Shown here piece by piece: positions 1 through 64,000 of a stretch of DNA of 64,000 bases. The translations under genes were made by a program, and so were the position numbers. The notes below the pieces were generated by a model. That model was given only the letters and a program-made list of their open reading frames with translations. It did not search any database and was not told the DNA's origin. How positions within the stretch are numbered: the first letter of the stretch is position 1; each line of letters opens with the position of its first letter. This stretch comes from Allobosea sp. GTDB taxonomy: Bacteria; Pseudomonadota; Alphaproteobacteria; Rhizobiales; Beijerinckiaceae. The stretch spans positions 1 through 64,000 of the forward strand of contig NZ_JAUYTP010000029.1 in NCBI RefSeq assembly GCF_030695125.1. The letters run 5' to 3'.

Positions 1-110
1 GGCGGCTGTCCCAGGGCCTCGAGTACCGCCGCATAGAATGTCGCGGACCGCTCGAGGTCCGCAACGTTGATGTGTACGTGATCAATCAGTCGTCCAAGAT
101 GAAACTGCAT
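1..110 (-). CDS. VOC family (glyoxalase-like) protein, N-terminal fragment cut by window edge
   Basis: Only the first 36 or so codons are inside the window. The protein starts MQFHLGRLIDHVHINVADLE and continues with SATFYAAVLEALG, the first beta-strand and helix of a vicinal-oxygen-chelate module, including the DHVHINV strand with its likely metal-ligand His. A strong ribosome site, AGGAGGT, lies seven bases before the ATG and fixes the start. The substrate cannot be told from this fragment: the family includes glyoxalases, dioxygenases and antibiotic-binding proteins. The next gene upstream on this strand, bfr, ends about 100 bases away and is probably unrelated. Confidence 0.75.
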   Translation of the reverse strand, partial: MQFHLGRLIDHVHINVADLERSATFYAAVLEALGQP

Positions 111-206
111 GAGGGCTACCTCCTGATCCGTTCAATGTGAACAAATCAGGAACAGGGGTCAACCACTTTGCCCACCGGGCTTACCCCGCCGCGCCGTCCC
201 GCCGCA

Positions 207-692
207 TCACTCGGCCTTGTCGGCGGATTCCGAATTCAGCTGGCCGTACTTTTCGACGCCGATGGCGTTGAGCAGCTGCAGCTGGCTCTCGAGGAAGTCG
301 ATATGGCCTTCCTCGTCCTTCATCAGAGCCTTAAACAACTCCTCGGACGGGTAGTCGCCGACCTCGCGGCTGTAACCGGCGGCCTCCTGATAAAGGGCAC
401 GCGCCTCGATTTCCGCCTTGAGGTCGCATTCGATGACCTCCTTGACGTTCTCGCCGATGCGCAGGGCGTCCAGCGTCTGCAGGTTCGGGAAGCCTTCGAG
501 GAACAGGATCCGGTCGACGAAGCGATCGGCATGGACCATCTCCTCGATCGATTCCTTCTTCCAGACCTTGGCCATCTCCTTCAGGCCCCAGTTGTCCAGC
601 ATGCGGTAATGCAGCCAGTACTGGTTGATGGCGGTCAGCTCCGAGCGAAGCCCCCTGTTGAGATATTCGATGACCTTCTTGTCACCCTTCAT
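207..692 (-). CDS. bfr: bacterioferritin
   Basis: Iron-storage ferritin that oxidises Fe(II) and stores it as a mineral in a 24-subunit heme-containing cytoplasmic shell. At 161 aa it has the usual family length. All diiron ferroxidase ligands known from the family are at the canonical numbers: Glu18, Glu51, His54, Glu94, Glu127 and His130. The heme ligand Met52 is also present, so this is a true heme bacterioferritin and not a non-heme ferritin. It is the last gene of an irr-bfd-bfr block on the minus strand. A 99-bp gap separates it from bfd, and an Irr box in that gap, 20 bp before the ATG, indicates its own iron-dependent promoter. Confidence 0.97.
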
Positions 693-711
693 GGCGATGG
701 CTCCGCGTTAC

Positions 712-728
712 ATTAGAATGATGCTAAT
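712..728 (-). promoter_or_regulatory. Irr box upstream of bfr
   Basis: ATTAGAATGATGCTAAT is an imperfect inverted repeat matching the known rhizobial Irr-box (ICE) pattern TTTAGAA-N3-TTCTAAA at most fixed positions. It lies within a perfect ACATTAG/CTAATGT dyad at 710-730. It ends 20 bp before the bfr ATG, a position suited to repression by Irr when iron is scarce. Direct reading of the sequence plus established Irr biology; binding is inferred. Confidence 0.75.
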
Positions 729-791
729 GTAGGACAGCGCAGTGGAGAAGAAAAGCCCAAAAGCTGAGGCGGCAGGCCGGCGCCGCGACGC

Positions 792-1079
792 TCAGGCGGC
801 GGCGCGGTCGTTCTCGACGACGACGCCGTCCATCATCTGCCCCACGGCGATGTGGACCGAGCACTCGATCTCGCGCGCGGCGCAGGAGCCGCATTGCGTC
901 ATGCAGGCCGCGCGCGCCTCGGCGAGGATGGCGCGGACCTCGCGGGCGCAGCGCCCGCAATCGGGGCTGCAGCCCAGGCAGTCATAGGCCTCTCCCGCCG
1001 TCCGCGGCCCCGAGCCGTCAGGGGCGATGGTGCCCTTGATCTGCCGGCAGGACAGGACGTTGCAGGAGCAGACGATCAT
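792..1079 (-). CDS. bfd: bacterioferritin-associated ferredoxin-like [2Fe-2S] protein
   Basis: Small electron carrier that in known systems docks on bacterioferritin and reduces its ferric core to release iron. The BFD cluster ligands are visible as Cys4, Cys6, Cys41 and Cys44 (C-S-C near the start, C-G-R-C later). It is 95 aa, longer than the usual 60-75 aa Bfd, because of a C-terminal extension holding four more cysteines (Cys59, Cys63, Cys66, Cys73). In total 11 of 95 residues are Cys. Its ATG overlaps the irr stop codon by one base (TGATG), so translation is probably coupled to irr. Bfr follows on the same strand, fitting a joint iron-release role. Confidence 0.88.
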   Translation of the reverse strand: MIVCSCNVLSCRQIKGTIAPDGSGPRTAGEAYDCLGCSPDCGRCAREVRAILAEARAACMTQCGSCAAREIECSVHIAVGQMMDGVVVENDRAAA

Positions 1080-1639
1080 CAGTGACCGCCCGCCGCCAGA
1101 CGGCCCTCGAGGCTGCGATGCTCGGTGGTCCGGGCCTCGATCTCCTGCCCGTCGGCGTGGCGCAGGCGCACGATGACCTCGACCGAGGAGATCATCATGC
1201 CCTCGGGCGCCTCAGGCAGGCCGGCGACCTGGATCGTCGAGCCGGGGATGTCGACGACCGTCTCGTCGTCCTCATTGTAGAAATGATGGTGCTCGGAGAC
1301 GTTGGTGTCGAAGAAGGTCTTCGGGCCGGAGACCGAGACCTGGCGCAGCAGCCCAGCCTCGGAGAACTGGCGCAGCGTGTTGTAGACGGTGGCGAGCGAA
1401 AGCGGCTCGCGGGCGCGCAGCGCCTCCTCATAGAGCATCTCGGCGCTGACATGGCGGTCACCCTTGGCGAAGAGCAGCCAGCCCAGCGCCATGCGCTGCC
1501 GCGTCGGCCGCAGTCCCGCCGTCCGCAGGCGTGCCTTGACGGCGTTGATCGGGCAGGACGCAGGGGTTTTCTGGGGCCAGGGGATATGGTCCACCATGGC
1601 CCGCTGCGGAGCCAGATCCTTCGGGGACAAAACGCTCAT
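1079..1639 (-). CDS. irr: iron response regulator Irr (Fur family)
   Basis: Global iron/heme-status regulator of Hyphomicrobiales; active Irr represses iron-using and storage genes when heme is scarce and is destabilised by heme. The protein has the Irr signature LRPTRQRMALGWLLF at the DNA-binding domain (about residues 40-60). It also has the histidine-rich HHH segment (SEHHHFYNED), and an N-terminal Cys29-Pro30 that fits the heme regulatory motif known at Cys29 of Bradyrhizobium Irr. That motif supports the 186-aa start at 1639. It lacks the Cys pairs of classical Fur. An Irr box lies 40 bp upstream, implying autoregulation. It heads an irr-bfd-bfr operon. Confidence 0.95.
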   Translation of the reverse strand: MSVLSPKDLAPQRAMVDHIPWPQKTPASCPINAVKARLRTAGLRPTRQRMALGWLLFAKGDRHVSAEMLYEEALRAREPLSLATVYNTLRQFSEAGLLRQVSVSGPKTFFDTNVSEHHHFYNEDDETVVDIPGSTIQVAGLPEAPEGMMISSVEVIVRLRHADGQEIEARTTEHRSLEGRLAAGGH

Positions 1640-1678
1640 CGAAGACGCCTTCTACTGTGCCGGCTTTTCGGCTCGTAG

Positions 1679-1695
1679 TTTAGAAAACATCTAAA
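1679..1695 (-). promoter_or_regulatory. Irr box upstream of irr (autoregulation)
   Basis: TTTAGAAAACATCTAAA matches the Irr-box consensus closely and sits in a perfect 9-bp dyad, TAGTTTAGA/TCTAAACTA, at 1676-1698 with a 5-bp spacer. It is 40 bp before the irr ATG. This is the better of the two Irr boxes in the window and suggests that irr controls itself together with bfd. Confidence 0.85.
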
Positions 1696-1837
1696 CTACT
1701 GATATTGCTATTATATTTGTCGCATATGCCGGTCGCTGTCAATCGCGTCGGCCTGCGTCATCCCGTCGTCGCGACCCTCATGCACAGGCGAGAGACCTGC
1801 GGCGCCGCCGCCGGAGCGTCATGCCCAGCACGGCCGC

Positions 1838-3424
1838 TCAATGCCCTCCCCCGGCGCCCGGCGCAGCCGCCGGCGGCTTGCGCAGGAACAGCGCCAGCAG
1901 CACGAGGCTGCAGAAAATCACCGTCAGCCCAAGGAAGACGTCGCCGAAGGCCATGATCAGCGCCTGCTTGTGGGCGCGCTGGTTGATCAACGCGAGCGCC
2001 ATGGGCTCGGCGGCCGCGCCATAGTCGAGGAAGCGCTGCATCATCTGCGCGATCGCCTCCTCCGCCGCCTGCCGACCGGCCGCGACGCTCTCATGCAGCC
2101 GGGCGATGTGCAGGTCGGTGCGGGTGTTGAGCATCGTGTTGATCAGCGCCAGACCGACCGCCCCGCCAAGATTGCGGGTCAGGTTGTAGAGGCCCGAGGC
2201 GTTCTTGAGCTGCGCCGGTGGCAGGGTGCCGAGCGCCAGGTTGTTGATCGGCACCATGCACAGCATCAGCGAGACGCCGCGCAGGATCTGCGGGACCAGC
2301 AACTCGTGGAAATCCCAGTCCGCCGTGATCCCGGTCGCGATATAGGTGCCCAGCGCAAACCCGGAAAAGCCGATCATCATCTGCACGCGCGGATCGATCT
2401 TCGTCGAGAGCTTGCCGGCGATCGGCGCGGTCAGGAACATGAACAGGCCGGTGACGAACATGGTCTGGCCGATCTGCAGCGAGTCATAGCCCCGGATGCG
2501 CCCGAGATAGACCGGGTAGAGATAGGTCAGCCCGTAGAGGCCGATGCCCATGCAGAAGGAGAACAGCGAGCCGAAGGCGAAGTTGCGGTTGGTGAAGGCG
2601 TAGAGATCGACCAGCGGGTCGTCCCGCGTCAGAGCGCGCCAGAAGAACAGCACCGCGCCGAAGACCATGACGACCGAGAAGAACACGATCTCGTGGCTCT
2701 CGAACCAGTCCAGCCGCGTGCCTTCCTCAAGCACATATTCTAGGCTGCCGAGAAAGCCCGCCATGCCGATCAGGCCGAGCCAGTCGAAGCGCTTCAGCAG
2801 ACCCTTCTGCGGCTGGTCGAAGTCGATCAGGATCCAGGCCGCGATCGAGACGCAGATGCCGGGCACGACATTGACGAGAAACAGCCAGTGCCAGGAGAAG
2901 GCGCTGCTGAGATAGCCGCCAATGGTGGGGCCGATCGTCGGCGCCAGCGTCGCCACCAGCCCGATGATCGGCGAGACCACGGGACGCTTGGAGGGCGGGA
3001 AAATGGTGAAGGCGGCCGCGAAGACGCCGGGAATCATCCCGCCGCCGATGAAGCCCTGCACGGCGCGCCACAGGATCATCTCCCCGATGGAGGACGACAT
3101 CGCGCACAGCACGCTGGCGATGGTGAAGCCCGCCGCCGCGACCGAGAAGAACACGCGTGTCGAGAACGCCCGGCTGAGATAGCCCGACAGCGGAATCATG
3201 ATCACTTCCGCGATCAGATAGGCCGTCTGCACCCAGGCGATCTCGTCCGACGAGGCCGACAGCCCCGCCTGGATCTCCGCCAGCGAGGCCGAGACGATCT
3301 GGATGTCGAGGATCGCCATGAACATGCCGAAGACCATCGCCACGAAGGCGAAGATCCGGCGCATCGGAATGGCGTCGTCGGCCGGTGCTGCGCCGGCCGG
3401 GCTGGTCAGGGTCGCGGTGGCCAT
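1838..3424 (-). CDS. emrB: DHA2-family multidrug efflux MFS transporter (EmrB-like)
   Basis: Inner-membrane proton-driven exporter, 528 aa, the size expected for the 14-helix DHA2/EmrB group. Visible motifs are the first-helix signature LDIQIVSASLAEI (about residues 39-51) and antiporter motif C, APTIGPTIGG, in helix 5. Hydrophobic segments continue to a final helix before a Gly/Pro-rich tail. The ribosome site AGAAGGAAAGG precedes the ATG. It follows emrA on the same strand and together they would form a tripartite pump with an outer-membrane channel that is not encoded here. A palindromic repeat element at 3453-3564 separates the two genes, which may change their relative expression. Confidence 0.93.
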   Translation of the reverse strand: MATATLTSPAGAAPADDAIPMRRIFAFVAMVFGMFMAILDIQIVSASLAEIQAGLSASSDEIAWVQTAYLIAEVIMIPLSGYLSRAFSTRVFFSVAAAGFTIASVLCAMSSSIGEMILWRAVQGFIGGGMIPGVFAAAFTIFPPSKRPVVSPIIGLVATLAPTIGPTIGGYLSSAFSWHWLFLVNVVPGICVSIAAWILIDFDQPQKGLLKRFDWLGLIGMAGFLGSLEYVLEEGTRLDWFESHEIVFFSVVMVFGAVLFFWRALTRDDPLVDLYAFTNRNFAFGSLFSFCMGIGLYGLTYLYPVYLGRIRGYDSLQIGQTMFVTGLFMFLTAPIAGKLSTKIDPRVQMMIGFSGFALGTYIATGITADWDFHELLVPQILRGVSLMLCMVPINNLALGTLPPAQLKNASGLYNLTRNLGGAVGLALINTMLNTRTDLHIARLHESVAAGRQAAEEAIAQMMQRFLDYGAAAEPMALALINQRAHKQALIMAFGDVFLGLTVIFCSLVLLALFLRKPPAAAPGAGGGH

Positions 3425-3452
3425 GGCGGCCTTTCCTTCTCGTGAACCTCCT

Positions 3453-3564
3453 CGTCATCCCGGACAAGCCGCGTCAGCGGCGCCGATCCGGGATCCATGC
3501 CGGAGCGCTTCCGGCGAGGCTCAGGAATGGGTCCCGGGTCTCCCTTCGGTCGCCCGGGACGACG
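3453..3564. repeat. palindromic extragenic element, copy 1
   Basis: Begins CGTCATCCCGGAC and ends GCCCGGGACGACG, with an inner GATCCGGGATCC palindrome. It belongs to the family also seen near 9.8, 25.5, 35.5, 38.0, 42.3 and 59.0 kb. This copy is unusual in lying inside an operon, between emrA and emrB. Confidence 0.7.
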
Positions 3565-3582
3565 TCGCGGTTGGAGTTGAGT

Positions 3583-4791
3583 TCAGCGCCCGCTCGCAGG
3601 CCGCGGATCGATCTTCACCACCACCGACATGCCCGGCCGCAGCACATGGCGCGCCGTGGCCTCGGGCGCGAGCGCGATGCGAACCGGCACGCGCTGGACG
3701 ATCTTGGTGAAATTGCCCGTCGCATTGTCCGGCGGCAGCAGGGTGAAGACCGAGCCGGTGCCGCCGCTGATGCCGCTGACACGCCCCTCGAAGACCTGGC
3801 CCGGCAGCGCATCGACGGTGATTGAGGCCTTGTCGCCGATCTTCAGCGGCCCGACCTGCGTCTCCTTGAAGTTGGCGTCGACATAGACCTGATCCAGCGG
3901 CACGATCGACATCAGCCGCTTGCCGGCGCTGACGAGGTCGCCGAGCTGGACATTGGTGTTGGCGACGAGCCCCGAGATCGGCGCCGCGACGCGGGTGAAG
4001 CTCAGGTCGCGCTCCGCCTTCTGCTCGGCGATCTTCAATTCGTCCGCCTGCCTAGCCGCCTCGACCCGCTGCGCCTTCAGAACCTCGACATTCGCCTGCG
4101 CGGCGGCCACGCCGGCCACCGCGCTGCCCAGTGAAGCCTTCGCCTGGTCGCGGGCGGCAACCGCGGCGTCCAGCGTCGCCTGCGACCCGTAGGACTTGGC
4201 CGCGAGGCTGTTGGCGCGCTCGAAATCGGCGATCGTGCGGGTGACGCCGGCCTGGGCGGAGGTCTCCTGCGCCTGGGCCTGCTGCAGGCTGGCGCGCCCG
4301 GCCTCGATCTGGCTATCGATGCGCGCGAGCGTCGCCATCGCGGTGGCGGTCTTGGCGCGGGCGCTGTCGAGCGCGATCCGCCAGTCGCCGTCGTCGAGCG
4401 CGACCAGCGGCTGCCCGGCCGTGACCTCCTGATTCTGCCTGACGCTGACGCTCGTGACATTGGCCGAGAGCTTGGCGGAAATCGTCGCCATCTCGGCCCC
4501 GACATAGGCATCGTCCGTGGAGACGATGAAGCGGCCGTTTAACCACCAGTCTGCCCCGAACCAGAGCCCGGCCCCGATCGCGGCCGTGCCGAACATCAGC
4601 AGGCCGGCGCGGCGTGCCATGCGGCGGCGAGGGGACGGTTTCGACGTCGCAGGTGCCTCCGCCTCTGGCGCCGGCTCGCCGGCCCGTCTGGATTCGGCGA
4701 CCTTGGGGTCGGTTTCGGCGGCGGGTTCGACGAGCTTGAAGCGGTCGCGCCGGACCTCGCCGCGCGGCTCGGGCAGGATTTCGGCAGCCAT
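3583..4791 (-). CDS. emrA: HlyD-family efflux adaptor (EmrA-like membrane fusion protein)
   Basis: Periplasmic adaptor, 402 aa, that would join the EmrB-like pump to an outer-membrane factor. The N-terminal 50 residues are polar and charged (cytoplasmic). One membrane helix follows at about 57-78 (AGLLMFGTAAIGAGLWFGADW), then the biotinyl-lipoyl strand STDDAYVGAE, a long Ala/Gln-rich coiled coil (about 145-260), and the second lipoyl half with AAPISGLVANTNVQLGDLV. An AGGA ribosome site supports the ATG. It is divergent from a TetR gene, with two palindromes in the 134-bp gap. Repression by that TetR protein is the natural inference. Confidence 0.94.
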   Translation of the reverse strand: MAAEILPEPRGEVRRDRFKLVEPAAETDPKVAESRRAGEPAPEAEAPATSKPSPRRRMARRAGLLMFGTAAIGAGLWFGADWWLNGRFIVSTDDAYVGAEMATISAKLSANVTSVSVRQNQEVTAGQPLVALDDGDWRIALDSARAKTATAMATLARIDSQIEAGRASLQQAQAQETSAQAGVTRTIADFERANSLAAKSYGSQATLDAAVAARDQAKASLGSAVAGVAAAQANVEVLKAQRVEAARQADELKIAEQKAERDLSFTRVAAPISGLVANTNVQLGDLVSAGKRLMSIVPLDQVYVDANFKETQVGPLKIGDKASITVDALPGQVFEGRVSGISGGTGSVFTLLPPDNATGNFTKIVQRVPVRIALAPEATARHVLRPGMSVVVKIDPRPASGR

Positions 4792-4814
4792 GGGATCATC
4801 CTGACATCAACAAT

Positions 4815-4832
4815 TCGAACCAGACGGTTCGA
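4815..4832. promoter_or_regulatory. TetR operator candidate 1
   Basis: TCGAACCAGACGGTTCGA is a perfect inverted repeat (7-bp arms, 4-bp spacer) 24 bp upstream of the emrA ATG. The same arms recur at 4876-4895, with centres 62 bp apart, about six helical turns. Confidence 0.75.
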
Positions 4833-4875
4833 TTGCTATTGAACTAGCGCGCGCCACGCGTCATATCAAGAGCGA

Positions 4876-4895
4876 ATCGAACCAATCGGTTCGAT
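4876..4895. promoter_or_regulatory. TetR operator candidate 2
   Basis: ATCGAACCAATCGGTTCGAT is a perfect 8-bp-arm palindrome 31 bp upstream of the tetR ATG. It shares the arm TCGAACC/GGTTCGA with the site at 4815-4832. One site per divergent promoter fits coordinated repression of the pump and autoregulation. Confidence 0.78.
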
Positions 4896-4925
4896 GATTT
4901 TGCAGGTGCGCCCTGCGCCTGACGG

Positions 4926-5600
4926 ATGGACGAGATGAACGAAACGGCCGACCAGCGGCCCAGAACGGCAGCCCGTAACCGGCGGATCGCCGGCATGGAT
5001 CCGCAGAAGCGCCGCCAGATCCTCGATGGCGCCCAGGCGATCTTCCATGCCCAGGGCTTCGACGCCGCGAGCATGAACGAGATCGCCGCGGCCGCCGGCG
5101 TCTCGAAAGGCACGCTCTATGTCTATTTCGAGGACAAGGAGCATCTCTTCATCGCGCTGATCGAGCGCGAGCGGGAGAAGCACCGCCAGCACATGTACGA
5201 GGCCCTCGCGGAGCATCCCGACCTCGCCCATGCGCTCACCGGCTTCGGCATCAATCTGGTCCGCCTGCTGACGGACCCGTTCGCGCTCAGCGCGCACCGG
5301 ATCGTACTCGGCGTCGCCGAGCGCATGCCGGACCTCGGCCGCGAGTTCTACGAGCGCGGCCCGCTGCTCGGCGGGCAGCGCCTCGCCGCCTTTCTCGAGC
5401 GCCGGATCGCAGCGGGCGAACTCGCGATCGCCGATCCCGTGCTGGCCGCCGCCCAGTTCGCCGACCTCTGCCAGTCGACGCTGCTGCGCCCGCGCCTGTT
5501 CAATGCCGAACGCCGGCCGCCAACGGAAGCGGAGATCGCCCATGTGGTCGACGCGGCGGTGACGATGTTCCTGGCGCGATACGCCGTGCGACCGGACTGA
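4926..5600 (+). CDS. TetR/AcrR family transcriptional regulator of the efflux pump
   Basis: DNA-binding repressor of 224 aa. The N-terminal helix-turn-helix spans about residues 29-76, ending in the family signature AGVSKGTLYVYFEDKEHLF. The rest is a helical ligand-binding and dimer domain resembling TetR_C members found beside multidrug pumps. The start is at either of two nearby Met codons (residues 1 and 4); the ribosome site is weak. The divergent arrangement with emrA and the two shared palindromes in the gap support a local repressor. The inducer is unknown. No sign of truncation. Confidence 0.93.
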   Translation: MDEMNETADQRPRTAARNRRIAGMDPQKRRQILDGAQAIFHAQGFDAASMNEIAAAAGVSKGTLYVYFEDKEHLFIALIEREREKHRQHMYEALAEHPDLAHALTGFGINLVRLLTDPFALSAHRIVLGVAERMPDLGREFYERGPLLGGQRLAAFLERRIAAGELAIADPVLAAAQFADLCQSTLLRPRLFNAERRPPTEAEIAHVVDAAVTMFLARYAVRPD

Positions 5601-5606
5601 GCCGGG

Positions 5607-6536
5607 TCAGCCCGCGTCCCGGGCCTTGATGCGCTCGCGATGGGCCGTGTAGAGGCCCGAGCCCGCGATGATGACCGCGCCGACCAGCGTCCAGAGGTCG
5701 GGCAGCACGCTGAAGACGAAGAGGCCGAACAGCGAGGCCCAGAGCAGCTGGATGTAAGAGAAGGGCGCCAGCAGCGAGGCATCGCCATGGCGATAGGCCA
5801 GCACGATCAGCCAGTGGCCCATCGTCGAGGACACGCCGATGAAGACGCCCATGGCGACGATCACCGGCGTCACCGGGGTCCAGACGAAGGGCACGGCGAG
5901 GCTGAGCAGGCCCAGGCCGACCAGCGCCGAATAGGCCAGCGTCGTCAGCGGGCTCTCGGTGCGGCTCATCATCCGCGTCATGATCATCGCGAAGGCCCAG
6001 GACAGGGCCGAGGCCACGGCCAGGAGCGAGGCGATCTGGAAGCCCGCCCCGCCCGGCCGCACCACGATCAGCACGCCGGCGAAGCCGACCAGCGTCGCCG
6101 TCCAGCGCCGCCAGCCGATCGTCTCGCGCAGGATCGGGATCGACAGCGCCGTGACGAAGAGCGGCGCGACGAAACCCGTCGCGGTCGCATCCGCCAGCGG
6201 CATGTAGCGCAGCGCCATCACGAACAGCACGGACGACGCCAGGAGGCCGATCCCGCGCAGGATCTGCAGCACCGGACGCTGCGTCGACAGGCGGGCGAGG
6301 CCTCCGCGGCGCCAGACGATGCCAAGCATGATCAGGGTGAAGGTGCAGTAGCGCAGCCAGCTCACCTGCAGCGGCGAGATGTGTTGCGTCAGCAGCTTGG
6401 AGACCATGTCCGCCGAGGTGAGGAAGATGCTCGCCAGCAGCACGAAGGCGATCCCCCGCAACGGCGCGTCGCGGCGCGGCGGCAGGGCGGCGGGCACCGC
6501 CAGTGGCGAGGGTTCGGTCTGGGGAGCGTTCGGCAC
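5607..6536 (-). CDS. EamA-type DMT family transporter
   Basis: Inner-membrane drug/metabolite transporter, 309 aa, with ten predicted hydrophobic helices arranged as two EamA repeats (about residues 27-155 and 170-300). Family landmarks are SWLRYCTFTL in helix 2-3, the first-repeat end LVGFAGVLIVVRPG, and the equivalent LVGAVIIAGSGLYTAHRE at the end of repeat two. The closest recognisable type is the S-adenosylmethionine/amino-acid exporter-like DMT group of alphaproteobacteria, but the substrate cannot be read from sequence. It converges on the tetR gene with only 6 bp between stop codons and is transcribed alone. Confidence 0.9.
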   Translation of the reverse strand: MPNAPQTEPSPLAVPAALPPRRDAPLRGIAFVLLASIFLTSADMVSKLLTQHISPLQVSWLRYCTFTLIMLGIVWRRGGLARLSTQRPVLQILRGIGLLASSVLFVMALRYMPLADATATGFVAPLFVTALSIPILRETIGWRRWTATLVGFAGVLIVVRPGGAGFQIASLLAVASALSWAFAMIMTRMMSRTESPLTTLAYSALVGLGLLSLAVPFVWTPVTPVIVAMGVFIGVSSTMGHWLIVLAYRHGDASLLAPFSYIQLLWASLFGLFVFSVLPDLWTLVGAVIIAGSGLYTAHRERIKARDAG

Positions 6537-6647
6537 GGCAGGATCGCAGCGGCAGGGACCGCGACCTTAGAGAGCTTTGCCGGCGATGGGCTACGCAAAG
6601 AACGAACAGTGCGCATGCAGCCAGACAGGCCGGCCCAGAATGACGAA

Positions 6648-6667
6648 GGCGGGCCGCTGGGCCCGCC
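6648..6667 (-). terminator. terminator hairpin after asd
   Basis: GGCGGGCC-GCTG-GGCCCGCC, a perfect 8-bp GC stem with a 4-base loop, lies 31 bp after the asd stop codon on the minus strand. The following bases are not a clean U tract, so termination strength is uncertain. Confidence 0.6.
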
Positions 6668-6698
6668 TCAATGATCGCGCTCGCGTTCGAAGGCCGGT

Positions 6699-7733
6699 TC
6701 AGGCCGCCTTCTGCCGCGGCTGGATCAGCTTGCGGTTGATCAGCACCTCGGCGATCTGCACCGCGTTCAGCGCCGCGCCCTTGCGCAGGTTGTCGGATAC
6801 GCACCAGAAGGCCAAGCCGTTCTCGACGGTGGCATCCTCGCGGATGCGGGAGATGTAGGTCGCGTCCTCGCCGGCCGCCTCATGCGGCGTGGCGTAGCCA
6901 CCGGGCTCGTGCTTGTCGATCACGAGGATGCCCGGCGCCGCGCGCAGCACCTCGCGCGCCTCGTCGGCGGTCACCGGCTTCTCGCATTCGATGTTGACGC
7001 TCTCGGAATGGCCGATGAACACCGGCACGCGCACGCAGGTCGCGGTCAGCTTGATCTTCGGGTCGAGGATCTTCTTGGTCTCGACCATCATCTTCCACTC
7101 TTCCTTGGTGAAGCCGTCCTCCATGAAGACGTCGATCTGCGGGATGAGGTTGAAGGAGATGCGGGCGGGGAACTTCTTGGTCACGACCTCGCCGGCCGAG
7201 AACACGGCGCGCGTCTGGTTGAAGAGCTCGTCCATGCCCTCCTTGCCGGCGCCGGAGACCGACTGGTAGGTCGAGACGACGACGCGCTTGACGACATACT
7301 TGTCATGCAGCGGCTTCAGCGCCACGACGAGCTGCGCGGTCGAGCAGTTCGGATTGGCGATGATGTTCATCTTGCTGAAGCCGGCCACCGCCGCCGCGTT
7401 CACCTCCGGCACGATCAGCGGCACGTCGGGATGCATGCGCCAGGCCGAGGAATTGTCGATCACGACGCAGCCCTGCTGGCCGATCTTGGGCGACCAAACC
7501 TTCGAGATCTCGCCGCCTGCCGACATCAGGCAGATATCGGTGTCGGAGAAGTCGTAATGCTCGAGCGACTTGCACTTCAGCGTCCTGTCGCCGAACGAAA
7601 CCTCCGTCCCGATCGAGCGCGAGGAGGCCAGCGCCACGACCTCGCTGACCGGGAAGGCCCGCTCGGCCAGGATGTCCAGCATCTCGCGGCCCACATTACC
7701 CGTGGCGCCGACGATCGCGACCTTGAAGCTCAT
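6699..7733 (-). CDS. asd: aspartate-semialdehyde dehydrogenase
   Basis: Catalyses NADPH-dependent reduction of aspartyl phosphate to aspartate semialdehyde, the branch point to lysine/diaminopimelate, threonine and methionine. At 344 aa from the chosen ATG it has the usual length. The dinucleotide motif GATGNVG is at residues 9-15, and the active-site Cys130 lies in NPNCSTAQ. The start at 7733 (MSFKVAIVGATG) is preferred over an ATG 48 bp upstream because AAGGAA sits correctly before it and the upstream residues do not fit the fold. The gene is single, with a long upstream gap and a GC hairpin downstream. Confidence 0.97.
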   Translation of the reverse strand: MSFKVAIVGATGNVGREMLDILAERAFPVSEVVALASSRSIGTEVSFGDRTLKCKSLEHYDFSDTDICLMSAGGEISKVWSPKIGQQGCVVIDNSSAWRMHPDVPLIVPEVNAAAVAGFSKMNIIANPNCSTAQLVVALKPLHDKYVVKRVVVSTYQSVSGAGKEGMDELFNQTRAVFSAGEVVTKKFPARISFNLIPQIDVFMEDGFTKEEWKMMVETKKILDPKIKLTATCVRVPVFIGHSESVNIECEKPVTADEAREVLRAAPGILVIDKHEPGGYATPHEAAGEDATYISRIREDATVENGLAFWCVSDNLRKGAALNAVQIAEVLINRKLIQPRQKAA

Positions 7734-8208
7734 GATGTGTGTTCCTTTAGGATGAACCCGGTTGGTCTCCCCCCTCGGCACCGTCCGCCCCGTAAGCGGG
7801 GCGGGTCCGGCACCATGCCCCCGCCGGGGGGAGAGGGACCCGGAACCGAGGCGAAGTTCAGCGCGGCGTGCCGGTGGTTCCGGTCGCCGGTTTGGTCGTG
7901 CGTTTCGTCGTGAGACGGACAGTCACAGGGCCAATCCCGAAAAGGCTGAATCTTCGCAGCGCCATGCGAGCGTGTTTTCCCTCAAGGCGCGCGGCATTGA
8001 GAACACCTTGGGCGGCCAAAAGTCAATCAGTCCCTGAGTTTCGCAGCGCGGACGACGGCCGTTAACCGTGCCTGTTGACGCCTGATTCACGCTGCGCGGC
8101 GAATGCCCCCGGGCGGTAACCGCGCGCTGACCAGCCCCCCTTCACCCTGCGATCGGGTGAGGACGACCGTGTCGCTGGGGAGCGGCACGGCCATGCGGGT
8201 TTGGGGTC
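7734..8208. other. 475-bp divergent intergenic region
   Basis: Lies between asd (minus) and a plus-strand unknown gene. It holds a GC hairpin at 7785-7804 (CCGCCCCG-TAAG-CGGGGCGG) that would fall in the asd leader. The rest has no convincing gene, promoter or operator. Short ORFs here lack ribosome sites and coding character. Confidence 0.6.
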
Positions 8209-9309
8209 TTGTCGGTTCAGGTCTTTTCGCAGCTGCAAGAACGATGGGCCGCCGCGCGGCGGATCGCGTCTGCCTTGCCCGCGATGCCGGGCCGGGCCTG
8301 GCTCGCGCAGATACGCACGCGGCTGGCCAGGCTTGACCTTGCCGCGGCGCTGATCCGCTTTGCCGACACCGGCGAGATCGTGTTCGACCGTCTCTGGCGC
8401 GGGCTTTCCGGCCTTCGCCATCTGCCGGCGCTGCTGCGATGGCCCGGCGTGCGACTGACGAGCGCGCTCCTCTGGCGCGGGCTGGCGGCGGCGACCGGCA
8501 TCGGCCTGGCGGCGGCACTCGTCACAGCCCTGTCCTCGGAGAGCGAGGCGACGATCGCCACGCTCTCGGTCTCGCCCGAACCGGAGGCCAAGCCGGTCCG
8601 CGATGTTCGCCAGACGCCGCGCCCGAAACCCGCCGGCCGAGAAGGCTGGGTCGCCATCACCAAGCCCATTCCGATGTTCGGGCTGGAATCGCCCGAACTT
8701 GACCGCGGCAGCGCCACTCTCGAAGCGCGCCGCAGCCCTGACGGTTCGCAACGCGAGGACATCCTCGGTTACGGCGGCTTCGCCGACGCCAAGCCGCATC
8801 TGGTACTGAAGCTTGTCGTCGACCATCAGCCCGACGAGCTTTCCCGGCCTTTCGTCGTCGCGCTGGTGCGCGAGGCCGCGGCGCGCGCCCTGTCGGTGCA
8901 GCGCAGCGGGCTGCCGGCCGCGATCGCGACACGCTTCGGCCCGGTCGAGACTGCCGACACGACACTGAGCGACGGCCAGACCAGCCGCGCCTGCATCGCC
9001 TTCCGGATGGAAGCCGGCGCGCTGCCGATGGCGCTCAGCGGCTGGTGGTGCGGCGGGGCAGCCAAGCCGGCCGACCGCCAGCAGCTGGTCTGCCTGATCG
9101 ACCGCATCGATCTGCTCAATGCCGGCGACGACCGCGCCTTGCGGACCGCCTTTGCCCGCACGGAACTGAACCGCCAGCCGGCTTGCGCACCGCCGCGCCT
9201 CTCGGCGACCGGTCGCAAGGTGTCCTGGCTCGACGCCGACGGGCAAGCGCCGGCGCTGCGGACGAAGACCGCGACGGTCGCGCCGGCGCGCGCACACCCC
9301 AAGCGCTGA
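8209..9309 (+). CDS. conserved-type membrane-anchored protein of unknown function
   Basis: No function recognised. The 366-aa reading frame begins at a TTG; an in-frame ATG at 8284 is the alternative start. One likely membrane helix lies near residues 96-116 (GLAAATGIGLAAALVTAL), preceded by an Arg-rich cytoplasmic segment. A Pro/Glu-rich linker (SPEPEAKPVRDVRQTPRPKP) and a folded, probably periplasmic domain of about 220 residues follow. Two or three Cys pairs in that domain (for example RACIAF, WWCGG, LVCLID, PACAPP) could form disulfides. The topology suggests a cell-envelope protein. It is alone, between asd and a small secreted protein. Codon use matches its neighbours. Confidence 0.65.
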   Translation: MSVQVFSQLQERWAAARRIASALPAMPGRAWLAQIRTRLARLDLAAALIRFADTGEIVFDRLWRGLSGLRHLPALLRWPGVRLTSALLWRGLAAATGIGLAAALVTALSSESEATIATLSVSPEPEAKPVRDVRQTPRPKPAGREGWVAITKPIPMFGLESPELDRGSATLEARRSPDGSQREDILGYGGFADAKPHLVLKLVVDHQPDELSRPFVVALVREAAARALSVQRSGLPAAIATRFGPVETADTTLSDGQTSRACIAFRMEAGALPMALSGWWCGGAAKPADRQQLVCLIDRIDLLNAGDDRALRTAFARTELNRQPACAPPRLSATGRKVSWLDADGQAPALRTKTATVAPARAHPKR

Positions 9310-9452
9310 TCGCCGTTGCTCGTCGTCGCGACGGGACACGATTGCGGCTTTAGCGGCACTGACAAAATCGTTAACTACGGTAGTCTAGGTTCACCACAGA
9401 ATCTCGTTCTCGCATCAAGCGGACTGCCGCTGTTTCTGGAGATGTCGTCGCC

Positions 9453-9758
9453 ATGGGTTCGCTCAAGCGCCTTGCCGCCGTTTTTGCCCTCTCCGTCGCG
9501 GCTTCGACCGTGTTCGTTTCCTTCGCCGAGGCGCAGAACCGCCGCGGCCCCTTACGCGTCACCGTGCAGAAGCGCAGCTATTTCGACCTGGGCAATGTCG
9601 TGCCGGTGGGCTCGATGAACCGCTACGCCAGCCAGCACATAAGTGCCTCGCCGGCCTATGCCAGCTTCGGCAGCTTCTATGGCGAAGACACCCTGCCCGG
9701 CCGCATCGGCGCCGGCGTCAACCCCTTCGCCAACACCTTCGCGACGCCGCGCTTCTGA
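9453..9758 (+). CDS. small secreted protein of unknown function
   Basis: Reads as a 101-aa exported protein. A clear Sec signal peptide (Lys-Arg n-region, hydrophobic core LAAVFALSVAASTVFVSFA, cleavage AEA|Q near residue 27) is followed by a 70-residue mature part rich in Ser, Phe, Tyr and Gly. The mature part has no Cys and no recognised domain. It contains VTVQKRSYFDLGNVVPVGS and ends NTFATPRF. The start ATG follows a weak purine-rich stretch. It stands alone, 144 bp after the preceding gene, and is followed at once by a palindromic repeat. Secretion is inferred from the signal; the role is unknown. Confidence 0.7.
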   Translation: MGSLKRLAAVFALSVAASTVFVSFAEAQNRRGPLRVTVQKRSYFDLGNVVPVGSMNRYASQHISASPAYASFGSFYGEDTLPGRIGAGVNPFANTFATPRF

Positions 9759-9761
9759 GGC

Positions 9762-9894
9762 TGTCATTCCGGGGCGGCGCGTAGCGCCGAACCCTGAACC
9801 CATGACCGGGTGACACTTCCATAGAAGCCCGGTCGATTGGGCTCACCCGGTCATGAGTTCCGGGTTCAGGCCTTCGGCCTGCCCCGGAATGACA
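9762..9894. repeat. palindromic extragenic element, copy 2 (nested inverted repeat)
   Basis: Outer arms TGTCATTCCGGGG and CCCCGGAATGACA enclose inner arms around CTGAACCC, TGACCGGGTGA, TCACCCGGTCA and GGGTTCAG. It fills the whole space between two convergent genes and abuts the stop codon at 9895, so it may act as a bidirectional terminator. Confidence 0.85.
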
Positions 9895-12288
9895 TCAAGG
9901 CAGCGCCTTGAGATACCGCACCGGGCGACCGGGCGCCGCCGCCTGCGCGGCATGGACGATCGCGTTCGCGTCGATGCCGAAATGGCGGTAGAGATCCGCC
10001 ACGGTCCCGGTCTGGCCGAAATGCTCGACGCCGAGCGCCTTCTGGCGGTGGCCATGCACGCTGCCGAGCCAGGCCAGCGTCGCGGGATGACCATCGATCA
10101 CCGAGACGATCCCGCAATCGCGTGAGAGATCGCCGAGCAGCCGCTCGACATGGCTGGTGGCGCGATGATTGCCGCGCTGGCGCGCCCGCTCGGCCGCCTG
10201 CCAGCCGGCATTGAGCCGGTCGGCCGAGGTGATCGCCAGCAGACCGACATCGCGCCGGTCCTCGCCGAGAAGCCCGACCGCCTTGATCGCCTCCGCCGCG
10301 ACAGCGCCCGTATAGGCGATCACGACCGAGGCGTTGGGCCCCGGCTTCCGCAACCAATAGGCGCCGTCGATGATCTCGCTCTCGAGTTCCGGCGTCATCG
10401 CCCGCTGCGGCTGCTCGAGCTGCAGCGTCGACAGCCGTAAGTAGACCGAGCCGCCGGTCTCGTCGCGCAGCCAGGTCCGCTCGTCGGGGTCGCCCTCGCC
10501 ATCCTTCTGCAGATAGTCGAAGGACCAGCGCATCATCACCGCCAACTCATCGACGAAGGCCGGCTCGAAGGCGCATAACCCGTCCTGGCTCATGCCGATC
10601 AGCGGCGTCGCGATCGACTGATGCGCCCCGCCTTCCGGCGCCAGCGTCACGCCCGACGGCGTCGCCACCACCATGAAGCGCGCATCCTGGTAGCAGGCAT
10701 AGTTCAGCGCATCGAGCCCGCGCGAGATGAAGGGGTCGTAGAGCGTGCCGATCGGGATCAGCCGCTCGCCGAAGGTCGCGTGCGAGAGGCCGAGCGCCGA
10801 GAGGTTGATGAACAGGTTCATCTCGGCGATGCCGAGTTCGACATGCTGGCCCTTGGGCGAGAACTCCCATTTCTGCATCGAGGGGATGCGCTCGTCCTTG
10901 AAGGTGTCGGCCATCGAGGCCTTGGCGAAGAGCCCGCGCCGGTTCACCCAGGGGCCGAGATTGGTCGAGACGGTGACATCGGGAGCGGTCGTGACGATGC
11001 GGTCGGCCAGCGGGCCGCCAAGCTTCGCCAGTTCGTCGAGGATCTTGCCGAAGCCCATCTGCGTCGACATCACCGGCTGGATGCCGGCTTCGAGCTTGGC
11101 GGGCACCGGCAGCACCGGTGCGCTCAGCCTCCGGCGCCCTTCCGCGAAGAAAGGCACGGCGTCGAGGAAGGCGCGGATCTCGCTCTCGGGCAGGGACAGC
11201 CCCTCGAACAGATCCCACTCATGGCCGGGCCGGACGCCGTTGGCGCTCTGGAAACCGGCCATCTGCTCCTTGGTCATCAGCCCGGCATGGTTGTCCTTGT
11301 GCCCCGCCAGCGGCAGGCCGAAGCCCTTGACGGTATAAGCGAGGAAGCAGACCGGCCGGTCGTGGTCGATCGCCTCGAACGCCTCCAGGATCGAGGGCAG
11401 GTCGTGCCCGCCGAGATTGCACATCAGCTTCGAGAGGTCGGCGTCGGAGCGGGCCTCGATCAGCCTCGTCACCGGGCCCTGATCGCCGAGATCGTCCATC
11501 AGCCGCTTGCGCCAGGCCGCCCCGCCCTGGAAGGTCAGCGCGGAGTAGAGCTGGTTGGGGCAGGAATCGATCCAGCCTTTAAGCCGCTCGCCGCCCTTCT
11601 CCTTGAAGGCCGCCTGCTGCAGCGAGCCGTATTTCAGCGTCACGACATCCCAGCCGAAATTGCGGAACATCGTCTCGAAGCGGTCGTAGAGCCCCTCGCG
11701 GATGACGGCGTCGAGCGACTGCCGGTTGTAGTCGATCACCCACCAGGTGTTGCGCAGGCCATGCTTCCAGCCCTCCATCAGGGCCTCGAAGATGTTGCCC
11801 TCGTCGAGCTCGGCATCGCCGATCAGCGAGACCATGCGGCCCTCGGGACGCTTCAGCCCCCAGCCATGCGCCCGGACATAATCCTGCGTCAGCGACGAAA
11901 ACAGCGTCTGCGCCACGCCCAGGCCGACCGAGCCGGTCGAGAAATCGACGTCGTCGATATCCTTGGTGCGGGAGGGATAGCTCTGAGCGCCCTTGTAACC
12001 GCGGAAGTTCTCGAGCTTCTCGCGGGTCTGCAGGCCCATCAGATAGTTGATCGCGTGGAAGATCGGCGAGGCGTGCGGCTTCACCGCCACCCGGTCCTGC
12101 GGCCGCAGCGCCGCCATGTAGAGCGCGGTCATGATCGTCGCCAGCGAGGCCGAGGAGGCCTGGTGGCCGCCGACCTTCATCCCGTCGGCGCTCTCTCGCA
12201 GATGGTTGGCGTTGTGGATCGTCCAGGACGCCAACCAGAGGATCTTCTTCTCGAGTTCGGCGAGAATCGGCAGGCGCGGATCGGACAT
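9895..12288 (-). CDS. transketolase-like / homodimeric pyruvate dehydrogenase E1 (AceE-type) enzyme
   Basis: Thiamine-diphosphate enzyme of 797 aa. The ThDP/Mg motif is IGDAELDEGNIFEA...VIDYN (about residues 162-195 of this start), in the style of AceE rather than TktA. The activating Glu is in VELGIAEMNL (about 490). Such proteins are often annotated simply as transketolase in Hyphomicrobiales; AceE itself is about 890 aa, so this is shorter. It could make acetyl-transfer or acetoin-type products, and the substrate is open. The start at 12288 has GGAG correctly placed and removes a low-quality 66-residue extension. No E2 or E3 gene lies beside it. It is divergent from an SPFH gene. Confidence 0.85.
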   Translation of the reverse strand: MSDPRLPILAELEKKILWLASWTIHNANHLRESADGMKVGGHQASSASLATIMTALYMAALRPQDRVAVKPHASPIFHAINYLMGLQTREKLENFRGYKGAQSYPSRTKDIDDVDFSTGSVGLGVAQTLFSSLTQDYVRAHGWGLKRPEGRMVSLIGDAELDEGNIFEALMEGWKHGLRNTWWVIDYNRQSLDAVIREGLYDRFETMFRNFGWDVVTLKYGSLQQAAFKEKGGERLKGWIDSCPNQLYSALTFQGGAAWRKRLMDDLGDQGPVTRLIEARSDADLSKLMCNLGGHDLPSILEAFEAIDHDRPVCFLAYTVKGFGLPLAGHKDNHAGLMTKEQMAGFQSANGVRPGHEWDLFEGLSLPESEIRAFLDAVPFFAEGRRRLSAPVLPVPAKLEAGIQPVMSTQMGFGKILDELAKLGGPLADRIVTTAPDVTVSTNLGPWVNRRGLFAKASMADTFKDERIPSMQKWEFSPKGQHVELGIAEMNLFINLSALGLSHATFGERLIPIGTLYDPFISRGLDALNYACYQDARFMVVATPSGVTLAPEGGAHQSIATPLIGMSQDGLCAFEPAFVDELAVMMRWSFDYLQKDGEGDPDERTWLRDETGGSVYLRLSTLQLEQPQRAMTPELESEIIDGAYWLRKPGPNASVVIAYTGAVAAEAIKAVGLLGEDRRDVGLLAITSADRLNAGWQAAERARQRGNHRATSHVERLLGDLSRDCGIVSVIDGHPATLAWLGSVHGHRQKALGVEHFGQTGTVADLYRHFGIDANAIVHAAQAAAPGRPVRYLKALP

Positions 12289-12535
12289 GGTGCGGCTCTC
12301 CAGCAGATGCCCGATCATGCGGGAAGCGCGGCGCGATGTGAACCGTAATCGCGGGTTCGGCAGAGGCATCCTGAGCAGTTTCTGCCAAGCAGCAACCGCT
12401 GACGGCGAAGAACTGCCAAATCGGCTGACAAGGTCGCCCGCACTGCCGCGACCTTGCATTCGCCTGTCGCAATCGTCAGGTTGCATGCCGCCAGCCCGCG
12501 GCGGGGCGGGCCCGGCGACAGGAGACGCTCACCTC

Positions 12536-13516
12536 ATGGACACGCTATCGGGCTTCAGCATCTTCGTGATCGTGCTGGTGATGCTGGTCGTCATCACCAT
12601 CGCCTTCCTGGTGAAGACGGTGCCGCAGGGTTACAACTACACGGTCGAGCGGTTCGGCCGCTATTCGCGCACCCTGAGCGCGGGCCTCAACCTGATCGTC
12701 CCCTATATCGACCGCATCGGCCACAAGGTGAATGTCATGGAGCAGGTGCTCGACATTCCCTCGCAGGAGGCGATCACCAAGGACAATGCCGGCGTCCGCA
12801 TCGACGCTGCCGCCTTCTATCAGGTGCTCGACGCCGCCAAGGCGCGCTACGAGGTCTCGGCGCTCGACGAGGCGTTGATCACATTGACCATGACCAACAT
12901 CCGCACCGTCGTCGGCTCGATGGATCTCGACCAGCTGCTCTCCCATCGCGACGAGATCAACGAGCGGCTGTTGCGCGTGATGGACGCCGCCGCCTCGCCC
13001 TGGGGCGTCAAGGTCACCCGCATCGAGATTCGCGACATCCTCCCACCGGCCGACATCGTCGGCGCGATGAACCGCCAGATGAAGGCCGAGCGCGAGAAGC
13101 GCGCCGCCGTGCTCGAGGCCGACGGCATGCGCCAGGCCGAGATCCTGCGGGCCGAGGGGCTCAAGCAATCGCAGATCCTCGCCGCAGAAGGCCGCAAGGA
13201 GGCCGCCTTCCGCGACGCCGAGGCGCGCGAGCGCTCGGCCCAGGCCGAGGCCTCGGCGACCGCCATGGTCTCGGAGGCGATCAGCAAGGGCGACATCCAG
13301 GCCGCCAACTTCCTGATCGCGGAGCGCTACACCGACGCCCTGAAGGCGATCGCCAGCGCGCCCAACAGCAAGGTGGTGATCGTGCCGATCGAGGCAGCAG
13401 CGCTCGCCGGGACCGTCGGCGGCATCGCGCAATTGACGCGGGCAGTGTTCGGCGACGACGCGGTCGAGGGCCGGCGGACGGGTTCCGTGCCGCCGACCGG
13501 CCGCAGCGGCGTCTGA
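12536..13516 (+). CDS. SPFH/Band 7 membrane protein (QmcA/stomatin-like)
   Basis: Membrane-microdomain scaffold, 326 aa. One N-terminal helix (about residues 6-27) anchors it, followed by the PHB/Band 7 domain with TVPQGYNYTVERFGRY and the PYIDRIG and VNVMEQVLDIP strands. A long Ala/Glu/Arg coiled coil (about 180-255, including KAEREKRAAVLEADG) mediates oligomer rings in this family. A short Gly/Pro tail ends it. AGGAGA stands before the ATG; longer in-frame upstream reading is ruled out because it overlaps the divergent promoter. The NfeD gene starts 12 bp later, the classic SPFH-NfeD pair, so the two are probably one operon and one complex. Confidence 0.94.
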   Translation: MDTLSGFSIFVIVLVMLVVITIAFLVKTVPQGYNYTVERFGRYSRTLSAGLNLIVPYIDRIGHKVNVMEQVLDIPSQEAITKDNAGVRIDAAAFYQVLDAAKARYEVSALDEALITLTMTNIRTVVGSMDLDQLLSHRDEINERLLRVMDAAASPWGVKVTRIEIRDILPPADIVGAMNRQMKAEREKRAAVLEADGMRQAEILRAEGLKQSQILAAEGRKEAAFRDAEARERSAQAEASATAMVSEAISKGDIQAANFLIAERYTDALKAIASAPNSKVVIVPIEAAALAGTVGGIAQLTRAVFGDDAVEGRRTGSVPPTGRSGV

Positions 13517-13528
13517 GGGGCACGAACG

Positions 13529-13975
13529 ATGGCGTCTTCGATCACATGGCTGGGCGGCTGGAGCTGGGTCATCCTCGGCCTCGTCCTGATCGGCGGCGAG
13601 GTCTTCGCGCCCGGCGTCTTTCTGATCTGGTTCGGTCTCGCGGCGCTGCTGACCGGCGCAGTCGTCGGCCTGACCGATATCGGCTGGCAGATCGCGGCGC
13701 TCGTCTTCGCCGGCTTCAGCCTGGTGAGCGTGTTCGTCGGACGCCTGATGATGCGTCACAAGGGCGAGGAGCCGGATGCCGCCACCGGCCTGAACGACCG
13801 CGGCCGCCAGCTCATCGGCAAGGTTTTCAAACTCGAGGCGACGATGCTCGGCGGCGAAGGCCGCATCCGCGTCGGCGATTCCTCCTGGCGCGTGACCGGC
13901 CCGGAGCTGCTGGCGGGCAGCGAGGTCAAGGTGGTGCGGGTCGAGGGCGCGACGCTGGTGGTCGAGAAGGCGTGA
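13529..13975 (+). CDS. NfeD family membrane protein
   Basis: Short NfeD of 148 aa, partner of SPFH proteins. Two or three membrane segments (about residues 9-30, 34-50 and 52-72) are followed by a soluble OB-fold domain (about 85-145) with GKVFKLEATMLGGEGRIRVGDSSWRV, as in the NfeD1b subgroup. The protease domain of long NfeD proteins is absent. The ATG lies 12 bp after the SPFH stop with GAGGGG before it. The family is linked to membrane quality control and microdomain assembly; the exact role here is not shown by sequence. Confidence 0.92.
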   Translation: MASSITWLGGWSWVILGLVLIGGEVFAPGVFLIWFGLAALLTGAVVGLTDIGWQIAALVFAGFSLVSVFVGRLMMRHKGEEPDAATGLNDRGRQLIGKVFKLEATMLGGEGRIRVGDSSWRVTGPELLAGSEVKVVRVEGATLVVEKA

Positions 13976-14006
13976 CATCCTGCCGCGAGCCGGCGCCAAA
14001 ATCAGG

Positions 14007-14034
14007 TTGTGTCGGGCCGCCAGCGGTCTATAGC
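14007..14034 (+). promoter_or_regulatory. possible sigma70-type promoter for serA
   Basis: TTGTGT and TATAGC are separated by 16 bp, and the second box lies 30 bp before the serA ATG. The match is moderate and in GC-rich DNA could be chance. Confidence 0.3.
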
Positions 14035-14064
14035 GGACGCTCCGCCGTCAGACCGAACCTTCCC

Positions 14065-15321
14065 ATGACCACACACAGCGAACGCCTGTCCCTGTCCAAG
14101 GATCGCATCAAGGTCCTGCTGCTGGAGGGCATCAACGATTCCGCCGCCGACCTCCTGGTCAATGCCGGCTACACCAACATGACGCGCCTGCCCAAGGCGC
14201 TGGACCAGGACGCCCTGGTGAAGGCGCTGGAAGGCGTCCATGTGCTCGGCATCCGCTCGCGCACGCAGCTGACCGACGCGGTCTTCGCCCGGGCCGACCG
14301 GCTCTTCGCCGTCGGCTGCTTCTCGGTCGGCACCAACCAGGTCGATCTCGAGGCGGCGCGCAGCCGCGGCGTGCCGGTCTTCAACGCGCCCTTCTCCAAC
14401 ACCCGGAGCGTCGCCGAACTGACGATCGGCGAGATCGTCATGCTGCTGCGCAAGATCACCGACCGCTCGGTCTCGGCCCATGGCGGCGGCTGGGACAAGT
14501 CGGCCGAAGGCTCCTTCGAGGTGCGCGGCAAGGTGCTCGGCATCGTCGGCTACGGCAATATCGGCAGCCAGCTCTCGACGCTCGCCGAGGCGATGGGCAT
14601 GCGGGTGATCTACTATGATCAGACCGATCGCCTGCGCCACGGCAACACCGAGCCCGTCGACAGCCTCGCCGAATTGCTGGGCACGGCCGACATCGTCTCG
14701 CTGCATGTGCCGGAGACGCCGCAGACAGCCGGGATGATTGGCGCCGAGCAGCTCGCCGCCATGAACCCCGGCAGCTACCTGATCAACAATTCGCGCGGCA
14801 CGGTGGTCGATCTCGACGCGCTGGCCTCTGCCCTCAAGAGCGGCCATCTCGCGGGCGCGGCGGTCGACGTCTTCCCCGTCGAGCCGGCCTCGAACGCCGA
14901 CCGTTTCGTCTCGCCGCTGCAGGGCCTGCCCAACGTGATCCTCACCCCCCATGTCGGCGGTTCGACCGAGGAGGCGCAGGAGCGCATCGGCGCCGAGGTC
15001 GCGCGCAAGCTGGTCGATTATTCCGACGTCGGCTCGACCGTCGGCGCGGTGAACTTCCCGCAGGTACAGCTCACGCCGCGCCCGGTCGGCACGCGCTTCA
15101 TCCATGTCCAGCGCAACGTGCCGGGCATGCTGCGGCGCCTGAACGACGTCTTCGCCAATCGCAACGTCAACATCGCCGCCCAGAACTACCAGACGGATGG
15201 CGAGATCGGCTATGTCGTGATGGAGGCCGAAAGCATCGGGGCGGATGCCCGCGATGTGCTGCGGGAAATCCGGGCGCTGGACGGCACGATCAGGGCGCGC
15301 CTGCTCTACCAGCGCGCCTGA
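14065..15321 (+). CDS. serA: D-3-phosphoglycerate dehydrogenase
   Basis: First enzyme of serine synthesis, oxidising 3-phosphoglycerate to phosphohydroxypyruvate with NAD. The 418-aa length fits the E. coli-type enzyme. The NAD motif is GIVGYGNIGSQL (about residues 157-168), and the catalytic trio is visible as Arg in NNSRGTVVD, Glu in FPVEP and His in LTPHVGGSTEE. A C-terminal ACT domain (about 345-418, with HVQRNVPGMLRRLNDVFA) should give serine feedback inhibition. The ATG at 14065 begins the conserved reading; the same frame is open far upstream only because GC-rich frames lack stops. It lies 89 bp after nfeD and probably has its own promoter. Confidence 0.96.
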   Translation: MTTHSERLSLSKDRIKVLLLEGINDSAADLLVNAGYTNMTRLPKALDQDALVKALEGVHVLGIRSRTQLTDAVFARADRLFAVGCFSVGTNQVDLEAARSRGVPVFNAPFSNTRSVAELTIGEIVMLLRKITDRSVSAHGGGWDKSAEGSFEVRGKVLGIVGYGNIGSQLSTLAEAMGMRVIYYDQTDRLRHGNTEPVDSLAELLGTADIVSLHVPETPQTAGMIGAEQLAAMNPGSYLINNSRGTVVDLDALASALKSGHLAGAAVDVFPVEPASNADRFVSPLQGLPNVILTPHVGGSTEEAQERIGAEVARKLVDYSDVGSTVGAVNFPQVQLTPRPVGTRFIHVQRNVPGMLRRLNDVFANRNVNIAAQNYQTDGEIGYVVMEAESIGADARDVLREIRALDGTIRARLLYQRA

Positions 15322-15330
15322 TCGCAGGCG

Positions 15331-15537
15331 TCAGGACGTCTTGCTGTCCGGGTCGGGCGTGTCGTCGCTAGCCCCGGGGGTCATCGGTGCCTGCGCCGCG
15401 ACCGGGTCACTGGCGGGAAACGTATCCTCCAGCGCCTTGTCCAAGAGCGCATCCTTGCCATGCTTGGCAACGGTTTCGCGCTGCTCCTGCTGTTCCTGAC
15501 GCAGGCTTTCCGTGGCGGGATTGGTGGTTGTCGTCAT
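15331..15537 (-). CDS. small acidic protein with a PASDP motif, function unknown
   Basis: A 68-aa soluble, Glu/Asp/Thr-rich protein with no signal peptide or membrane segment. The centre reads DKALEDTFPASDP, a motif shared by a group of small uncharacterised proteobacterial proteins, often stress- or stationary-phase-associated. Flanking regions look disordered (TTTTNPATES at the start, Asp/Pro-rich tail). It converges on serA with only 9 bp between stops and is followed upstream by a purine-rich GGGGGCCCCC stretch near the start. No function should be assigned beyond the motif family. Confidence 0.65.
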   Translation of the reverse strand: MTTTTNPATESLRQEQQEQRETVAKHGKDALLDKALEDTFPASDPVAAQAPMTPGASDDTPDPDSKTS

Positions 15538-15596
15538 CGGGGGCCCCCTTTGAATGATGGCGCAGCCCGCAGGGCGGGCGATGTCACGACAACGCC

Positions 15597-16961
15597 TCAG
15601 GGCCGGCCGCGTTCCGCAACCAGGCGGCGAGGCCAGGAGATCCGGGCCCGCAGGCCGCCGCCGTCGCGGTCCGCCAGCGTCAGCTCGCCGCGATGCGCTT
15701 CGGCGATCGCGCGCACGATCGACAGGCCGAGCCCGAAGCCGCTGCCCTGTTTCAGGGTCCGCGCCAGATCGCTGCGGTAGAACGGCGCGAACACCTTCTC
15801 GCGTTCGTCGGGCGGGATTCCGGGGCCGTCATCCTCGACATCGACCGCGATCACCGCAGAGTCGGAATCGTCGAGCCGGACGAGAACGCTGCCGCCGAAC
15901 TTGATCGCGTTGTCGACGAGGTTGGTCACGGCGCGCATCATCTGGTCGGCGTCGCACAGCGCCGAGGCCCGGATCGGCCCCTCATAGACCACGATATGCC
16001 CGAGATCGGCGAAGTCGTCGCAGATCGTCTGCAGCAGAGCTGGGACATCGGTGGCGACGATGCTGCCCGAGGCCCGGCCGTCGCGCAGATAGGACAAGGC
16101 CCCGCCGACCATGCGCTCCATCAGGACGAGATCGGCCACGATCGCCCGGCGCTGCTTGTCGTCGGCGATTTCATCGGCCCGCAGCCGCAACCGCGTGATC
16201 GGCGTGCGCAGGTCGTGGCTGACGGCGGCCAGCATGCGCGTGCGGTCGTCCACCAGGCGCCGGATGCGTGCCGCCATGCCGCCGAAGGCACTGGCGAGCC
16301 GCTTGACCTCGATCGGCCCCTGTTCGGGCGCTGCGATGTCGTCGCGGTCGGGGTCGAAACGATCGACCGCCTCCGCCAGGCGCGACAGCGGCGAGGCGAC
16401 GGCCCGCGCCGCCCAGAGCGACAGCAGGCCGACCAGCGACGCCAGCAGCGCAATCATCACGGCGAGATAGAAGATGAAGGCCTGGCCGCGCGGCGGCGGC
16501 GTTCGCGGCTCGGGGGCCATGGCAAGGCCGCTGCCATCGGCAAACCGCAGGGCGAAGGGCGGCGGGCCGCCCTGGCCCGGCAGGCTGTCGAGCATCAGTA
16601 CCTGGACCGTCGACCCGAACTGATCCTTGAGATTGTCCAGCATCTGGCGGTCGGGCCAGGACGGGTCGCGCAGGCTCGGCTGCGCATCGGGAGGCAGCCG
16701 CGTCAGCCTGGGGTGGGAGACGAGGGCGGCATCGATGATCGTGGCTTTCGCAGCCGGTGTCGGCGCGGCCTCGATCGTGCGCGAGATCGCGACCAGTTCC
16801 GTCACATAGGGCAGGTTCGGCACACGCTTGAGTTCGGGCGGCAGCAGGACGAGCAGCACCGCGATCGTCACCGCATTGGCGAGCACGAGCGAGCCGATCA
16901 CGATGACCGTGATCTGCGCAGCCGCCCGTGCCGGCAGAAGCCGCAGCAGCAGCCGTTTCAT
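15597..16961 (-). CDS. sensor histidine kinase (EnvZ-like architecture)
   Basis: Membrane sensor kinase of 454 aa. It has helix 1 at about 16-40, a 120-residue periplasmic sensor, helix 2 at about 161-183, HAMP at about 184-237, then the HisKA domain with phospho-acceptor His249 in AAVSHDLRTPITRLR. The ATPase domain shows the N box (N347, N351), G1 (DDGPGIPP near 377-384) and G2 (GSGFGLGLS near 406-414). It ends in a short tail. Its ATG overlaps the stop of the response regulator by 4 bp (ATGA), so the pair is coupled and cognate. The signal is unknown; the Pro-rich periplasmic stretch PEPRTPPPRGQ is unusual. Confidence 0.94.
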   Translation of the reverse strand: MKRLLLRLLPARAAAQITVIVIGSLVLANAVTIAVLLVLLPPELKRVPNLPYVTELVAISRTIEAAPTPAAKATIIDAALVSHPRLTRLPPDAQPSLRDPSWPDRQMLDNLKDQFGSTVQVLMLDSLPGQGGPPPFALRFADGSGLAMAPEPRTPPPRGQAFIFYLAVMIALLASLVGLLSLWAARAVASPLSRLAEAVDRFDPDRDDIAAPEQGPIEVKRLASAFGGMAARIRRLVDDRTRMLAAVSHDLRTPITRLRLRADEIADDKQRRAIVADLVLMERMVGGALSYLRDGRASGSIVATDVPALLQTICDDFADLGHIVVYEGPIRASALCDADQMMRAVTNLVDNAIKFGGSVLVRLDDSDSAVIAVDVEDDGPGIPPDEREKVFAPFYRSDLARTLKQGSGFGLGLSIVRAIAEAHRGELTLADRDGGGLRARISWPRRLVAERGRP

Positions 16962-17728
16962 CGGCTCCCGCTCGCCGGCAGCGCCGGCTGTTCAGGCGCG
17001 GCCTGCATGGCAGGCGCGACCTGAATCTCGGGGGAGAACATGTAGCCGCCGGAGCGGATGGTCTGGATCAGTTCCGGCTCACGCGGATTGCGCTCCATCT
17101 TCTGGCGCAGGCGGCTGACGAGCACGTCGATCGAGCGCTCGAAAGGCGCCGCCGCACGCCCCTGCGTCAGGTCGAGAAGCTGATCGCGTGACAACACACG
17201 GCGCGGGCGCTCGCAGAAGGCGAGCAACAGGTCGAGTTCCGCCCCGGTCAGCGCCACGCGCTCGCCCTGAGGATTGAAAAGCCGCCGTACCGCCTTGTCG
17301 AGGCGCCAGCCCGCGAAGGCGAGCAGCGAACTCTCGCCGACCTCCGGCGCGGGCACTCCGCCCGCACGCCGCAGCACGGCACGGATCCGGGCGAGCAATT
17401 CGCGCGGGTTGAACGGCTTCACCAGATAGTCGTCGGCGCCCATCTCGAGCCCGAGGATGCGGTCGATCTCTTCGGCCTTGGCCGTCAGCATGATGATCGG
17501 GATCGCCCCGTCATTGCGTAAGCGGCGGCACAGGCTCAGCCCGTCCTCTCCCGGCAGCATGAGGTCGAGGACGATCAGGTCGAAGCGGCCGTCGCGCAAT
17601 GCGACGTCCATCTCCCGCCCGTTGGGCACGGCCCTGACGCGGAAATCATTGTTGCGGAGGAAGCGCGACACCAGGGTCGCGATCTCGCGGTCGTCCTCGA
17701 CGATGAGGATATGCGGCGTTCTGCTCAT
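16958..17728 (-). CDS. OmpR-family response regulator
   Basis: DNA-binding response regulator of 256 aa. The receiver domain has the acidic pair at 11-13 (EDD), phospho-acceptor Asp55 in IVLDLMLPGEDG, Thr82 and Lys104 in YLVKPFNP. The winged-helix output domain (about 140-235) contains VALTGAELDLLLAF and the recognition helix region RSIDVLVSRLRQKME. A Pro/Ala tail follows residue 240. It is first in a two-gene operon with the kinase. The next gene upstream is divergent and encodes a small membrane protein coupled to an SGNH hydrolase, a possible target by position only. Confidence 0.95.
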   Translation of the reverse strand: MSRTPHILIVEDDREIATLVSRFLRNNDFRVRAVPNGREMDVALRDGRFDLIVLDLMLPGEDGLSLCRRLRNDGAIPIIMLTAKAEEIDRILGLEMGADDYLVKPFNPRELLARIRAVLRRAGGVPAPEVGESSLLAFAGWRLDKAVRRLFNPQGERVALTGAELDLLLAFCERPRRVLSRDQLLDLTQGRAAAPFERSIDVLVSRLRQKMERNPREPELIQTIRSGGYMFSPEIQVAPAMQAAPEQPALPASGSR

Positions 17729-17893
17729 TCAGAGCCTCTAGCGCCGGTCTGCGCCGAGGTCGTGACCGGATTTGTTTCCAAATGTTTCCATCGCCGGGAT
17801 TGGAAAAGCAAGGATACCTGAATCACCTCTGCAGACGTCATCCAGAAACGTGATCGGCGCAGGAACGGCAAAGGCCGCACGTTTCATCGCGAC

Positions 17894-18169
17894 ATGATCG
17901 ATCTCACACCCTCCGCCTCGCAAGCCCGACTTCGGCGCCCGGCGCGGGCACGCGCCCTGACCGCCATCCTGGTCACGGGCGCTGTGCTGCTCTGGCTTTG
18001 GGCGCTGCCGAGTCTGGTGACGCGCGGCGGCTTCACCCGCAGTGCGAGCGAGCTCTGCTCCCAGGCCAGCTACCGCGACCCGGTGTCCGGCCGCACCCAG
18101 GCCGCGCCGGCGCCTCACGCGTCGGCTCCCGCGCCCTGCGGCGCGACCGTGCCGGGAGCCCGGCCATGA
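17894..18169 (+). CDS. small single-pass membrane protein, unknown, coupled to SGNH hydrolase
   Basis: Not recognised. The 91-aa product has a basic N terminus, one hydrophobic helix at about 23-43 (LTAILVTGAVLLWLWALPSL) and a periplasmic tail with two Cys residues and an Ala/Pro-rich end. Its stop overlaps the next ATG (ATGA at 18166-18169), strong evidence that both are translated together. No clear ribosome site precedes the ATG at 17894, so the exact start is uncertain. It may help localise or stabilise the SGNH partner, but this is inference from overlap alone. Confidence 0.55.
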   Translation: MIDLTPSASQARLRRPARARALTAILVTGAVLLWLWALPSLVTRGGFTRSASELCSQASYRDPVSGRTQAAPAPHASAPAPCGATVPGARP

Positions 18170-18951
18170 TGTGTGTCGGTCGCCTGGCCCGCAGCGACGA
18201 CGGGGCACGCGGCCGGCGCGTGGGCGTCTGCCCCCGCCTTCGTCTGGTGGGCCTCGCCGTCGCGGTTCTCATGGCTTTGATCCTCGGTTCGCTGGCGGGC
18301 GGACTCATTGGCCATCTGGCGGCGCCCTCGTATCGCGACCAGCGCCTCGCTCATATCTCGGCCGAACTGCGCGGCGTCCCGGGCGACTATCTCCTGGCCA
18401 TCGGCGACTCCCATGTCGCGCTCTGGCACGGCCGTGAGCTGTGCGGCCTGCCCCTGGTCAATGCCGGCCTGCAAGGCGCGACGACAGCCGACACCGAGGC
18501 GTTGCTCGCTCGCTTGTCGCTCCCGCACCGGCCCCGCGCGATCATCCTCGCCGTCGGCACCAACGATGCCAACCGCAAGCGCTTTCGCGAGCCGCCCGAG
18601 GCCGTCATCCGCTTCCAGCAGGCCTTCCGCGCGCTGCTGCGGCAAGTGGTCGGCAGGTCGGATCTCGTCCTCGTCGCCACCTTGCCGCGGATCGAGGCCA
18701 GTCAGGATGCGGTCTTCTCGGCACAGGTCGCCGCCGCCATCGCCGGCACGGCCGAGGGCGCCTGTCGCAAGGAGGCCTCCTGCCGCGTCGCGGACCGCTT
18801 CGGCCATGCCATTCCGAGGATGGATGGCTTGCATCTCGCCGACTACGAGCGCGCCTATCGCGACATCGCCCCCGCCATCTGCGACGCGATCACCGGTGAC
18901 GTCACCGCCGGTCCGCCACCAAGGCAGAACGTCGGCGCAGGGAGGCCATGA
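18166..18951 (+). CDS. membrane-anchored SGNH/GDSL hydrolase family protein
   Basis: Lipase/esterase-superfamily protein of 261 aa. One membrane helix (about 28-50) is followed by a periplasmic SGNH domain. The family blocks are visible: nucleophile Ser82 in AIGDSHVALW, Gly in NAGLQGAT, Asn133 in VGTNDANR, and the Asp220/His223 pair in MDGLHLADYE. Substrates in this superfamily include acylated polysaccharides, peptidoglycan and lipids; none can be chosen here. Its ATG overlaps the stop of the preceding small membrane protein. Two Cys in a GACRKEASC segment could form a disulfide. Confidence 0.83.
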   Translation: MMCVGRLARSDDGARGRRVGVCPRLRLVGLAVAVLMALILGSLAGGLIGHLAAPSYRDQRLAHISAELRGVPGDYLLAIGDSHVALWHGRELCGLPLVNAGLQGATTADTEALLARLSLPHRPRAIILAVGTNDANRKRFREPPEAVIRFQQAFRALLRQVVGRSDLVLVATLPRIEASQDAVFSAQVAAAIAGTAEGACRKEASCRVADRFGHAIPRMDGLHLADYERAYRDIAPAICDAITGDVTAGPPPRQNVGAGRP

Positions 18952-19044
18952 CGGTCCGGCCACCCCACTGGATCGACGCCCGTCCCGGCCCCATCTAGGC
19001 TCCATCGCAGCCGGCCTTGGGCCGGAGCCCCGTGAGAGCCCGCC

Positions 19045-20052
19045 ATGGTCGCCATTTCCGTCCTCGACCTCGTACCCGTCCGCGAAGGCCAGGAGCCGGG
19101 CGATGCGCTGCGCGCCTCGATCGACCTCGCCCGCCACGCGGAAGCCCTCGGCTACACCCGCTACTGGGTCGCCGAACACCACAACATGGTCGGCATCGCC
19201 AGTGCCGCCACCGCGGTCGTCATCGGACAGCTCGCCGCCGCCACCAAAACGATCCGCGTCGGCGCCGGCGGTATCATGCTGCCCAACCATGCGCCGCTGA
19301 TCATCGCCGAACAGTTCGGCACGCTGGAGGCCCTGTTCCCGGGCCGCATCGATCTCGGGCTCGGGCGGGCGCCCGGCACCGACCAGATGACGATGCGGGC
19401 GATGCGGCGCAGCCCGATGGCCTCCGACCAGTTTCCGCAGGACGTGCTGGAGGTGCAGGCCTTCTTCGCCCCGGCCGGGCCCAATCAGGCGATCCAGGCC
19501 GTGCCGGGAGCGGGGCTCAATGTGCCGCTCTGGATTCTCGGCTCCAGCCTGTTCGGCGCGCAGCTCGCCGCCGAACTCGGCCTGCCCTATGCCTTCGCCT
19601 CGCATTTCGCGCCCGACGCGCTGATGCAGGCCTTTGCGATCTACCGCGATCGGTTCAAGCCGTCCGAGCAGCTTGCGCGGCCCTATGCCATGCCTGGCAT
19701 CAACGTCATCGCCGCCGAGACCGACGCCGAGGCGCGCCATCTCGCCACCTCGCTGCAGCAGCGCTTCGTCGGCATGGTCCGCGGGCAGCGCGGCAAGCTG
19801 CAGCCGCCGATCGACGACATCGAGACCTACTGGTCGCCCGCCGAGAAGGCCCATGTCGCCGGCATGCTGCGCTATGCCTTCATCGGTTCGCCCGAGAGCT
19901 TGAAGCGCCAGCTCGGTGCCTTCATGGAGGCGACACGCGCCGATGAGATCATGGTGACGGCGCCGATCTTCGACCATGCCGCGCGGAAGCGCTCCTACGA
20001 AATCCTGGCCAGCATCGCACCCGCAATCGGGCTCGACGCCAAGGCGGCCTGA
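19045..20052 (+). CDS. LLM-class flavin-dependent oxidoreductase (luciferase-like)
   Basis: TIM-barrel FMN/FAD-linked oxidoreductase of the bacterial-luciferase superfamily, 335 aa. It opens with [14 protein letters not shown] and carries the family signatures YWVAEHHNM (about residues 38-46), [19 protein letters not shown] and [17 protein letters not shown]. It resembles the YhbW-type group (MsnO8-like), common in alphaproteobacteria, whose physiological substrates are unclear. The start is supported by the match of the N-terminal strand. It is transcribed in the same direction as the transglutaminase gene 70 bp later; a functional link is not evident. Confidence 0.9.
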
Positions 20053-20122
20053 CGACGAGGAACTTCCGCCGCTGCGTGACGTTGGCCGGTTTTCCGACAG
20101 ACGGTGAATCCGGGGGCGACCA

Positions 20123-20929
20123 ATGAAACTCAACGTGGCGGCGACGCTGCTCTATGGCTTCGACAGCGACACGCAGGTGATCGCGGCGATCGAGGCGGCG
20201 CGCTCCGCCGACCAGACCATCATCTCCGAGAGCCTGGAGATCTCGTCCGGCGCCCAGCTGGTGCGCGACCAGGACCCGGTCACCGGCGAGCGGCGCTTTC
20301 GCACTGCGCTCTCGGGCCAGGTCGAGATCAGCTACCGGGCGCTCGTCGACAATGGCGAGCGGGCGCCTCTGACGGCCCATGCCCGCCAGCATGACTGGTC
20401 GGAGCTGCCGCAGGACGCCCTGCCCTATCTGCTGCCGAGCCGGTTCTCGCCCTCCGACGAATTCATGCGCTTCGCCCAGCGCGAATTCTGCGCGATCGAA
20501 GGCGGCGGCGCGCGCATCCTCGCCGTGCTCGACTGGCTGCACGAGCATCTCGACTATGTTCATGGCGTCAGCCACGCCCAGACCACCGCCGAGCAGACCT
20601 TCATCGACCGCGCCGGGGTCTGCCGCGATTTCACCCATCTCGGCATCGCGCTGACGCGGGCGCTGAATATCCCCGCGCGCGCGGTCAGCGCCTATGCGCT
20701 CGACCTCGACCCGCCGGATTTCCACGCCATCTTCGAGGTCTATCTCGACGGCCGCTGGTGGCTGGTCGATCCGACAAGACTCGCGCCCGTCGAGGGGATG
20801 GTGCGGATCGCCAGCGGCCGCGACGCCGCCGACATCGCCTTCCTGACCAGCCAGTTCAACTGCCAGTGCCTCGCCCAGACGATCACCGTCACACGCGCGG
20901 ACGACAACGCCGGACTGCAGGCGGCCTGA
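20123..20929 (+). CDS. transglutaminase-like cysteine peptidase family protein
   Basis: Cytoplasmic papain-fold protein of 268 aa with an N-terminal beta domain (about 1-75) and a transglutaminase core. The catalytic triad is visible as Cys167 (AGVCRDFTH), His201 (PPDFHAIFE) and Asp216 (WLVDPTRLAP). There is no signal peptide. Bacterial members of this type usually act as peptidases or peptide ligases rather than protein crosslinkers; the substrate is unknown. Similar genes often stand near alpha-E/circularly permuted ATP-grasp genes, which are absent here, so it appears to act alone. A bidirectional hairpin terminator follows 12 bp after the stop. Confidence 0.9.
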   Translation: MKLNVAATLLYGFDSDTQVIAAIEAARSADQTIISESLEISSGAQLVRDQDPVTGERRFRTALSGQVEISYRALVDNGERAPLTAHARQHDWSELPQDALPYLLPSRFSPSDEFMRFAQREFCAIEGGGARILAVLDWLHEHLDYVHGVSHAQTTAEQTFIDRAGVCRDFTHLGIALTRALNIPARAVSAYALDLDPPDFHAIFEVYLDGRWWLVDPTRLAPVEGMVRIASGRDAADIAFLTSQFNCQCLAQTITVTRADDNAGLQAA

Positions 20930-20941
20930 TCAAAGCAAAGA

Positions 20942-20968
20942 CCCCGCGGCTCGCAACGAGCCACGGGG
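20942..20968. terminator. bidirectional terminator hairpin
   Basis: CCCCGCGGCTCG and CGAGCCACGGGG pair with one mismatch around a CAA loop. In the minus direction the stem is followed by TCTTTGCTTT, a usable U tract; in the plus direction by TTAAAG. It serves the convergent transglutaminase gene and the Asp/Arg-block gene. Confidence 0.75.
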
Positions 20969-20993
20969 TTAAAGCATTCACGATCGGCCGACC

Positions 20994-21236
20994 TCAATCG
21001 TCGTCGTCATCGTCATCCCGCCGACGCGAGCGCCGTCGGCGCGAACCGCGGTCATCATCATCATCGTCGTCGTCATCTCGCCGCCTGCGACGGGAGCGCC
21101 GGCCCCGCCGGTCGTCGTCATCATCATCGTCATCCGCCCGCGCCGTCGTCGCGGCGGCTCCGAATGCGGCCACGATCGGCAACCCCAGCAAGATCCGCAA
21201 CAGGTTGCGGCGGCTTTGATCCGCATCGAATGTCAT
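20994..21236 (-). CDS. exported Asp/Arg block-polyampholyte protein with Tat-like signal
   Basis: The 80-aa product starts MTFDADQSRRNLLRILLGLP; AGGAG at 6 bp before this ATG fixes the start. The N-terminus has a twin-Arg motif (SRRNLL), a hydrophobic core and an AxA-type cleavage site (ATTARA) near residue 34. The predicted mature part, about 46 residues, consists only of Asp (24), Arg (17), Ser (3) and Gly (2). It is built as five blocks: 8 Asp, an 11-residue Arg block, 9 Asp, a second 11-residue Arg block, and 7 Asp. Asp codons mix GAT and GAC, so this is not a simple trinucleotide slippage product. No known domain. Possible roles (cation or mineral binding, envelope condensate) are speculation. 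Confidence 0.72.
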   Translation of the reverse strand: MTFDADQSRRNLLRILLGLPIVAAFGAAATTARADDDDDDDDRRGRRSRRRRRDDDDDDDDDRGSRRRRSRRRDDDDDDD

Positions 21237-21375
21237 ATCGACTCCTGGAAGGCGGCCCGGATAGACAATCACTCCGCGCCTCGATCCCGATCCTCGAGCG
21301 AGGCATCGGCGAGCACGAAACGCTCAAGGCGGCTCGATTATTCCCTCGACCGGACATCACGGATGCGCGAGGGCG

Positions 21376-22230
21376 TCAGGCGACGGCAGCGCGCCGGGCC
21401 GCACGGCGGAGGTTGAGACCCAGCGCCGCCAGAAAGAAGACGGCCTGGACCACGACGATGCAGGGGCCTGTCGCGCCGTCGAGATGGAAGCTCAGGATGG
21501 TGCCGAGCACGCTCGACAGGGTCGCGGCTACGACCGCTACCGCCAGCATCGCATCGAAGCGCCGCGTCGTCAGGAAGCCGATGGCGCCCGGCGCGATCAG
21601 CATGGCGACGACGAGGATGATGCCGACCGCCTTCAGCGCCGCGACGATCGTCAGCGCGAGCAGCATCAACAGGCCGAAATTCAGCCAGCGCACCGGCAGG
21701 CCGATCGCACGGGCATGGGCCGGATCGAAGGCGACCAGCAGGAAGTCGCGGCGTTTCGCCAGCATGATGGCGATGGTCGGCACGGCGATGGCGGCCGTCT
21801 CGGCGATGTCGGCCCAGCGCACGCCGAGCATGTTGCCGAACAGGATGTGGAGCAGGTGCTGGTCGCTCTCGACCTTGACGAACATCACGAGGCCGAGCGC
21901 GAACATGCCGGAGAAGACGATGCCCATCACCGTGTCCTCCTTCACCCGGCTGTTCTCCTTGAGATAGCCGATGGCGAGCGAACAGCTCAGGCCGGCGACG
22001 AAGGCTCCGGCCGCCAGGGGCAGACCCAGGATCTGCGCCAGCACGATGCCGGGGAGGACGGCATGGGAGACCGCGTCCCCCATCAGCGACCAGCCCTTCA
22101 GGATCAGGAAGCAGGAGAGGACGGCGCAGACGACGCCGACGATGACCGCCACGACGAGGCCGCGCTGCATGAACTCGTGCGTCAGCGGCGCGATCAGCCA
22201 GGAATGGAGCGAGGCTTCGATCAGGCTCAT
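21376..22230 (-). CDS. sitD: manganese/iron ABC transporter permease SitD
   Basis: Second membrane subunit of the SitABCD metal importer (ABC-3 family), 284 aa with about eight helices. Typical segments are [25 protein letters not shown] near residues 42-66 and VVAMLIAPGAIGFL near 210. The protein is closely similar in layout to SitC, as expected for a heteromeric channel. The ATG at 22230 overlaps the sitC stop (ATGA); the longer open frame upstream lies inside sitC and is not used. It is the last gene of sitABCD. Manganese is favoured over zinc because the operon is divergent from a Mur-type gene and the binding protein lacks a His-rich loop. Confidence 0.93.
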   Translation of the reverse strand: MSLIEASLHSWLIAPLTHEFMQRGLVVAVIVGVVCAVLSCFLILKGWSLMGDAVSHAVLPGIVLAQILGLPLAAGAFVAGLSCSLAIGYLKENSRVKEDTVMGIVFSGMFALGLVMFVKVESDQHLLHILFGNMLGVRWADIAETAAIAVPTIAIMLAKRRDFLLVAFDPAHARAIGLPVRWLNFGLLMLLALTIVAALKAVGIILVVAMLIAPGAIGFLTTRRFDAMLAVAVVAATLSSVLGTILSFHLDGATGPCIVVVQAVFFLAALGLNLRRAARRAAVA

Positions 22231-23087
22231 GGCGCCGTTTCCGACATGGCCCGGGCCGCCCGCGCCGCGGCGAGGCGGCCATGCTTGGGCGCGAAGACGA
22301 AGGCGAGGAGGAACAGGATCGTCTGGAACACGACGATCAGCCCGCCCGTCGAGCCGTCCAAGAAATAGCTGGCATAGGCGCCGGCCGCGCTGGTGACGAC
22401 GCCGAGCGCCACCGCGAGACAGATCAGCCGGCCGAAGCGGTCGCAGAGCAGATAGGCGGTGGCGCCCGGCGTGATCACCATCGCGATCACCAGCACGGCG
22501 CCGACCGTCTGCAGCGCCGCCACCGTGCAGGCGCTGAGCAGGACGAAGAACAGGATCTTCATCCGCGTCGGCGAAAGGCCGACCGCGCGCGCCTGGTTCT
22601 CGTCGAAGAAGACCAGCATCAGGTCGCGCCAGCGCGCGATCAGGACGACGAGCGAGACGGCGGCGATGATCGCGACCTGGACCACGTCCTCGTCCGAAAT
22701 GCCGAGGATGTTGCCGAGCACGATCGACTGGACGTTCACCGAGGTCGGGTTGATCGAGACGATCAGCAGCCCCGCCGCGAAGAAGGTGGTGAAGACGATG
22801 CCGATGACGGCGTCCTCGCGTAGCTGCGTGCGCACCCGCACCAGCGCCATGGCGAGCGCCGCCAGCATGCCGGAGAAGAAGGCGCCGGCGGCATAGGGCA
22901 CCTTGAGCAGATAGGCGAGCGCGACGCCCGGCACGATCGCATGGGCCAGTGCGTCGCCCATCAGCGACCAGCCCTTCAGCATCAGGAAGCAGGACAGGAA
23001 GGCGCAGACCCCGCCGACCAGCGCCGAAACCCAGATCGCCCGGACCATGTACTGATAGCCGAAGGGTTCCAGCAGAAGGTCGATCAC
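22227..23087 (-). CDS. sitC: manganese/iron ABC transporter permease SitC
   Basis: First membrane subunit of the Sit importer, 286 aa, about eight helices. Conserved ABC-3 features are [26 protein letters not shown] and [15 protein letters not shown]. It begins with GTG at 23087, which overlaps the sitB stop as GTGA, and ends by overlapping the sitD start, so the whole operon is translationally coupled. With SitD it forms the pore driven by two SitB subunits. The dual-permease arrangement distinguishes Sit systems from single-permease Mnt or Znu systems. Confidence 0.93.
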
Positions 23088-23977
23088 GGCGCGCGATCCT
23101 TTGCCGTGTCTGACGCCTCGCTGTTGGTCTGTCCGCCCGCGACGCGCTCGCTGTCGCGCTTGCCGTAGAGCACCAGCGGGCGCTCGTCGTCGGTGATGAC
23201 GGTGACGCGCCGGTCGTCCTCGTCGTCATGGAGATCGGCGCCGCCGAGGCGGAAATGCCGCAGCGCGCCCCCAAAAGCGCGCTGGAGATTGTCATGGGTG
23301 AAGGTCGTCGCGGTCGGCCCGGCCGCCAGCACCGTCTTGTTGATGATCACGACCTGGTCGCAGAAATCCGGGATCGAGCCGAGATTATGGGTCGAGACCA
23401 GCATCAGCCGGCCCTCGTCGCGCAATTCGCGCATCAGTCCAACGATCGCATCCTCGGTCTTGACGTCGACGCCGGTGAAGGGCTCGTCGAGCAGGATGAC
23501 CTGCCCGCCCTGCGCCAGCGCGCGCGCCAGGAAGACGCGCTTGCGCTGCCCGCCGGACAATTCGCCGATCTGGCGGGTGCGGAATTCCAGCATGTTGACG
23601 CGCGCGAGCGCCTGTTCGACCGCCTCGCGATCCGCCTGCCGCGCGATCCGCAGGAAGCCCATATGGCCATAGCGACCCATCATCACCACGTCCTCGACCA
23701 GCACCGGGAAGGTCCAGTCGACCTCCTCGGCCTGCGGCACATAGGCGACGAGCCCGCGCTTCAGAGCCTGGCCCACGGGGAGCCCGGCGATCGAGACCGA
23801 CCCGCGCGCCGGCTTGAGGAAACCCATCAGCGTCTTGAACAGCGTCGATTTGCCCGAGCCGTTGATGCCGACGAGCGCGCAGATCGTGCCGGCCCCGAGG
23901 CTGAAGGAAGCGTCGGTCACCGCGGTGACGCCATTGGTGTAGCGCACGGTGACGCCCTCGACCGTAATCGAGGGCAT
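23084..23977 (-). CDS. sitB: manganese/iron ABC transporter ATP-binding protein SitB
   Basis: ATPase subunit of 297 aa. Walker A is GINGSGKST (about residues 37-45), the signature is [15 protein letters not shown], and Walker B is [13 protein letters not shown] switch His follows in STHN. An unusual C-terminal tail of about 50 residues ([18 protein letters not shown] and onward, acidic then polar) exceeds the usual 240-260 aa core and has no known role. The ATG at 23977 is used here; an in-frame TTG at 24010 overlapping the sitA stop as TTGA is a real alternative given how common such overlaps are in this operon. Confidence 0.92.
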
Positions 23978-24006
23978 GCCCTCACGCAGAGCGGTAGCCG
24001 GCGCGC

Positions 24007-24918
24007 TCAATGGCCGAAACCCGTGGCGACTGTCCCGACCGTGGTTTCGAGCAGCTTGAGATAGGTCGGCACCGGCCCACCATCGGCAGACAGCGAGTCG
24101 ACATAGAGCACGCCGCCATAGCGGGCGCCGGTCTCGCGCGCGACCTGCCGGGCCGCCTTGTCGGAAATCGTGCTTTCGCTGAACACGGTCGGGATCTTGT
24201 TCTTCCTCACCAGGTCGATCAAGCGCCGCACCTGCTGCGGCGTGCCCTGCTGGTCGGCATTGATCGGCCAGAGATAGGCCTCGCGCCAACCATAGTCACG
24301 GGCGAGATAGGAAAAGGCCCCCTCGCTGGTGACGAGCCAGCGCTGCGCGGCCGGCACCTTGTCGAGCCGCGCCCGCAGCGGCGCATCGACGGCCTTGATT
24401 TTGTCGGCGTAGGCCTTCGCATTGGCAGCGTAGATCTCGGCCCGCGCGGGATCGGCCGCGGCCAGCGCCTTGCGGATGTTCTCGACATAGATCAGCGCAT
24501 TGCTGGTCGACATCCAGGCGTGCGGATTGGGCCGGCCCTGATAGGGCCCGTCCGTGATGCCCATCGGCTCGACGCCTTCGCTCACCACGGCGCTGCGGAC
24601 GTTCTTCACATTGTCGAAGAAGCGCTCGAACCAGCGCTCGAGATTGAGCCCGTTCCAGAGCACGAGATCGGCCGATTGCGCCTTCACCACGTCGAGCGGC
24701 GTCGGCTGGTAGTCGTGGATCTCGGCGCCGGGCTTGGTGATCGACTCGACGATGGCGGCATCGCCCGCGACGTTCTGCGCGATGTCCTGGATCACCGTGA
24801 AGGTGGTGACGACGCGCAGCTTCTTGTCCTGCGCGAGGGCCGCGCCGGACCCAAGCGCCAACCCGCCCGTCAGCAGGCCCGTGGCGCTCCATTTCATGAA
24901 AGATCGACGCGATCGCAT
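24007..24918 (-). CDS. sitA: periplasmic manganese/iron-binding protein SitA with Tat signal
   Basis: Cluster A-I (ZnuA/PsaA-type) metal-binding protein, 303 aa. The N-terminus [16 protein letters not shown] contains S-R-R-S-F-M-K, a full twin-arginine consensus, followed by a signal ending near ALAQ. Likely metal ligands are His in [10 protein letters not shown], His in NPHAWMS, Glu in FSESTISDK and Asp in YVDSLS. That is the His-His-Glu-Asp set of Mn/Fe binders, without the His-rich loop of zinc binders. A GGGAG ribosome site 6 bp upstream selects the ATG at 24918. It is first in sitABCD, with two inverted-repeat Mur boxes in its promoter. Confidence 0.93.
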
Positions 24919-24957
24919 GTCCGCTCCCACTGCAGTCCGGCTCACGGCATCACGCTA

Positions 24958-24974
24958 TTGCAACTCACTTGCAT
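24958..24974. promoter_or_regulatory. Mur-box-like site 1 (sitA proximal)
   Basis: TTGCAACTCACTTGCAT: two TTGCA half-sites 5 bp apart, 40 bp upstream of the sitA ATG. It resembles the Mur-responsive sequences reported before rhizobial sitABCD, which also occur as two copies. Confidence 0.65.
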
Positions 24975-24986
24975 TTGTCAACGCTG

Positions 24987-25003
24987 TTGCAATCTATTTG
25001 CAA
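24987..25003. promoter_or_regulatory. Mur-box-like site 2 (mur proximal)
   Basis: TTGCAATCTATTTGCAA is an inverted repeat of TTGCAA with a 5-bp spacer. It lies between sitA and the divergent mur gene, 46 bp from the mur ATG. Site centres are 29 bp apart. Confidence 0.7.
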
Positions 25004-25048
25004 TAAGGGCCTTTTGCACATGCGAGGCAAAGTTGCTATGCCGGCGAC

Positions 25049-25498
25049 ATGACAGGAATCGAACAGCGCGTGGCCGGCTTCGAGGGCCAGCTCCGCGGCG
25101 CCGGGCTGCGGATGACGCAGCAGCGCCGGCTGATCCTGCGCGTGCTGGCCGAAGCCGACGACCACCCCGACGCCAAGGGCATCTTCACCCGCGCCTTCGC
25201 GCATGATCCGACGCTTTCGCTCTCGACCGTCTATCGCACCATGAAGGTTCTGGAGACGCAAGGCGCGATCGAGCGCCACGCCTTCGAGGATGGCGTCTCC
25301 CGCTATGAACATGCGGACCAGGAGCATCACGATCACCTGATCGACATCGAAACCGGTGACGTGATCGAGTTCTCCTCCGACGCGATCGAGGAACTGCAGC
25401 GCCGCATCGCCGCCGAACTCGGCTACGAGCTCGTCCGCCACCGGCTCGAGCTGTACGGGCGCAAGAAGCGGCCGGGCGCGCGGGGGAAGAAGACTTAG
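25049..25498 (+). CDS. mur: Fur-family manganese uptake regulator Mur
   Basis: Metal-responsive repressor of 149 aa. The winged-helix domain spans about residues 8-90, with GLRMTQQRRLILRVL and LSLSTVYRTMKVLE (recognition helix). The metal-sensing hinge has EHHDHLIDIETGDVIEF. The structural Cys pairs of enterobacterial Fur are missing, as in the rhizobial Fur orthologues that were renamed Mur because they respond to Mn and repress sitABCD. It is divergent from sitABCD with two palindromic boxes in the 130-bp gap. In this lineage Irr, encoded at 1.1-1.6 kb, handles iron, which fits Mur controlling Mn. Confidence 0.9.
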   Translation: MTGIEQRVAGFEGQLRGAGLRMTQQRRLILRVLAEADDHPDAKGIFTRAFAHDPTLSLSTVYRTMKVLETQGAIERHAFEDGVSRYEHADQEHHDHLIDIETGDVIEFSSDAIEELQRRIAAELGYELVRHRLELYGRKKRPGARGKKT

Positions 25499-25505
25499 AG
25501 CGCGA

Positions 25506-25596
25506 CATGGTCGGGCTTGCCCCGACCATCTCGGAAACCAGCCCTTTCTGGTCGGGAGATTCTCGGGTCTGCGCTTCGCTTCGCCCGAGAATGACG
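25506..25596. repeat. palindromic extragenic element, copy 3
   Basis: Contains ATGGTCGGG...CCCGACCAT and TCTCGGGTCT...CGCCCGAGAATGACG. It fills the gap between convergent mur and the GST gene. The right half is nearly identical to the copy at 58982-59058. Confidence 0.75.
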
Positions 25597-25604
25597 GCCT
25601 GGGC

Positions 25605-26567
25605 TCAGTCCCCGATCAGTTCGGCCAGATCCGGCCCCGCCGGCACGATCCCTGTCGGATTGATCGTGTCGTGGCTCTCGTAATAGTGCCGCTTGATATG
25701 GTCGAAATTCACCGTCTCCTTCACGCCCTCGACCTCGAAAAGAGCCTTCAGATAGGCGCTGAGCCGCGGATAATCCGTGATGCGCCGGATGTTGCACTTG
25801 AAATGCCCGACATAGACGGCGTCAAAGCGGATGAGCGTCGTGAACAGCCGCCAGTCGGCTTCGGTGAGATCCTCTCCCGCCACGAAGCGCCGCGTCGCCA
25901 GCCGCTCCTCCAGCCAGTCCAGCGTCTCGAACAGCGGGCCGACTGCCTCTTCATAGGCGTCCTGCGTGGTCGCAAATCCGGCCTTGTAGACCCCGTTGTT
26001 GACGGTGGCGTAGACGCGCTCGTTGACCGCGTCGATCTCGGGCCGAAGCGCAGCGGGATAGAAATCGCCCGGTTTCGCACCGACCCCGTCGAACGCCGTG
26101 TTGAACATCCGGATGATCTCGGACGATTCATTGTTGACGATCGTGCCCTGCTGCTTGTCCCACAGCACAGGCACGGTGACGCGCCCGCTATAGTGCGGAT
26201 CGGCGCGCGTATAGACCTCGTGCAGGAATTGCGCGCTGCCGATCGGATCGGGCACGACGCCGGGGCATTCGGCAAAGGTCCAGCCCTTGTCGCGCATCAG
26301 CCAGTGGACGACCGAGACGTCGATCATCGCCTCGAGACCCTTGAGCGACCTGACGATCAGCGCGCGATGCGCCCAGGGGCAGGCGAGCGAAACATAGAGA
26401 TGGTAGCGCCCGGCCTCGGCCTTGAAGCCGCCCGCGCCCGTCGGCCCCGGAGCGCCATCCGCCGTGACCCAGTTGCGGAAGGCACTGTCCTGACGCTGGA
26501 AACGCCCACCGCTCTTGGCGGTGTCGTACCATTGGTCGCGCCACTGGCCATCGACAAGCAGACCCAT
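25605..26567 (-). CDS. glutathionyl-hydroquinone reductase family protein (YqjG/ECM4-like GST)
   Basis: Xi-class glutathione transferase, 320 aa, which in the family reduces glutathionyl-hydroquinones to hydroquinones. The catalytic Cys63 lies in SLACPWAHRA, matching the position known for E. coli YqjG. Further family blocks are WTFAECPGVVPDPIG, VPVLWDKQQGTIVNNESSEI and, in the C-terminal domain, TEADWRLFTTLIRFDAVYVGHFKCN. The length is typical. It is transcribed alone, 155 bp from the opgG-like gene on the same strand. The quinone substrate (lignin-derived or halogenated aromatics, for example) is not evident. Confidence 0.93.
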   Translation of the reverse strand: MGLLVDGQWRDQWYDTAKSGGRFQRQDSAFRNWVTADGAPGPTGAGGFKAEAGRYHLYVSLACPWAHRALIVRSLKGLEAMIDVSVVHWLMRDKGWTFAECPGVVPDPIGSAQFLHEVYTRADPHYSGRVTVPVLWDKQQGTIVNNESSEIIRMFNTAFDGVGAKPGDFYPAALRPEIDAVNERVYATVNNGVYKAGFATTQDAYEEAVGPLFETLDWLEERLATRRFVAGEDLTEADWRLFTTLIRFDAVYVGHFKCNIRRITDYPRLSAYLKALFEVEGVKETVNFDHIKRHYYESHDTINPTGIVPAGPDLAELIGD

Positions 26568-26722
26568 CTCACCATCCTCCGCAGCGAAAACCCCTCCAAC
26601 GGGGCACCGGTCCGAAGATCACGCCGGCCGGCGGGCCCCGATCACGGAACCACTTCGACAACGGTCACGGCGCGCCGGCGTTCCCGCCATCGGCGGCGGC
26701 GTCTGGACGCAGGCGCGGCGCC

Positions 26723-28309
26723 TTATGCCTCAGCCCGCCACGGATAGCTCCAGGTTTCCGTCAGCGTCTTGTCGCCGCTCCGGAGGAACGCGCGCATTTC
26801 GGCGAGTTGGCCTGGCTCGACGACGATGTCGATGAAGGCCCGGAACCCTTGCGTCTTCGGATTGGGCACGATGAAGGCCCGGTCGATCCGGCCATAGGCG
26901 ATCGAGGGCACGATCTCGACCTTCTCGGGCTGCTTGAGGTGGTAGTCGAGATCGCCGCCGGCAAAATCGACGATGAAGCGTCGCGCCCCGGCATTGACCG
27001 GCTCGCCCGAACCCAGCGCCTTCGGCTTGGCCTGATAGGTGTTGATGATGCGCCCGCCCGGATGCAGATCGTTGGAATCCAGCATCGCGGTGAGCTTGTA
27101 GCCGAAGCTGAATTCGCGACCGGGCTCGAGCGGGGTCTTCGGCGCCCACAGCGCGACGATGTTGTCGTTCGTCTCGTCGGTCGTGGGGATCTCGATCAGC
27201 TCGACCACCCCCTCGCCCCAGTCGCCCTGCGGCTCGATCCAGTAGGACGGCCGCAGCTCATAGCTCAGGTCGAGGTCCTGGTAATGCTCGAAGACGCGGT
27301 CCCGCTGCATCAGGCCGAAACCACGCACATTGCGCTCGACGAAGGAGGAAATCGCCTGCTGCCTGGGGTTTCGCAAAGGCCGCCAGATCCATTCCCCGGT
27401 GCCGGAATGGACCATCAGCCCGTCGGAATCATGCAGCTCGGTGCGAAAATCGTCGTGGAAGCGGCGGTCGTTCTCGCCGGTGAAGAACATCGAGGTCAGT
27501 GGCGCCAGCCCGAGCTTCTCGATCGGCCTCCGCGGAAACAGCGTCGCCGCGACATCCGCCACCGCGTCGACGTCGGGATAAACGTGGAAGCGATAGGCCC
27601 CGGTCACGGAGGCTGAATCGAGCAGCGCATAGACCGTGACCCGCTCGGCGTTGGCTTGGGGCGCCTCGACCCAGAACTCCCGGAACATCGGGAACTCCTC
27701 GGCAGGTCCGCCGGCTCCGATCGAAAGCCCGCGCGCCGACAGGCCGTAGCGCTGCTCGCGGCCGAGCACGCGGAAATAGCTCGCGCCGATGAAGGAGATC
27801 AGCTCGTCATAGATGCGGGGATCGTTCAGCGGGTAATGCAGCCGGAAACCGGCGAAGCCGAGATTGACCGGCAGCGGCTTCTCGAACTTGACCCGGCCGT
27901 AATCGAAAAGATTGGCCGCATAGGGCACCGGCGTCGGCACGCCGTCGCGCACCACATTGACCACCACGGGGCGGGTGAAGAGGAAGCCCGGATGGAACAT
28001 CTGCATCCGGAACGGGCTGCCGTTCTGGGCCAGCAGCGCCCGCTCGGGCCGGAAGCGGATGTCGCGCCAGGCATCGAAATCGAGCCGGGACAGCGGCTCC
28101 GGCAGGTTGGGGCCGGCGTCATAAGGCACGGCCGCGATCGCGCGCGCCCGGCTCACCACCTGCTCGAAGCCGAAGCGCGGCTGCGGCGGCTGCGCCGACG
28201 CCTCGGGCTGTGCCGCCGGCTGCTGCGCGAGCAGGACGGACGGCGCCGCGGAGAGGCTGAAGGCAGCTGAAAGCCCCGCCAGGACGCGGCGGCGGTCGGG
28301 AAGGGTCAT
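26723..28309 (-). CDS. opgG: periplasmic glucan biosynthesis protein (OpgG/OpgD family)
   Basis: Protein needed to make osmoregulated periplasmic glucans, 528 aa from the chosen ATG. The N-terminus TLPDRRRVLAGLSAAFSLSAA is Arg-rich and Tat-like with an AQQ cleavage region. The mature part has the MdoG beta-sandwich blocks YDAWRDIRF-type (here FDAWRDIRFRPE), LFDYGRVKFEKPLP, FIGASYFRVLGREQRYGLSARG and EWIWRPLRNPRQQ. No opgH glucosyltransferase lies next to it, unlike the usual opgGH operon. A Tat-type signal and orphan location are features of OpgD in E. coli, so OpgD is a fair alternative name. A longer start 48 bp upstream is less likely. Confidence 0.9.
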   Translation of the reverse strand: MTLPDRRRVLAGLSAAFSLSAAPSVLLAQQPAAQPEASAQPPQPRFGFEQVVSRARAIAAVPYDAGPNLPEPLSRLDFDAWRDIRFRPERALLAQNGSPFRMQMFHPGFLFTRPVVVNVVRDGVPTPVPYAANLFDYGRVKFEKPLPVNLGFAGFRLHYPLNDPRIYDELISFIGASYFRVLGREQRYGLSARGLSIGAGGPAEEFPMFREFWVEAPQANAERVTVYALLDSASVTGAYRFHVYPDVDAVADVAATLFPRRPIEKLGLAPLTSMFFTGENDRRFHDDFRTELHDSDGLMVHSGTGEWIWRPLRNPRQQAISSFVERNVRGFGLMQRDRVFEHYQDLDLSYELRPSYWIEPQGDWGEGVVELIEIPTTDETNDNIVALWAPKTPLEPGREFSFGYKLTAMLDSNDLHPGGRIINTYQAKPKALGSGEPVNAGARRFIVDFAGGDLDYHLKQPEKVEIVPSIAYGRIDRAFIVPNPKTQGFRAFIDIVVEPGQLAEMRAFLRSGDKTLTETWSYPWRAEA

Positions 28310-28630
28310 GATGGGTCCGTCGTCTTGTCTTGGCCGCCTGCGGAGGCAGTCCATCAAAGGCTTGCCTGCCAGTGACTTAGGCGAGGAATTGGGGCCGGTC
28401 TAGGGCAGGATTTCACGATCGCTGCGGAGGCTCGTCCAAGACCGCCCGTTGACAGGCAGCGGCGGCGCTTTCTAACATTCTCATCGGCCGGATGCAGCCA
28501 GCCGCTCGCGCCCGCAAGGGTTTGGTGAATGCATCCCGAAATGGTTTCCCTGATCCCGATCGCTCGGTGGACGGCCCTCAGCAATGCGAGCCCTGATCGT
28601 TCCGTCCGCTCAACGAGAAGGATCACGACC
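28310..28630. other. 321-bp divergent intergenic region
   Basis: Separates opgG (minus) from the VOC gene (plus). It contains a good plus-strand promoter (28449-28478). An in-frame ATG at 28529 would extend the VOC protein by 34 residues that do not look conserved. Nothing else is recognised. Confidence 0.55.
28449..28478 (+). promoter_or_regulatory. sigma70-type promoter for the VOC gene
   Basis: TTGACA (perfect -35) and TAACAT (-10) are separated by 18 bp. The -10 box ends about 150 bp before the preferred start at 28631 and 50 bp before the alternative ATG at 28529. Confidence 0.5.
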
Positions 28631-29194
28631 ATGCGCAGCTTTAGCGATGCGAAGCTGATAGCCAGGTCTCTGCGCGAGGCGATAGCCACGCGGCAGATCG
28701 ATCTGTCCCACTCCGAAACCCTCGAAATCGTGGCGCGGCAGTTCGGCTATGCCGACTGGAACACGGCCTCGTCCAGACTGAACGCAGACCGCGATCAGCC
28801 GGGCCCGGCACCGGCCGATGGCTCCGGCATCGGCCTCGAAGCGGGCATTCCGATCCTGCGGATTTTCGACCTCGAGAAGGCGCGGGAGTTCTACCTCGAC
28901 TTCCTCGGCTTCACGATGGACTGGGACCACCGCTTCGCCCCGAATTCTCCAACCTACATGCAGATCTCGCGCTCTGGCCTGACCCTGCATCTCTCCGAGC
29001 ACCATGGCGACGCCAGCCCGGGCGCGACGGTCTTCGTCAGGATCGAGGGCGTCGACGTCTTCCACGCCGAACTGATCGGCAAGGACTACGCCTATTCCAA
29101 GCCTGGCATCCAGGACGATGCCCCTGGCGGGCGCCTGCTAGAGGTGCCCGATCCGTTCGGGAACCGCATCCGCTTCAGCGAGGCGCGGGACTAG
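28631..29194 (+). CDS. glyoxalase superfamily (VOC) protein with N-terminal helical domain
   Basis: Protein of 187 aa. Residues about 1-60 form the small helical module seen in glyoxalase-related proteins (SFSDAKLIARSLREA, then LEIVARQFGYADWNTASSRL). A VOC domain (about 70-185) follows with FDLEKAREFYLDFLGF and the C-terminal VPDPFGNRIRFSE. It resembles bleomycin-binding and DUF-type resistance proteins, in which one VOC domain dimerises; enzymatic activity is not certain. The start with AGAAGGA before it also matches the usual family N-terminus. A good promoter lies upstream. It converges on vapC with 7 bp between stops. Confidence 0.85.
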   Translation: MRSFSDAKLIARSLREAIATRQIDLSHSETLEIVARQFGYADWNTASSRLNADRDQPGPAPADGSGIGLEAGIPILRIFDLEKAREFYLDFLGFTMDWDHRFAPNSPTYMQISRSGLTLHLSEHHGDASPGATVFVRIEGVDVFHAELIGKDYAYSKPGIQDDAPGGRLLEVPDPFGNRIRFSEARD

Positions 29195-29201
29195 GCGGCG
29201 C

Positions 29202-29591
29202 TCAGGCCGTCATCAGGCCGAGATGCTCGGCAAACGGTCCGAAATCACGATCCGCGTGCAGCAGGGCGTGCCCGCGCTCGATGCAGAAGGTGGCGATGAT
29301 CAGATCCGCCGTCTTGCGCACGGTCACACCGAGCCCCCGGAGCCTGCGATAATTGCGGGCTCCCGCACGCGCAATCTCAGGGTCGAACATCTGCACGAGT
29401 GGAAAGCGGCGCATTCGCTGGTCGATCGCAGAGGCATGCCTGTCATCGCGCGCGCCCTGCAACAGCTCGAGCAAGACCAGATCGCCAATCAGGAGATCGG
29501 ACGACTCGATCAGCGCATCGAGCCTGGCAACGGACGGGATCTCCTGGCCCCTGAGATGAGCGATCCAGACGGAGCTATCCGCGAGGATCAA
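29202..29591 (-). CDS. vapC: PIN-domain ribonuclease toxin VapC
   Basis: Type II toxin of 129 aa, a Mg-dependent endoribonuclease in this family. The PIN acidic residues are all present: Asp5 (ILADSSVW), Glu42 (LVLLELLQG), Asp96 (RKTADLIIA) and Asp114/Asp116 (HADRDFG), so the toxin looks intact. Its ATG overlaps the antitoxin stop by 4 bp (ATGA), the usual vapBC arrangement, so it is made only with VapB. It converges on the VOC gene. The target RNA is unknown; tRNA is the usual substrate class. Confidence 0.94.
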   Translation of the reverse strand: MILADSSVWIAHLRGQEIPSVARLDALIESSDLLIGDLVLLELLQGARDDRHASAIDQRMRRFPLVQMFDPEIARAGARNYRRLRGLGVTVRKTADLIIATFCIERGHALLHADRDFGPFAEHLGLMTA

Positions 29592-29800
29592 GGCAAGAGC
29601 TCGACATCACGTCCCGTACGCATCTCGTCGAGGTCCCCTTCCCATCCCATGCCTTTCAACTCGTCGAAGGCCCTGCGTCGACGATGGTTTTCGACAAGGC
29701 GGCGAAGCGCTTCTTCGACGACCGCCTTCTTGGTGGAAAGTTCGGTCACCTCCATCGCCTCCTTGAGGAGCGCGTCATCGATGTCGATATTGGTGCGCAT
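29588..29800 (-). CDS. vapB: VapB-family antitoxin
   Basis: Antitoxin of 70 aa. The N-terminal ribbon-helix-helix is MRTNIDIDDALLKEAME followed by TKKAVVEEALRRLVE (about 1-40). The C-terminal part (RRAFDELKGMGWEGDLDEM) would wrap and block VapC. The ATG at 29800 is chosen over one 57 bp upstream because the RHH strand starts here and the palindromic operator lies in between. It binds its own promoter in known systems; the 9-bp-arm dyad at 29810-29839 is the likely operator. It overlaps vapC by 4 bp. Confidence 0.94.
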   Translation of the reverse strand: MRTNIDIDDALLKEAMEVTELSTKKAVVEEALRRLVENHRRRRAFDELKGMGWEGDLDEMRTGRDVELLP

Positions 29801-29809
29801 CGCGTCCCC

Positions 29810-29839
29810 ATGTGTATGGATCGGGATTATCATACACAT
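29810..29839. promoter_or_regulatory. vapBC operator palindrome
   Basis: Perfect inverted arms ATGTGTATG and CATACACAT with a 12-bp spacer, starting 10 bp before the vapB ATG. Position and symmetry fit RHH autorepression. Confidence 0.75.
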
Positions 29840-29880
29840 CGACGGTCTCGTCCGCAATTTCGACCCCGCGCCCCAAAAAA

Positions 29881-30366
29881 CCTCTTGTCGTCGGGGGCCA
29901 TCATCCGTATATGCCCTCTACCCAATTCGCACGTGCCTGTGGCCGCGTGTCAGTCGGTGGGCATCCGGACAAGAGGCCGGACAGCCGCCAGGTGTTGGAG
30001 ACGGATGGAGGGGGATGGATATCCCCTCAAATCACGCTCCCGGTTCCCTTCTCCAGGGAACTGTCACCGAACAGCGACTGGCAGCCGGAGGCGAAACCGG
30101 CGAACCCCGAATCTCCACGGGGGACGCAGCTTAAAGCAACGACGGAACGGGCTTTTTTTGGTCTCGCTGGTCCTCCAAAGACCAGCACCGAAGAGGCTTG
30201 TCCTTCATTGCCGGGCGTGCGGGGTCTCCCCAAGCGACGGTTATCAGAGTCCGGACGTTTCGTTCGGTGGCCCGCGGCGTTTCCAACGCGCTGTGGCTCG
30301 CCTGATCGACTCAAGCCGGCTTCATGTCGCATCGGCGCCGCCAGCGCCGTAAGGGAGACGCGTCTC
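29881..30366 (+). ncRNA. long structured leader before ornithine decarboxylase (speF RNA motif candidate)
   Basis: About 490 bp without a supported gene precede speF. It has distant complementary arms CCTCTTGTC (29881-29889) and GACAAGAGG (29968-29976). After them come hairpins at 30008-30028 (GGGGAT/ATCCCC), 30041-30063 (CGGTTCCCT/AGGGAACTG), 30084-30101 (GCCGG/CCGGC), 30105-30122 (CCCCG/CGGGG) and 30166-30186 (GCTGGTC/GACCAGC). A run of seven T is at 30153-30159. The alphaproteobacterial speF cis-regulatory RNA motif is known upstream of this same gene type. I recognise it by context and structure, not by a covariance-model match. Confidence 0.55.
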
Positions 30367-31512
30367 ATGACCGAGCGCATCCGTGATTTTCTTCGCACCC
30401 GTCGCGACGACGGTCCTTGCGTCGTCATCGATCTCGATGTCGTCGGCGAGAACTACCATGCCTTCTCGCGGGCCCTTCCCGACACGCGCGTCTTCTACGC
30501 CGTGAAGGCGAACCCGGGGCCCGAAGTGCTTGCGTTGCTGGCTAAGCTCGGCTCCTGCTTCGATTGCGCCTCGGTCGTCGAGATCGAGCTCGCGCTCGCC
30601 GCCGGTGCGACCGCCGACCGGATCTCCTTCGGCAACACGATCAAGAAGGAGCGCGACGTCGTCCGCGCCATGGAGCTCGGCGTGCGCCTCTTCGCCGTCG
30701 ACTGCACGGCGGAAGTCGAGAAGGTCGCCCGCTCGGCCGAAAAGACCGCCGCCAAGGACGCGCGCATCTTCTGCCGCATCCTGTGCGACGGCGCCGGTGC
30801 GGACTGGCCGCTGTCGCGCAAGTTCGGCTGCGTGCCCGAAATGGCAGCCGACGTGCTCGAGCATGGCCATCGTCTCGGCCTCGCGGCTTATGGCGTCTCG
30901 TTCCATGTCGGCTCGCAGCAGGCGAATGTGAACGCCTGGGATTCCGCTCTGGCCTCGGCCTCGGCGGTGTTCAAGGAGTGCGCCACCCGTGGTCTCTCGC
31001 TGTCGATGGTCAACCTCGGCGGCGGCTTCCCGGCGCGCTACCTGAAGCCGATCCCGGGCGTGCCGTCCTATGGCGATGCGATCTTCCAGGCGCTGTCGAA
31101 GCATTTCGGCAACCAGCTCCCGGAGACGATCATCGAGCCGGGTCGCGGCATGGTCGGTAATGCCGGCCTGATCGAGACCGAGGTCGTCCTGATCTCGAAG
31201 AAGGCCGCGGACGACCAGGTCGCCTGGGTTTATCTCGACATCGGCAAGTTCAACGGCCTGGCCGAGACCATGGACGAGGCGATCCGCTACCCGATCCGCA
31301 GCGCCCGCGACGGCGATGCGACGGTGCCCTGCATCCTGGCCGGCCCGACCTGCGATTCGGTCGACGTCATGTACGAGAAGACCCCGTACATGCTGCCGTT
31401 CAGCCTCGAGATCGGCGACAAGCTGCTGATCGAGGGCACGGGCGCCTATACGACGACCTATTCGGCCGTCGCCTTCAACGGCTTCCCGCCGCTGAAGCAG
31501 TACGTCATCTGA
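30367..31512 (+). CDS. speF: type III PLP-dependent ornithine decarboxylase
   Basis: Converts ornithine to putrescine; eukaryote-like alanine-racemase fold, 381 aa. PLP Schiff-base Lys47 lies in FYAVKANPGPEVL, His180 in FHVGSQ, the phosphate-binding Gly triplet at 218-220, EPGR at 257-260, and the catalytic Cys329-Asp330 in GPTCDSVDV, all as known for ODC. AAGGGAGA precedes the ATG. The N-terminal frame stays open through the leader but those residues are not protein-like. It is preceded by a long structured leader and followed by a GNAT gene. With hss at 36.6 kb it supplies putrescine for homospermidine. Confidence 0.95.
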   Translation: MTERIRDFLRTRRDDGPCVVIDLDVVGENYHAFSRALPDTRVFYAVKANPGPEVLALLAKLGSCFDCASVVEIELALAAGATADRISFGNTIKKERDVVRAMELGVRLFAVDCTAEVEKVARSAEKTAAKDARIFCRILCDGAGADWPLSRKFGCVPEMAADVLEHGHRLGLAAYGVSFHVGSQQANVNAWDSALASASAVFKECATRGLSLSMVNLGGGFPARYLKPIPGVPSYGDAIFQALSKHFGNQLPETIIEPGRGMVGNAGLIETEVVLISKKAADDQVAWVYLDIGKFNGLAETMDEAIRYPIRSARDGDATVPCILAGPTCDSVDVMYEKTPYMLPFSLEIGDKLLIEGTGAYTTTYSAVAFNGFPPLKQYVI

Positions 31513-31519
31513 CGTGATC

Positions 31520-31539
31520 GGGGCGCCGCAAGGCGCCCC
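31520..31539 (+). terminator. GNRA-loop hairpin after speF
   Basis: GGGGCGCC-GCAA-GGCGCCCC, an 8-bp perfect GC stem closed by a GCAA tetraloop, begins 8 bp after the speF stop. No U tract follows, so it may stabilise the speF 3' end or attenuate reading into the GNAT gene rather than stop it fully. Confidence 0.6.
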
Positions 31540-31743
31540 GCGAGATCGGGTCCGGCGAAGCGCCCTGCCATGATCGGCAGGCCGCCCGCAGTTTCGGGCG
31601 GAGCGTCCGCGCCTCCAGAAGGAAGCGCGGCGGACGTGGCTCCCGCCGGACCCTCTTCCACACATCCCTGTTGCTTGTGGCCGCGTTCGCGCGCGGCGCC
31701 GGGAAGGTCTGCTGCGCGCAGGCGCTCCGGCCGGAGGTGCGTC

Positions 31744-32280
31744 ATGATCACGATCCGCGATGAAATCGCTGCCGACATCCCCGCCCGCGAGGTGCTGCTC
31801 GACCGCTGCCTCGGCGAGCGCCGCACCGCCAAGTCGAGCGAGCGGCTCCGCGAGGGTCGTTTGCCGGCTGAAGGCCTGGCCTTGACCGCCGAGTGCGAGG
31901 GCGTCGTCGTGGCGACGGTGCGGCTCTGGCATGTCGAGGCCGGCGACAAGGCCGCGCTCCTGCTCGGCCCGCTCGCGGTCGCGCCCGAACTGCAGGGCGA
32001 GGGACTCGGCCGCGCGATGATGCGCGAGGCGATCTGGCGCGCCGCCTGCCGCGGCCATGGCGCCGTCCTGCTCGTCGGTGACGCCGCCTATTACGAGCGC
32101 TTCGGCTTCTCGGGTGATCTCACCCGCGATCTCGCCATGCCCGGCCCGGTCGAGCGCGAGCGCTTCCTCGGCCTCGAACTGCGCGACGGCGCGCTGGCGG
32201 GCGCCGTCGGTGTCCTCGTCGCGACCGGCCGTCCGGCCGAGGCCACGCCGGCCGCTGAGCCCGCGCGCCGCGCCGCCTGA
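31744..32280 (+). CDS. GNAT family N-acetyltransferase
   Basis: Acetyl-CoA-dependent acetyltransferase of 178 aa, similar to the YhbS type. The GNAT core shows LLGPLAVAPELQGEGLGRAMMREAIW (about residues 77-101; the acetyl-CoA loop is QGEGLG). Later comes VLLVGDAAYYERFGFSGD, the characteristic YYxRFGF strand. The tail after residue 160 is Ala/Pro-rich. GGAGGTG before the ATG at 31744 fixes the start; the longer reading upstream is not coding-like. Its place directly after speF suggests a polyamine-linked substrate, but that is inference. A perfect 12-bp hairpin follows the stop. Confidence 0.9.
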   Translation: MITIRDEIAADIPAREVLLDRCLGERRTAKSSERLREGRLPAEGLALTAECEGVVVATVRLWHVEAGDKAALLLGPLAVAPELQGEGLGRAMMREAIWRAACRGHGAVLLVGDAAYYERFGFSGDLTRDLAMPGPVERERFLGLELRDGALAGAVGVLVATGRPAEATPAAEPARRAA

Positions 32281-32288
32281 GGATAACC

Positions 32289-32321
32289 ATGACGGCCCCG
32301 GCGCTTCGTCGGGGCCGTCAT
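32289..32321 (+). terminator. strong terminator hairpin
   Basis: ATGACGGCCCCG and CGGGGCCGTCAT form a perfect 12-bp stem with a 9-base loop, 8 bp after the GNAT stop. The tail lacks a U run. It separates the speF unit from the following ABC operon. Confidence 0.7.
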
Positions 32322-32390
32322 GCATCCGTCATCGCACTGTAGCCACTCCGTCGTCACCGCCCGCCATGACCCCGCCCGAAGGTGGGGTCC

Positions 32391-33326
32391 ATGGCGCAGG
32401 CGGTTTTCACGGCAGACAAGGCGAGGGAATGGAGCGCGCCGCGCTGGCGGCCGCGCCGGACGACCCTGCTCGCCTTCGCGATGCTCGCACCCTCGCTGCT
32501 GTTCCTGGCACTGTTCACCTACTGGCCGGTCGTCCAGGTCCTCTGGCAGTCGCTGCACGGGCAGGTCCGCGTCGGCGGCCCGCAGGCCTATGTCGGCGCG
32601 CAGAACTTCCTGAAGCTCTTCGCCGATCCGGCCTTCCGCAAGGCGCTGGCCAACAACCTCGTCTATGCGCTCGGCACGGTGATCCCGAGCCTCGTCCTGG
32701 CGCTCGGCTTCGCCATGGCCTTGGCGCGGTCGAGCCGGGTCAATGCGCTGTTCCGGGCGCTGTTCTTCCTGCCGGTCCTGATCCCGCTGGTCGCGGCGGC
32801 CTCGATCTTCCTATTCCTGTTCCTGCCCAATGTCGGGCTGCTCGACTACCACCTCGCCAAGCTCGCCATCTCCGGCCCCAACTGGCTCGGCGATCCCGAT
32901 GTGGCGCTCTGGTCGATCATGGCGCTGACGATCTGGAAGAACGCCGGCTACTACATGCTGTTCTTCCTCGCTGGCCTCCAGGCCGTGCCGGCGGACGCCT
33001 ATGAGGCGGCGATTTTGGACGGCGCCGGCCCCTGGCAGCGCCTGCGCTACGTCACCTTGCCCTATCTCAAGCCGACCATCGGCTTCGTGCTGGTGATCGG
33101 CCTGCTCAACGTCGTCACGCAGGTCGACCATGTCTTCGTGCTGACCAAGGGCGGCCCGTCGGACTCCACCAACCTGCTGCTGTTTTATGTCTACCAGCAG
33201 GCGGTCGAGAACTACGACGCCGGCCGCGCCGCCGCCGGCACGCTGGTGATGCTGGCGCTGCTGCTCGCCGTCACCGCCTTCTCGCTGCGCACGCTCGAAC
33301 GCTCCTTCGGGGAGAAGGAGGCATGA
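32391..33326 (+). CDS. carbohydrate-type ABC transporter permease (UgpA/MalF-like)
   Basis: Inner-membrane permease, 311 aa, six or seven helices. The EAA loop that contacts the ATPase is visible as AYEAAILDGAGPWQRLRYVTLPYLKP (about residues 203-228). AAGGTGG is correctly placed for the ATG at 32391; a GTG nine bases upstream is an alternative. It overlaps the next permease by ATGA. The gene set is permease, permease, binding protein and phosphodiesterase with no ATPase gene, so an ATPase such as UgpC/MsmK from elsewhere must be shared. A glycerophosphodiester or sugar-phosphate substrate is hinted at by the phosphodiesterase neighbour. Confidence 0.92.
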   Translation: MAQAVFTADKAREWSAPRWRPRRTTLLAFAMLAPSLLFLALFTYWPVVQVLWQSLHGQVRVGGPQAYVGAQNFLKLFADPAFRKALANNLVYALGTVIPSLVLALGFAMALARSSRVNALFRALFFLPVLIPLVAAASIFLFLFLPNVGLLDYHLAKLAISGPNWLGDPDVALWSIMALTIWKNAGYYMLFFLAGLQAVPADAYEAAILDGAGPWQRLRYVTLPYLKPTIGFVLVIGLLNVVTQVDHVFVLTKGGPSDSTNLLLFYVYQQAVENYDAGRAAAGTLVMLALLLAVTAFSLRTLERSFGEKEA

Positions 33327-34177
33327 GCGCCGCCACCATGAGCACCGGCGTTTCGACCGGCGAGATCACGCCGAAGCTCGGCTATGTCGCGACGCTGCTG
33401 ATCGCCAGCCTCTGGATGGTGCCCTTCCTCTGGATGCTGGTCGCGGCCTTCAATCCTGAAAGCATCGGGGCGGGCATGGCCTCGCTGGTGCCGTCCTACG
33501 TCCCGACACTCGCCAACTTCCGCGAGGCCTGGGCCTCGGCCGATTTCCCGCGCTATGGCCTGAACACGCTGATCATCACGCTCGGCATCCTCGCCGTGCA
33601 GGTCGTCACGATCACGCTCGCCGGCTACGCCTTCGCCAGGCTGGAGTTCCCCGGCCGCACGGTCTGCTTCTATCTGTTCCTGCTCCAGCTCATGCTGGCG
33701 CCGGTCGTGCTGATCGTCCCCAATCTCACGACGATCGCGCAGCTCGGCCTCTATGACAGCCTGCTCGGCGTGATGGCGCCCTATTTCGCCTCGGCCTTCG
33801 GCACCTTCCTGATGCGCCAGGCCTTCCGGGCGATTCCGCGCGAGCTGGAAGACGCCGCCCTGATCGACGGCGCCAGCGTCTTCCAGCGCATCGGCTTCAT
33901 CTACCTGCCGCTGGCCAAGCCCTCGCTCGTCGCCTTCTCGATCGTCTCCGTCACCGCCCATTGGAACGAGTTCCTCTGGCCACTGATGGTGATCAACTCG
34001 CCCGATCTGCGCCCGCTCACCGTCGGCCTCGCCTCCTTCACCCGCGGCGCCGAGGGCGCGCAGGCCTGGGGCGTCATCGCGGCGGGAACCCTGCTGGTCA
34101 GCGCCCCCCTGCTGATCGCCTTTGCGCTGTTCCAGCGCGCCTTCGTCAACTCCTTCGTCTCCTCCGGCATCAAGTAA
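33323..34177 (+). CDS. carbohydrate-type ABC transporter permease (UgpE/MalG-like)
   Basis: Second permease, 284 aa, six helices. It has an EAA loop (LEDAALIDGASVFQRIGFIYLPLAKP, about 175-200) and a C-terminal FVNSFVSSGIK typical of MalG-like subunits. The ATG overlaps the stop of the first permease as ATGA, so the two are co-translated. It pairs with the upstream permease to form the pore. The binding-protein gene starts 11 bp later. No unusual feature beyond the missing ATPase gene of the operon. Confidence 0.92.
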   Translation: MSAATMSTGVSTGEITPKLGYVATLLIASLWMVPFLWMLVAAFNPESIGAGMASLVPSYVPTLANFREAWASADFPRYGLNTLIITLGILAVQVVTITLAGYAFARLEFPGRTVCFYLFLLQLMLAPVVLIVPNLTTIAQLGLYDSLLGVMAPYFASAFGTFLMRQAFRAIPRELEDAALIDGASVFQRIGFIYLPLAKPSLVAFSIVSVTAHWNEFLWPLMVINSPDLRPLTVGLASFTRGAEGAQAWGVIAAGTLLVSAPLLIAFALFQRAFVNSFVSSGIK

Positions 34178-34188
34178 GGGAAGCCACC

Positions 34189-35520
34189 ATGACGACCACC
34201 CGCCGCACTGTCCTCGCCGGCGCCGCGCTCGCCGCGAGCTTCGCGCTCTCGCCCGCCTTCGCGCAGGCCCCCACCGAGATCGAGCTGTTCTTCCCCGTCC
34301 CCGTCGACGGCCAGCTCGCCCGCGACATGGCCGCGATGATCAAGGAGTTCAACGAGAAGAACCCGTCGATCAAGGCGACCCCGGTCTATACCGGCTCCTA
34401 TGACGAGACCCTGATCAAGACCCGCGCCGCGATGAAGGCCGGCAAGCCGCCCGCCGCCGTGATCATGTCCGCGAACTTCCTGCTCGACCTCAAGATCGAG
34501 GGCGAGATCCAGCCGATGGACGGCCTGATCAAGGCCGACGGCAAGACCAACGACCAGTTCATGGGCCAGTTCTTCGACGCGCTGCACGGCAATGCCGTGC
34601 TCGACCGTCAGGTCTATGGCGTGCCCTTCCACAACTCGACGCCGCTGCTCTACGTCAACACCGACCATCTCAAGGAAGTCGGCCTCGACCCCGACAAGCT
34701 GCCGGCGAACTGGGAAGAGCTGGTCGCGACCGCCAAGAAGCTGACCAAGCGTGACGGCGACCGCGTCACCCGCTGGGGCATGATGATGCCCTCCAACTAT
34801 GATTACGGCGGCTGGATCCTGCAGGCCCTGACCCATTCCAATGGCGGCCAGTGGTTCAACGTCGATTACGGCGGCGAGGTCTACTACGACACCCCCTCCA
34901 TGCTCGGCGCCCTGACTTTCTGGTCCGACCTCATCGCCAAGCACAAGGTCCATCCGGCCGGCGTCCAGGCGGGCGGCGCGGTCTCCTCGGCCTTCCTCTC
35001 GGGCCAGGCCTCGATGATGCTGCTCTCGACGGGCTCGCTGACCCATATCCGCAACAACGCGAAGTTCCCCTACAAGGTCGCCTTCGTGCCGAAGAACGTG
35101 AAGAACGAGGTGCCGATCGGCGGCGCCTCGCTGGTCATCCCGACCGGCGTCGAGGGCGAGCGCCGCAAGGCCGCCTGGACGCTGATCAACTGGATGACGA
35201 GCCCTGAGAAGTCCGGCTGGTGGAGCCGCGCCACCGGCTATTTCGCCCCCAACAAGGCCGCCTACGACCTGCCGGAGATGAAGGCGTTCATCGCCAAGAA
35301 CCCCGACGCCGGCATCGCGGTGAGCCAGCTCGCTTTCGCCAAGCCGTGGTTCGCCACCTACAAGACGGTCCCCGTCCGCAAGGCCATCGAGGACGAGCTC
35401 GCCGCCGTGCTCTCGGCCAAGAAGACGCCGAAGGAGGCGCTGGTTGCTGCCCAGAAGGGCGCCGACGAGATCATGCGTCCTTACGTCGAGCAGACCGCGC
35501 TGAAGCTGCCGACGAACTGA
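34189..35520 (+). CDS. extracellular solute-binding protein, family 1 (UgpB-like)
   Basis: Periplasmic substrate-binding protein of 443 aa. The signal peptide TTTRRTVLAGAALAASFALS carries a twin Arg and an AFAQA cleavage site, so Tat or Sec export is possible. The mature protein follows the UgpB plan, with EIELFFPVPVDGQLARDM at the start, GVPFHNSTPLLYVNTDHL in the middle and ATGYFAPNKAAYDLPEM near the C-terminus. AAGGGA is well placed before the ATG. It is third in the ABC operon; the phosphodiesterase gene follows after a palindromic element. Glycerol-3-phosphate or glycerophosphodiesters are the likely substrate class by family, not proven. Confidence 0.93.
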   Translation: MTTTRRTVLAGAALAASFALSPAFAQAPTEIELFFPVPVDGQLARDMAAMIKEFNEKNPSIKATPVYTGSYDETLIKTRAAMKAGKPPAAVIMSANFLLDLKIEGEIQPMDGLIKADGKTNDQFMGQFFDALHGNAVLDRQVYGVPFHNSTPLLYVNTDHLKEVGLDPDKLPANWEELVATAKKLTKRDGDRVTRWGMMMPSNYDYGGWILQALTHSNGGQWFNVDYGGEVYYDTPSMLGALTFWSDLIAKHKVHPAGVQAGGAVSSAFLSGQASMMLLSTGSLTHIRNNAKFPYKVAFVPKNVKNEVPIGGASLVIPTGVEGERRKAAWTLINWMTSPEKSGWWSRATGYFAPNKAAYDLPEMKAFIAKNPDAGIAVSQLAFAKPWFATYKTVPVRKAIEDELAAVLSAKKTPKEALVAAQKGADEIMRPYVEQTALKLPTN

Positions 35521-35533
35521 ACGCCTGCTCGAC

Positions 35534-35609
35534 GTCATGCCCGGCCTTGAGCCGGGCATCTCATCATCACCCTTCTGCCTGAGATGGCCGGGTCAAGCCC
35601 GGCCATGAC
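35534..35609. repeat. palindromic extragenic element, copy 4
   Basis: GTCATGCCCGGCC...GAGCCGGGCATCTC faces GAGATGGCCGGG...CCCGGCCATGAC, giving a nearly perfect long hairpin. It lies between the binding-protein and phosphodiesterase genes, both on the plus strand. Confidence 0.8.
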
Positions 35610-35630
35610 GGCGTGCTGGATACCACGCAC

Positions 35631-36458
35631 ATGCTCATCGCCCAGATCACCGACCTGCACATCCGCCCGCGCGGCAAGCCCGCCTATCGCGTCTCCGAGA
35701 CCAATGCGCTGAGCGAGCGCGCGCTCGATGTCGTCGCCAGGCTCTCGCCCCGCCCCGATCTGCTGGTGATCACTGGCGACCTCACCGACTGCGGCCTGCC
35801 CGAGGAATACGCCATCCTGCGCGCGATGCTTGATGGCCTCGGCATTCCCGTCCTCGTCGTGCCAGGCAACCATGATCGCCGCGAAACGCTGACCGCGGGG
35901 CTGGCGCTCGATTCCCGCCAGGTGCTGGACGGCGGCTTCGTCCAGTTCGCTGCGGATCTTGGCCCGATGCGCCTGATCGGCCTCGACACGCTTCTGCCGG
36001 GCAAGAGCGCCGGCGCGCTCTGCCCCGCGCGGCTCGCCTTCCTCGACAAGGCGCTGACGGAAGCCGACGGCAAGCCGGTCGCGATCTTCATGCACCACCC
36101 GCCCTTCGATTGCGGCATCCGCCACATGGATGCGATCCGCCTCCTCGACGGCGCGCAGGAATTCGCGGCCATCGTCGCGCGTCATCCCAACATCGAGCGC
36201 ATTCTCTGCGGCCATCACCACCGGCCGATCGTGACGCGCTTTTCCGGCACGATCGCGCAGATCGCCCCGAGCGTGACCCATGCCGTCACGCTCGACCTGT
36301 CGGAGGCGAGCCCCTCGACCTTCCATATGGAGCCGCCGGCCTATCTGCTGCATTCCTTCCGCGAGGGTGCCGGCTTCGTCACGCACACGGCCTTTGTCGA
36401 GCGCTCGCCCGGACCCTATCCCTTCGTTCTGGACGCCGATTATCCCGGCAGCCACTAG
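35631..36458 (+). CDS. calcineurin-like phosphodiesterase (GpdQ/CpdA-like)
   Basis: Binuclear metallophosphoesterase, 275 aa. All metal motifs are present: Asp-x-His in QITDLHIRP (about residues 5-13), GDLTDCG, GNHDRRE, the HHPPFD His and GHHHRP near residue 190. The size and lack of a signal peptide fit the cytoplasmic GpdQ/CpdA group, which cleaves glycerophosphodiesters or 3',5'-cAMP. Sitting behind a UgpB-like transporter, hydrolysis of an imported phosphodiester is a reasonable idea. The start at 35631 begins the conserved MLIAQITDLH; an ATG 18 bp earlier is possible. Confidence 0.9.
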   Translation: MLIAQITDLHIRPRGKPAYRVSETNALSERALDVVARLSPRPDLLVITGDLTDCGLPEEYAILRAMLDGLGIPVLVVPGNHDRRETLTAGLALDSRQVLDGGFVQFAADLGPMRLIGLDTLLPGKSAGALCPARLAFLDKALTEADGKPVAIFMHHPPFDCGIRHMDAIRLLDGAQEFAAIVARHPNIERILCGHHHRPIVTRFSGTIAQIAPSVTHAVTLDLSEASPSTFHMEPPAYLLHSFREGAGFVTHTAFVERSPGPYPFVLDADYPGSH

Positions 36459-36507
36459 GCCTTCGCGGGGTGCGCTCGCGACCGCGTCTGTGGTTGATGT
36501 TTGACTT

Positions 36508-36555
36508 GGGGGACGCTTCCCCCCTAGGAGCCGGGGTGGCTCCGCGCGGCCACCC
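36508..36555 (+). promoter_or_regulatory. tandem hairpins in hss leader
   Basis: GGGGG-ACGCTT-CCCCC (36508-36523) and GGGTGGC-TCCGCGCG-GCCACCC (36534-36555) stand 37-84 bp before the hss ATG. They may terminate the preceding operon or regulate hss; the sequence does not distinguish. Confidence 0.4.
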
Positions 36556-36591
36556 TCTCAACAGCGCCTTTCCCAAGGAGACAACCCGAGA

Positions 36592-38028
36592 ATGAGCACC
36601 TGGCCCGTCTATGGAGAGATCACCGGCCCGATCGTGATGATCGGCTTCGGTTCGATCGGCCGCGGGACGCTGCCGCTGATCGAACGGCACCTGAAGTTCG
36701 ACAAGAGCCGCTTCGTCGTCATCGCGCCCGATGACCAGAACCGCCACCTCCTCGACGAGCGGGGCATCCGCTTCATCCAAGAAGCCGTGACGCTCGAGAA
36801 CTACAAGGACATGCTGTCCCCGTTGCTGACCGCCGGCGGCGGCCAGGGCTTCTGCGTGAACCTCTCCTGCGACACCGGCTCGCGCGACATCATGGAGCTC
36901 TGCTCCAGCCTCGGCGCGCTCTACATCGACACGGTCAACGAGCCCTGGCTCGGCTTCTATTTCGACGAGACCAAGGGCCCGGGCGAGCGCTCGAACTATG
37001 CCCTGCGCGAGATGACGCTTGCCGCCAAGCGTGCCCGGCCAACCGGCTCGACCACGGCCGTCTCCTGCTGCGGCGCCAATCCCGGCATGGCCTCCTGGCT
37101 CGCCAAGAAGGCACTGCTCAACGTCGCCTCCGACATGCGCCTCAACGTGCCGCAGCCGACCACCCGCGAGGAATGGGCCGGGCTGATGAAGCAGGTCGGC
37201 GTCAAGGGCATCCACATCGCCGAGCGCGACACCCAGCGTTCGAAGAACCCGAAGCCCCCTGGCGTCTTCGTCAACACCTGGTCGGTCGAGGGCTTCATTT
37301 CCGAGGGCGTCCAGCCGGCCGAACTCGGCTGGGGCACCCATGAAAAATGGATGCCAGAGAACGCCCGGACCCACGAGACCGGATCCCAGGCGGCGATCTA
37401 CCTGATGCAGCCGGGCGCCGAGACCAAGGTCCGCAGTTGGTGCCCGACGCCGGGTCCGCAATACGGCTTCCTGGTCACGCACAACGAGTCGATCTCGATC
37501 GCCGACTATTTCACGGTGCGCGACGACAGCGGCAAGGCGATCTATCGCCCGACCTGCCACTACGCCTATCACCCCGCCAATGACGCGGTGCTCTCGCTGC
37601 ACGAGATGTTCGGCAATGCCGGCCGGCCGCAGGAGGAGCATCACATCCTCGACGAGGAAGAGGTCATCGACGGCATCGACGAGCTCGGCGTGCTGCTCTA
37701 CGGCCACGACAAGGGCGCCTACTGGTTCGGCTCGCAGCTCTCGACCGAGGAGACCCGCAAGCTCGCCCCCTACCAGACCGCGACCGGCCTGCAGGTCACC
37801 TCGGCCGTGCTCGCCGGCATGGTCTGGGCTCTGGAGAACCCCAAGGCCGGCATCGTCGAGGTCGAGGAGATGGATCTCGACCGCTGCCTCGAAATCCAGA
37901 TGCCGTATCTGGGACCCGTGCAGGGCTATTACACCGACTGGACCCCGCTCGACGGCCGCCCGGGGCTGTTTCCGGAAGACATCGACGAGAGCGATCCCTG
38001 GCAGTTCCGGAACATTCTGGTTCGGTGA
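36592..38028 (+). CDS. hss: homospermidine synthase
   Basis: NAD-dependent enzyme that joins two putrescine molecules (or putrescine and spermidine) to make homospermidine, the typical long polyamine of alphaproteobacteria. At 478 aa it has the usual length. The Rossmann motif GFGSIGRGTLPLIERH is at about residues 18-33. Family blocks include CVNLSCDTGSRDIMELC, YIDTVNEPWLGFYFD, SCCGANPGMASWLAKKALL and EEVIDGIDELGVLLYGHDKGAYWFG. Spacing AAGGAGA before the ATG is good. It lies 5 kb downstream of speF on the same strand, so the two polyamine genes are linked but interrupted by an ABC operon. Confidence 0.96.
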   Translation: MSTWPVYGEITGPIVMIGFGSIGRGTLPLIERHLKFDKSRFVVIAPDDQNRHLLDERGIRFIQEAVTLENYKDMLSPLLTAGGGQGFCVNLSCDTGSRDIMELCSSLGALYIDTVNEPWLGFYFDETKGPGERSNYALREMTLAAKRARPTGSTTAVSCCGANPGMASWLAKKALLNVASDMRLNVPQPTTREEWAGLMKQVGVKGIHIAERDTQRSKNPKPPGVFVNTWSVEGFISEGVQPAELGWGTHEKWMPENARTHETGSQAAIYLMQPGAETKVRSWCPTPGPQYGFLVTHNESISIADYFTVRDDSGKAIYRPTCHYAYHPANDAVLSLHEMFGNAGRPQEEHHILDEEEVIDGIDELGVLLYGHDKGAYWFGSQLSTEETRKLAPYQTATGLQVTSAVLAGMVWALENPKAGIVEVEEMDLDRCLEIQMPYLGPVQGYYTDWTPLDGRPGLFPEDIDESDPWQFRNILVR

Positions 38029-38033
38029 ACAGC

Positions 38034-38127
38034 CGTCATTCTCGGGCGATGCGCAGCATCGACCCGAGAAACTCATGACGAAAAGGCACTGGTTTCTAAG
38101 ATGCTCGGGTCAAGCCCCAGCATGACG
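38034..38127. repeat. palindromic extragenic element, copy 5
   Basis: Starts CGTCATTCTCGGG and ends GCATGACG, with inner GATGCTCGGGTCAAGCCCCAGC. It lies between convergent hss and the MFS gene, 6 bp after the hss stop. Confidence 0.7.
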
Positions 38128-38145
38128 AGCCGGATCGAACGGGCG

Positions 38146-39516
38146 CTACGGCGCCCGTTTGACGTTCACCCCCGCCAGCAGCGCCCCGCCGGTCAGGAAG
38201 AACAGGATCAGCACGGCAAGCCCCGCCCTCTGGCTGGCGAACACCGTCGTCGCCAGCGCCACCAGCGTCGGCCCCAGGAAGGACGTCACCTTCCCCGACA
38301 GGGCAAACAGCCCGAAGAACTCGCCGACGCGGTCGGGCGGCGCCAGCCGCGCCATCAGGCTGCGCGAGGACGCCTGCAGCGGCCCCGCCACCAGCCCGAT
38401 CAGCAGGCCTAAGCCCAGATAGACCTTCTCCGGCAGCGAGCCGAACAGCCCGTCGCCCGGCGTCGCCGGCGCCGCCTCGACCACGAACAGGATCCGGTCG
38501 GGCGCCAGCGAGAGAATGCCGAGGCAGGCCAGCAGCAGGCAGCCGATCGCCCCCAGCACCACCGTCTTCCCGCCGATCGCATCGTCGACCCGGCCACCGA
38601 TCCAGGCGCCGAACGTGCCGGTCACCGTCAGCAGGATGCCGAAAACGCCGATCTCGATCGTCTGCCAGCCGAAGACACCGGCGGCATAGATGCCCCCAAA
38701 CGCAAACAGCGCCACCAGCGCGTCCTGATAGACCATGTTGGCGAGCAGGAAGCGCCCGAGCGAGGGCAGCCGCGGCAGCTCCCGCAGCGTCGCCATCAGA
38801 CGCCCGACGCCGCCCTGCGCCGCCGCCCGCAGGCTCAGACCCGAGCGCACCGTATCCGGCGTGAACAGGAACATCGGCGCGACGAACACGACGAACCACA
38901 GCGCCGTCAGCGGGCCGGAGAAGCGGTCCCCCTCGCGCGCGGCGGCGTCGAGCCCGAGGATCGGTGTCAGCCCCACCAGCGTCTTGCCGGTGAGCGGATC
39001 GGCCGCCAGCAGCGCCAGCGTCAGCGCGAGCGAGATCAGCCCGCCGAGATAGCCGATCGCCCAGCCCGTCCCCGAGAGCCAACCCAGCCGTTCGGGCGGC
39101 ACCAGCCGCGTCATCATCGCGTTGTTGAAGGTGGTCGCGAACTCGGCCCCGATCGTCGCCAGCACGAAGCCGCACAGCGCGATCGGCACGGCCCAGGGCG
39201 AGCCCGGCACGGCAAACCAAAGCGCACCCGACCCCAGCACCAGCATCGCGCCGAACACCGCGATCCACGGCTTGCGCGGCCCGGTCCGGTCGGCGATGCC
39301 GCCGAGCAGCGGCGACAGCAGCGCGATGCACAGGCCCGCGAATCCCGTCGCATAGCCCCACAGCGCCTGCCCCTGCGCCGGATCGGCGGCGAGCGCCGCG
39401 GCGAAGAATGGCGCGAAGACGAAGGTCGTGATCAGCGTGAAGAAGGGCTGCGCCGCCCAGTCGAAGAACAGCCAGGCGGTGACCGCGCGGCGCGGGGGAT
39501 ACGATGTCGGTTGCAC
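38146..39516 (-). CDS. UMF1/Atg22-like MFS transporter
   Basis: Membrane transporter of 456 aa with about twelve helices, of the UMF1 branch of the major facilitator superfamily. The family signature is WLFFDWAAQPFFTLITTFVFAP near residues 15-36. Other landmarks are a loop-2 GGIADRTGPRKPW (MFS motif A) and LSGTGWAIGYLGGLISL. The family relates to fungal Atg22 vacuolar amino-acid exporters; bacterial substrates are not known. It is transcribed alone toward hss. A second kind of palindromic element lies immediately upstream, so its promoter is compact. Confidence 0.9.
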   Translation of the reverse strand: MQPTSYPPRRAVTAWLFFDWAAQPFFTLITTFVFAPFFAAALAADPAQGQALWGYATGFAGLCIALLSPLLGGIADRTGPRKPWIAVFGAMLVLGSGALWFAVPGSPWAVPIALCGFVLATIGAEFATTFNNAMMTRLVPPERLGWLSGTGWAIGYLGGLISLALTLALLAADPLTGKTLVGLTPILGLDAAAREGDRFSGPLTALWFVVFVAPMFLFTPDTVRSGLSLRAAAQGGVGRLMATLRELPRLPSLGRFLLANMVYQDALVALFAFGGIYAAGVFGWQTIEIGVFGILLTVTGTFGAWIGGRVDDAIGGKTVVLGAIGCLLLACLGILSLAPDRILFVVEAAPATPGDGLFGSLPEKVYLGLGLLIGLVAGPLQASSRSLMARLAPPDRVGEFFGLFALSGKVTSFLGPTLVALATTVFASQRAGLAVLILFFLTGGALLAGVNVKRAP

Positions 39517-39522
39517 CGCTCA

Positions 39523-39639
39523 GCCCTCATCCTGAGGAGCAAGGCGCAAGCCTTGCGTCTCGAAGGATGCTCCAGCGGCGTCGGGAACCTCCTGAACCAT
39601 CCTTCGAGACGCCGCTCCGCGGCTCCTCAGGATGAGGGC
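39523..39639. repeat. palindromic extragenic element, variant type
   Basis: Outer arms GCCCTCATCCTGAGGAGC and GCTCCTCAGGATGAGGGC match perfectly over 18 bp. Inner arms CGTCTCGAAGGATG and CATCCTTCGAGACG are also perfect. It resembles a common rhizobial intergenic palindrome and differs in arm sequence from the GTCATTCC family. Confidence 0.88.
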
Positions 39640-39653
39640 GGCGGACACCCACT

Positions 39654-40325
39654 TCACTGCAGCGTCGTTTCGGGGTCGCCGCCATTGCGCGCCAGTTCGA
39701 TCTCGGTGATCGCGACCAGCACCTCGGCGCGCTGCCTGAGATTGGGCGCCTCGAGCAACGCCTGCTTCTCGCGCGGGCCGAACGGGCACATCATCGAGAG
39801 CGCGTTGACCAGCGCCTCGTTCGGCGCCTCGTTGACGCCCTTCCAGTCGATCTTGAGGTCGCTCGCCTTGGCGAAGGCGCGCAGCGCCTTGAGCAGGCCG
39901 TTGCGATCGACCTCGTCCTCGCCGGCGCGGGCGGTGAAATCGAGCAGGAAATCGTCGTAAGTCACGCGGCATTGCCGGTAAGGCGTCGTCGCCGGCAGCT
40001 CCTCGGCGATGCGGAAACGGGCGATTCCCGTCAGCGTCAGGATGTAGCGATCGTCGCCGGTCTCGGCGAACTGCGTGATGCGCCCGAGGCAACCGACCTG
40101 CAGCAGCCCCGGCGTCGCCGCCTGGCGGCCGCTCTCGGGCTCGGGCTGGACGATGCCGATGACGCGGTGCGTGCGGATGGCGTCGTCGACCATCGCCAGA
40201 TAGCGCGGCTCGAAGATGTTGAGCGGCATCTGTCCGCGCGGCAGCAGGAGCGCGCCGCCCAGCGGGAACATGGGCACCACGGCCGGGCAGTCCTCAGGCC
40301 CCTCATAGACGGCGTTCATGCCCAT
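39654..40325 (-). CDS. Lon substrate-binding (LON-N) domain protein
   Basis: Stand-alone Lon N-domain protein of 223 aa without ATPase or protease parts. The start of the domain shows VVPMFPLGGALLLPRGQMPLNIFEPRYLAMVDDAI (about residues 16-50). Next comes VGCLGRITQFAETGDDRYILTLTGIARFRI, and then a helical C-terminal half. Such proteins may act as adaptors or chaperones; the function is not established. It lies 19 bp downstream of the thioredoxin-TPR gene on the same strand, a conserved pairing in alphaproteobacteria, so the two are likely one operon linked to protein folding. Confidence 0.92.
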   Translation of the reverse strand: MGMNAVYEGPEDCPAVVPMFPLGGALLLPRGQMPLNIFEPRYLAMVDDAIRTHRVIGIVQPEPESGRQAATPGLLQVGCLGRITQFAETGDDRYILTLTGIARFRIAEELPATTPYRQCRVTYDDFLLDFTARAGEDEVDRNGLLKALRAFAKASDLKIDWKGVNEAPNEALVNALSMMCPFGPREKQALLEAPNLRQRAEVLVAITEIELARNGGDPETTLQ

Positions 40326-40344
40326 CGGCCGCTCCTCTCGGGTT

Positions 40345-41244
40345 TCAGGAAAACAACAGGGTCGAGAGCTTGCGACGCCCCGCCATGCTGTGCTCGTCCA
40401 TCGGGCCCCAGGCCTCGAAGAGCTGCAGCAGCTGCTTGCGGGCGCCGTCCTCGTTCCACGTTCGATCCGCCTTGATGATGGCGATCAGATGATCGACCGC
40501 CTCCTCGCGCCGGTCGCGCGCATTCAGCGCCAGCGCGAGATCGAACCGCGCCTGGTGATCCTTCGGATCCGCGGCGACCTTCGCCTCCAGCTCCGCTGTG
40601 TCGCCGAGCGCCGCCGCCTGCTGCGCCAGCTCGATGGCGGCGCGCACGGCCACGACCGCGGCATCCCCCACCTTGGCTTCGGGCACCATGCTCAGAATGC
40701 CGGTCGCCCCCTCAAGGTCGCCCATGTCGAGATGCAGGCGCGCCAGCCCGGCGATCGCCGCGACATTCTCGGGCTCGAGTTCGAGCACCTGCGCATAGAG
40801 TTCGCTCGCACCGGCGGCGTCGCCCGCCTCGGCCGCCGCCTTCGCCGCGGTGATCAGCTCCTCGGTCGCGCCCGGCCCCATCTTGCCGACCAGCTTCTCG
40901 ATGAAGGCCTTGACCTGGCTTTCGGGCTGGGCGCCCATGAAGCCGTCGATCGGCTGGCCCTGCTTGAAGGCGATGACGGCGGGAATCGACTGGATGCCCA
41001 GCTGGCCCGGGATCTCCGGGAACTCGTCGATGTTCATCTTGACGAGCCGGACCTTGCCGCGCGCCTCCTTGACGACCTTCTCGATCACCGGGGTGAGCTG
41101 CTTGCAGGGACCGCACCAGGGCGCCCAGAAATCGACCAGCACCGGCTGCTTCATCGACTCCGCGACGACATCCTGCCGGAAGCCTTGCGTCGTGGTGTCC
41201 TTGATCAGGCCGGGTTGTTCGGCCGCCTCGCTATTGACCAGCAT
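40345..41244 (-). CDS. thioredoxin-TPR co-chaperone (CnoX/YbbN-like)
   Basis: Cytoplasmic thioredoxin fused to tetratricopeptide repeats, 299 aa. The thioredoxin domain (about 20-125) has the active motif WCGPC with Cys44 and Cys47, so it should be redox active, unlike E. coli YbbN, which has a degenerate site. TPR-type helices fill about 130-285, containing AAGASELYAQVLELEPENVAA. AAGGAC precedes the ATG at 41244; the 23 extra residues of the longer frame are not domain-like. It is followed by the Lon-N gene 19 bp away. Protection of substrates for folding under oxidative stress is the family role. Confidence 0.93.
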   Translation of the reverse strand: MLVNSEAAEQPGLIKDTTTQGFRQDVVAESMKQPVLVDFWAPWCGPCKQLTPVIEKVVKEARGKVRLVKMNIDEFPEIPGQLGIQSIPAVIAFKQGQPIDGFMGAQPESQVKAFIEKLVGKMGPGATEELITAAKAAAEAGDAAGASELYAQVLELEPENVAAIAGLARLHLDMGDLEGATGILSMVPEAKVGDAAVVAVRAAIELAQQAAALGDTAELEAKVAADPKDHQARFDLALALNARDRREEAVDHLIAIIKADRTWNEDGARKQLLQLFEAWGPMDEHSMAGRRKLSTLLFS

Positions 41245-41325
41245 CGATCGTCCTTCGTCGCGCTTTTGATCAGAAAAATGGTGCGTTGCGGCCACGACCG
41301 CATCCGGCCCCATAGATGGGGAGGA

Positions 41326-41877
41326 TCAGCCGCTCTGTCCATCGTCGGGAACCGGCAAATCGACGATCATCGGCTCGTGATCGACGCCGCGCAGGAAGGC
41401 GAGCATGTCGTCGCGGGCGATCCGCAGGGTTGCCGTGTTGACCAGCGGATGGAAGTTCATGTCTTCGCCGGTCACGAGGTTGCGGTCCAGCACCATCGTC
41501 ACGACGCCGTCCCGGTCGTTGATGACGGCAAAGGCCGTGACCGAGCCCGGCGTCACCCCCAGCCGCTCCATCAACTGCTCCGCCGAGCAGAAGGAGAGCC
41601 GCCCGCTGGCGCCGAGCGTCTCGTGCAGGCGCTTGAGGTCGATGCGGGCGTTCTCGCGCGCCGATACCAGGAACAGCCGGCCCTTCTTGTCCTTCACGAA
41701 CAGGTTCTTCGAGTGCAGCCCCGGCAGGGTGCCACGCAGGCCCTGCGATTCGGCCACCGTGAACACCGCCTCGTGGTCGACGCGGGCGAAGGCGAGCCCC
41801 TGCGCGCTCAGATGCGCGCAGAGTTCGTCGGGCGTCAGCGGGGTCCGGGTGAGCGGGGCGGAGCGGCTCTGCGGCAT
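41326..41877 (-). CDS. prolyl-tRNA editing (ProX/YbaK-type) deacylase
   Basis: Trans-editing protein of 183 aa that hydrolyses mischarged Ala- or similar tRNA(Pro). The YbaK fold shows FARVDHEAVFTVAES (His and Glu of the entry helix), LHSKNLFVKDKKGRLFLVSA with the functional Lys, and FAVINDRDGVVTMVLDRNLV with HPLVNTATLRI near the C-terminus. That combination fits the ProXp-ala/PrdX group. The ATG at 41877 is selected because the fold begins there; the 60 upstream codons of the longer frame read as non-conserved. It is probably independent of the thioredoxin gene 81 bp downstream. Confidence 0.9.
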   Translation of the reverse strand: MPQSRSAPLTRTPLTPDELCAHLSAQGLAFARVDHEAVFTVAESQGLRGTLPGLHSKNLFVKDKKGRLFLVSARENARIDLKRLHETLGASGRLSFCSAEQLMERLGVTPGSVTAFAVINDRDGVVTMVLDRNLVTGEDMNFHPLVNTATLRIARDDMLAFLRGVDHEPMIVDLPVPDDGQSG

Positions 41878-42100
41878 GGGTCGGCATCGGCTCGGCTGGA
41901 AGAAGGGGCGCAGGGCGATGCCTAGCGCCCGGCCAACCCCGCCACAAGCGCCGTTTGCGGTCCGCCTTGAGCCGACATCGGGCGGGTTGCGACGGCATTT
42001 CGCAAAAGATGAAACTTCCGCAACAAGGCGCTTGCACTGCGCGCCGCTTTGGGGCAATAAGCCGGCCTCCGCGGCGGAAACGGCGCGGCCATGTCCTGAT

Positions 42101-42175
42101 GCGGGAGTAGCTCAGGGGTAGAGCACAACCTTGCCAAGGTTGGGGTCGAGGGTTCGAATCCCTTCTCCCGCTCCA
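42101..42175 (+). tRNA. tRNA-Gly (GCC)
   Basis: A 75-nt cloverleaf with encoded CCA. Acceptor arm GCGGGAG pairs with CTCCCGC, discriminator T, and CCA at 42173-42175. The D loop is GCTCAGGGGTAGAGC. The anticodon stem CAACC/GGTTG closes loop TTGCCAA, with anticodon GCC at 42133-42135. The T arm is GAGGGTTCGAATCCCTT. Confidence 0.97.
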
Positions 42176-42312
42176 GGACATCACAGCGTTAGAGACTGTC
42201 GCAGGCGTCGGTTTATCCGGCGCTTTTTGCGTTTTGACGCTCACGATCGATGATCAGATCATGGCGTCTTGAATGTGCCGCTCCGAAAGTTGATGCGCCC
42301 GTCGTGAGGACG

Positions 42313-42423
42313 CGCCGTCATTCCGGACAAGCCGCGAAGCGGCACTGCTCCGGAATCCATCATAGGCATTGTCGCGCTACAATGGGTTCCGGGTCTTCGC
42401 TTCGCTCGCCCGGAATGACGGCG
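42313..42423. repeat. palindromic extragenic element, copy 6
   Basis: Outer arms CGCCGTCATTCCGG and CCGGAATGACGGCG are perfect over 14 bp. Inner parts include CTCCGGAATCC and GGGTTCCGGGTC. It lies between tRNA-Gly and the convergent SDR gene and is the clearest member of the family. Confidence 0.88.
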
Positions 42424-42457
42424 CGCTCAGGCGCCGGCGGACCGTACGGACTCTGAC

Positions 42458-43225
42458 TCACAACACCGACGACATCCCGCCATCGACATAGATGATCTGG
42501 CCGTTGACGTAGTTCGAGGCCGACGACGCCAGGAAAACCGCCGTGCCGATCAGCTCGTCCGGCTTGCCCCAGCGCTTCGCCGGGGTGCGGCCCTTGACCC
42601 AGGCGTCGAAGGTCGGATTGTCGATCAGCGCCTGGTTCATGTCGGTGATCATGTAGCCGGGACCGATGGCATTGGCCTGGATGCCGTGTTCGGCCCATTC
42701 CGCCGCCATGGCCCGCGTCAGCATCTTCATGCCGCCCTTGGCGACCGTGTAGGGCGCCACCGTCGCCCGCGCGAGTTCGCTGGTCAGCGAGCCGATATTG
42801 ATGACCTTGCCATGGCCCCGCGCGATCATTCGCTTGGCCGCCTCGCGGCCGATCATGAAGGCCGAGGTCAGGTTGGTGTCGATGACGCGCTGCCAGTCGG
42901 CCGTGGCGAGTTCGACCATCGGCTTGCGGAACTGGATGCCGGCATTGTTGACGAGGATATCGACCGTGATGCCGGCCGCGTCGAAGGCCTCGAAGGCGCG
43001 CAGGATGGCCGCCTCGTCGGTGACGTCGAAGGCCGCCGGCTCGGCCGCGTGGCCGGCGGCGTGGAACTGCGACACGGCCTCGGCCACCCGCAGCGGATCG
43101 GTGCCGTTGATCAGGATGCGCGCGCCGGCGACCGCCAGCCCTTCCGCCATGGCGCGGCCGAGGCCGCGCGACGAGCCGGTGACGAGGGCCGTCTTGCCCG
43201 AGAGATCGAAGAGGGGATTGGTCAT
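42458..43225 (-). CDS. SDR oxidoreductase, gluconate 5-dehydrogenase-like
   Basis: NAD(P)-dependent short-chain dehydrogenase, 255 aa. Cofactor motif is TGSSRGLGRAM (residues 17-27), NNAGIQ follows, and the catalytic Ser, Tyr and Lys are in NIGSLTSE and YTVAKGGMK. The C-terminus ends YVDGGMSSVL. The sequence style (FDLSGKTALVTGSSRGLGRA, AAKRMIARGHGKVINIGSL) is that of gluconate 5-dehydrogenase (IdnO/Gno) enzymes that oxidise sugar acids. It is 9 bp after the enolase-superfamily gene on the same strand and is probably the second step of the same pathway. Confidence 0.92.
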   Translation of the reverse strand: MTNPLFDLSGKTALVTGSSRGLGRAMAEGLAVAGARILINGTDPLRVAEAVSQFHAAGHAAEPAAFDVTDEAAILRAFEAFDAAGITVDILVNNAGIQFRKPMVELATADWQRVIDTNLTSAFMIGREAAKRMIARGHGKVINIGSLTSELARATVAPYTVAKGGMKMLTRAMAAEWAEHGIQANAIGPGYMITDMNQALIDNPTFDAWVKGRTPAKRWGKPDELIGTAVFLASSASNYVNGQIIYVDGGMSSVL

Positions 43226-43234
43226 GTCACATCC

Positions 43235-44434
43235 TCACAAGCTGGAGCGGCGGAGGGTCAGGTCCGTGCGATCGAACACGGCCGGCAGCAGCTCGACGCC
43301 GAGACCGGGGCCTTCCATCGGCAGGACATAGCCGTTCTCGATGGTCGGCATCGTCGTGACGAGTTCGTTGTACCAGCCGGTGTAGAAGGCGCGAACGGAT
43401 TCCTGGATCAGCGTGTTGGGCTGGCTGAAGGAGGCGTGGATCGCCGCGATGAAGCCGACCGGGCCGATGCAGTCATGCGGCGCGAAGGGACGGTGATAGG
43501 TGTCGGCCATGGCCGCGATCTTGCGGCCCTCGGTGAGCCCGCCGGTCCAGCACAGGTCGGCCATGACGATGTGCATCGCGTCGCGGTCGAGCATGTCCTT
43601 GTAGGGGAAGCGCGAACCCAGCGTCTCGCTGGCGCAGACCGACACCGTCGTCGAGCGCGCGAACTCGCTGAGCGCCTGCGGCGAGTTCATCCGGATCGGA
43701 TCCTCGTACCAGGTCGGGCTGTACTGCTCGAGCACCCTAGCGATCTTGATCGCGGTCGGCAGGTTCCAGAGCGAATGGAACTCGACCATGATCTCGATCT
43801 TGTCGCCCACGGCCTTGCGGATTTTCTCGAACGGCTCGCACGCCTTTCGCATCTGCTCGGGGGTGATGAACATCCCCTGGTTCTCGATTGCGGGCGGATC
43901 GAACGGCCAGATCTTCATGGCGGTGATGCCGCTCTCCAGCAGGCTCTCGGCCACCGCGTCGGCCCGGTTCATGAAGCCGCCGAGATCCTCATAGGGACCT
44001 TCGGTCTCGCCGAGATTCCAGGTCGAGACCGGCTTGATGTTGTGCGAGCGAACATAATTGTAGCCGGCGCAGGTGTTGTAGATACGCTGCTTGTCGCGGC
44101 ACAGCCCGCCGAGCATCTGGTGGACCGGCTGGCCGCAGACCTTGCCGAAGACATCCCACAGCGCGATGTCGACGGCCGACGTCGCCCGCGATTCCACACC
44201 GGTCGAGGCCTGCGCCATCGGCAGGTTGGTCATCTCGCGATGCAGCGCCTCGATGTGCAGCGGGTTCTTGCCGAGCAGCCGCATGGCGAGCGTGTCGTGC
44301 AGATGCGCCTCGACGGCGCCCGCGCCATAAAACGTTTCGCCCAGCCCGATGATGCCGGCATCCGTATGGACGCGCACCCACAGCACATTGGCGAACTCTT
44401 CCGTCCGCAGCGTCTCGATGGCGGTGATCTTCAC
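43235..44434 (-). CDS. enolase-superfamily dehydratase (mandelate racemase/muconate lactonising type)
   Basis: Protein of 399 aa with a capping domain and a TIM barrel. The metal-binding acids are in MVEFHSLWNLP (Glu, with a His two residues on), TWYEDPIR and CASETLGSR. The barrel His is in FAPHDCIGP. MKIWPFDPP holds the second-strand Lys. Glu-Phe-His plus a C-terminal His resembles the acid-sugar dehydratases (mannonate/galactonate groups), so dehydration of a sugar acid is likely; the substrate is unknown. The start is GTG at 44434, supported by GGGAGG seven bases upstream. It is divergent from a GntR gene and followed by an SDR. Confidence 0.88.
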   Translation of the reverse strand: MKITAIETLRTEEFANVLWVRVHTDAGIIGLGETFYGAGAVEAHLHDTLAMRLLGKNPLHIEALHREMTNLPMAQASTGVESRATSAVDIALWDVFGKVCGQPVHQMLGGLCRDKQRIYNTCAGYNYVRSHNIKPVSTWNLGETEGPYEDLGGFMNRADAVAESLLESGITAMKIWPFDPPAIENQGMFITPEQMRKACEPFEKIRKAVGDKIEIMVEFHSLWNLPTAIKIARVLEQYSPTWYEDPIRMNSPQALSEFARSTTVSVCASETLGSRFPYKDMLDRDAMHIVMADLCWTGGLTEGRKIAAMADTYHRPFAPHDCIGPVGFIAAIHASFSQPNTLIQESVRAFYTGWYNELVTTMPTIENGYVLPMEGPGLGVELLPAVFDRTDLTLRRSSL

Positions 44435-44563
44435 AGCTTGCCTCCCGGGCGGCGCGCGCTTTTGTGGCGGCAGCACGCCGCTGAGCGCTGTGGTTGATGG
44501 CGGTCCGCCAGAGCGGCACCGCGGGTGCCGGACCGGACAGAACGGAACGCAGCATAGGAGCGC

Positions 44564-44579
44564 TTGTAAAATATCACAA
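44564..44579. promoter_or_regulatory. AT-rich dyad, possible GntR operator
   Basis: TTGTAAAATATCACAA has TTGT/ACAA ends around an ATAT core, in the only AT-rich stretch of the 206-bp divergent gap. GntR/FCD sites are often short dyads of this kind, but spacing is not diagnostic. Confidence 0.28.
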
Positions 44580-44640
44580 TATGTTTAGTCTGCTCGCCAA
44601 GCTGGGGCCGCTTGAACGAGCTCCGCGACGGAGGAACGAG

Positions 44641-45396
44641 ATGGCGCAGCGCGCTGGCCGGCTGACAGTGGTGGAGGCGCATGATGCGCCGCCGCGGCGC
44701 AACCGCGTCAACCTGTTCGAACTGGCCTATCAGCGCATCGAGGAGATGCTGGTGCGCTGCGAACTCGCGCCCGGCCGCTTCCTGGCGATGCAGGATCTCC
44801 AGGACCTCACCGGCTTCGGCCGCACGCCCGTCCATCATGCGGTCAATCGTCTCGCCGCCGACACGCTGATCGTCGTCCGCCCGCGCCACGGCCTCCAGAT
44901 CGCGCCGATCGACCTCGCCCGCGAGCGCGTGCTGCTGCATCTGCGCCGCGACATCGAGCGCTTCGTCATTCGCCTCGCGGCCGAGCGCGCCGGGCCGTCG
45001 CATCGCAACCAGATGCTGCATATGGAACGCCTGCTGCGCGAGCGCCGCGACGGGCTGACCCTGGCCGAGTTCAACACCCTCGACCGCCGCATCGACCAGA
45101 TGGTGCTGGCTGCGGCGGGCGAGCCGTTCCTCGAACACACGCTGCGGCCGCTGCACACGATCTTCCGGCGCATCGGCTTCATCTATCACGCCCATATGGC
45201 GGCCAGGCCCAGCCTGGAAGGCACGATCGACCACCACATTGCTGTGCTCAACGCCGTCGCCACGCGCAATGTCGAGCGTGCGGTCGCAGCGTCCGACGCG
45301 CTCATCGCCTTCGTCGATGGCATGTTCGACGAGATGGAGACCCGGATCGACCCGTCCCTCCTCGATTGCAGCGTCGAGCCGCTGCTGAGCACCTGA
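44641..45396 (+). CDS. GntR-family (FCD) transcriptional regulator
   Basis: Regulator of 251 aa. The winged helix is at about residues 25-90 (ELAYQRIEEMLVRCELAPG, then LQDLTGFGRTPVHHAVNRLAAD). It is followed by an all-helical FCD ligand domain (about 100-235) with metal-ligand-type His and Asp residues (LDRRIDQMVL, DHHIAVLNA). GGAGGAA precedes the ATG at 44641; the 49 codons upstream are promoter. It is divergent from the dehydratase gene and heads a plus-strand run into a hydroxyacid dehydrogenase and an ABC importer. It probably controls the whole catabolic region, with a pathway acid as effector. Confidence 0.9.
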   Translation: MAQRAGRLTVVEAHDAPPRRNRVNLFELAYQRIEEMLVRCELAPGRFLAMQDLQDLTGFGRTPVHHAVNRLAADTLIVVRPRHGLQIAPIDLARERVLLHLRRDIERFVIRLAAERAGPSHRNQMLHMERLLRERRDGLTLAEFNTLDRRIDQMVLAAAGEPFLEHTLRPLHTIFRRIGFIYHAHMAARPSLEGTIDHHIAVLNAVATRNVERAVAASDALIAFVDGMFDEMETRIDPSLLDCSVEPLLST

Positions 45397-45438
45397 CGCA
45401 CCCGCCACCCCATCGAGACCAGCGAGAAAACGCCGACC

Positions 45439-46425
45439 ATGCGCATCATCTTCCACGGCGACAACGCCGCCTCCTTCAGCCAGGGCTTCGCCGACCTCGT
45501 CGGCGGCGACGCGCAGGTCACCATCTTGCCGGACGTGCTCGCCACCCCGGCGGAGCAACAGTCCTATGCGCAGGCCGATGCGATCATCGGCGTGAAGTTC
45601 GATGCCGGCCTGCCGATGCCGAAAGACCTGAAGCTGTTCCATGTTCCCGGAGCAGGCTACGATGCCGTCGATCTCGCGCTGCTCCCGCCGCAGGCCCATC
45701 TCTGCAACTGCTTCGGGCACGAGCAGGCGATCTCCGAATATGTGATGAGCGCGCTGCTCGCCCGCGCCATTCCCCTCGCCGATGCCGACGCCAGGCTGCG
45801 CCGCGGCGACTGGGCCTACTGGGCCGGCTCGCCGGACCGCGTCCATGGCGAGATCGCCGGCCAGACCATCGGCCTGCTCGGCTTCGGCCATATCGGCAAG
45901 GCCATCGCGCGGCGCGCCAAGGCCTTCGAGATGAAGGTCCATGTCGCCAATCGCAGCCCGGTCGCGACCTCGGACCTGGTCGACCGCGCCTTCACGCTCG
46001 ATGACCTCGCGGCCTTCTGCGCATCGGTCGATGCGCTCGTGGTGTCGGTTCCGCTGACAGCCGAAACCACCGGCATCGTCGATGCGGCGGCACTGGCCGC
46101 GATGAAACCCGATGCCGTGATCGTGAATGTCGGCCGCGGCCCGACGATCGACGAGACGGCGCTGTTCGAAGCCCTCGAAGCACGCCGGATCGGCGGGGCG
46201 ATCATCGACACGTGGTATCGCTACCCCAATCCGGCCGAGCCTACTATTTTACCATCGAAACTGGCTTTCCATGAGCTTTCAAACGTTTTAATGACACCGC
46301 ACATGTCAGGCTGGACGGATGGCACCATTCGCCGCCGCCAGCAGACGATGGCAGACAACATCAAGCGGTGCCTGTCGGGCGCCGCTCTCACCAACGTCGT
46401 GCGGAAGGGCGCGTCCCGCGTCTGA
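45439..46425 (+). CDS. D-2-hydroxyacid dehydrogenase family protein
   Basis: NAD(P)-dependent dehydrogenase, 328 aa. Rossmann motif LGFGHIGKAIARRAKAF (about residues 143-159), Arg in VNVGRGPTIDE, and His in LMTPHMSGWTD; the usual catalytic Glu region reads DTWYRYPNP and is divergent. It may interconvert a 2-keto and a 2-hydroxy acid made by the neighbouring dehydratase or lyase. The stretch 46241-46312 is AT-rich with two TTA Leu codons, unlike the rest of the gene. It follows the GntR gene by 42 bp and precedes the ABC genes. Confidence 0.88.
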   Translation: MRIIFHGDNAASFSQGFADLVGGDAQVTILPDVLATPAEQQSYAQADAIIGVKFDAGLPMPKDLKLFHVPGAGYDAVDLALLPPQAHLCNCFGHEQAISEYVMSALLARAIPLADADARLRRGDWAYWAGSPDRVHGEIAGQTIGLLGFGHIGKAIARRAKAFEMKVHVANRSPVATSDLVDRAFTLDDLAAFCASVDALVVSVPLTAETTGIVDAAALAAMKPDAVIVNVGRGPTIDETALFEALEARRIGGAIIDTWYRYPNPAEPTILPSKLAFHELSNVLMTPHMSGWTDGTIRRRQQTMADNIKRCLSGAALTNVVRKGASRV

Positions 46426-46497
46426 CCGCCAGCAAACCGGCCGCACGAAGCCGGAGCAACAACACCTGCCCCGACGCCAAACCGAGGAAACGGCACC

Positions 46498-47301
46498 ATG
46501 AACCTGATGAAGCATCTCAAGATCGCCGGCACGCTGCTCGCGCTCGGCGCCGGCATGCTCGCCGCCAGCCAAGCCTCCGCCCAGACGCTGGCCGACATCA
46601 CCAAGCGCGGCAAGGTCCGCATCGGCGTGCTGATCGGCGCCCCCCCCTATGGCTCCGTCGACTCGACCGGCAACGCCATCGGTTATGACGCCGACGTCGC
46701 CGCCCTCGTCGCCAAATATCTCGGCCTGCCGATGGAAGTCGTGCAGCTGACCCCGCCCTCGCGCATCCCCGCGCTCGAAGCCAACAAGGTCGACTTCCTG
46801 GTCGCCACGCTCGCCCCGACGCCCGAGCGCGCCAAGGCGGTGATGTTCACCATCCCCTACAGCGCCTTCCAGATGGGCATCTACGCCAAGAAGGGCACGC
46901 CCATCAAAACCTGGGCTGATCTCAAGGGCCGCAAGGTCGGCGTCAACCGCGGCTCCAGCGTCGAGCGCGAATTCGTCAACCGCGAGAAGGAGCTGAACCT
47001 CACCATCCTGCGCTTCGAGGACGACTCGACCACGATGCAGGCGCTGTTCTCCGGCCAGGTCGACGCCATCGCCGGCCCCGACGCCCAGGCCAACGCCGCC
47101 ATCAAGGCCCGCGGCGAGACCGAGACCGAGGTGAAGTTCTTCTTCGGCATGCAGCCGAACTCGATGACCGTCCGCAAGGACGCCTACGAGCTGAAGCAGT
47201 GGCTCAACAATGTCATCTACTTCATCAAGCAGAACGGCGAGCTGAACGCGATTTCGGAAAAGTGGGTCGGCGGCCCGCTGCCCACGCTCCCGACCTTCTG
47301 A
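46498..47301 (+). CDS. polar amino-acid-type ABC transporter substrate-binding protein
   Basis: Periplasmic family-3 binding protein of 267 aa. The signal peptide is about residues 1-28 (core LLALGAGMLAASQASA). The mature domain opens LADITKRGKVRIGVLIGAPPYG and has the ligand-acid motif GVNRGSSVEREF (family Arg) plus FEDDSTTMQALFSGQVDAIAGPDA. It resembles glutamate/cystine-type binders; the ligand is likely a small amino or carboxylic acid. It lies 72 bp after the dehydrogenase gene. A strong hairpin after its stop separates it from the permeases, as often seen where the binding protein is made in excess. Confidence 0.93.
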   Translation: MNLMKHLKIAGTLLALGAGMLAASQASAQTLADITKRGKVRIGVLIGAPPYGSVDSTGNAIGYDADVAALVAKYLGLPMEVVQLTPPSRIPALEANKVDFLVATLAPTPERAKAVMFTIPYSAFQMGIYAKKGTPIKTWADLKGRKVGVNRGSSVEREFVNREKELNLTILRFEDDSTTMQALFSGQVDAIAGPDAQANAAIKARGETETEVKFFFGMQPNSMTVRKDAYELKQWLNNVIYFIKQNGELNAISEKWVGGPLPTLPTF

Positions 47302-47314
47302 TTGCAGCCTTGCG

Positions 47315-47340
47315 CCGGCACGGGAGCGATCCCGTGTCGG
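47315..47340 (+). promoter_or_regulatory. intercistronic hairpin after the binding-protein gene
   Basis: CCGGCACGGGA-GCGA-TCCCGTGTCGG: 11-bp stem with one G-U pair and a GNRA loop, 13 bp after the stop. There is no U tract, so it is likely a 3' stabiliser or partial attenuator that raises binding-protein mRNA over permease mRNA. Confidence 0.6.
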
Positions 47341-47423
47341 CCCTTCATGCTCACGACGGCCGCCCGGTCCCGACCGTGCGATAACCGATCCGGTGCGGCC
47401 CCCGAGTTGGGGAGGAGCCATCC

Positions 47424-48113
47424 TTGCAGTTCGATCCTGTTTTTGCCGAATCGCAGTTGATCATCGACGGGATCATGCTGACGATCGGCCTCTCGGCGGC
47501 CGCGATCGTGCTCGGCTCGATCCTGGCGGTGCTGCTCGTGGCGCTGCGAACCCTGGCGGGCCGCTGGGCCGGCTTCGTCGTCGACGCCTATGTCGAACTG
47601 ATGCGCAACACGCCCTTCCTGATCCAGCTCTTCATGGTCTTTTTCGGTCTGCCGCTGCTCGGCATCCGGATGTCGGGCGTCGAGGCGGCCCTGCTGACGA
47701 TGACGCTCAATCTCGGCGCCTACTCGACCGAGATCATCCGGGCCGGCATCGATTCCATTCACAAGTCCCAGTTCGAAGCCGGCGTCTCGCTGGCGCTCTC
47801 CCGCCGTCAGGTCTTCCAGTATGTCATGCTGCAGCCGGCTTTCGCGCGGGTCTGGCCGGCACTGTCGAGCCAATTCGTGCTGATGATGCTGGCCTCCAGC
47901 ATCTGCTCCTTCATCTCGGTGCAGGAGCTGTCGGGCGCGGCCGCGCTGATCGAGCAGCGCACCTTCCGCAGCTTCGAGACCTATATCGTCGTGACGATCG
48001 TCTATCTGGTGATGGCGCTGTCGCTGAAGGTCTTCCTGCTCTGGCTCGGCCGCCGGCTGTTCCCCCAGGTCTCGGGCCTCGCCCGGCTCGACGCCAAGGC
48101 GGAGTCAGCCTGA
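47424..48113 (+). CDS. amino acid ABC transporter permease 1 (HisM/GlnP type)
   Basis: Permease of 229 aa, about five helices, with the family sequence VDAYVELMRNTPFLIQLFMVFFGLP (about residues 53-77) and EIIRAGIDSIHKSQFEAGVSLALSRRQ, the EAA loop. The start is TTG at 47424, with GGAGGAG well placed upstream and no better ATG. It ends TGATG, sharing one base with the next gene, so the permeases are coupled. It forms a heterodimer with permease 2 in known systems of this type. Confidence 0.92.
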   Translation: MQFDPVFAESQLIIDGIMLTIGLSAAAIVLGSILAVLLVALRTLAGRWAGFVVDAYVELMRNTPFLIQLFMVFFGLPLLGIRMSGVEAALLTMTLNLGAYSTEIIRAGIDSIHKSQFEAGVSLALSRRQVFQYVMLQPAFARVWPALSSQFVLMMLASSICSFISVQELSGAAALIEQRTFRSFETYIVVTIVYLVMALSLKVFLLWLGRRLFPQVSGLARLDAKAESA

Positions 48114-48766
48114 TGCAGACATTCGGTTGGCCCGAGGCCATGTTCATCTTCCGGGCGGCAGGCTGGACCCTGCTGCTCACCGTCATCGCATTCGCCATCG
48201 GCGGCGTCGTAGGCGGCGCGCTGGCGATCATGCGCCTGTCGCGCATCGCCGTGATCCGGCGCTTTGCCGCCACCTATATCCTCGTGATCCAGTCCCTGCC
48301 GGTGCTCATGGTGCTGTTCATGAGCTATTACGGGCTCTCGGTCATCGGCATCGAGCTGCCGCCCTTCTTCGCGGCCTCTGCCTCGCTGGCGGTCTATGTC
48401 TCGGCCTATCTGGCGGAGATCTGGCGCGGCTCGATCGAATCCGTGCCGTTCCAGCAATGGGAGGCCTCGTCCTCGCTCGCCCATTCCCGCGCGCAGACCT
48501 ATCGCTATGTCATCCTGCCGCAGGCGGTGCGCATCTCGCTGCCACCGACGGTCGGGTTCCTCGTTCAATTGGTCAAGAACACCTCGATCGTCTCGGTCGT
48601 GGGCTTCGTCGAACTGTCCCGCGCCGGGCAGCTCGTCAACAACGCGACCTTCCAGGCCTTCCAGGTCTTCTCGCTGGTGGCGGTGATCTATTTCGCGATC
48701 TGTTTCCCGCTGTCCCGGCTCAGCCGCCATCTCGAAAAGGTGATGAATGCCAGCCGTTCTCATTGA
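48113..48766 (+). CDS. amino acid ABC transporter permease 2
   Basis: Second permease, 217 aa, about five helices, with YILVIQSLPVLMVLFMSYYGL and the EAA loop EIWRGSIESVPFQQWEASSSLAHSRAQ. The ATG shares the last base of the TGA of permease 1. Its last 20 bases overlap the ATPase gene. With permease 1 and the downstream ATPase it completes a full importer, in contrast to the Ugp-like operon at 32.4-36.5 kb. Nothing else unusual. Confidence 0.92.
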   Translation: MQTFGWPEAMFIFRAAGWTLLLTVIAFAIGGVVGGALAIMRLSRIAVIRRFAATYILVIQSLPVLMVLFMSYYGLSVIGIELPPFFAASASLAVYVSAYLAEIWRGSIESVPFQQWEASSSLAHSRAQTYRYVILPQAVRISLPPTVGFLVQLVKNTSIVSVVGFVELSRAGQLVNNATFQAFQVFSLVAVIYFAICFPLSRLSRHLEKVMNASRSH

Positions 48767-49478
48767 CGACGTCCACAAGAGCTTCGGCGATCTCGAAGTG
48801 CTCAAGGGCGTTTCGCTCACCGTCGACGCCGGCCAGGTGGTCGCGCTGATCGGCCGCTCCGGCTCCGGCAAGAGCACGCTGCTGCGCTGCATCAACGGGC
48901 TGGAGGCGATCAATTCCGGCCGCATCGAGGTCGCCGGCCACGTCGTCGACCAGGATCAGAAGCATCTGCGCGAGCTGCGCAAGGATGTCGGTATCGTCTT
49001 CCAGAGCTACAATCTGTTCCCGCATCTGACCGTCGGCCAGAACATCATGCTCTCGCCGCGGATCACCCAGAACGTGCCGCAGGCGCAGGCGGAAAAGCGC
49101 GCCCGCGACGTGCTCGCGCAGGTCGGGCTCTCCGAGAAGTTCGACAGCTATCCCGACAATCTCTCCGGCGGCCAGCAGCAGCGCGTGGCGATCGCCCGCT
49201 CGCTCGCCATGCAGCCCAAGGTCATGCTGTTCGACGAGGTCACCTCGGCGCTCGACCCCGAGCTGACCGGCGAGGTTCTGCTGGTGATGGAGAAGCTCGC
49301 CAAGGACGGAATGACCATGCTCCTGGTCACACATGAGATGGCCTTCGCCCGCAATGTCGCGAGCACGACCATCTTCATGCATCAGGGCAAGATCTGGGAA
49401 AGCGGCTCCTCGCAGGAGCTCTTCGCAAATCCGCAGACGCCGGAACTGCGCAATTTCGTCAGCGCCGGCGCCAAGTGA
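48747..49478 (+). CDS. amino acid ABC transporter ATP-binding protein (GlnQ-like)
   Basis: ATPase of 243 aa. Walker A GRSGSGKST (about residues 35-43), Q loop FQSYNLFPHLTV, signature LSGGQQQRVAIARSLAM, Walker B VMLFDEVTSALDPE and switch His in VTHEMAFA are all intact. The start overlaps permease 2 by 20 bp. It is the last gene of the GntR/dehydrogenase/ABC run; a perfect bidirectional terminator follows at once. It completes an importer for a polar amino acid or related acid. Confidence 0.95.
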   Translation: MPAVLIDDVHKSFGDLEVLKGVSLTVDAGQVVALIGRSGSGKSTLLRCINGLEAINSGRIEVAGHVVDQDQKHLRELRKDVGIVFQSYNLFPHLTVGQNIMLSPRITQNVPQAQAEKRARDVLAQVGLSEKFDSYPDNLSGGQQQRVAIARSLAMQPKVMLFDEVTSALDPELTGEVLLVMEKLAKDGMTMLLVTHEMAFARNVASTTIFMHQGKIWESGSSQELFANPQTPELRNFVSAGAK

Positions 49479-49483
49479 GACGC

Positions 49484-49513
49484 AAGGCGGCGCTCCCCTT
49501 CGGGCGCCGCCTT
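49484..49513. terminator. bidirectional terminator between convergent operons
   Basis: AAGGCGGCGC and GCGCCGCCTT form a perfect 10-bp stem with a 10-base loop, flanked by TTT on the right and AA on the left. It separates the ABC operon (plus) from the TRAP operon (minus); only 42 bp lie between their stops. Confidence 0.85.
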
Positions 49514-49520
49514 TGATCCC

Positions 49521-50483
49521 TCAGGCGGCCAGCGGCAGGGCGCCCTCGCGGGTGATCCCCGCCTGATCGAGCGCCTGCTTGATGCGCGCGATCTCGTCCT
49601 CCGGCAGCTTCATCAGCGGCGGCCGCACCACCGCCCTGTCAAGCCGGCCGAGCAGCACGAGCGCCTCCTTCATGCGGTTGTGCATGTCGAGGAAGGGCGG
49701 CGCATAGAACGCCTGCGACAGCGGCACGATACGGTCGTTGACCGCCTGCGCGGCCTTGAGGTCGCCGGCCTGCACCGCCCGCCACAGCGCCACCTGCAGA
49801 TCGGCGATCACGCTGCCCGAGCCCGAGAGCAGCCCGTTGCAGCCCAGCGTCAGCGAGGCCATCAGCCAGGACGAATGGGTGGTGAGAACGTTCACCGGGC
49901 GGACGAGAGCCTGGAAGGTCCGGATATGCTTTTCATGCAGCATCGGATCGTTCGACCAGTCCTTGATCGCGACGATCGTCGGCACCGCCTCGAACAGCGC
50001 CAGCAGCGTCTCGAACGGATAGCCGAGCCCGCCACCCATCGGATACTGGAAGGCGATGATCGGCAGATCCGTGGCGTCGGCGATGCGCCGGTAATGCGCG
50101 ATCGCCATCTCCGGCCGCAATTGCCCGCCCATCGCCATGCTGTTGGGCGGGAAGACCAGCAGCGCAGAGGCGCCCTCGCGCTCGGCCATCGCCGCCAGCC
50201 GGGCCGCTTCCATCGAACCATCGGCATAGACGCCGTTGATCAGCGGCACCCGGTCGCCGACCTCGGCCAGCGACGCCGCCAGGATCTGCTGCTGCTCGTC
50301 GAAGGAGCAGGCATGGACCTCGGAGGCATGGCCGTTGACGGTGACCGCGCTGACCCCGTCGACCAGCGCGCAGTCGCGCAGATGGCGGCGCGTCTGGCGC
50401 TCGTCGATGCTCATGTCGTCATGGAGTGCGAGCAGCGTCGCCGGGATCACGCCGGCAGGCCGGAAGTCCTTGAAGCGAGGCAT
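49521..50483 (-). CDS. dihydrodipicolinate synthase/N-acetylneuraminate lyase family protein
   Basis: Class I aldolase-fold protein of 320 aa. Schiff-base Lys174 lies in VAIKDWSND and the partner Tyr147 in AFQYPMGGG. The entry motif is VNGHASEVHACS in place of the usual GTTGE, as in keto-deoxy sugar acid aldolases and dehydratases rather than true DapA. It probably cleaves or dehydrates a 2-keto acid formed by the pathway. It is the last gene of a nine-gene minus-strand operon, 23 bp after an SDR. The longer frame upstream is inside that SDR gene and is not real. Confidence 0.9.
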   Translation of the reverse strand: MPRFKDFRPAGVIPATLLALHDDMSIDERQTRRHLRDCALVDGVSAVTVNGHASEVHACSFDEQQQILAASLAEVGDRVPLINGVYADGSMEAARLAAMAEREGASALLVFPPNSMAMGGQLRPEMAIAHYRRIADATDLPIIAFQYPMGGGLGYPFETLLALFEAVPTIVAIKDWSNDPMLHEKHIRTFQALVRPVNVLTTHSSWLMASLTLGCNGLLSGSGSVIADLQVALWRAVQAGDLKAAQAVNDRIVPLSQAFYAPPFLDMHNRMKEALVLLGRLDRAVVRPPLMKLPEDEIARIKQALDQAGITREGALPLAA

Positions 50484-50506
50484 GTCCGTCTCCTGTTGTC
50501 GGCGGG

Positions 50507-51277
50507 TCAGTCGTTCCAGATGCCGCCGGTGACGCTGATCGTTTCGCCGGTGATGTAGTCTGCCTCGTCGGAGGCCAGGAACGCCACCGTCTTGGCGATG
50601 TCTGAGGGCAAGCCGGCGCGGCGCAACGGAATCGTCTTGGCCCGGTCCTTCGCCGTCGGCAGCCCCTCGGCCGCGCGCTGGATCTCGGATTCGTCGCGCA
50701 TCCTGGTCTCGACGATCAGCCCCGGCGCAATCGCGTTCACCCGGATGCCGTATTCGCCGATCTCGAGCGCCAGCGACTGCGTCAGCGACACCACCGCGAA
50801 TTTCGAGGCGCAATAGGCGCCATAGGCCGCCACGCCCGACTTGCCCATCCAGGAGGCGATGTTGACGATCGTGCCGCTGCGGCGCTCGACCATGCCCGGG
50901 GCGACCTGGCGGGTGACGTGGAACAGCCCGTCGACATTGATGCCGAAGGTCGCCTTCCACTCGGCCTCGCTCGTCTCCAGCAGCTTGCCGACCTTGCAGA
51001 TACCGGCATTGTTGACGAGGATATCGATGGGGCCGAGCGCCGCCTTCAGCGCGCCGATGCCGGCCGCGACATCCTCCCGCGACGAGACATCCCCCGCCGC
51101 CACCACGACCCGGCCGCCCTCGGCGGAGAGCGCGTCGGCGGTGGCCTGCGCCGCCGCGCGGTCGAGGTCGAAGAGGCCGACCTCGCAGCCTTCCGCCACG
51201 AGCCGCGCCGCGATCGCCCGGCCGATGCCGTGCGCTCCCCCGGTGACGATCGCCTTGCGGCCGTTCAATCCATACAT
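50507..51277 (-). CDS. SDR family oxidoreductase A
   Basis: Short-chain dehydrogenase of 256 aa. Cofactor motif TGGAHGIGRAIA (about residues 12-23), an Asp in FDLDRAAA that prefers NAD, NNAGICK, and the active Ser, Tyr, Lys in NIASWMGKSGVAAYGAYCASKFA. It ends ISVTGGIWND. Related enzymes oxidise sugars, polyols or hydroxyacids; no substrate can be fixed. It lies 21 bp after a second SDR and 23 bp before the aldolase-type gene, so it is firmly inside the catabolic operon. Confidence 0.9.
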   Translation of the reverse strand: MYGLNGRKAIVTGGAHGIGRAIAARLVAEGCEVGLFDLDRAAAQATADALSAEGGRVVVAAGDVSSREDVAAGIGALKAALGPIDILVNNAGICKVGKLLETSEAEWKATFGINVDGLFHVTRQVAPGMVERRSGTIVNIASWMGKSGVAAYGAYCASKFAVVSLTQSLALEIGEYGIRVNAIAPGLIVETRMRDESEIQRAAEGLPTAKDRAKTIPLRRAGLPSDIAKTVAFLASDEADYITGETISVTGGIWND

Positions 51278-51298
51278 CTGTCAGCCTTGTGTCTTGGG

Positions 51299-52084
51299 TC
51301 AGGGTTCGATTTTGGGTTTGCGGTCTCCCTGTGCCGTCCAGCCGCCATCGACGACCATGACGGAGCCGGTGCAGAAGGAGGCGTCGTCGCTGGCGAGCCA
51401 GAGCATCGCCTGGGCGATCTCGATCGGCTGGCCGAGGCGCTCCATCGCCTGGCGTTCCTCGAGGCCGCGACGCAGCACCGCGCCGTCGGGCCCGCTCAGG
51501 ATCTTGGTGAAATAGGGCGATTCGATCGTGCCGGGCGCGACCGCGTTGATGCGAATGCCGCCCGCGACATGGTCGATCGCCATCGCCCGCGTCAGCGCCG
51601 CCACCGCCCCCTTGGAGGCGACATAGGCCGCGCGATCATGGATGCCGATATTCGCCGCCGCCGAGGCCGTGTTGACGATCGCACCGCCGCCCTGCTTCTC
51701 CATCACGGGAATCGCATGCTTGCAGCCGAGGAAGACGCCGTTGACGTTGACCGCCATCAGCGCGTTCCAGTCGGCCTCCGAGGTCGACACCACGGTGCCG
51801 GAGATGCCGTAGCCGGCATTGTTGACGAGGATGTCGAGCCGGCCGTGATCGGCGACGACCTTCGCGATCATCGCCGCCACCTCGACCTCCCGGCTGACAT
51901 CGACGGTGTGGGCGCTCGCCTGGCCGCCCTGCCCCACGATCTCAGCCGCGACGCGCTCAGCCGCCGCCCCGTCGCGGTCGGCGACGATCACGCGCGCGCC
52001 TTCGCGGGCGAACAGCTTGCAGGCCTCATGGCCGATTCCGGAGCCGCCCCCGGTGATGATCGCGATCTTGCCGTCGAGCTTCAT
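51299..52084 (-). CDS. SDR family oxidoreductase B
   Basis: Short-chain dehydrogenase of 261 aa with TGGGSGIGHEAC (about 10-21), VADRDGAAAE (NAD-type acid), NNAGYG and an active site Ser...YVASK. The C-terminal stretch GTIESPYFTKIL and MVVDGGWTAQG is like that of dehydrogenases acting on 2-keto-3-deoxy sugar acids, among others; this is a hint, not an assignment. Two different SDRs in tandem imply two redox steps or epimerisation by oxidation and reduction. It follows the aspartate-dehydrogenase-like gene by 49 bp. Confidence 0.9.
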   Translation of the reverse strand: MKLDGKIAIITGGGSGIGHEACKLFAREGARVIVADRDGAAAERVAAEIVGQGGQASAHTVDVSREVEVAAMIAKVVADHGRLDILVNNAGYGISGTVVSTSEADWNALMAVNVNGVFLGCKHAIPVMEKQGGGAIVNTASAAANIGIHDRAAYVASKGAVAALTRAMAIDHVAGGIRINAVAPGTIESPYFTKILSGPDGAVLRRGLEERQAMERLGQPIEIAQAMLWLASDDASFCTGSVMVVDGGWTAQGDRKPKIEP

Positions 52085-52133
52085 GGCCTTGGCCTCCCTT
52101 CGAGGATCCCGTGACGATCCCGGCGCTCCGCGC

Positions 52134-52940
52134 TCACATCATCACCACGGGAGAAAAATGCTGCTCGACCGCAGCCAGAATGGCCTGCGCGACGATCCAG
52201 GACGATTTCGGATTGGTCGGCGAGGGCTGGTTCGCGATCTCGAGCGACATGGTTCCGAACTCGCTGCTCACCCTGACCACATGCGTGTTTCCGGTGGCGG
52301 CGGGATCACAGACGACGTCGACGCCGGTCGCCTCGAAACCCGGCCCCGCCAGCGCCAGCGCCGCCGCGACGTTGAGGTTCTGCGGGTAGCGCGCGGCCGC
52401 TTCGCGCGCCGTGCCCGAAAACAGCGTCACGGGCCGGGACAGCGCGGCCGGGTCATGGCCGAGCGCGCGCAGTTCGCCGCTCCAGGCGGCCGGCGGCTTG
52501 CGCGATTCATAACGCAGCTCGAGCTGCTTGGCGTGGCGCACGGCCCGGACATAGTCGAGCCCACCGAGCGCGCCCGACGCCAGCAGGAGCCGCCCGCCGC
52601 CCCGGCGCGCCGTGGCGACGAGTTCGGCAAAGAAAGTCTCGTCATGCAGCGCGCCGATCGACGAGATCAGCACCGGCAGCCCAAGCGCCAGGCAGCCCGG
52701 AACGCTCTCGCGCACCGCGCCATGGCCGGCGGCCTCGATCACCAGATCGGGAGCGAAGGCCGCGACCGCGTCGAGCCCCGATAGAACCACGACGCCCTCC
52801 GGAACCCGCCCGGCCGACGACGAACCCGGCCGCAGCAGCACGGCCAGCGCATAGCCGGGCTCACGCGCCGCGAGCAGCGCCGCAGTGATGTCGGCGGCGA
52901 TGGCGCCATAGCCGATCAGGACGACGCGGCGCGCGCTCAC
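52134..52940 (-). CDS. L-aspartate dehydrogenase-like (NadX family) protein
   Basis: NAD(P)-dependent amino-acid-dehydrogenase-like protein, 268 aa. The N-terminal Rossmann motif is LIGYGAIAADI, and the C-terminal DUF108-type half has ASGALGGLDYVRAVRHAK, PQNLNVAAALALAG and NTHVVRVSSEFG. In the family it deaminates or forms aspartate, but an operon with sugar-acid-type enzymes suggests another substrate. The start is GTG at 52940, overlapping the hydrolase stop as GTGA with GGAGAAC before it. The ATG 18 bp upstream would read into the hydrolase gene and is less likely. No quinolinate synthase genes are nearby, so NAD synthesis is unlikely. Confidence 0.85.
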   Translation of the reverse strand: MSARRVVLIGYGAIAADITAALLAAREPGYALAVLLRPGSSSAGRVPEGVVVLSGLDAVAAFAPDLVIEAAGHGAVRESVPGCLALGLPVLISSIGALHDETFFAELVATARRGGGRLLLASGALGGLDYVRAVRHAKQLELRYESRKPPAAWSGELRALGHDPAALSRPVTLFSGTAREAAARYPQNLNVAAALALAGPGFEATGVDVVCDPAATGNTHVVRVSSEFGTMSLEIANQPSPTNPKSSWIVAQAILAAVEQHFSPVVMM

Positions 52941-53764
52941 CCGTGTTCTCCGATCCACTCCGCGACCTTGGCGGTGAAGGCGTCGGGCCGCGAGACCGGG
53001 AAGAAATGTCCGCCCGAATCGAGCAGGATCTTGCGGGCGCCGGGCAAGGCCGTGGCCAGGTCCTCCTGCAGGAAGGCGGGCACGATCATGTCGTCGCGCG
53101 CGCCCAGGACCAGCGTCGGCATGGTCAGCGCGGCGATGTCGGCCGAACCGTCGAAGGAGAGCAGCGCGTCGATGCGCTCGCGCACGACCTGGCGGGCTTC
53201 CGCCGAGACGGGCGCGGCCGCGATGGCCGCCTCATAGACGCTCCAATGCGCCTCCAGCCAGGCCGGCGGATAGGAGATCAGCACGGCGGTGGCGGCATAG
53301 GCCTGCGGGTTCTCGGCGAGAATGGCCCGCCGCGCTCCGAACAGCGCGCCCATGTAATGGCTCGGCTTCAGCCAGGTCGCGCTCAGGATCAGCCCGTCGA
53401 GCCGCTCCGGCGCGATCCGCGCGAGCGCCTGGCCGATGCAGCCGCCGGTGGAATGGCCGAGCAGCACGGCCCGTTCGACGCCAGCCGCGTCGAGCACGCT
53501 CAGGCAGTCGCGCGCGAGCTGGTCGATCGTGCAGGGGGCGCTGCCGCGGCTGCTGGCGCCGATGCCGCGCTGGTCGAAGCGGATGACACGGTGGGAGCGC
53601 GCGAGCGTCGCCGTGTTGCCCTTCCAGAAGCCCGCCGTGCCGCCGAGCCCGCTGACGAGCAGCAAGGCCGGCCCCGCGCCCTCGGAAAAGGCGTGCAGCA
53701 CCGCCCCGTCCGGGGTCGTCACGGAAAAGAAGCCGGGCGTGCCGGTCGGGAGAGCGGCGCTCAT
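52937..53764 (-). CDS. alpha/beta hydrolase
   Basis: Serine hydrolase of 275 aa. The oxyanion region is LLLVSGLGGTAGFW, the nucleophile elbow is LLGHSTGGCIG (Ser in GHSTG), the acid is Asp in LGARDDMIVP and the His is in DSGGHFFPVSRP. It is similar to lactone, enol-lactone and ester hydrolases used in catabolic pathways. It begins at 53764, overlapping the NIPSNAP stop (ATGA), and ends overlapping the AspDH-like start (GTGA). That tight packing implies co-translation. It could open a lactone ahead of the dehydratase or aldolase step; this is inference. Confidence 0.9.
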   Translation of the reverse strand: MSAALPTGTPGFFSVTTPDGAVLHAFSEGAGPALLLVSGLGGTAGFWKGNTATLARSHRVIRFDQRGIGASSRGSAPCTIDQLARDCLSVLDAAGVERAVLLGHSTGGCIGQALARIAPERLDGLILSATWLKPSHYMGALFGARRAILAENPQAYAATAVLISYPPAWLEAHWSVYEAAIAAAPVSAEARQVVRERIDALLSFDGSADIAALTMPTLVLGARDDMIVPAFLQEDLATALPGARKILLDSGGHFFPVSRPDAFTAKVAEWIGEHG

Positions 53765-54075
53765 TGCAGCGGCGAATAGGCGACGGGCGTCAGGATGCGC
53801 GTATCCTGAAGATCGATCAGGCCGTCGACGCGCTTGAGATAATCCTGCCAGCGCGGATCGACCAGCATGGTCTTGCGCTTGGCGGCGCGCTCGTCGAGGC
53901 TGTTGTAGCTCCACAGCGCCACGACATGGTTGAGCTCGCCGATCTCCGTGGTGAAATAGGCGATGAAGGTGCCCAGATGCTCCTTCTGCAGCGGCAACCC
54001 GTATTCGCCATAGAGCTTCACGAACTCGGCCAGCTTGCCCGCCTTGATGCGATAGTCGCGCTCTTCATAGATCAT
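53761..54075 (-). CDS. NIPSNAP family protein
   Basis: Small dimeric ferredoxin-like-fold protein of 104 aa. The family pattern is visible: MIYEERDYRIKAGKLAEFVKLYGEYGLPLQKEHLG, then FTTEIGELNHVVALWSYNSLDERAAKRKTML. NIPSNAP proteins occur in bacterial catabolic operons, but their biochemical role is not settled; heme, nitro-aromatic or small-acid binding has been proposed for relatives. It lies 51 bp after the TRAP large permease gene and overlaps the hydrolase gene by 4 bp. It is an accessory protein of the pathway by position. Confidence 0.9.
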   Translation of the reverse strand: MIYEERDYRIKAGKLAEFVKLYGEYGLPLQKEHLGTFIAYFTTEIGELNHVVALWSYNSLDERAAKRKTMLVDPRWQDYLKRVDGLIDLQDTRILTPVAYSPLQ

Positions 54076-54126
54076 CGTTCGTCTCGCTCATTCAGCGGGC
54101 AATGCGGCCCCGCAGGTGCCGTCAGG

Positions 54127-55440
54127 CTAGCCATACATGACCTTCGGCAGCCAGGTCGCCAGCGCCGGGAAGAACAGCAGCAGCGCCAGCACCACCAGCT
54201 GGCAGAGGATGAACGGGATCACACCCCAGTACATGTCCGTCAGTCGGATGGTTGGCGGCGCGATCGCCCGCAGATAGAAGATCGAGGGCGACATCGGCGG
54301 CGTCAGATAGCTGGTCTGCAGCACCACCAGCATCACCACGGCAAACCAGAGCGGGTCGATGCCGAAGCCTTTGACCAGCGGCACCGCGATCGGCACGATG
54401 ATCAGAATGATCGAGATCGAGTCCACGATGAAGCCGAGGATGAAGGTCACCACAAGGATCACCGCCATGACGGACCAGGGCGAGAGCCCGAAGGCGTCGA
54501 GGATGCCCTTGGTCGCGGTCATGCCGCCCGAGGCGAAGAACACCCCGGAGAACATGCCGCCCGCCAGCACGATCGCCAGGATCATGGCCGTCAGAGAGAC
54601 CGTCTGCTTGGCCGCCTGGAACAGCAGCGACCAGGTCAGGCGCCGGTAGAGCAACGCCAGCAGAAGCACGCCGAAGGAGCCGCAGGCCGCCGCTTCGGTC
54701 GGCGTCGCCAGCCCCATGAACAGCGTGCCGAGAACGGTGAAGATCAGGAAGGCCGGCGGCACCAGCGCGACCAGCGTGAACCTGATCTTCTCGCCGAGCG
54801 GGCGTGGATCGGGCTCCGGATCGGGTGGGGCGAGCGTCGGCTTCAACGCGCAGGCGACGAGGATGTAGAGGATGAACAGGCCCGACATCAGCAGGCCTGG
54901 AAACAGGATGCCCGCCAGAAGATCGCCGATCGGCAAGGTCGCGATCGGCGCGAGCACGATCACCGGCACCGAGGGCGGGATGATCGTGCCCAGCGAGCCG
55001 CCCGCACAGATCGTGCCCGAGATCAGCTTGTTGTCGTAATGCCGCTTCACCATGGCCGGGATCGCGAGCATGCCGACCAGGGTCTCGGTCGCGCCGACGA
55101 CGCCGCTGGCGGCGGCAAAGATCGTGCACATCAGCAAGGCTGCGATCGCGAGCCCGCCGGGCAGGCGCCGCGTCCACATATAGAGCGCGTCGAAGAGGCG
55201 CTCGGCGATGCCGGCCCGCTCCAGGATCGAACCCATGAAGATGAAAAGCGGGATCGCGCCCAGCACATAGTTGGTCGAGAGATCGTCGATGCGCTGCGCG
55301 AACTGGTGGACGAGCGTGCCGCCGAAGCGCATCAGCCCGAAGCCGAGCGCCGCGATCATCATCGAGAAGGCGACAGGGAAGCCGAGGAAGATCAGCCCCA
55401 GCAGCGCCGGGAACATCCAAAGCACGGTCTGCGCGGTCAT
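54127..55440 (-). CDS. TRAP transporter large permease (DctM type)
   Basis: Twelve-helix ion-coupled permease of a tripartite ATP-independent transporter, 437 aa. Landmarks are LGFPVAFSMMIAALGFGLM near residues 19-37, IPLFIFMGSILERAGIAERLFDA, GATETLVGMLAIPAM and the C-terminal PPMSPSIFYLRAIAPP. The ATG overlaps the DctQ stop as ATGA. It is third in the operon after the binding protein and small permease. TRAP systems import carboxylic, sialic and sugar acids using Na+ or H+ gradients, matching a sugar-acid pathway. Confidence 0.95.
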   Translation of the reverse strand: MTAQTVLWMFPALLGLIFLGFPVAFSMMIAALGFGLMRFGGTLVHQFAQRIDDLSTNYVLGAIPLFIFMGSILERAGIAERLFDALYMWTRRLPGGLAIAALLMCTIFAAASGVVGATETLVGMLAIPAMVKRHYDNKLISGTICAGGSLGTIIPPSVPVIVLAPIATLPIGDLLAGILFPGLLMSGLFILYILVACALKPTLAPPDPEPDPRPLGEKIRFTLVALVPPAFLIFTVLGTLFMGLATPTEAAACGSFGVLLLALLYRRLTWSLLFQAAKQTVSLTAMILAIVLAGGMFSGVFFASGGMTATKGILDAFGLSPWSVMAVILVVTFILGFIVDSISIILIIVPIAVPLVKGFGIDPLWFAVVMLVVLQTSYLTPPMSPSIFYLRAIAPPTIRLTDMYWGVIPFILCQLVVLALLLFFPALATWLPKVMYG

Positions 55441-55949
55441 CGGGCCGATCCTTCGGTCTCATATCCGAATACGATCAGCAGGTTCTCGATCGCTTTGGCG
55501 AGGCATTGCAGGGCAAACAGCCCGAAGCCGATGACGTAGATGACGCGATAGGGCCAGACCGGCGGGTTCCAGGCCGACAGGCCGGTTCCCTCGCCGGTGC
55601 GGTAGACGCTCGCGACGTTTCCGATCAGCGCATTCGTGATCCAGAACAGCATCCCGGCCATCAGCACATAGCCGACCGAGTCGATCACGGCGATGCCGCG
55701 CCGCGGCAGGATCTGATGAAGGAAATCGACATTGACGTGCTGGTCGAGCAGCACCGCATAGGACAGGCCGAACAGGAAGATCGATCCCATCATCATGTAG
55801 CTGAGCTCGAAGGCCCACTGCGTCGGCGCCGCGAAGAAGTACCGGCTGACGACCTCGAACACCATGGCGAGCACGAGCGGCAGCACGATCAGCGCTCCCA
55901 CGCGGCCAGACCACAGCGAGAGCCTGTTGATGAATCGGACGATGGGCAT
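55437..55949 (-). CDS. TRAP transporter small permease (DctQ type)
   Basis: Four-helix small subunit, 170 aa, with the DctQ stretch FEVVSRYFFAAPTQWAFELSYMMMGSIFLFGLSYAVLLDQHVNVDFL (about residues 28-75). It is required for the large permease to work in known systems. It overlaps the large permease gene by 4 bp and lies 59 bp after the binding-protein gene. Length and helix number are typical and nothing is broken. Confidence 0.93.
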   Translation of the reverse strand: MPIVRFINRLSLWSGRVGALIVLPLVLAMVFEVVSRYFFAAPTQWAFELSYMMMGSIFLFGLSYAVLLDQHVNVDFLHQILPRRGIAVIDSVGYVLMAGMLFWITNALIGNVASVYRTGEGTGLSAWNPPVWPYRVIYVIGFGLFALQCLAKAIENLLIVFGYETEGSAR

Positions 55950-56008
55950 GAAGACCTCGGGTCGGGCCCGCGACGGCGACCCGAAGGCCGCCGCCGCCAG
56001 GCGAAGGA

Positions 56009-57064
56009 TCAGCGCGAGCCGATGGCGAAGCGGAATTCGCTCAGCGGCTTGACGCTGGCCATGAAGGCCTTCTGGCTGTCATAGGCTTTCTTGAACCAGG
56101 CGTTCGAAGCCGCCTGCTTGTCGGCCCACTCGCCCGACGCCTTTACCACGGCGGCCGTCAGGCTCGGATCGACCTGGATCACCTCGATGTTGCTCGCCTT
56201 GATCTGCTTGTAGGCATCGAGATCGCTCTTGGCGTAGCCGAGATAGGTGTCGAGCACGGTCAGGCGGCCGGCAAGCTCCAGCAACTGCTTGTCCTTGTCG
56301 CCGATCTTGGCCCAGACGGCGTTGTTGAAAACGCAGTCATGCGCGCCCGACGGCGCATGCAGACCGGGCATGATCACGTATTTGGCGACCTTGTGAAAAC
56401 CCTCCGACAGGTTGCTGCCCGGGCCGCCCCATTCGATGGCGTCGACGACCTTGCGCTCGAGCGCGCTGAACACCTCCGAGCCCGGCAGAACCACGGTCGA
56501 GGCCCCCAGCATCGGCGCGATCTCGGCCCAGGAGGACGAGGTGCGCAGCTTGAGGCCCTTCATGTCCGCGACGGTGCGGATCGGCTTGTGCGAGTGCATG
56601 AAGAACTCCGTCTCCAGCACGCCGCAGGGGAAGGCGACGACGTCGAACTTCTCCTTGCGCCACTGCTTCCAGAGATCGGCACCCCCGCCATTGTAGAGCC
56701 ACATCATCATCTCTTCGGGGTTGGGCCCCGCCGACCAGCCCGAGAAGATCGCGCCGGTGCGATCGACCGCCCAGTCGTAGCCCGGCCAGCTATGGCCCAT
56801 ATCGGCGACGCCCTTCTGGACCGTTTCCGTGACCTTCAGCGCCGGCCCGAGCGCGCCGGCCGGGAAGACGTTGATCTTGATCCGGCCCTCGGTCATTTTC
56901 TCGACGTTCTCGGCATATTTCTTGGCGCCGATGTCGAGCCAATGGCCGCCCGCCCAGGGCGTGGCCATGTTGAGTTCCATCTTGTTCTGCGCCAGGGCGC
57001 CCGGGGCGCCAAACGCAAATCCTGCTGCGATGGCGAGCGCGGCAGCGGTCTTGAATCCGGTCAT
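56009..57064 (-). CDS. TRAP transporter substrate-binding protein (DctP type)
   Basis: Periplasmic binding protein of 351 aa. The signal peptide has core LAIAAGFAFGAPGALA and cleavage near residue 26. The mature protein starts MELNMATPWAGGHWLDIGAKKYAENVEKMTEGR. The ligand-contacting Arg is in GLKLRTSSSWAEIA, followed by VDAIEWGGPGSNLSEGFHKVAKYVIMPG, in the style of the TakP-type subgroup that binds 2-keto and related acids. GGGAAAGG precedes the ATG. It is the first gene of the nine-gene operon, so the operon promoter should lie in 57065-57200. It is the best protein for finding the pathway substrate. Confidence 0.93.
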   Translation of the reverse strand: MTGFKTAAALAIAAGFAFGAPGALAQNKMELNMATPWAGGHWLDIGAKKYAENVEKMTEGRIKINVFPAGALGPALKVTETVQKGVADMGHSWPGYDWAVDRTGAIFSGWSAGPNPEEMMMWLYNGGGADLWKQWRKEKFDVVAFPCGVLETEFFMHSHKPIRTVADMKGLKLRTSSSWAEIAPMLGASTVVLPGSEVFSALERKVVDAIEWGGPGSNLSEGFHKVAKYVIMPGLHAPSGAHDCVFNNAVWAKIGDKDKQLLELAGRLTVLDTYLGYAKSDLDAYKQIKASNIEVIQVDPSLTAAVVKASGEWADKQAASNAWFKKAYDSQKAFMASVKPLSEFRFAIGSR

Positions 57065-57667
57065 GTTGTTAGCCTTTCCCTCTGGTGCGGCCCTTGTCGA
57101 TATCTGCGCGTCGGCCGATCTGCCGTGGTTCGGCAGCGCGCGATGGTTGGCTTGATCGTAACGACGGAAGGTCGGCCGGGCAGAGGCATCACCATCATTC
57201 CGCAGCGCCCTTATCGTCAGGCTGCTCCGTGGCGATGTCCCGTTCCCCGACAACCTCGCTCTCCCCCCGCTCATCTGCGCCATGCAAGCCCAACGGCGCA
57301 CCGCGCATCACATCATATATCGCCCGCGCATTTGCAGCGGGTCTCGTCACAGAACCGCAGGCAAGGATCGCGCCAGCCGCCCCAAAACAGATCAAAAATT
57401 TCACTGAGGGGCGATCCAGGCGCCCGCTCCACAAACATTATGACATATATCAGCACGGTGCTTGCAGCGCGGCAACCGGGCTGGACAACACGATTATCGA
57501 GGCTCGCCTCATTGCGAGGACGTCATCAGAAAACCGGCCAAGCGCAGTGTCAATCCAGCGCACCGCATGGGCAGCCCGCGCCTGGATCGGCGCCATGCCC
57601 TGCGACGGCTTGTCATCGGCGCACAGCGCGGCCAAAGACAGCGCGATGATCGGGCGGGAATGACGGC
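57065..57667. other. 603-bp divergent intergenic region
   Basis: Lies between the TRAP operon and cfa. It must hold both promoters, but no clean -35/-10 pair or dyad stands out. It is less GC-rich around 57390-57450 (CAAAAATTTCACTG, CATTATGACATATATC). A possible small lipoprotein frame on the minus strand (57195-57404) is listed separately. Confidence 0.5.
57195..57404 (-). CDS. possible small lipoprotein, doubtful
   Basis: A 69-codon frame beginning with GTG reads VKFLICFGAAGAILACGSVT, a short basic-hydrophobic signal with a lipobox-like ILAC, then a polar tail with DERGESEVVGE. No strong ribosome site is seen; a TTG 30 bp upstream is another start. The lipobox has Leu at -2, which is less usual. 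It would lie between cfa and the TRAP operon. It is kept because signal-like sequence by chance is uncommon, but conservation is unknown. Confidence 0.25.
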   Translation of the reverse strand: MKFLICFGAAGAILACGSVTRPAANARAIYDVMRGAPLGLHGADERGESEVVGERDIATEQPDDKGAAE

Positions 57668-58969
57668 ATGGACCAAGAGCAGAAGCGCCTCGCGGCGTTG
57701 CGACATCTCCTGACGCAAGCCCATGAGAAACTCGGGCTGAAGCTCGGCTTCCAGCTTTGGGACGGCAGCCGCGTCCCCGGCACCTGGCCACAGGACGGGC
57801 TCGCCATCGCCATCCGCGATTCCGGCGCCGTCGCCGCGCTGCTGCGCAAGCCGAAACTCGACACGCTGCTGAACCTGCACATCAGCGACCGCATCGCCCT
57901 GCTCAACGGGTCGATCTTCGATCTCGCCACAGCACGGCCCGAGGGCAAGATCGGCCGGCTGGCGCGCACGATTCCGAAGGCCGCCGTGTTCGACGTCGTC
58001 CGTCGCTTCATCTTCGCTCCGGGCTCCGCGCCCAGCGCCGTCGCGCATCGCAAGGGCGACGAGATCGCACGCGATGGCGCCCCCGCGACCAACAAGGCCA
58101 ATGTCGCCTATCACTACGACGTCTCGAACGCCTTCTACAGGCTCTTCCTCGACGAGGAGATGGTCTACACCTGCGCCTACTTCACCGAGGACCATGGCGA
58201 TATCGGCCGCGCCCAGCGCGACAAGCTCGACATGATCTGCCGCAAGCTGCGCCTGAAGCCGGGCGACCGCTTCCTCGACATCGGCTGCGGCTGGGGCGCG
58301 CTCGTCTGCCACGCCGCCCAGCATTACGGCGTCGAGGCGCATGGCGTGACGCTGGCCGAGGAACAGTTGAAGCTCGCCCGGGAGAAGGTCGAGCGGCTTG
58401 GCCTCACCGACCGCGTCACGCTCCATCTGCAAGACTACACGCAGATGGAGGGGCAATTCGACAAGATCTCGTCGATCGGCATGTTCGAGCAGGTCGGCAT
58501 CCGCAACCACCCGGACTATTTCCGCGCGGTGAACCGGCTGCTGCGCCCGCGCGGCCTCTATCTGCACCACACCATTTCCCGCCGCGCCAAGAAGACCGAC
58601 AAGGCCTTCAACAGGATGCCCGCCGAGTACCGCGCGCTGGTGCGCTACATCTTCCCCGGCGGCGAGCTCGACCATCTCGGCATGTCGATCACCAATCTCG
58701 AGCGCCATGGCTTCGAGGTCCATGACGTCGAGGGCTGGCGCGAGCATTACCAGCGCACGACGCGGCTGTGGTGGGAGCGGCTGGACGCGCGCAAGGCCGA
58801 GGCCGAGGCCGAGATCGGCCCCGAGCGGACGCGCATGTGGCTGCTTTATCTCGCCGGCTGCTCGCTCGCCTTCGAGCGCGGTGGTGCGCTGGTCAACCAG
58901 ACGCTGGCCTCGAAGCGCCGCAAGGGCGCTTCGGGCCTGCCGCTGACGCGGGCGGACCTCTATCGGTAG
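57668..58969 (+). CDS. cfa: cyclopropane-fatty-acyl-phospholipid synthase
   Basis: SAM-dependent enzyme that adds a methylene to cis double bonds of membrane phospholipid acyl chains, 433 aa. An N-terminal lipid-binding domain (about 1-130) precedes the methyltransferase domain with FLDIGCGWGAL (residues 203-212). Active-site residues known from the family are visible: Cys169 (MVYTCAYF), Glu274 (SIGMFEQVG) and His301 (HHTISRR). The start ATG lacks a strong ribosome site but fits the N-terminal domain. It is transcribed alone and ends in a palindromic repeat. Confidence 0.95.
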   Translation: MDQEQKRLAALRHLLTQAHEKLGLKLGFQLWDGSRVPGTWPQDGLAIAIRDSGAVAALLRKPKLDTLLNLHISDRIALLNGSIFDLATARPEGKIGRLARTIPKAAVFDVVRRFIFAPGSAPSAVAHRKGDEIARDGAPATNKANVAYHYDVSNAFYRLFLDEEMVYTCAYFTEDHGDIGRAQRDKLDMICRKLRLKPGDRFLDIGCGWGALVCHAAQHYGVEAHGVTLAEEQLKLAREKVERLGLTDRVTLHLQDYTQMEGQFDKISSIGMFEQVGIRNHPDYFRAVNRLLRPRGLYLHHTISRRAKKTDKAFNRMPAEYRALVRYIFPGGELDHLGMSITNLERHGFEVHDVEGWREHYQRTTRLWWERLDARKAEAEAEIGPERTRMWLLYLAGCSLAFERGGALVNQTLASKRRKGASGLPLTRADLYR

Positions 58970-58981
58970 AGGCGTCGCTTG

Positions 58982-59058
58982 CGTCATGCTCGGGCTCGAA
59001 CCGAGCATCTCCGGATCGAGTTTCTCGGGTCTGCGCTTCGCTTCGCCCGAGAATGACG
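58982..59058. repeat. palindromic extragenic element, copy 7
   Basis: CGTCATGCTCGGGCTCGAACCGAGCATCTCC and TTCTCGGGTCTGCGC...GCCCGAGAATGACG. Between convergent cfa and the DUF2853 gene, 7 bp before the latter's stop. Confidence 0.75.
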
Positions 59059-59064
59059 TCCAGC

Positions 59065-59382
59065 CTATTTCTTCACGAAGGCGTCGAGCTTCCCGTAATG
59101 CTCGGCGAGCAGATAATAGAACGTCAGGCGCGACTTGGTCTTGTCGGCCTTCATGTGCTCGCAGATCGCCTTGACCGAAGCGTCGAGGTCGTCGCTCTTC
59201 AGACCGAGCTTCTTCTTCAGGAAATTCTCGCGGACGCGCTCGAGCTCGGTCGCGTCCGAACAGGCGACATAGCGCGTGTCGGGCTTGCTCATCACCAGTG
59301 CATAGGACTTCGACATGCCGGCAAAGGCCGCTTCGTTGAGCGGCTTCTTGGCGAATTTCTTGACGTCAGCCAGATGATCCAT
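59065..59382 (-). CDS. DUF2853 family protein
   Basis: Small cytoplasmic helical protein, 105 aa, of the DUF2853 family. The pattern is DHLADVKKFAKKPLNEAAFAGMSKSY at the start and ICEHMKADKTKSRLTFYYLLAEHYGKLDAF at the end. There is no signal peptide, and the single Cys pair (VACSD, ICEH) is not motif-like. Function is unknown. It is alone, convergent with cfa, and its start is supported by GGGGCTGA before the ATG. Codon use is normal. Confidence 0.88.
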   Translation of the reverse strand: MDHLADVKKFAKKPLNEAAFAGMSKSYALVMSKPDTRYVACSDATELERVRENFLKKKLGLKSDDLDASVKAICEHMKADKTKSRLTFYYLLAEHYGKLDAFVKK

Positions 59383-59619
59383 CGTCAGCCCCCTTTTTGT
59401 CCGGGACGACGCTGCGCCCGGTTTCCTGTTGTCGCAACGTTACGTTAACGCGCTTCCGGAACCGGGGCGAGGCCTCAAAAAGGCTAGCCCGAATCTTTTT
59501 CACGCCGGGTTCGCGCGATGGCGATGCGCGTGGCGGATACGGGCCCCCGCGGCGATGCGGGTTGAGTTCGGCGCGACCAGATGTTGCGATGCAGCATGAT
59601 GGACGGAGCGCTGCGACCG

Positions 59620-60567
59620 ATGAAGCCGACGATTCTGATGGCCCCGAAAATGCCCGCCGCCCTCGTGGCGCGGCTGCGCCAGGATTACGAGGTGCTGGGG
59701 CCGATGGACCGGGCGGCCCCCGAAGCCCTGCCGCCCGGGGCTGAAGCGGCTCGCGTGCTCCTCACCGTCGGCGGCTGGCGCACCGACGCCGCGCTGATCG
59801 ACGCCCTCCCGAATCTGGGCCTCGTCGCCTGCTACGGCACCGGCATCGAAGGTGTCGACCAAGCGCATGCCAAGACACGCGGCATCCTGCTCAGCAATGC
59901 CGCAGACGCCAATGCCGACGCCGTCGCCGAATTCGCAGTCGGCCTGATGCTCGCCAGCGTTCGCCAGATCGGCAAGGGCGACCGCTTCATTCGCGCCGGG
60001 CGCTGGCAGGGCAACGCGATCGAACGCATGCCGATCGTGCCCGGCCTGCGCGGCCGCAGACTCGGCATCTACGGCCTCGGCGCCATCGGTGGCCGGATCG
60101 CGACGATGGCCTCGGCCTTCGGCATGGAGATCGGCTACCACAACCGCTCGCCGCGCCCTGAATTACCCTATCTCTACCGCGACAGCCTGGGCGGCCTGGC
60201 GGAGTGGGCTGACGTGCTGATGGTGGCGGTCCGCGCCAGTGCGGACACCCGCCATGCGGTGAGTGCGCCGGTGCTGCGGGCGCTCGGCCCCAGCGGTCAT
60301 CTCGTCAACATCTCGCGTGGCATCGCCATCGACGAGGAGGCTCTTTGCGAGGCGCTGGAGACGAGCGTTATCGCCGGCGCCGGGCTGGACGTCTTCGAGC
60401 ACGAGCCGCATGTTCCCGAGCGCCTCAAGGCGCTCGACAACGTCGTCCTGACCCCGCACATCGCGGCGATGGCCGACAGCGCCCAGGCGGCGCAGCAGGC
60501 GCTGCTGCTGCGCAATCTGGACGCGTTCTTCGCCGGGGAGCCGCTGCCCTCGGGCGTGCCGCTCTAA
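59620..60567 (+). CDS. D-2-hydroxyacid dehydrogenase (glyoxylate/hydroxypyruvate reductase type)
   Basis: NAD(P)-dependent dehydrogenase of 315 aa from the preferred ATG. The Rossmann motif is GIYGLGAIGGRIA (about residues 147-159). The catalytic set is Arg in NISRGIAID, Glu in DVFEHEPHVP and His in LTPHIAAMADS, all intact. The N-terminal half carries VACYGTGIEGVDQAHA. It fits the GhrB/GyaR-like group that reduces glyoxylate or hydroxypyruvate. Two Met codons upstream (59599 and 59581) would add a short non-conserved tail. It is 2.5 kb from the TRAP operon, on the opposite strand, and is probably separate from it. Confidence 0.9.
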   Translation: MKPTILMAPKMPAALVARLRQDYEVLGPMDRAAPEALPPGAEAARVLLTVGGWRTDAALIDALPNLGLVACYGTGIEGVDQAHAKTRGILLSNAADANADAVAEFAVGLMLASVRQIGKGDRFIRAGRWQGNAIERMPIVPGLRGRRLGIYGLGAIGGRIATMASAFGMEIGYHNRSPRPELPYLYRDSLGGLAEWADVLMVAVRASADTRHAVSAPVLRALGPSGHLVNISRGIAIDEEALCEALETSVIAGAGLDVFEHEPHVPERLKALDNVVLTPHIAAMADSAQAAQQALLLRNLDAFFAGEPLPSGVPL

Positions 60568-60577
60568 GGCGCGCGGG

Positions 60578-61108
60578 TCAGGGCAGCACGACCACGGGCG
60601 TGCCCATGCGGACGCGGGCATAGAGATCGGCGACGTCGTGGTTGTGCATGCGGAAGCAGCCATAGGACGCCGCGGTGCCGATCGTGGCCGGCATATTGGT
60701 GCCGTGGATGGCGTATTCGCCGCCCGGCCCCAGCCCGATCACGCGCGCGCCCATCGGGTTGCGCGGCGAGCCGCCGGGAATGACGTCGGGGAGACGAGGA
60801 TTGTCGCGTCTGACGGAGGCCGGCGGGCTCCAGGCCGGATCGACCTGCATCTCCTCGACATATTTCACGCCACGCCACTGCTTGCCGGCCTTGCCGACGG
60901 CGATGGTGTAGCGGATCGCCTCGCCGGGCGCCGTGACCAGATAGAGCCTCCGCTCGCCGGTCCTGATGACGATGGTGCCCGGGCGATAGCGCGCATCGGG
61001 CGCCTGCACGATTTCGCGCGCCGCCGCGGGCCCTCCGGCCATGACGAGGAGCGGCAGCGTCAGGGCGGCCGCAAGCATCAGCGTCATCGCAGCGTGGCGT
61101 CTGGCCAT
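60578..61108 (-). CDS. L,D-transpeptidase (YkuD domain)
   Basis: Periplasmic cysteine transpeptidase, 176 aa, that forms 3-3 peptidoglycan crosslinks or attaches proteins to the wall. The signal peptide is about 1-30. The YkuD domain (about 43-176) has GTIVIRTGERRLYLV and the catalytic block HGTNMPATIGTAASYGCFRM with His135, Ser148, Cys151 and Arg153. No PG-binding domain is fused, as is usual in alphaproteobacteria with many copies. It converges on the hydroxyacid dehydrogenase gene with 10 bp between stops, so they share a terminator region. Confidence 0.95.
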   Translation of the reverse strand: MARRHAAMTLMLAAALTLPLLVMAGGPAAAREIVQAPDARYRPGTIVIRTGERRLYLVTAPGEAIRYTIAVGKAGKQWRGVKYVEEMQVDPAWSPPASVRRDNPRLPDVIPGGSPRNPMGARVIGLGPGGEYAIHGTNMPATIGTAASYGCFRMHNHDVADLYARVRMGTPVVVLP

Positions 61109-61235
61109 GGTCGCATCTCCCGCATGTCAGGACTGGCGGGTGATCTGACGCCGATCCCCTGAATCAGCGGTTGAGCGATATGGTGAAGCCGGATTCAGGA
61201 TGAATCGCCACTGAATCCCCGCGATTGCGTGCCCG

Positions 61236-62069
61236 TCAGGCCGCCGGGCTGATCCGGTGCTGCTGCGGCAGGAGGAAGGGGAGGCCCGGCGCCGGCGCCC
61301 GGCTGAGCGAGAGATCGACCTTGAAGACCTGGCGCAGCAGCGCATCGTCGAGCGTCTTGGCCGGCGCGCCCTGCGCGATGATCTGCCCCTGATCCATCAC
61401 CACCAGATGGTCGGCATAGGTCACCGCCAGATTGAGGTCGTGCAGCACGATCAGCACCGCGACGCCGCGCGCGGCGATGGCCCGCGCCATGTCGAGCAAA
61501 GCGAGCTGATGGCACAGGTCGAGGCTGGCGATCGGCTCGTCGAGGAACAGCGCCTGGCGCGGCGCGATGCTGCGCCCGGCCTCGATCTGGCAGAGCGTGC
61601 GGGCGAACTGCACGCGCTGCTGCTCGCCGCCCGACAGGGTCTGGTACTGGCGCCCGGCCAGATCGAGCACGCCTGCCGCCGCCAGGCAGTCGCCCACCAG
61701 CGCGTCGCGGCGTGGACGCGGCATCGCCCGACCGACGCCATCGACGCCGAGGCTCGCCACCTCATAGACGCTGAAGGGAAACGCCAGCCGCGCATGCTGC
61801 GCCATGACGGCGCGCTGGCAGGCCAGCCGCCAGGCGGGAATGGCCGTGAGGGTCTCACCGTCGATCGCGACATCACCGGCCGAAGCCCTGACCTCGCCGG
61901 TCATCAGCTTCAGCAGCGTCGATTTGCCGGCCCCGTTGGGCCCGATCAGGATCGTCGTCGTGCCCGGCACGAGATCGAGCGTCGCGTCGCGCACCAGCGC
62001 CTTCCCCCCGGTGGTGAAGCCGAGGCCCCGTGCGCAGACGAGGGCGTCTTGAAGCCGCGGCTCAGACAT
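61236..62069 (-). CDS. hmuV: heme ABC transporter ATP-binding protein
   Basis: ATPase of the heme importer, 277 aa. Walker A GPNGAGKST (about residues 43-51), signature LSGGEQQRVQFARTL, Walker B ALFLDEPIASLD and switch His in VLHDLNLA are present. The insertion RSIAPRQ before Walker B is seen in HmuV/BtuD-like ATPases. The ATG at 62069 overlaps hmuU by 8 bp. It is last in hmuTUV. Such operons are under Irr/RirA-type iron control in the order, but their promoter lies beyond the window. Confidence 0.95.
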   Translation of the reverse strand: MSEPRLQDALVCARGLGFTTGGKALVRDATLDLVPGTTTILIGPNGAGKSTLLKLMTGEVRASAGDVAIDGETLTAIPAWRLACQRAVMAQHARLAFPFSVYEVASLGVDGVGRAMPRPRRDALVGDCLAAAGVLDLAGRQYQTLSGGEQQRVQFARTLCQIEAGRSIAPRQALFLDEPIASLDLCHQLALLDMARAIAARGVAVLIVLHDLNLAVTYADHLVVMDQGQIIAQGAPAKTLDDALLRQVFKVDLSLSRAPAPGLPFLLPQQHRISPAA

Positions 62070-63168
62070 CGAGCGGCCCCGCGCGACGCAGCAGCAGCCA
62101 CAGGAAGAACGGCGCGCCGATCGCCGCCGTGACGATGCCGATCGGCAGCTCGGCCGGCGCCACGACCAGCCTCGCGACGATATCGGCGCCGACGAGCAGC
62201 ATCGCCCCGCCCAGCGCCGACAGCGGCAGCAGCAGACGGTGATCGGGCCCCACCGCCAGCCGGATGAGATGCGGCACGACGATCCCGACGAAACCGATCG
62301 CCCCGGCCGCCGCGACGCTGGCGCCGACCGCGAGCGCCACCAGCAGGATCGCCAGCGCCTTGATCCGCTGGACCGGAATGCCGAGGTGATAGGCCTCCGC
62401 CTCGCCCAGCATCAGCCCGTTGAGGCCGCGCGCCAGCAGCGGCATCGCCAGCAGCAGCGGAATCACGATCGGCGCGATTGCGCTCAGCTTGGTCCAGCTT
62501 GCGCCGCCGAGGCTGCCCATCGACCAGAAGGTCAGGTCGCGCAATTGCCGGTCGTCCGAGATGAAGGCGAGCAGCCCGGTCATCGAGCCCGACAGCGCCC
62601 CCAGCGCCACCCCGGCCAGCAGCATGGTCGCCACCGAGGTCCGGCCCTGGCGGGTCGCGATCAGATAAAGCGCCAGCGTCGAGATCAACCCGCCGCAAAA
62701 CGCCCCGAAGGGCAGCACGGCGAAGGGCAGCTTCATCAGCGTGCCGCTCAGGAACCGGTCCCCCAGCACGATCGTCGCCGCCGCAGCCAGCCCCGCTCCG
62801 GCCGAGACGCCGACGAGGCCGGGATCGGCCAGCGGATTGCGGAACAGCCCCTGCATCAAGGCCCCCGAGACCGCCAGCGCGGCCCCCACCAGCAGGCCGA
62901 GCAGAACGCGCGGCAGGCGGATGTTCATGACCACGAGCACGTTGCGGCCCTCGAGCAGCGCCACGTCGCCGGTCAGCCGCGCCCACAGGATCTCGGCGAC
63001 GCGGCCGGGCGCGATGCTGATCGCGCCCTGACCGATCGCGACCAACGCCAGCAGGATGCAGCCGAGCACCAACCCGCCGACCGCAAGGGCTGCAACCCGC
63101 CGTCGCCCGGCAACCAGCGTCGCCAGGCCGGCCGGCAGGTGCGACACGGACGGTGCGGCGAGCGTCAC
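62062..63168 (-). CDS. hmuU: heme ABC transporter permease (FecCD family)
   Basis: Inner-membrane permease of 368 aa, about ten helices, of the BtuC/FecCD fold. Typical segments are NIRLPRVLLGLLVGAALAVSGALMQGLFRNPLADPGLVGVSAGAGL (about residues 82-127) and AAAGAIGFVGIVVPHLIRL. The start is GTG at 63168, overlapping the hmuT stop as GTGA, and its own stop overlaps hmuV. The three genes are therefore tightly coupled. It moves heme delivered by HmuT. Confidence 0.95.
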   Translation of the reverse strand: MTLAAPSVSHLPAGLATLVAGRRRVAALAVGGLVLGCILLALVAIGQGAISIAPGRVAEILWARLTGDVALLEGRNVLVVMNIRLPRVLLGLLVGAALAVSGALMQGLFRNPLADPGLVGVSAGAGLAAAATIVLGDRFLSGTLMKLPFAVLPFGAFCGGLISTLALYLIATRQGRTSVATMLLAGVALGALSGSMTGLLAFISDDRQLRDLTFWSMGSLGGASWTKLSAIAPIVIPLLLAMPLLARGLNGLMLGEAEAYHLGIPVQRIKALAILLVALAVGASVAAAGAIGFVGIVVPHLIRLAVGPDHRLLLPLSALGGAMLLVGADIVARLVVAPAELPIGIVTAAIGAPFFLWLLLRRAGPLDV

Positions 63169-64000
63169 GGCGCGTTCGCGGTCTTCAGCGGCGGGATCGC
63201 CGCCTCGGGATAGATCGCCGCCATCAGGTCGCGCGCGGCCAGCGGCGTGCGCGGGCCGAAGCCGAGCAGATAGAGCCCGTCCATGCTGACGAGCCGCTTC
63301 TGCCGCGCCGCCGGCGTCTCCGCGAAAGCGGGCATGGCGAAGAGTTCCTCGGGCGTGGAGAGATGATTGGCGTTGTTGCGCATCATCAGGATCACATCCG
63401 GCGCCCCGGCCATGATCGCCTCGTCCGTCATCGTCTTGTAGCCTTCAATCCCGTCGGCGACATTGACGGCCCCGGCATGGCGGATGATCGCATCCGCCGA
63501 ACTGTTGCGCCCGCCGACCATCACCCGGCCATTCTGCAGCGACAGCACGAACAGCACCCGCCGGGGCTTGGCGATGGCGCTGCGCAGCGCTGTCAGCTCC
63601 TCGAACCGGGCCCGCGTCTGCGCCGCCAGCCGCTTGGCCGGCTCGACGGCGCCGACCACGCCGCCGATCGCCTCGATCTTGGAGGCGACGCCCTCGGCAC
63701 TGGTCTCGTCAGGGATCCGCGCGATGCCGACGCCGGATTCGCTCAGCAGCGACACGGCGCCGGGCGGCCCCGCCCCGTCGATCAGCATCACCTGGGTGGG
63801 CTTCAGAGACAGCACGCCCTCGGCCGACAAGGCCCGGACATAGCCGACGCTCGCCTTGTCGCGCAGCGCCTCCGGCGGGAACAGGCTGGTCGAGTCGACG
63901 CCGACGATGCGGTCCTGCAGGCCCAGCGCATAGATCACCTCGGTGATCACGCCACCGACGGCGACGATGCGCGGCGGCGCCTGGCCCAGCGCCGGCCCGG
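63165..64000 (-). CDS. hmuT: periplasmic heme-binding protein, N-terminus outside window
   Basis: Cluster A-II (BtuF-like) binding protein; about 278 residues of its C-terminal part are visible before the window ends. It contains RIVAVGGVITEVIYALGLQDRIVGVDSTSLFPPEA and the conserved VGYVRALSAEGVLSLKPTQVM. GGRNSSADAIIRHAGAVNVADGIEGYKTMTDEAIM and the end AARDLMAAIYPEAAIPPL follow. The signal peptide and the likely Tyr/His heme ligands of the N-terminus are not visible. It is upstream of hmuU with GTGA overlap. Confidence 0.92.
   Translation of the reverse strand, partial: GPALGQAPPRIVAVGGVITEVIYALGLQDRIVGVDSTSLFPPEALRDKASVGYVRALSAEGVLSLKPTQVMLIDGAGPPGAVSLLSESGVGIARIPDETSAEGVASKIEAIGGVVGAVEPAKRLAAQTRARFEELTALRSAIAKPRRVLFVLSLQNGRVMVGGRNSSADAIIRHAGAVNVADGIEGYKTMTDEAIMAGAPDVILMMRNNANHLSTPEELFAMPAFAETPAARQKRLVSMDGLYLLGFGPRTPLAARDLMAAIYPEAAIPPLKTANAP

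Follow-up and report, generated by a model that had tools for sequence, protein, structure and literature searches.

ZinT and the flexible loop of ZnuA work through zinc and histidine chemistry. Both are named in a paper on AztD, which is described there as a periplasmic zinc protein of the aztABCD operon of Paracoccus denitrificans (PMC6689063). MntS of Escherichia coli is described as a manganese-repressed protein of 42 amino acids whose proposed action is an intracellular block of the exporter MntP (PMC4361602). Here we describe a gene of Bosea genomes that lies beside a predicted manganese/iron importer and encodes a short, probably exported chain of alternating Asp and Arg blocks. A literature search for an exported Asp/Arg block protein found no paper.

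The block protein is encoded on the minus strand of the window (the whole 64,000-nucleotide stretch of DNA analysed) by an open reading frame of 80 residues with a TGA stop (20994-21236), which reads MTFDADQSRRNLLRILLGLPIVAAFGAAATTARA followed by D8 RRGRRSRRRRR D9 RGSRRRRSRRR D7. A predicted twin-arginine-type signal peptide (residues 1-34, SRRNLLR ... ARA; 21135..21236) precedes a predicted mature chain (20997..21134) of 46 amino acids, namely 24 Asp, 17 Arg, 3 Ser and 2 Gly and no His, arranged as D8, an Arg-rich block of 11, D9, a second Arg-rich block of 11 and D7. The initial annotation had reported exactly this restricted composition in five charge blocks, together with a good ribosome-binding site, and both descriptions agree with the reading frame, which is preceded by AGGAG 5 nt ahead of the ATG (21242..21246, minus strand). 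It had also claimed a bidirectional terminator, which the scan of 20900-21500 does not support: an intrinsic-terminator-like hairpin of 13 pairs with a T-rich tail lies 3' of the gene (20941..20969) on the gene's own strand only, with none listed on the plus strand. Searches of Pfam and NCBIfam returned no family in either, in line with the earlier statement that no described family has this composition.

Signal positions R9, R10, L13, L16, L19 and P20 are unchanged in all 17 aligned sequences, and the RR pair is invariant in both alignments of matches picked by likeness (17/17 in A1, 20/20 in A2). The predicted Tat motif, the hydrophobic stretch and an AxA-type site called by eye fit together, which supports the earlier call of a twin-arginine-type signal and suggests that the block protein is exported by Tat and cleaved at ARA. 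A title in the reference list of PMC13186574 indicates that Tat can accept small hydrophilic cargo that is unstructured. A single-sequence AlphaFold2 model (mean pLDDT 61; such models weigh little) has a single helix, within the signal (residues 5-18), and leaves the mature part free of secondary structure, as would be expected for a disordered chain.

The initial annotation, right on the protein itself, mentioned neither its strand nor its position after sitABCD. Moving away from the block gene on the same strand, the order is sitD, sitC, sitB and sitA: a sitD-type permease directly upstream (21376..22230; ABC-3, PF00950), a sitC-type permease (22227..23087; ABC-3, PF00950), a sitB-type ATPase (23084..23977, start chosen by eye within ORF 23084-24289) and a sitA-type substrate-binding protein with its own RRSFMK signal (24007..24918; PF01297, start chosen by eye). 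The ATPase exceeds the cut-off of NF011630 (manganese/iron ABC transporter ATP-binding protein; 419.9 bits against 393), and the permeases and the ZnuA-family binding protein fall below NCBIfam cut-offs. Judged by these matches, the neighbours are a SitABCD-type Mn/Fe importer. On the other side, a transglutaminase-like gene converges on the block gene. The scan of 20900-21500 placed terminator-like sites only 3' of the block gene, and detected neither a terminator-like site nor a sigma-70-like promoter in the gap between sitD and the block gene. The block gene is probably co-transcribed with sitABCD; against this, the gap of 79-148 bp has room for a promoter type outside the scan. A hairpin 3' of the block gene was detected by our own terminator scan in 2 of 15 carriers, the window and G004, so that an operon end at the block gene is seen for these two.

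A Fur-family regulator gene, a candidate Mur, is divergent from sitA (25049..25498, plus strand; PF01475); it reaches no NCBIfam cut-off, and its scores do not tell Fur from Mur. The space between the two genes contains TTGCAATCTATTTGCAA (24987..25003, plus strand), a candidate Mur operator and the only perfect TTGCAA-N5-TTGCAA palindrome in the 5.1-Mb assembly, next to a second copy with one mismatch (24958..24974, plus strand). Four further one-mismatch places occur in the genome, from which G000:C57:7828-7844 (L214 829-845) was examined and those on C32, C44 and C48 were left out. The examined copy is 14 bp upstream of the start chosen for an mntH-type Nramp gene (PF01566), which scores above TIGR01197 (Mn/Fe Nramp) and below the cut-off of the MntH model in a stretch cut by the locus end, and a second Fur-family gene is divergent from it. 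In Rhizobium leguminosarum, Mur is reported to repress both sitABCD and mntH (PMC5575495); palindromes before sitA and mntH are what a manganese (Mur-type) regulon would predict. TTGCAA-N5-TTGCAA is a putative Mur box, through which manganese would repress sitABCD and the block gene by way of the Fur-family regulator. In G034, two one-mismatch copies lie ~2.7 kb upstream of sitD, where sitA is unannotated. Neither TTGCA nor TGCAA occurs within the gap between sitD and the block gene in any of 14 carriers. Elsewhere in the window, Rfam matches place an ar45 sRNA and a speF leader in tandem (29920-30312, plus strand).

Relatives of the block protein are present in 15 of 67 Bosea genomes, the window's included (E <= 0.001), and a sitC/D match in 52 of 67 (E <= 1e-40), 9 of which sit on a long separate branch and may represent another importer. 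All 15 carriers are among the 52 genomes with a sitC/D match and none is among the 15 without one (Fisher p 0.016, kinship ignored). The block gene is the next gene after sitD in 14 of the 15 carriers, starting 79-148 bp behind it, and none of these 14 gaps contains a terminator-like hairpin. A transglutaminase follows in 11 of the 14; no transglutaminase match was detected in the 1.5-2 kb seen in G025, G063 and G017, yet the sitD link is kept there. In the remaining carrier, G004, the block gene lies 2878 bp from sitD and is still convergent with the transglutaminase. The island in between (L066 1025-3741) encodes, by eye, an S8-type protease, a sigma factor and a probable anti-sigma factor, and the N-terminal part of the protease itself has the sequence LADDDDDDDDGGR. 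In Roseivivax, a protein with an Asp run was seen next to a sigma-factor-like gene (L210 6328-7731).

The block gene is missing from 37 of the 52 sit-bearing genomes and is therefore accessory. Among these 37 non-carriers, a transglutaminase lies within ~150 bp of sitD in 13, and 23 have no transglutaminase match in the stretch seen. In G007 (L042, first 360 bp after sitD), another small exported-looking ORF fills the space between sitD and the transglutaminase, and in L055 (G084) sitD is split across two frames. Presence on the SitD tree is patchy: the carrier label needs 10 changes, at least 6 of them forced by starred branches, against a mean of 13.3 for shuffled labels, with 11 of 500 shuffles as low. 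The sequence clades of the block gene track the SitD clades by eye. This agreement fits vertical inheritance with repeated loss; the SitD tree cannot tell gain from loss.

Where the block gene is present, its product is under strong purifying selection. In clade B (7 genomes, 21 pairs), the mature part has pS of 0.26-0.64 and pN of 0.01-0.09, giving pN/pS of 0.02-0.17; in clade A, which includes the window (4 genomes, 6 pairs), mature pN/pS is 0.09-0.30, values made approximate by indels within the D runs; and the single pair of clade C gives 0.08. G025 and G004 have no close partner and enter none of the 28 pairs computed. Mature pN is lower than signal pN in 19 of 21 clade B pairs, with one tie and one reverse, and slightly higher in 5 of 6 clade A pairs and in clade C's only pair. 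The mature chain is thus under constraint, though in some clades not a stronger one than the signal. Across the 15 carriers, the mature part has 142 GAT to 145 GAC among its Asp codons, compared with 57 to 160 in 11 ordinary genes of the window; mixed codons of this kind show that the D runs are not pure repeats. Selection on the protein and mixed GAT/GAC codons had both been proposed in the initial annotation, and the 28 pairs and 15 carriers uphold them.

The arrangement of charges is likewise far from random. None of 2000 same-composition shuffles reaches the charge segregation of the window's chain, and for every one of the 24 sequences tested, 15 from Bosea carriers and 9 from database relatives (the cut for G063 and G017 kept two signal residues), it is matched by 0 or 1 of 2000 composition-preserving shuffles; net charges of these sequences are -8 to +2. 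The outer D blocks are retained from the 80-residue window form to the 62-residue form of G004 (D4 ... Arg/Gly-rich ... D4). In clade C, E/R repeats take the central position and the chain ends in DYDD, a few other residues stand ahead of the first D run in P0003, P0010, P0012, P0018 and G025, and P0017, P0019 and P0021 are without a C-terminal D run. The block layout is thus conserved among relatives as aligned here, though not strictly. Homologues with a kept layout, which the initial annotation had proposed to look for, are therefore present, and the microsatellite-like length variation it had warned of is not: mature lengths span 43-51 residues in 14 of 15 carriers (25 in G004). The block gene is not a microsatellite. 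That repeat slippage merely keeps a neutral ORF of low complexity open, or that the signal peptide alone matters, is hardly credible: D-run lengths that differ by one or two residues within the window's clade, where 5 of 6 pairs also show slightly more change in the mature part than in the signal, would suit such a view, but it conflicts with pN/pS of 0.02-0.30 across all 28 pairs, with the mixed codons and with the lower mature pN in nearly all pairs of the largest clade.

Beyond Bosea, a database of 5.8 billion proteins yielded 16 relatives with alignment A1 and 16 with A2, overlapping sets (E <= 0.001; best ~7980 candidates scored), all hypothetical or without a name. The genomic context of the remoter relatives P0003, P0010, P0012 and P0015-P0018 lay outside the comparison, and P0012 and P0015 as queries had no match in 397 genomes of the order each. 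Scans of order and family found no true relative among at most 13-14 candidates scored per genome, a weak null. The matches in L011 and L012 were rejected as antisense to ordinary genes, and G110/L085 as a Tat-type protein without D/R blocks; G649/L096 (1492-1740), a weak match that was also set aside, is a small twin-arginine-type protein ending in a His/Arg/Asp tail; its neighbours are a PepSY protein and a response regulator.

A pattern scan of one genome per species over 84,980 species gave at least 116 stretches. Among those listed, 11 are, by reading, exported-looking D/R chains ending in D: four from Bosea, four from Duodenibacillus, one from an Acetobacteraceae (L153), a lipoprotein-like D/R chain of Poribacteria (L115) and L117. 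The last is a Pelistega PepSY protein (6788-7201) whose C-terminal tail reads D8-RRKSRSYAK-D6-RRKSRKSSR-D8. Among the other listed stretches are runs of poly-Asp that lack Arg, RG repeats of Acinetobacter and segments from inside longer proteins. A near-identical version of the pattern, p6, fails to pick up 5 of 15 Bosea carriers. In the Duodenibacillus MAGs, small exported-looking D/R proteins with a D-run C-terminus were seen in L124 (3980-4201, plus strand), L157 (3634-3870, plus strand), L178 and L191; in L124, L157 and L178 the gene lies between a PAP2-like gene (by eye) and a gene for a Tat-signal protein, which in L157 has no Pfam match, and a FeoAB-like gene (by eye) lies ~3 kb from the D/R gene of L178. 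The proteins of these four MAGs and of Acetobacteraceae AT-5844 (L153) resemble the Bosea protein in a short Arg-bearing signal, an A|D or A|E junction, D/R blocks and a C-terminal D run. They differ from it in their signal sequences, and inspection by eye of up to 8 kb around the five genes found no Mn importer beside them. They are likely convergent with the Bosea protein, and the D/R block architecture seems to have had more than one origin among bacteria. The link to Mn/Fe import is seen for Bosea only.

The initial annotation had offered a set of functions too open-ended as a whole, within which metal binding gains from a neighbourhood that points to Mn/Fe import. Runs of Asp bind hard divalent metals weakly and at many sites. 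The reading that we prefer, and hold as possible but short of probable, is that the block protein is a disordered, self-neutralising periplasmic sponge that would loosely hold Mn2+ or Fe2+ for SitA. After export to the periplasm via its twin-arginine-type signal, its three Asp blocks would offer many weak carboxylate sites for such metals. In the empty chain, Arg blocks would pair with Asp blocks, lowering affinity and holding net charge near zero, and the low affinity would allow the tight site of SitA to strip metal from the chain. Metal loading would free the Arg blocks for possible docking onto acidic membrane around the permease. The Asp blocks would in this way act as a charge switch, swapping their Arg partners for metal and then back. 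The wider proposal, that disordered Tat-exported Asp/Arg polyampholytes are a new class of charge-switch sponge for Mn/Fe ABC importers whose architecture arose more than once, is doubtful.

A sponge serving the importer is favoured by a block gene that adjoins sitD in 14 of 15 carriers, also where the far neighbour has changed, and further by the Mn/Fe ATPase, the palindromes before sitA and mntH, the purifying selection and the kept layout. It is weakened by the many importers without a block gene and their patchy spread on the SitD tree, by mature parts that change slightly more than the signal in clade A (5 of 6 pairs) and clade C, by the Duodenibacillus and Acetobacteraceae chains with no Mn importer in view, and by the chain itself, in which 17 of 41 charged residues are metal-repelling Arg where plain poly-Asp would be a better binder. 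Several of these points would suit a general envelope polyampholyte that binds lipopolysaccharide, peptidoglycan or polyphosphate or protects proteins, the slot after sitABCD being a convenient operon end. Patchy presence, the exported-looking block chains of other lineages and the other small exported-looking ORF in the same slot of G007 all speak for it; we nevertheless consider it rather unlikely, since sitD remains the neighbour in all but one Bosea carrier, even next to a changed far neighbour, and the 15 genomes without a sitC/D match have no block gene.

The same genomic and sequence evidence that suggests a sponge could also describe a safety buffer that traps surplus Mn2+ or Fe2+ in the periplasm and limits, rather than feeds, import or Fenton chemistry, a role in which weak multi-site binding may favour capacity over affinity. 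The block gene, however, probably shares a transcript with an importer whose expression manganese would turn off, the opposite of what detoxification calls for, and such a buffer is decidedly unlikely. Mineral binding, also among the functions first listed, loses ground. An Asp-rich chain could resemble the acidic biomineral proteins and act as a scaffold for manganese oxide or another mineral, and one Bosea strain, BIWAKO-01, forms Mn oxide particles (PMC5122683); G065, the putative genome of that strain, has sitD but no match to the family, which leaves a scaffold very improbable.

If the sponge reading is right, a periplasmic function can be inherited as nothing more than a pattern of charges. 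A peptide of 46 residues is quick to synthesise and test, and would provide a natural model for sequence-patterned polyampholytes, which to our knowledge have been studied mainly as synthetic or eukaryotic chains.

Set against the described systems, the block protein resembles MntS as a very small protein accompanying Mn import genes. It is set apart from MntS by description, as MntS is proposed to act inside the cell; we know of no Asp/Arg blocks in MntS. With ZinT and the ZnuA loop it would share the role of an auxiliary ligand that meets the metal ahead of an ABC importer, using carboxylates instead of His, and it has no family match. A further likeness is to AztD, which is encoded with a cluster A-I metal ABC importer, is periplasmic and hands metal to the binding protein; the block gene also adjoins such an importer, and its product is predicted to be periplasmic and would hand metal on. 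AztD differs in having crystal structures and demonstrated zinc transfer, as described in PMC6689063, whereas the block protein is a 46-residue chain with no His and no predicted fold, beside a Mn/Fe importer. Measured against metallochaperones of the AztD and ZinT type, adjacency to importer genes was found, and fold homology with a defined metal site was not. The block protein would thus work like AztD or ZinT if it is a sponge, yet with no homology found, no fold and no His it is a member of neither group. AztD and ZinT are zinc proteins with a fold; the block protein, should the sponge reading hold, would be their fold-free counterpart tied to manganese and iron.
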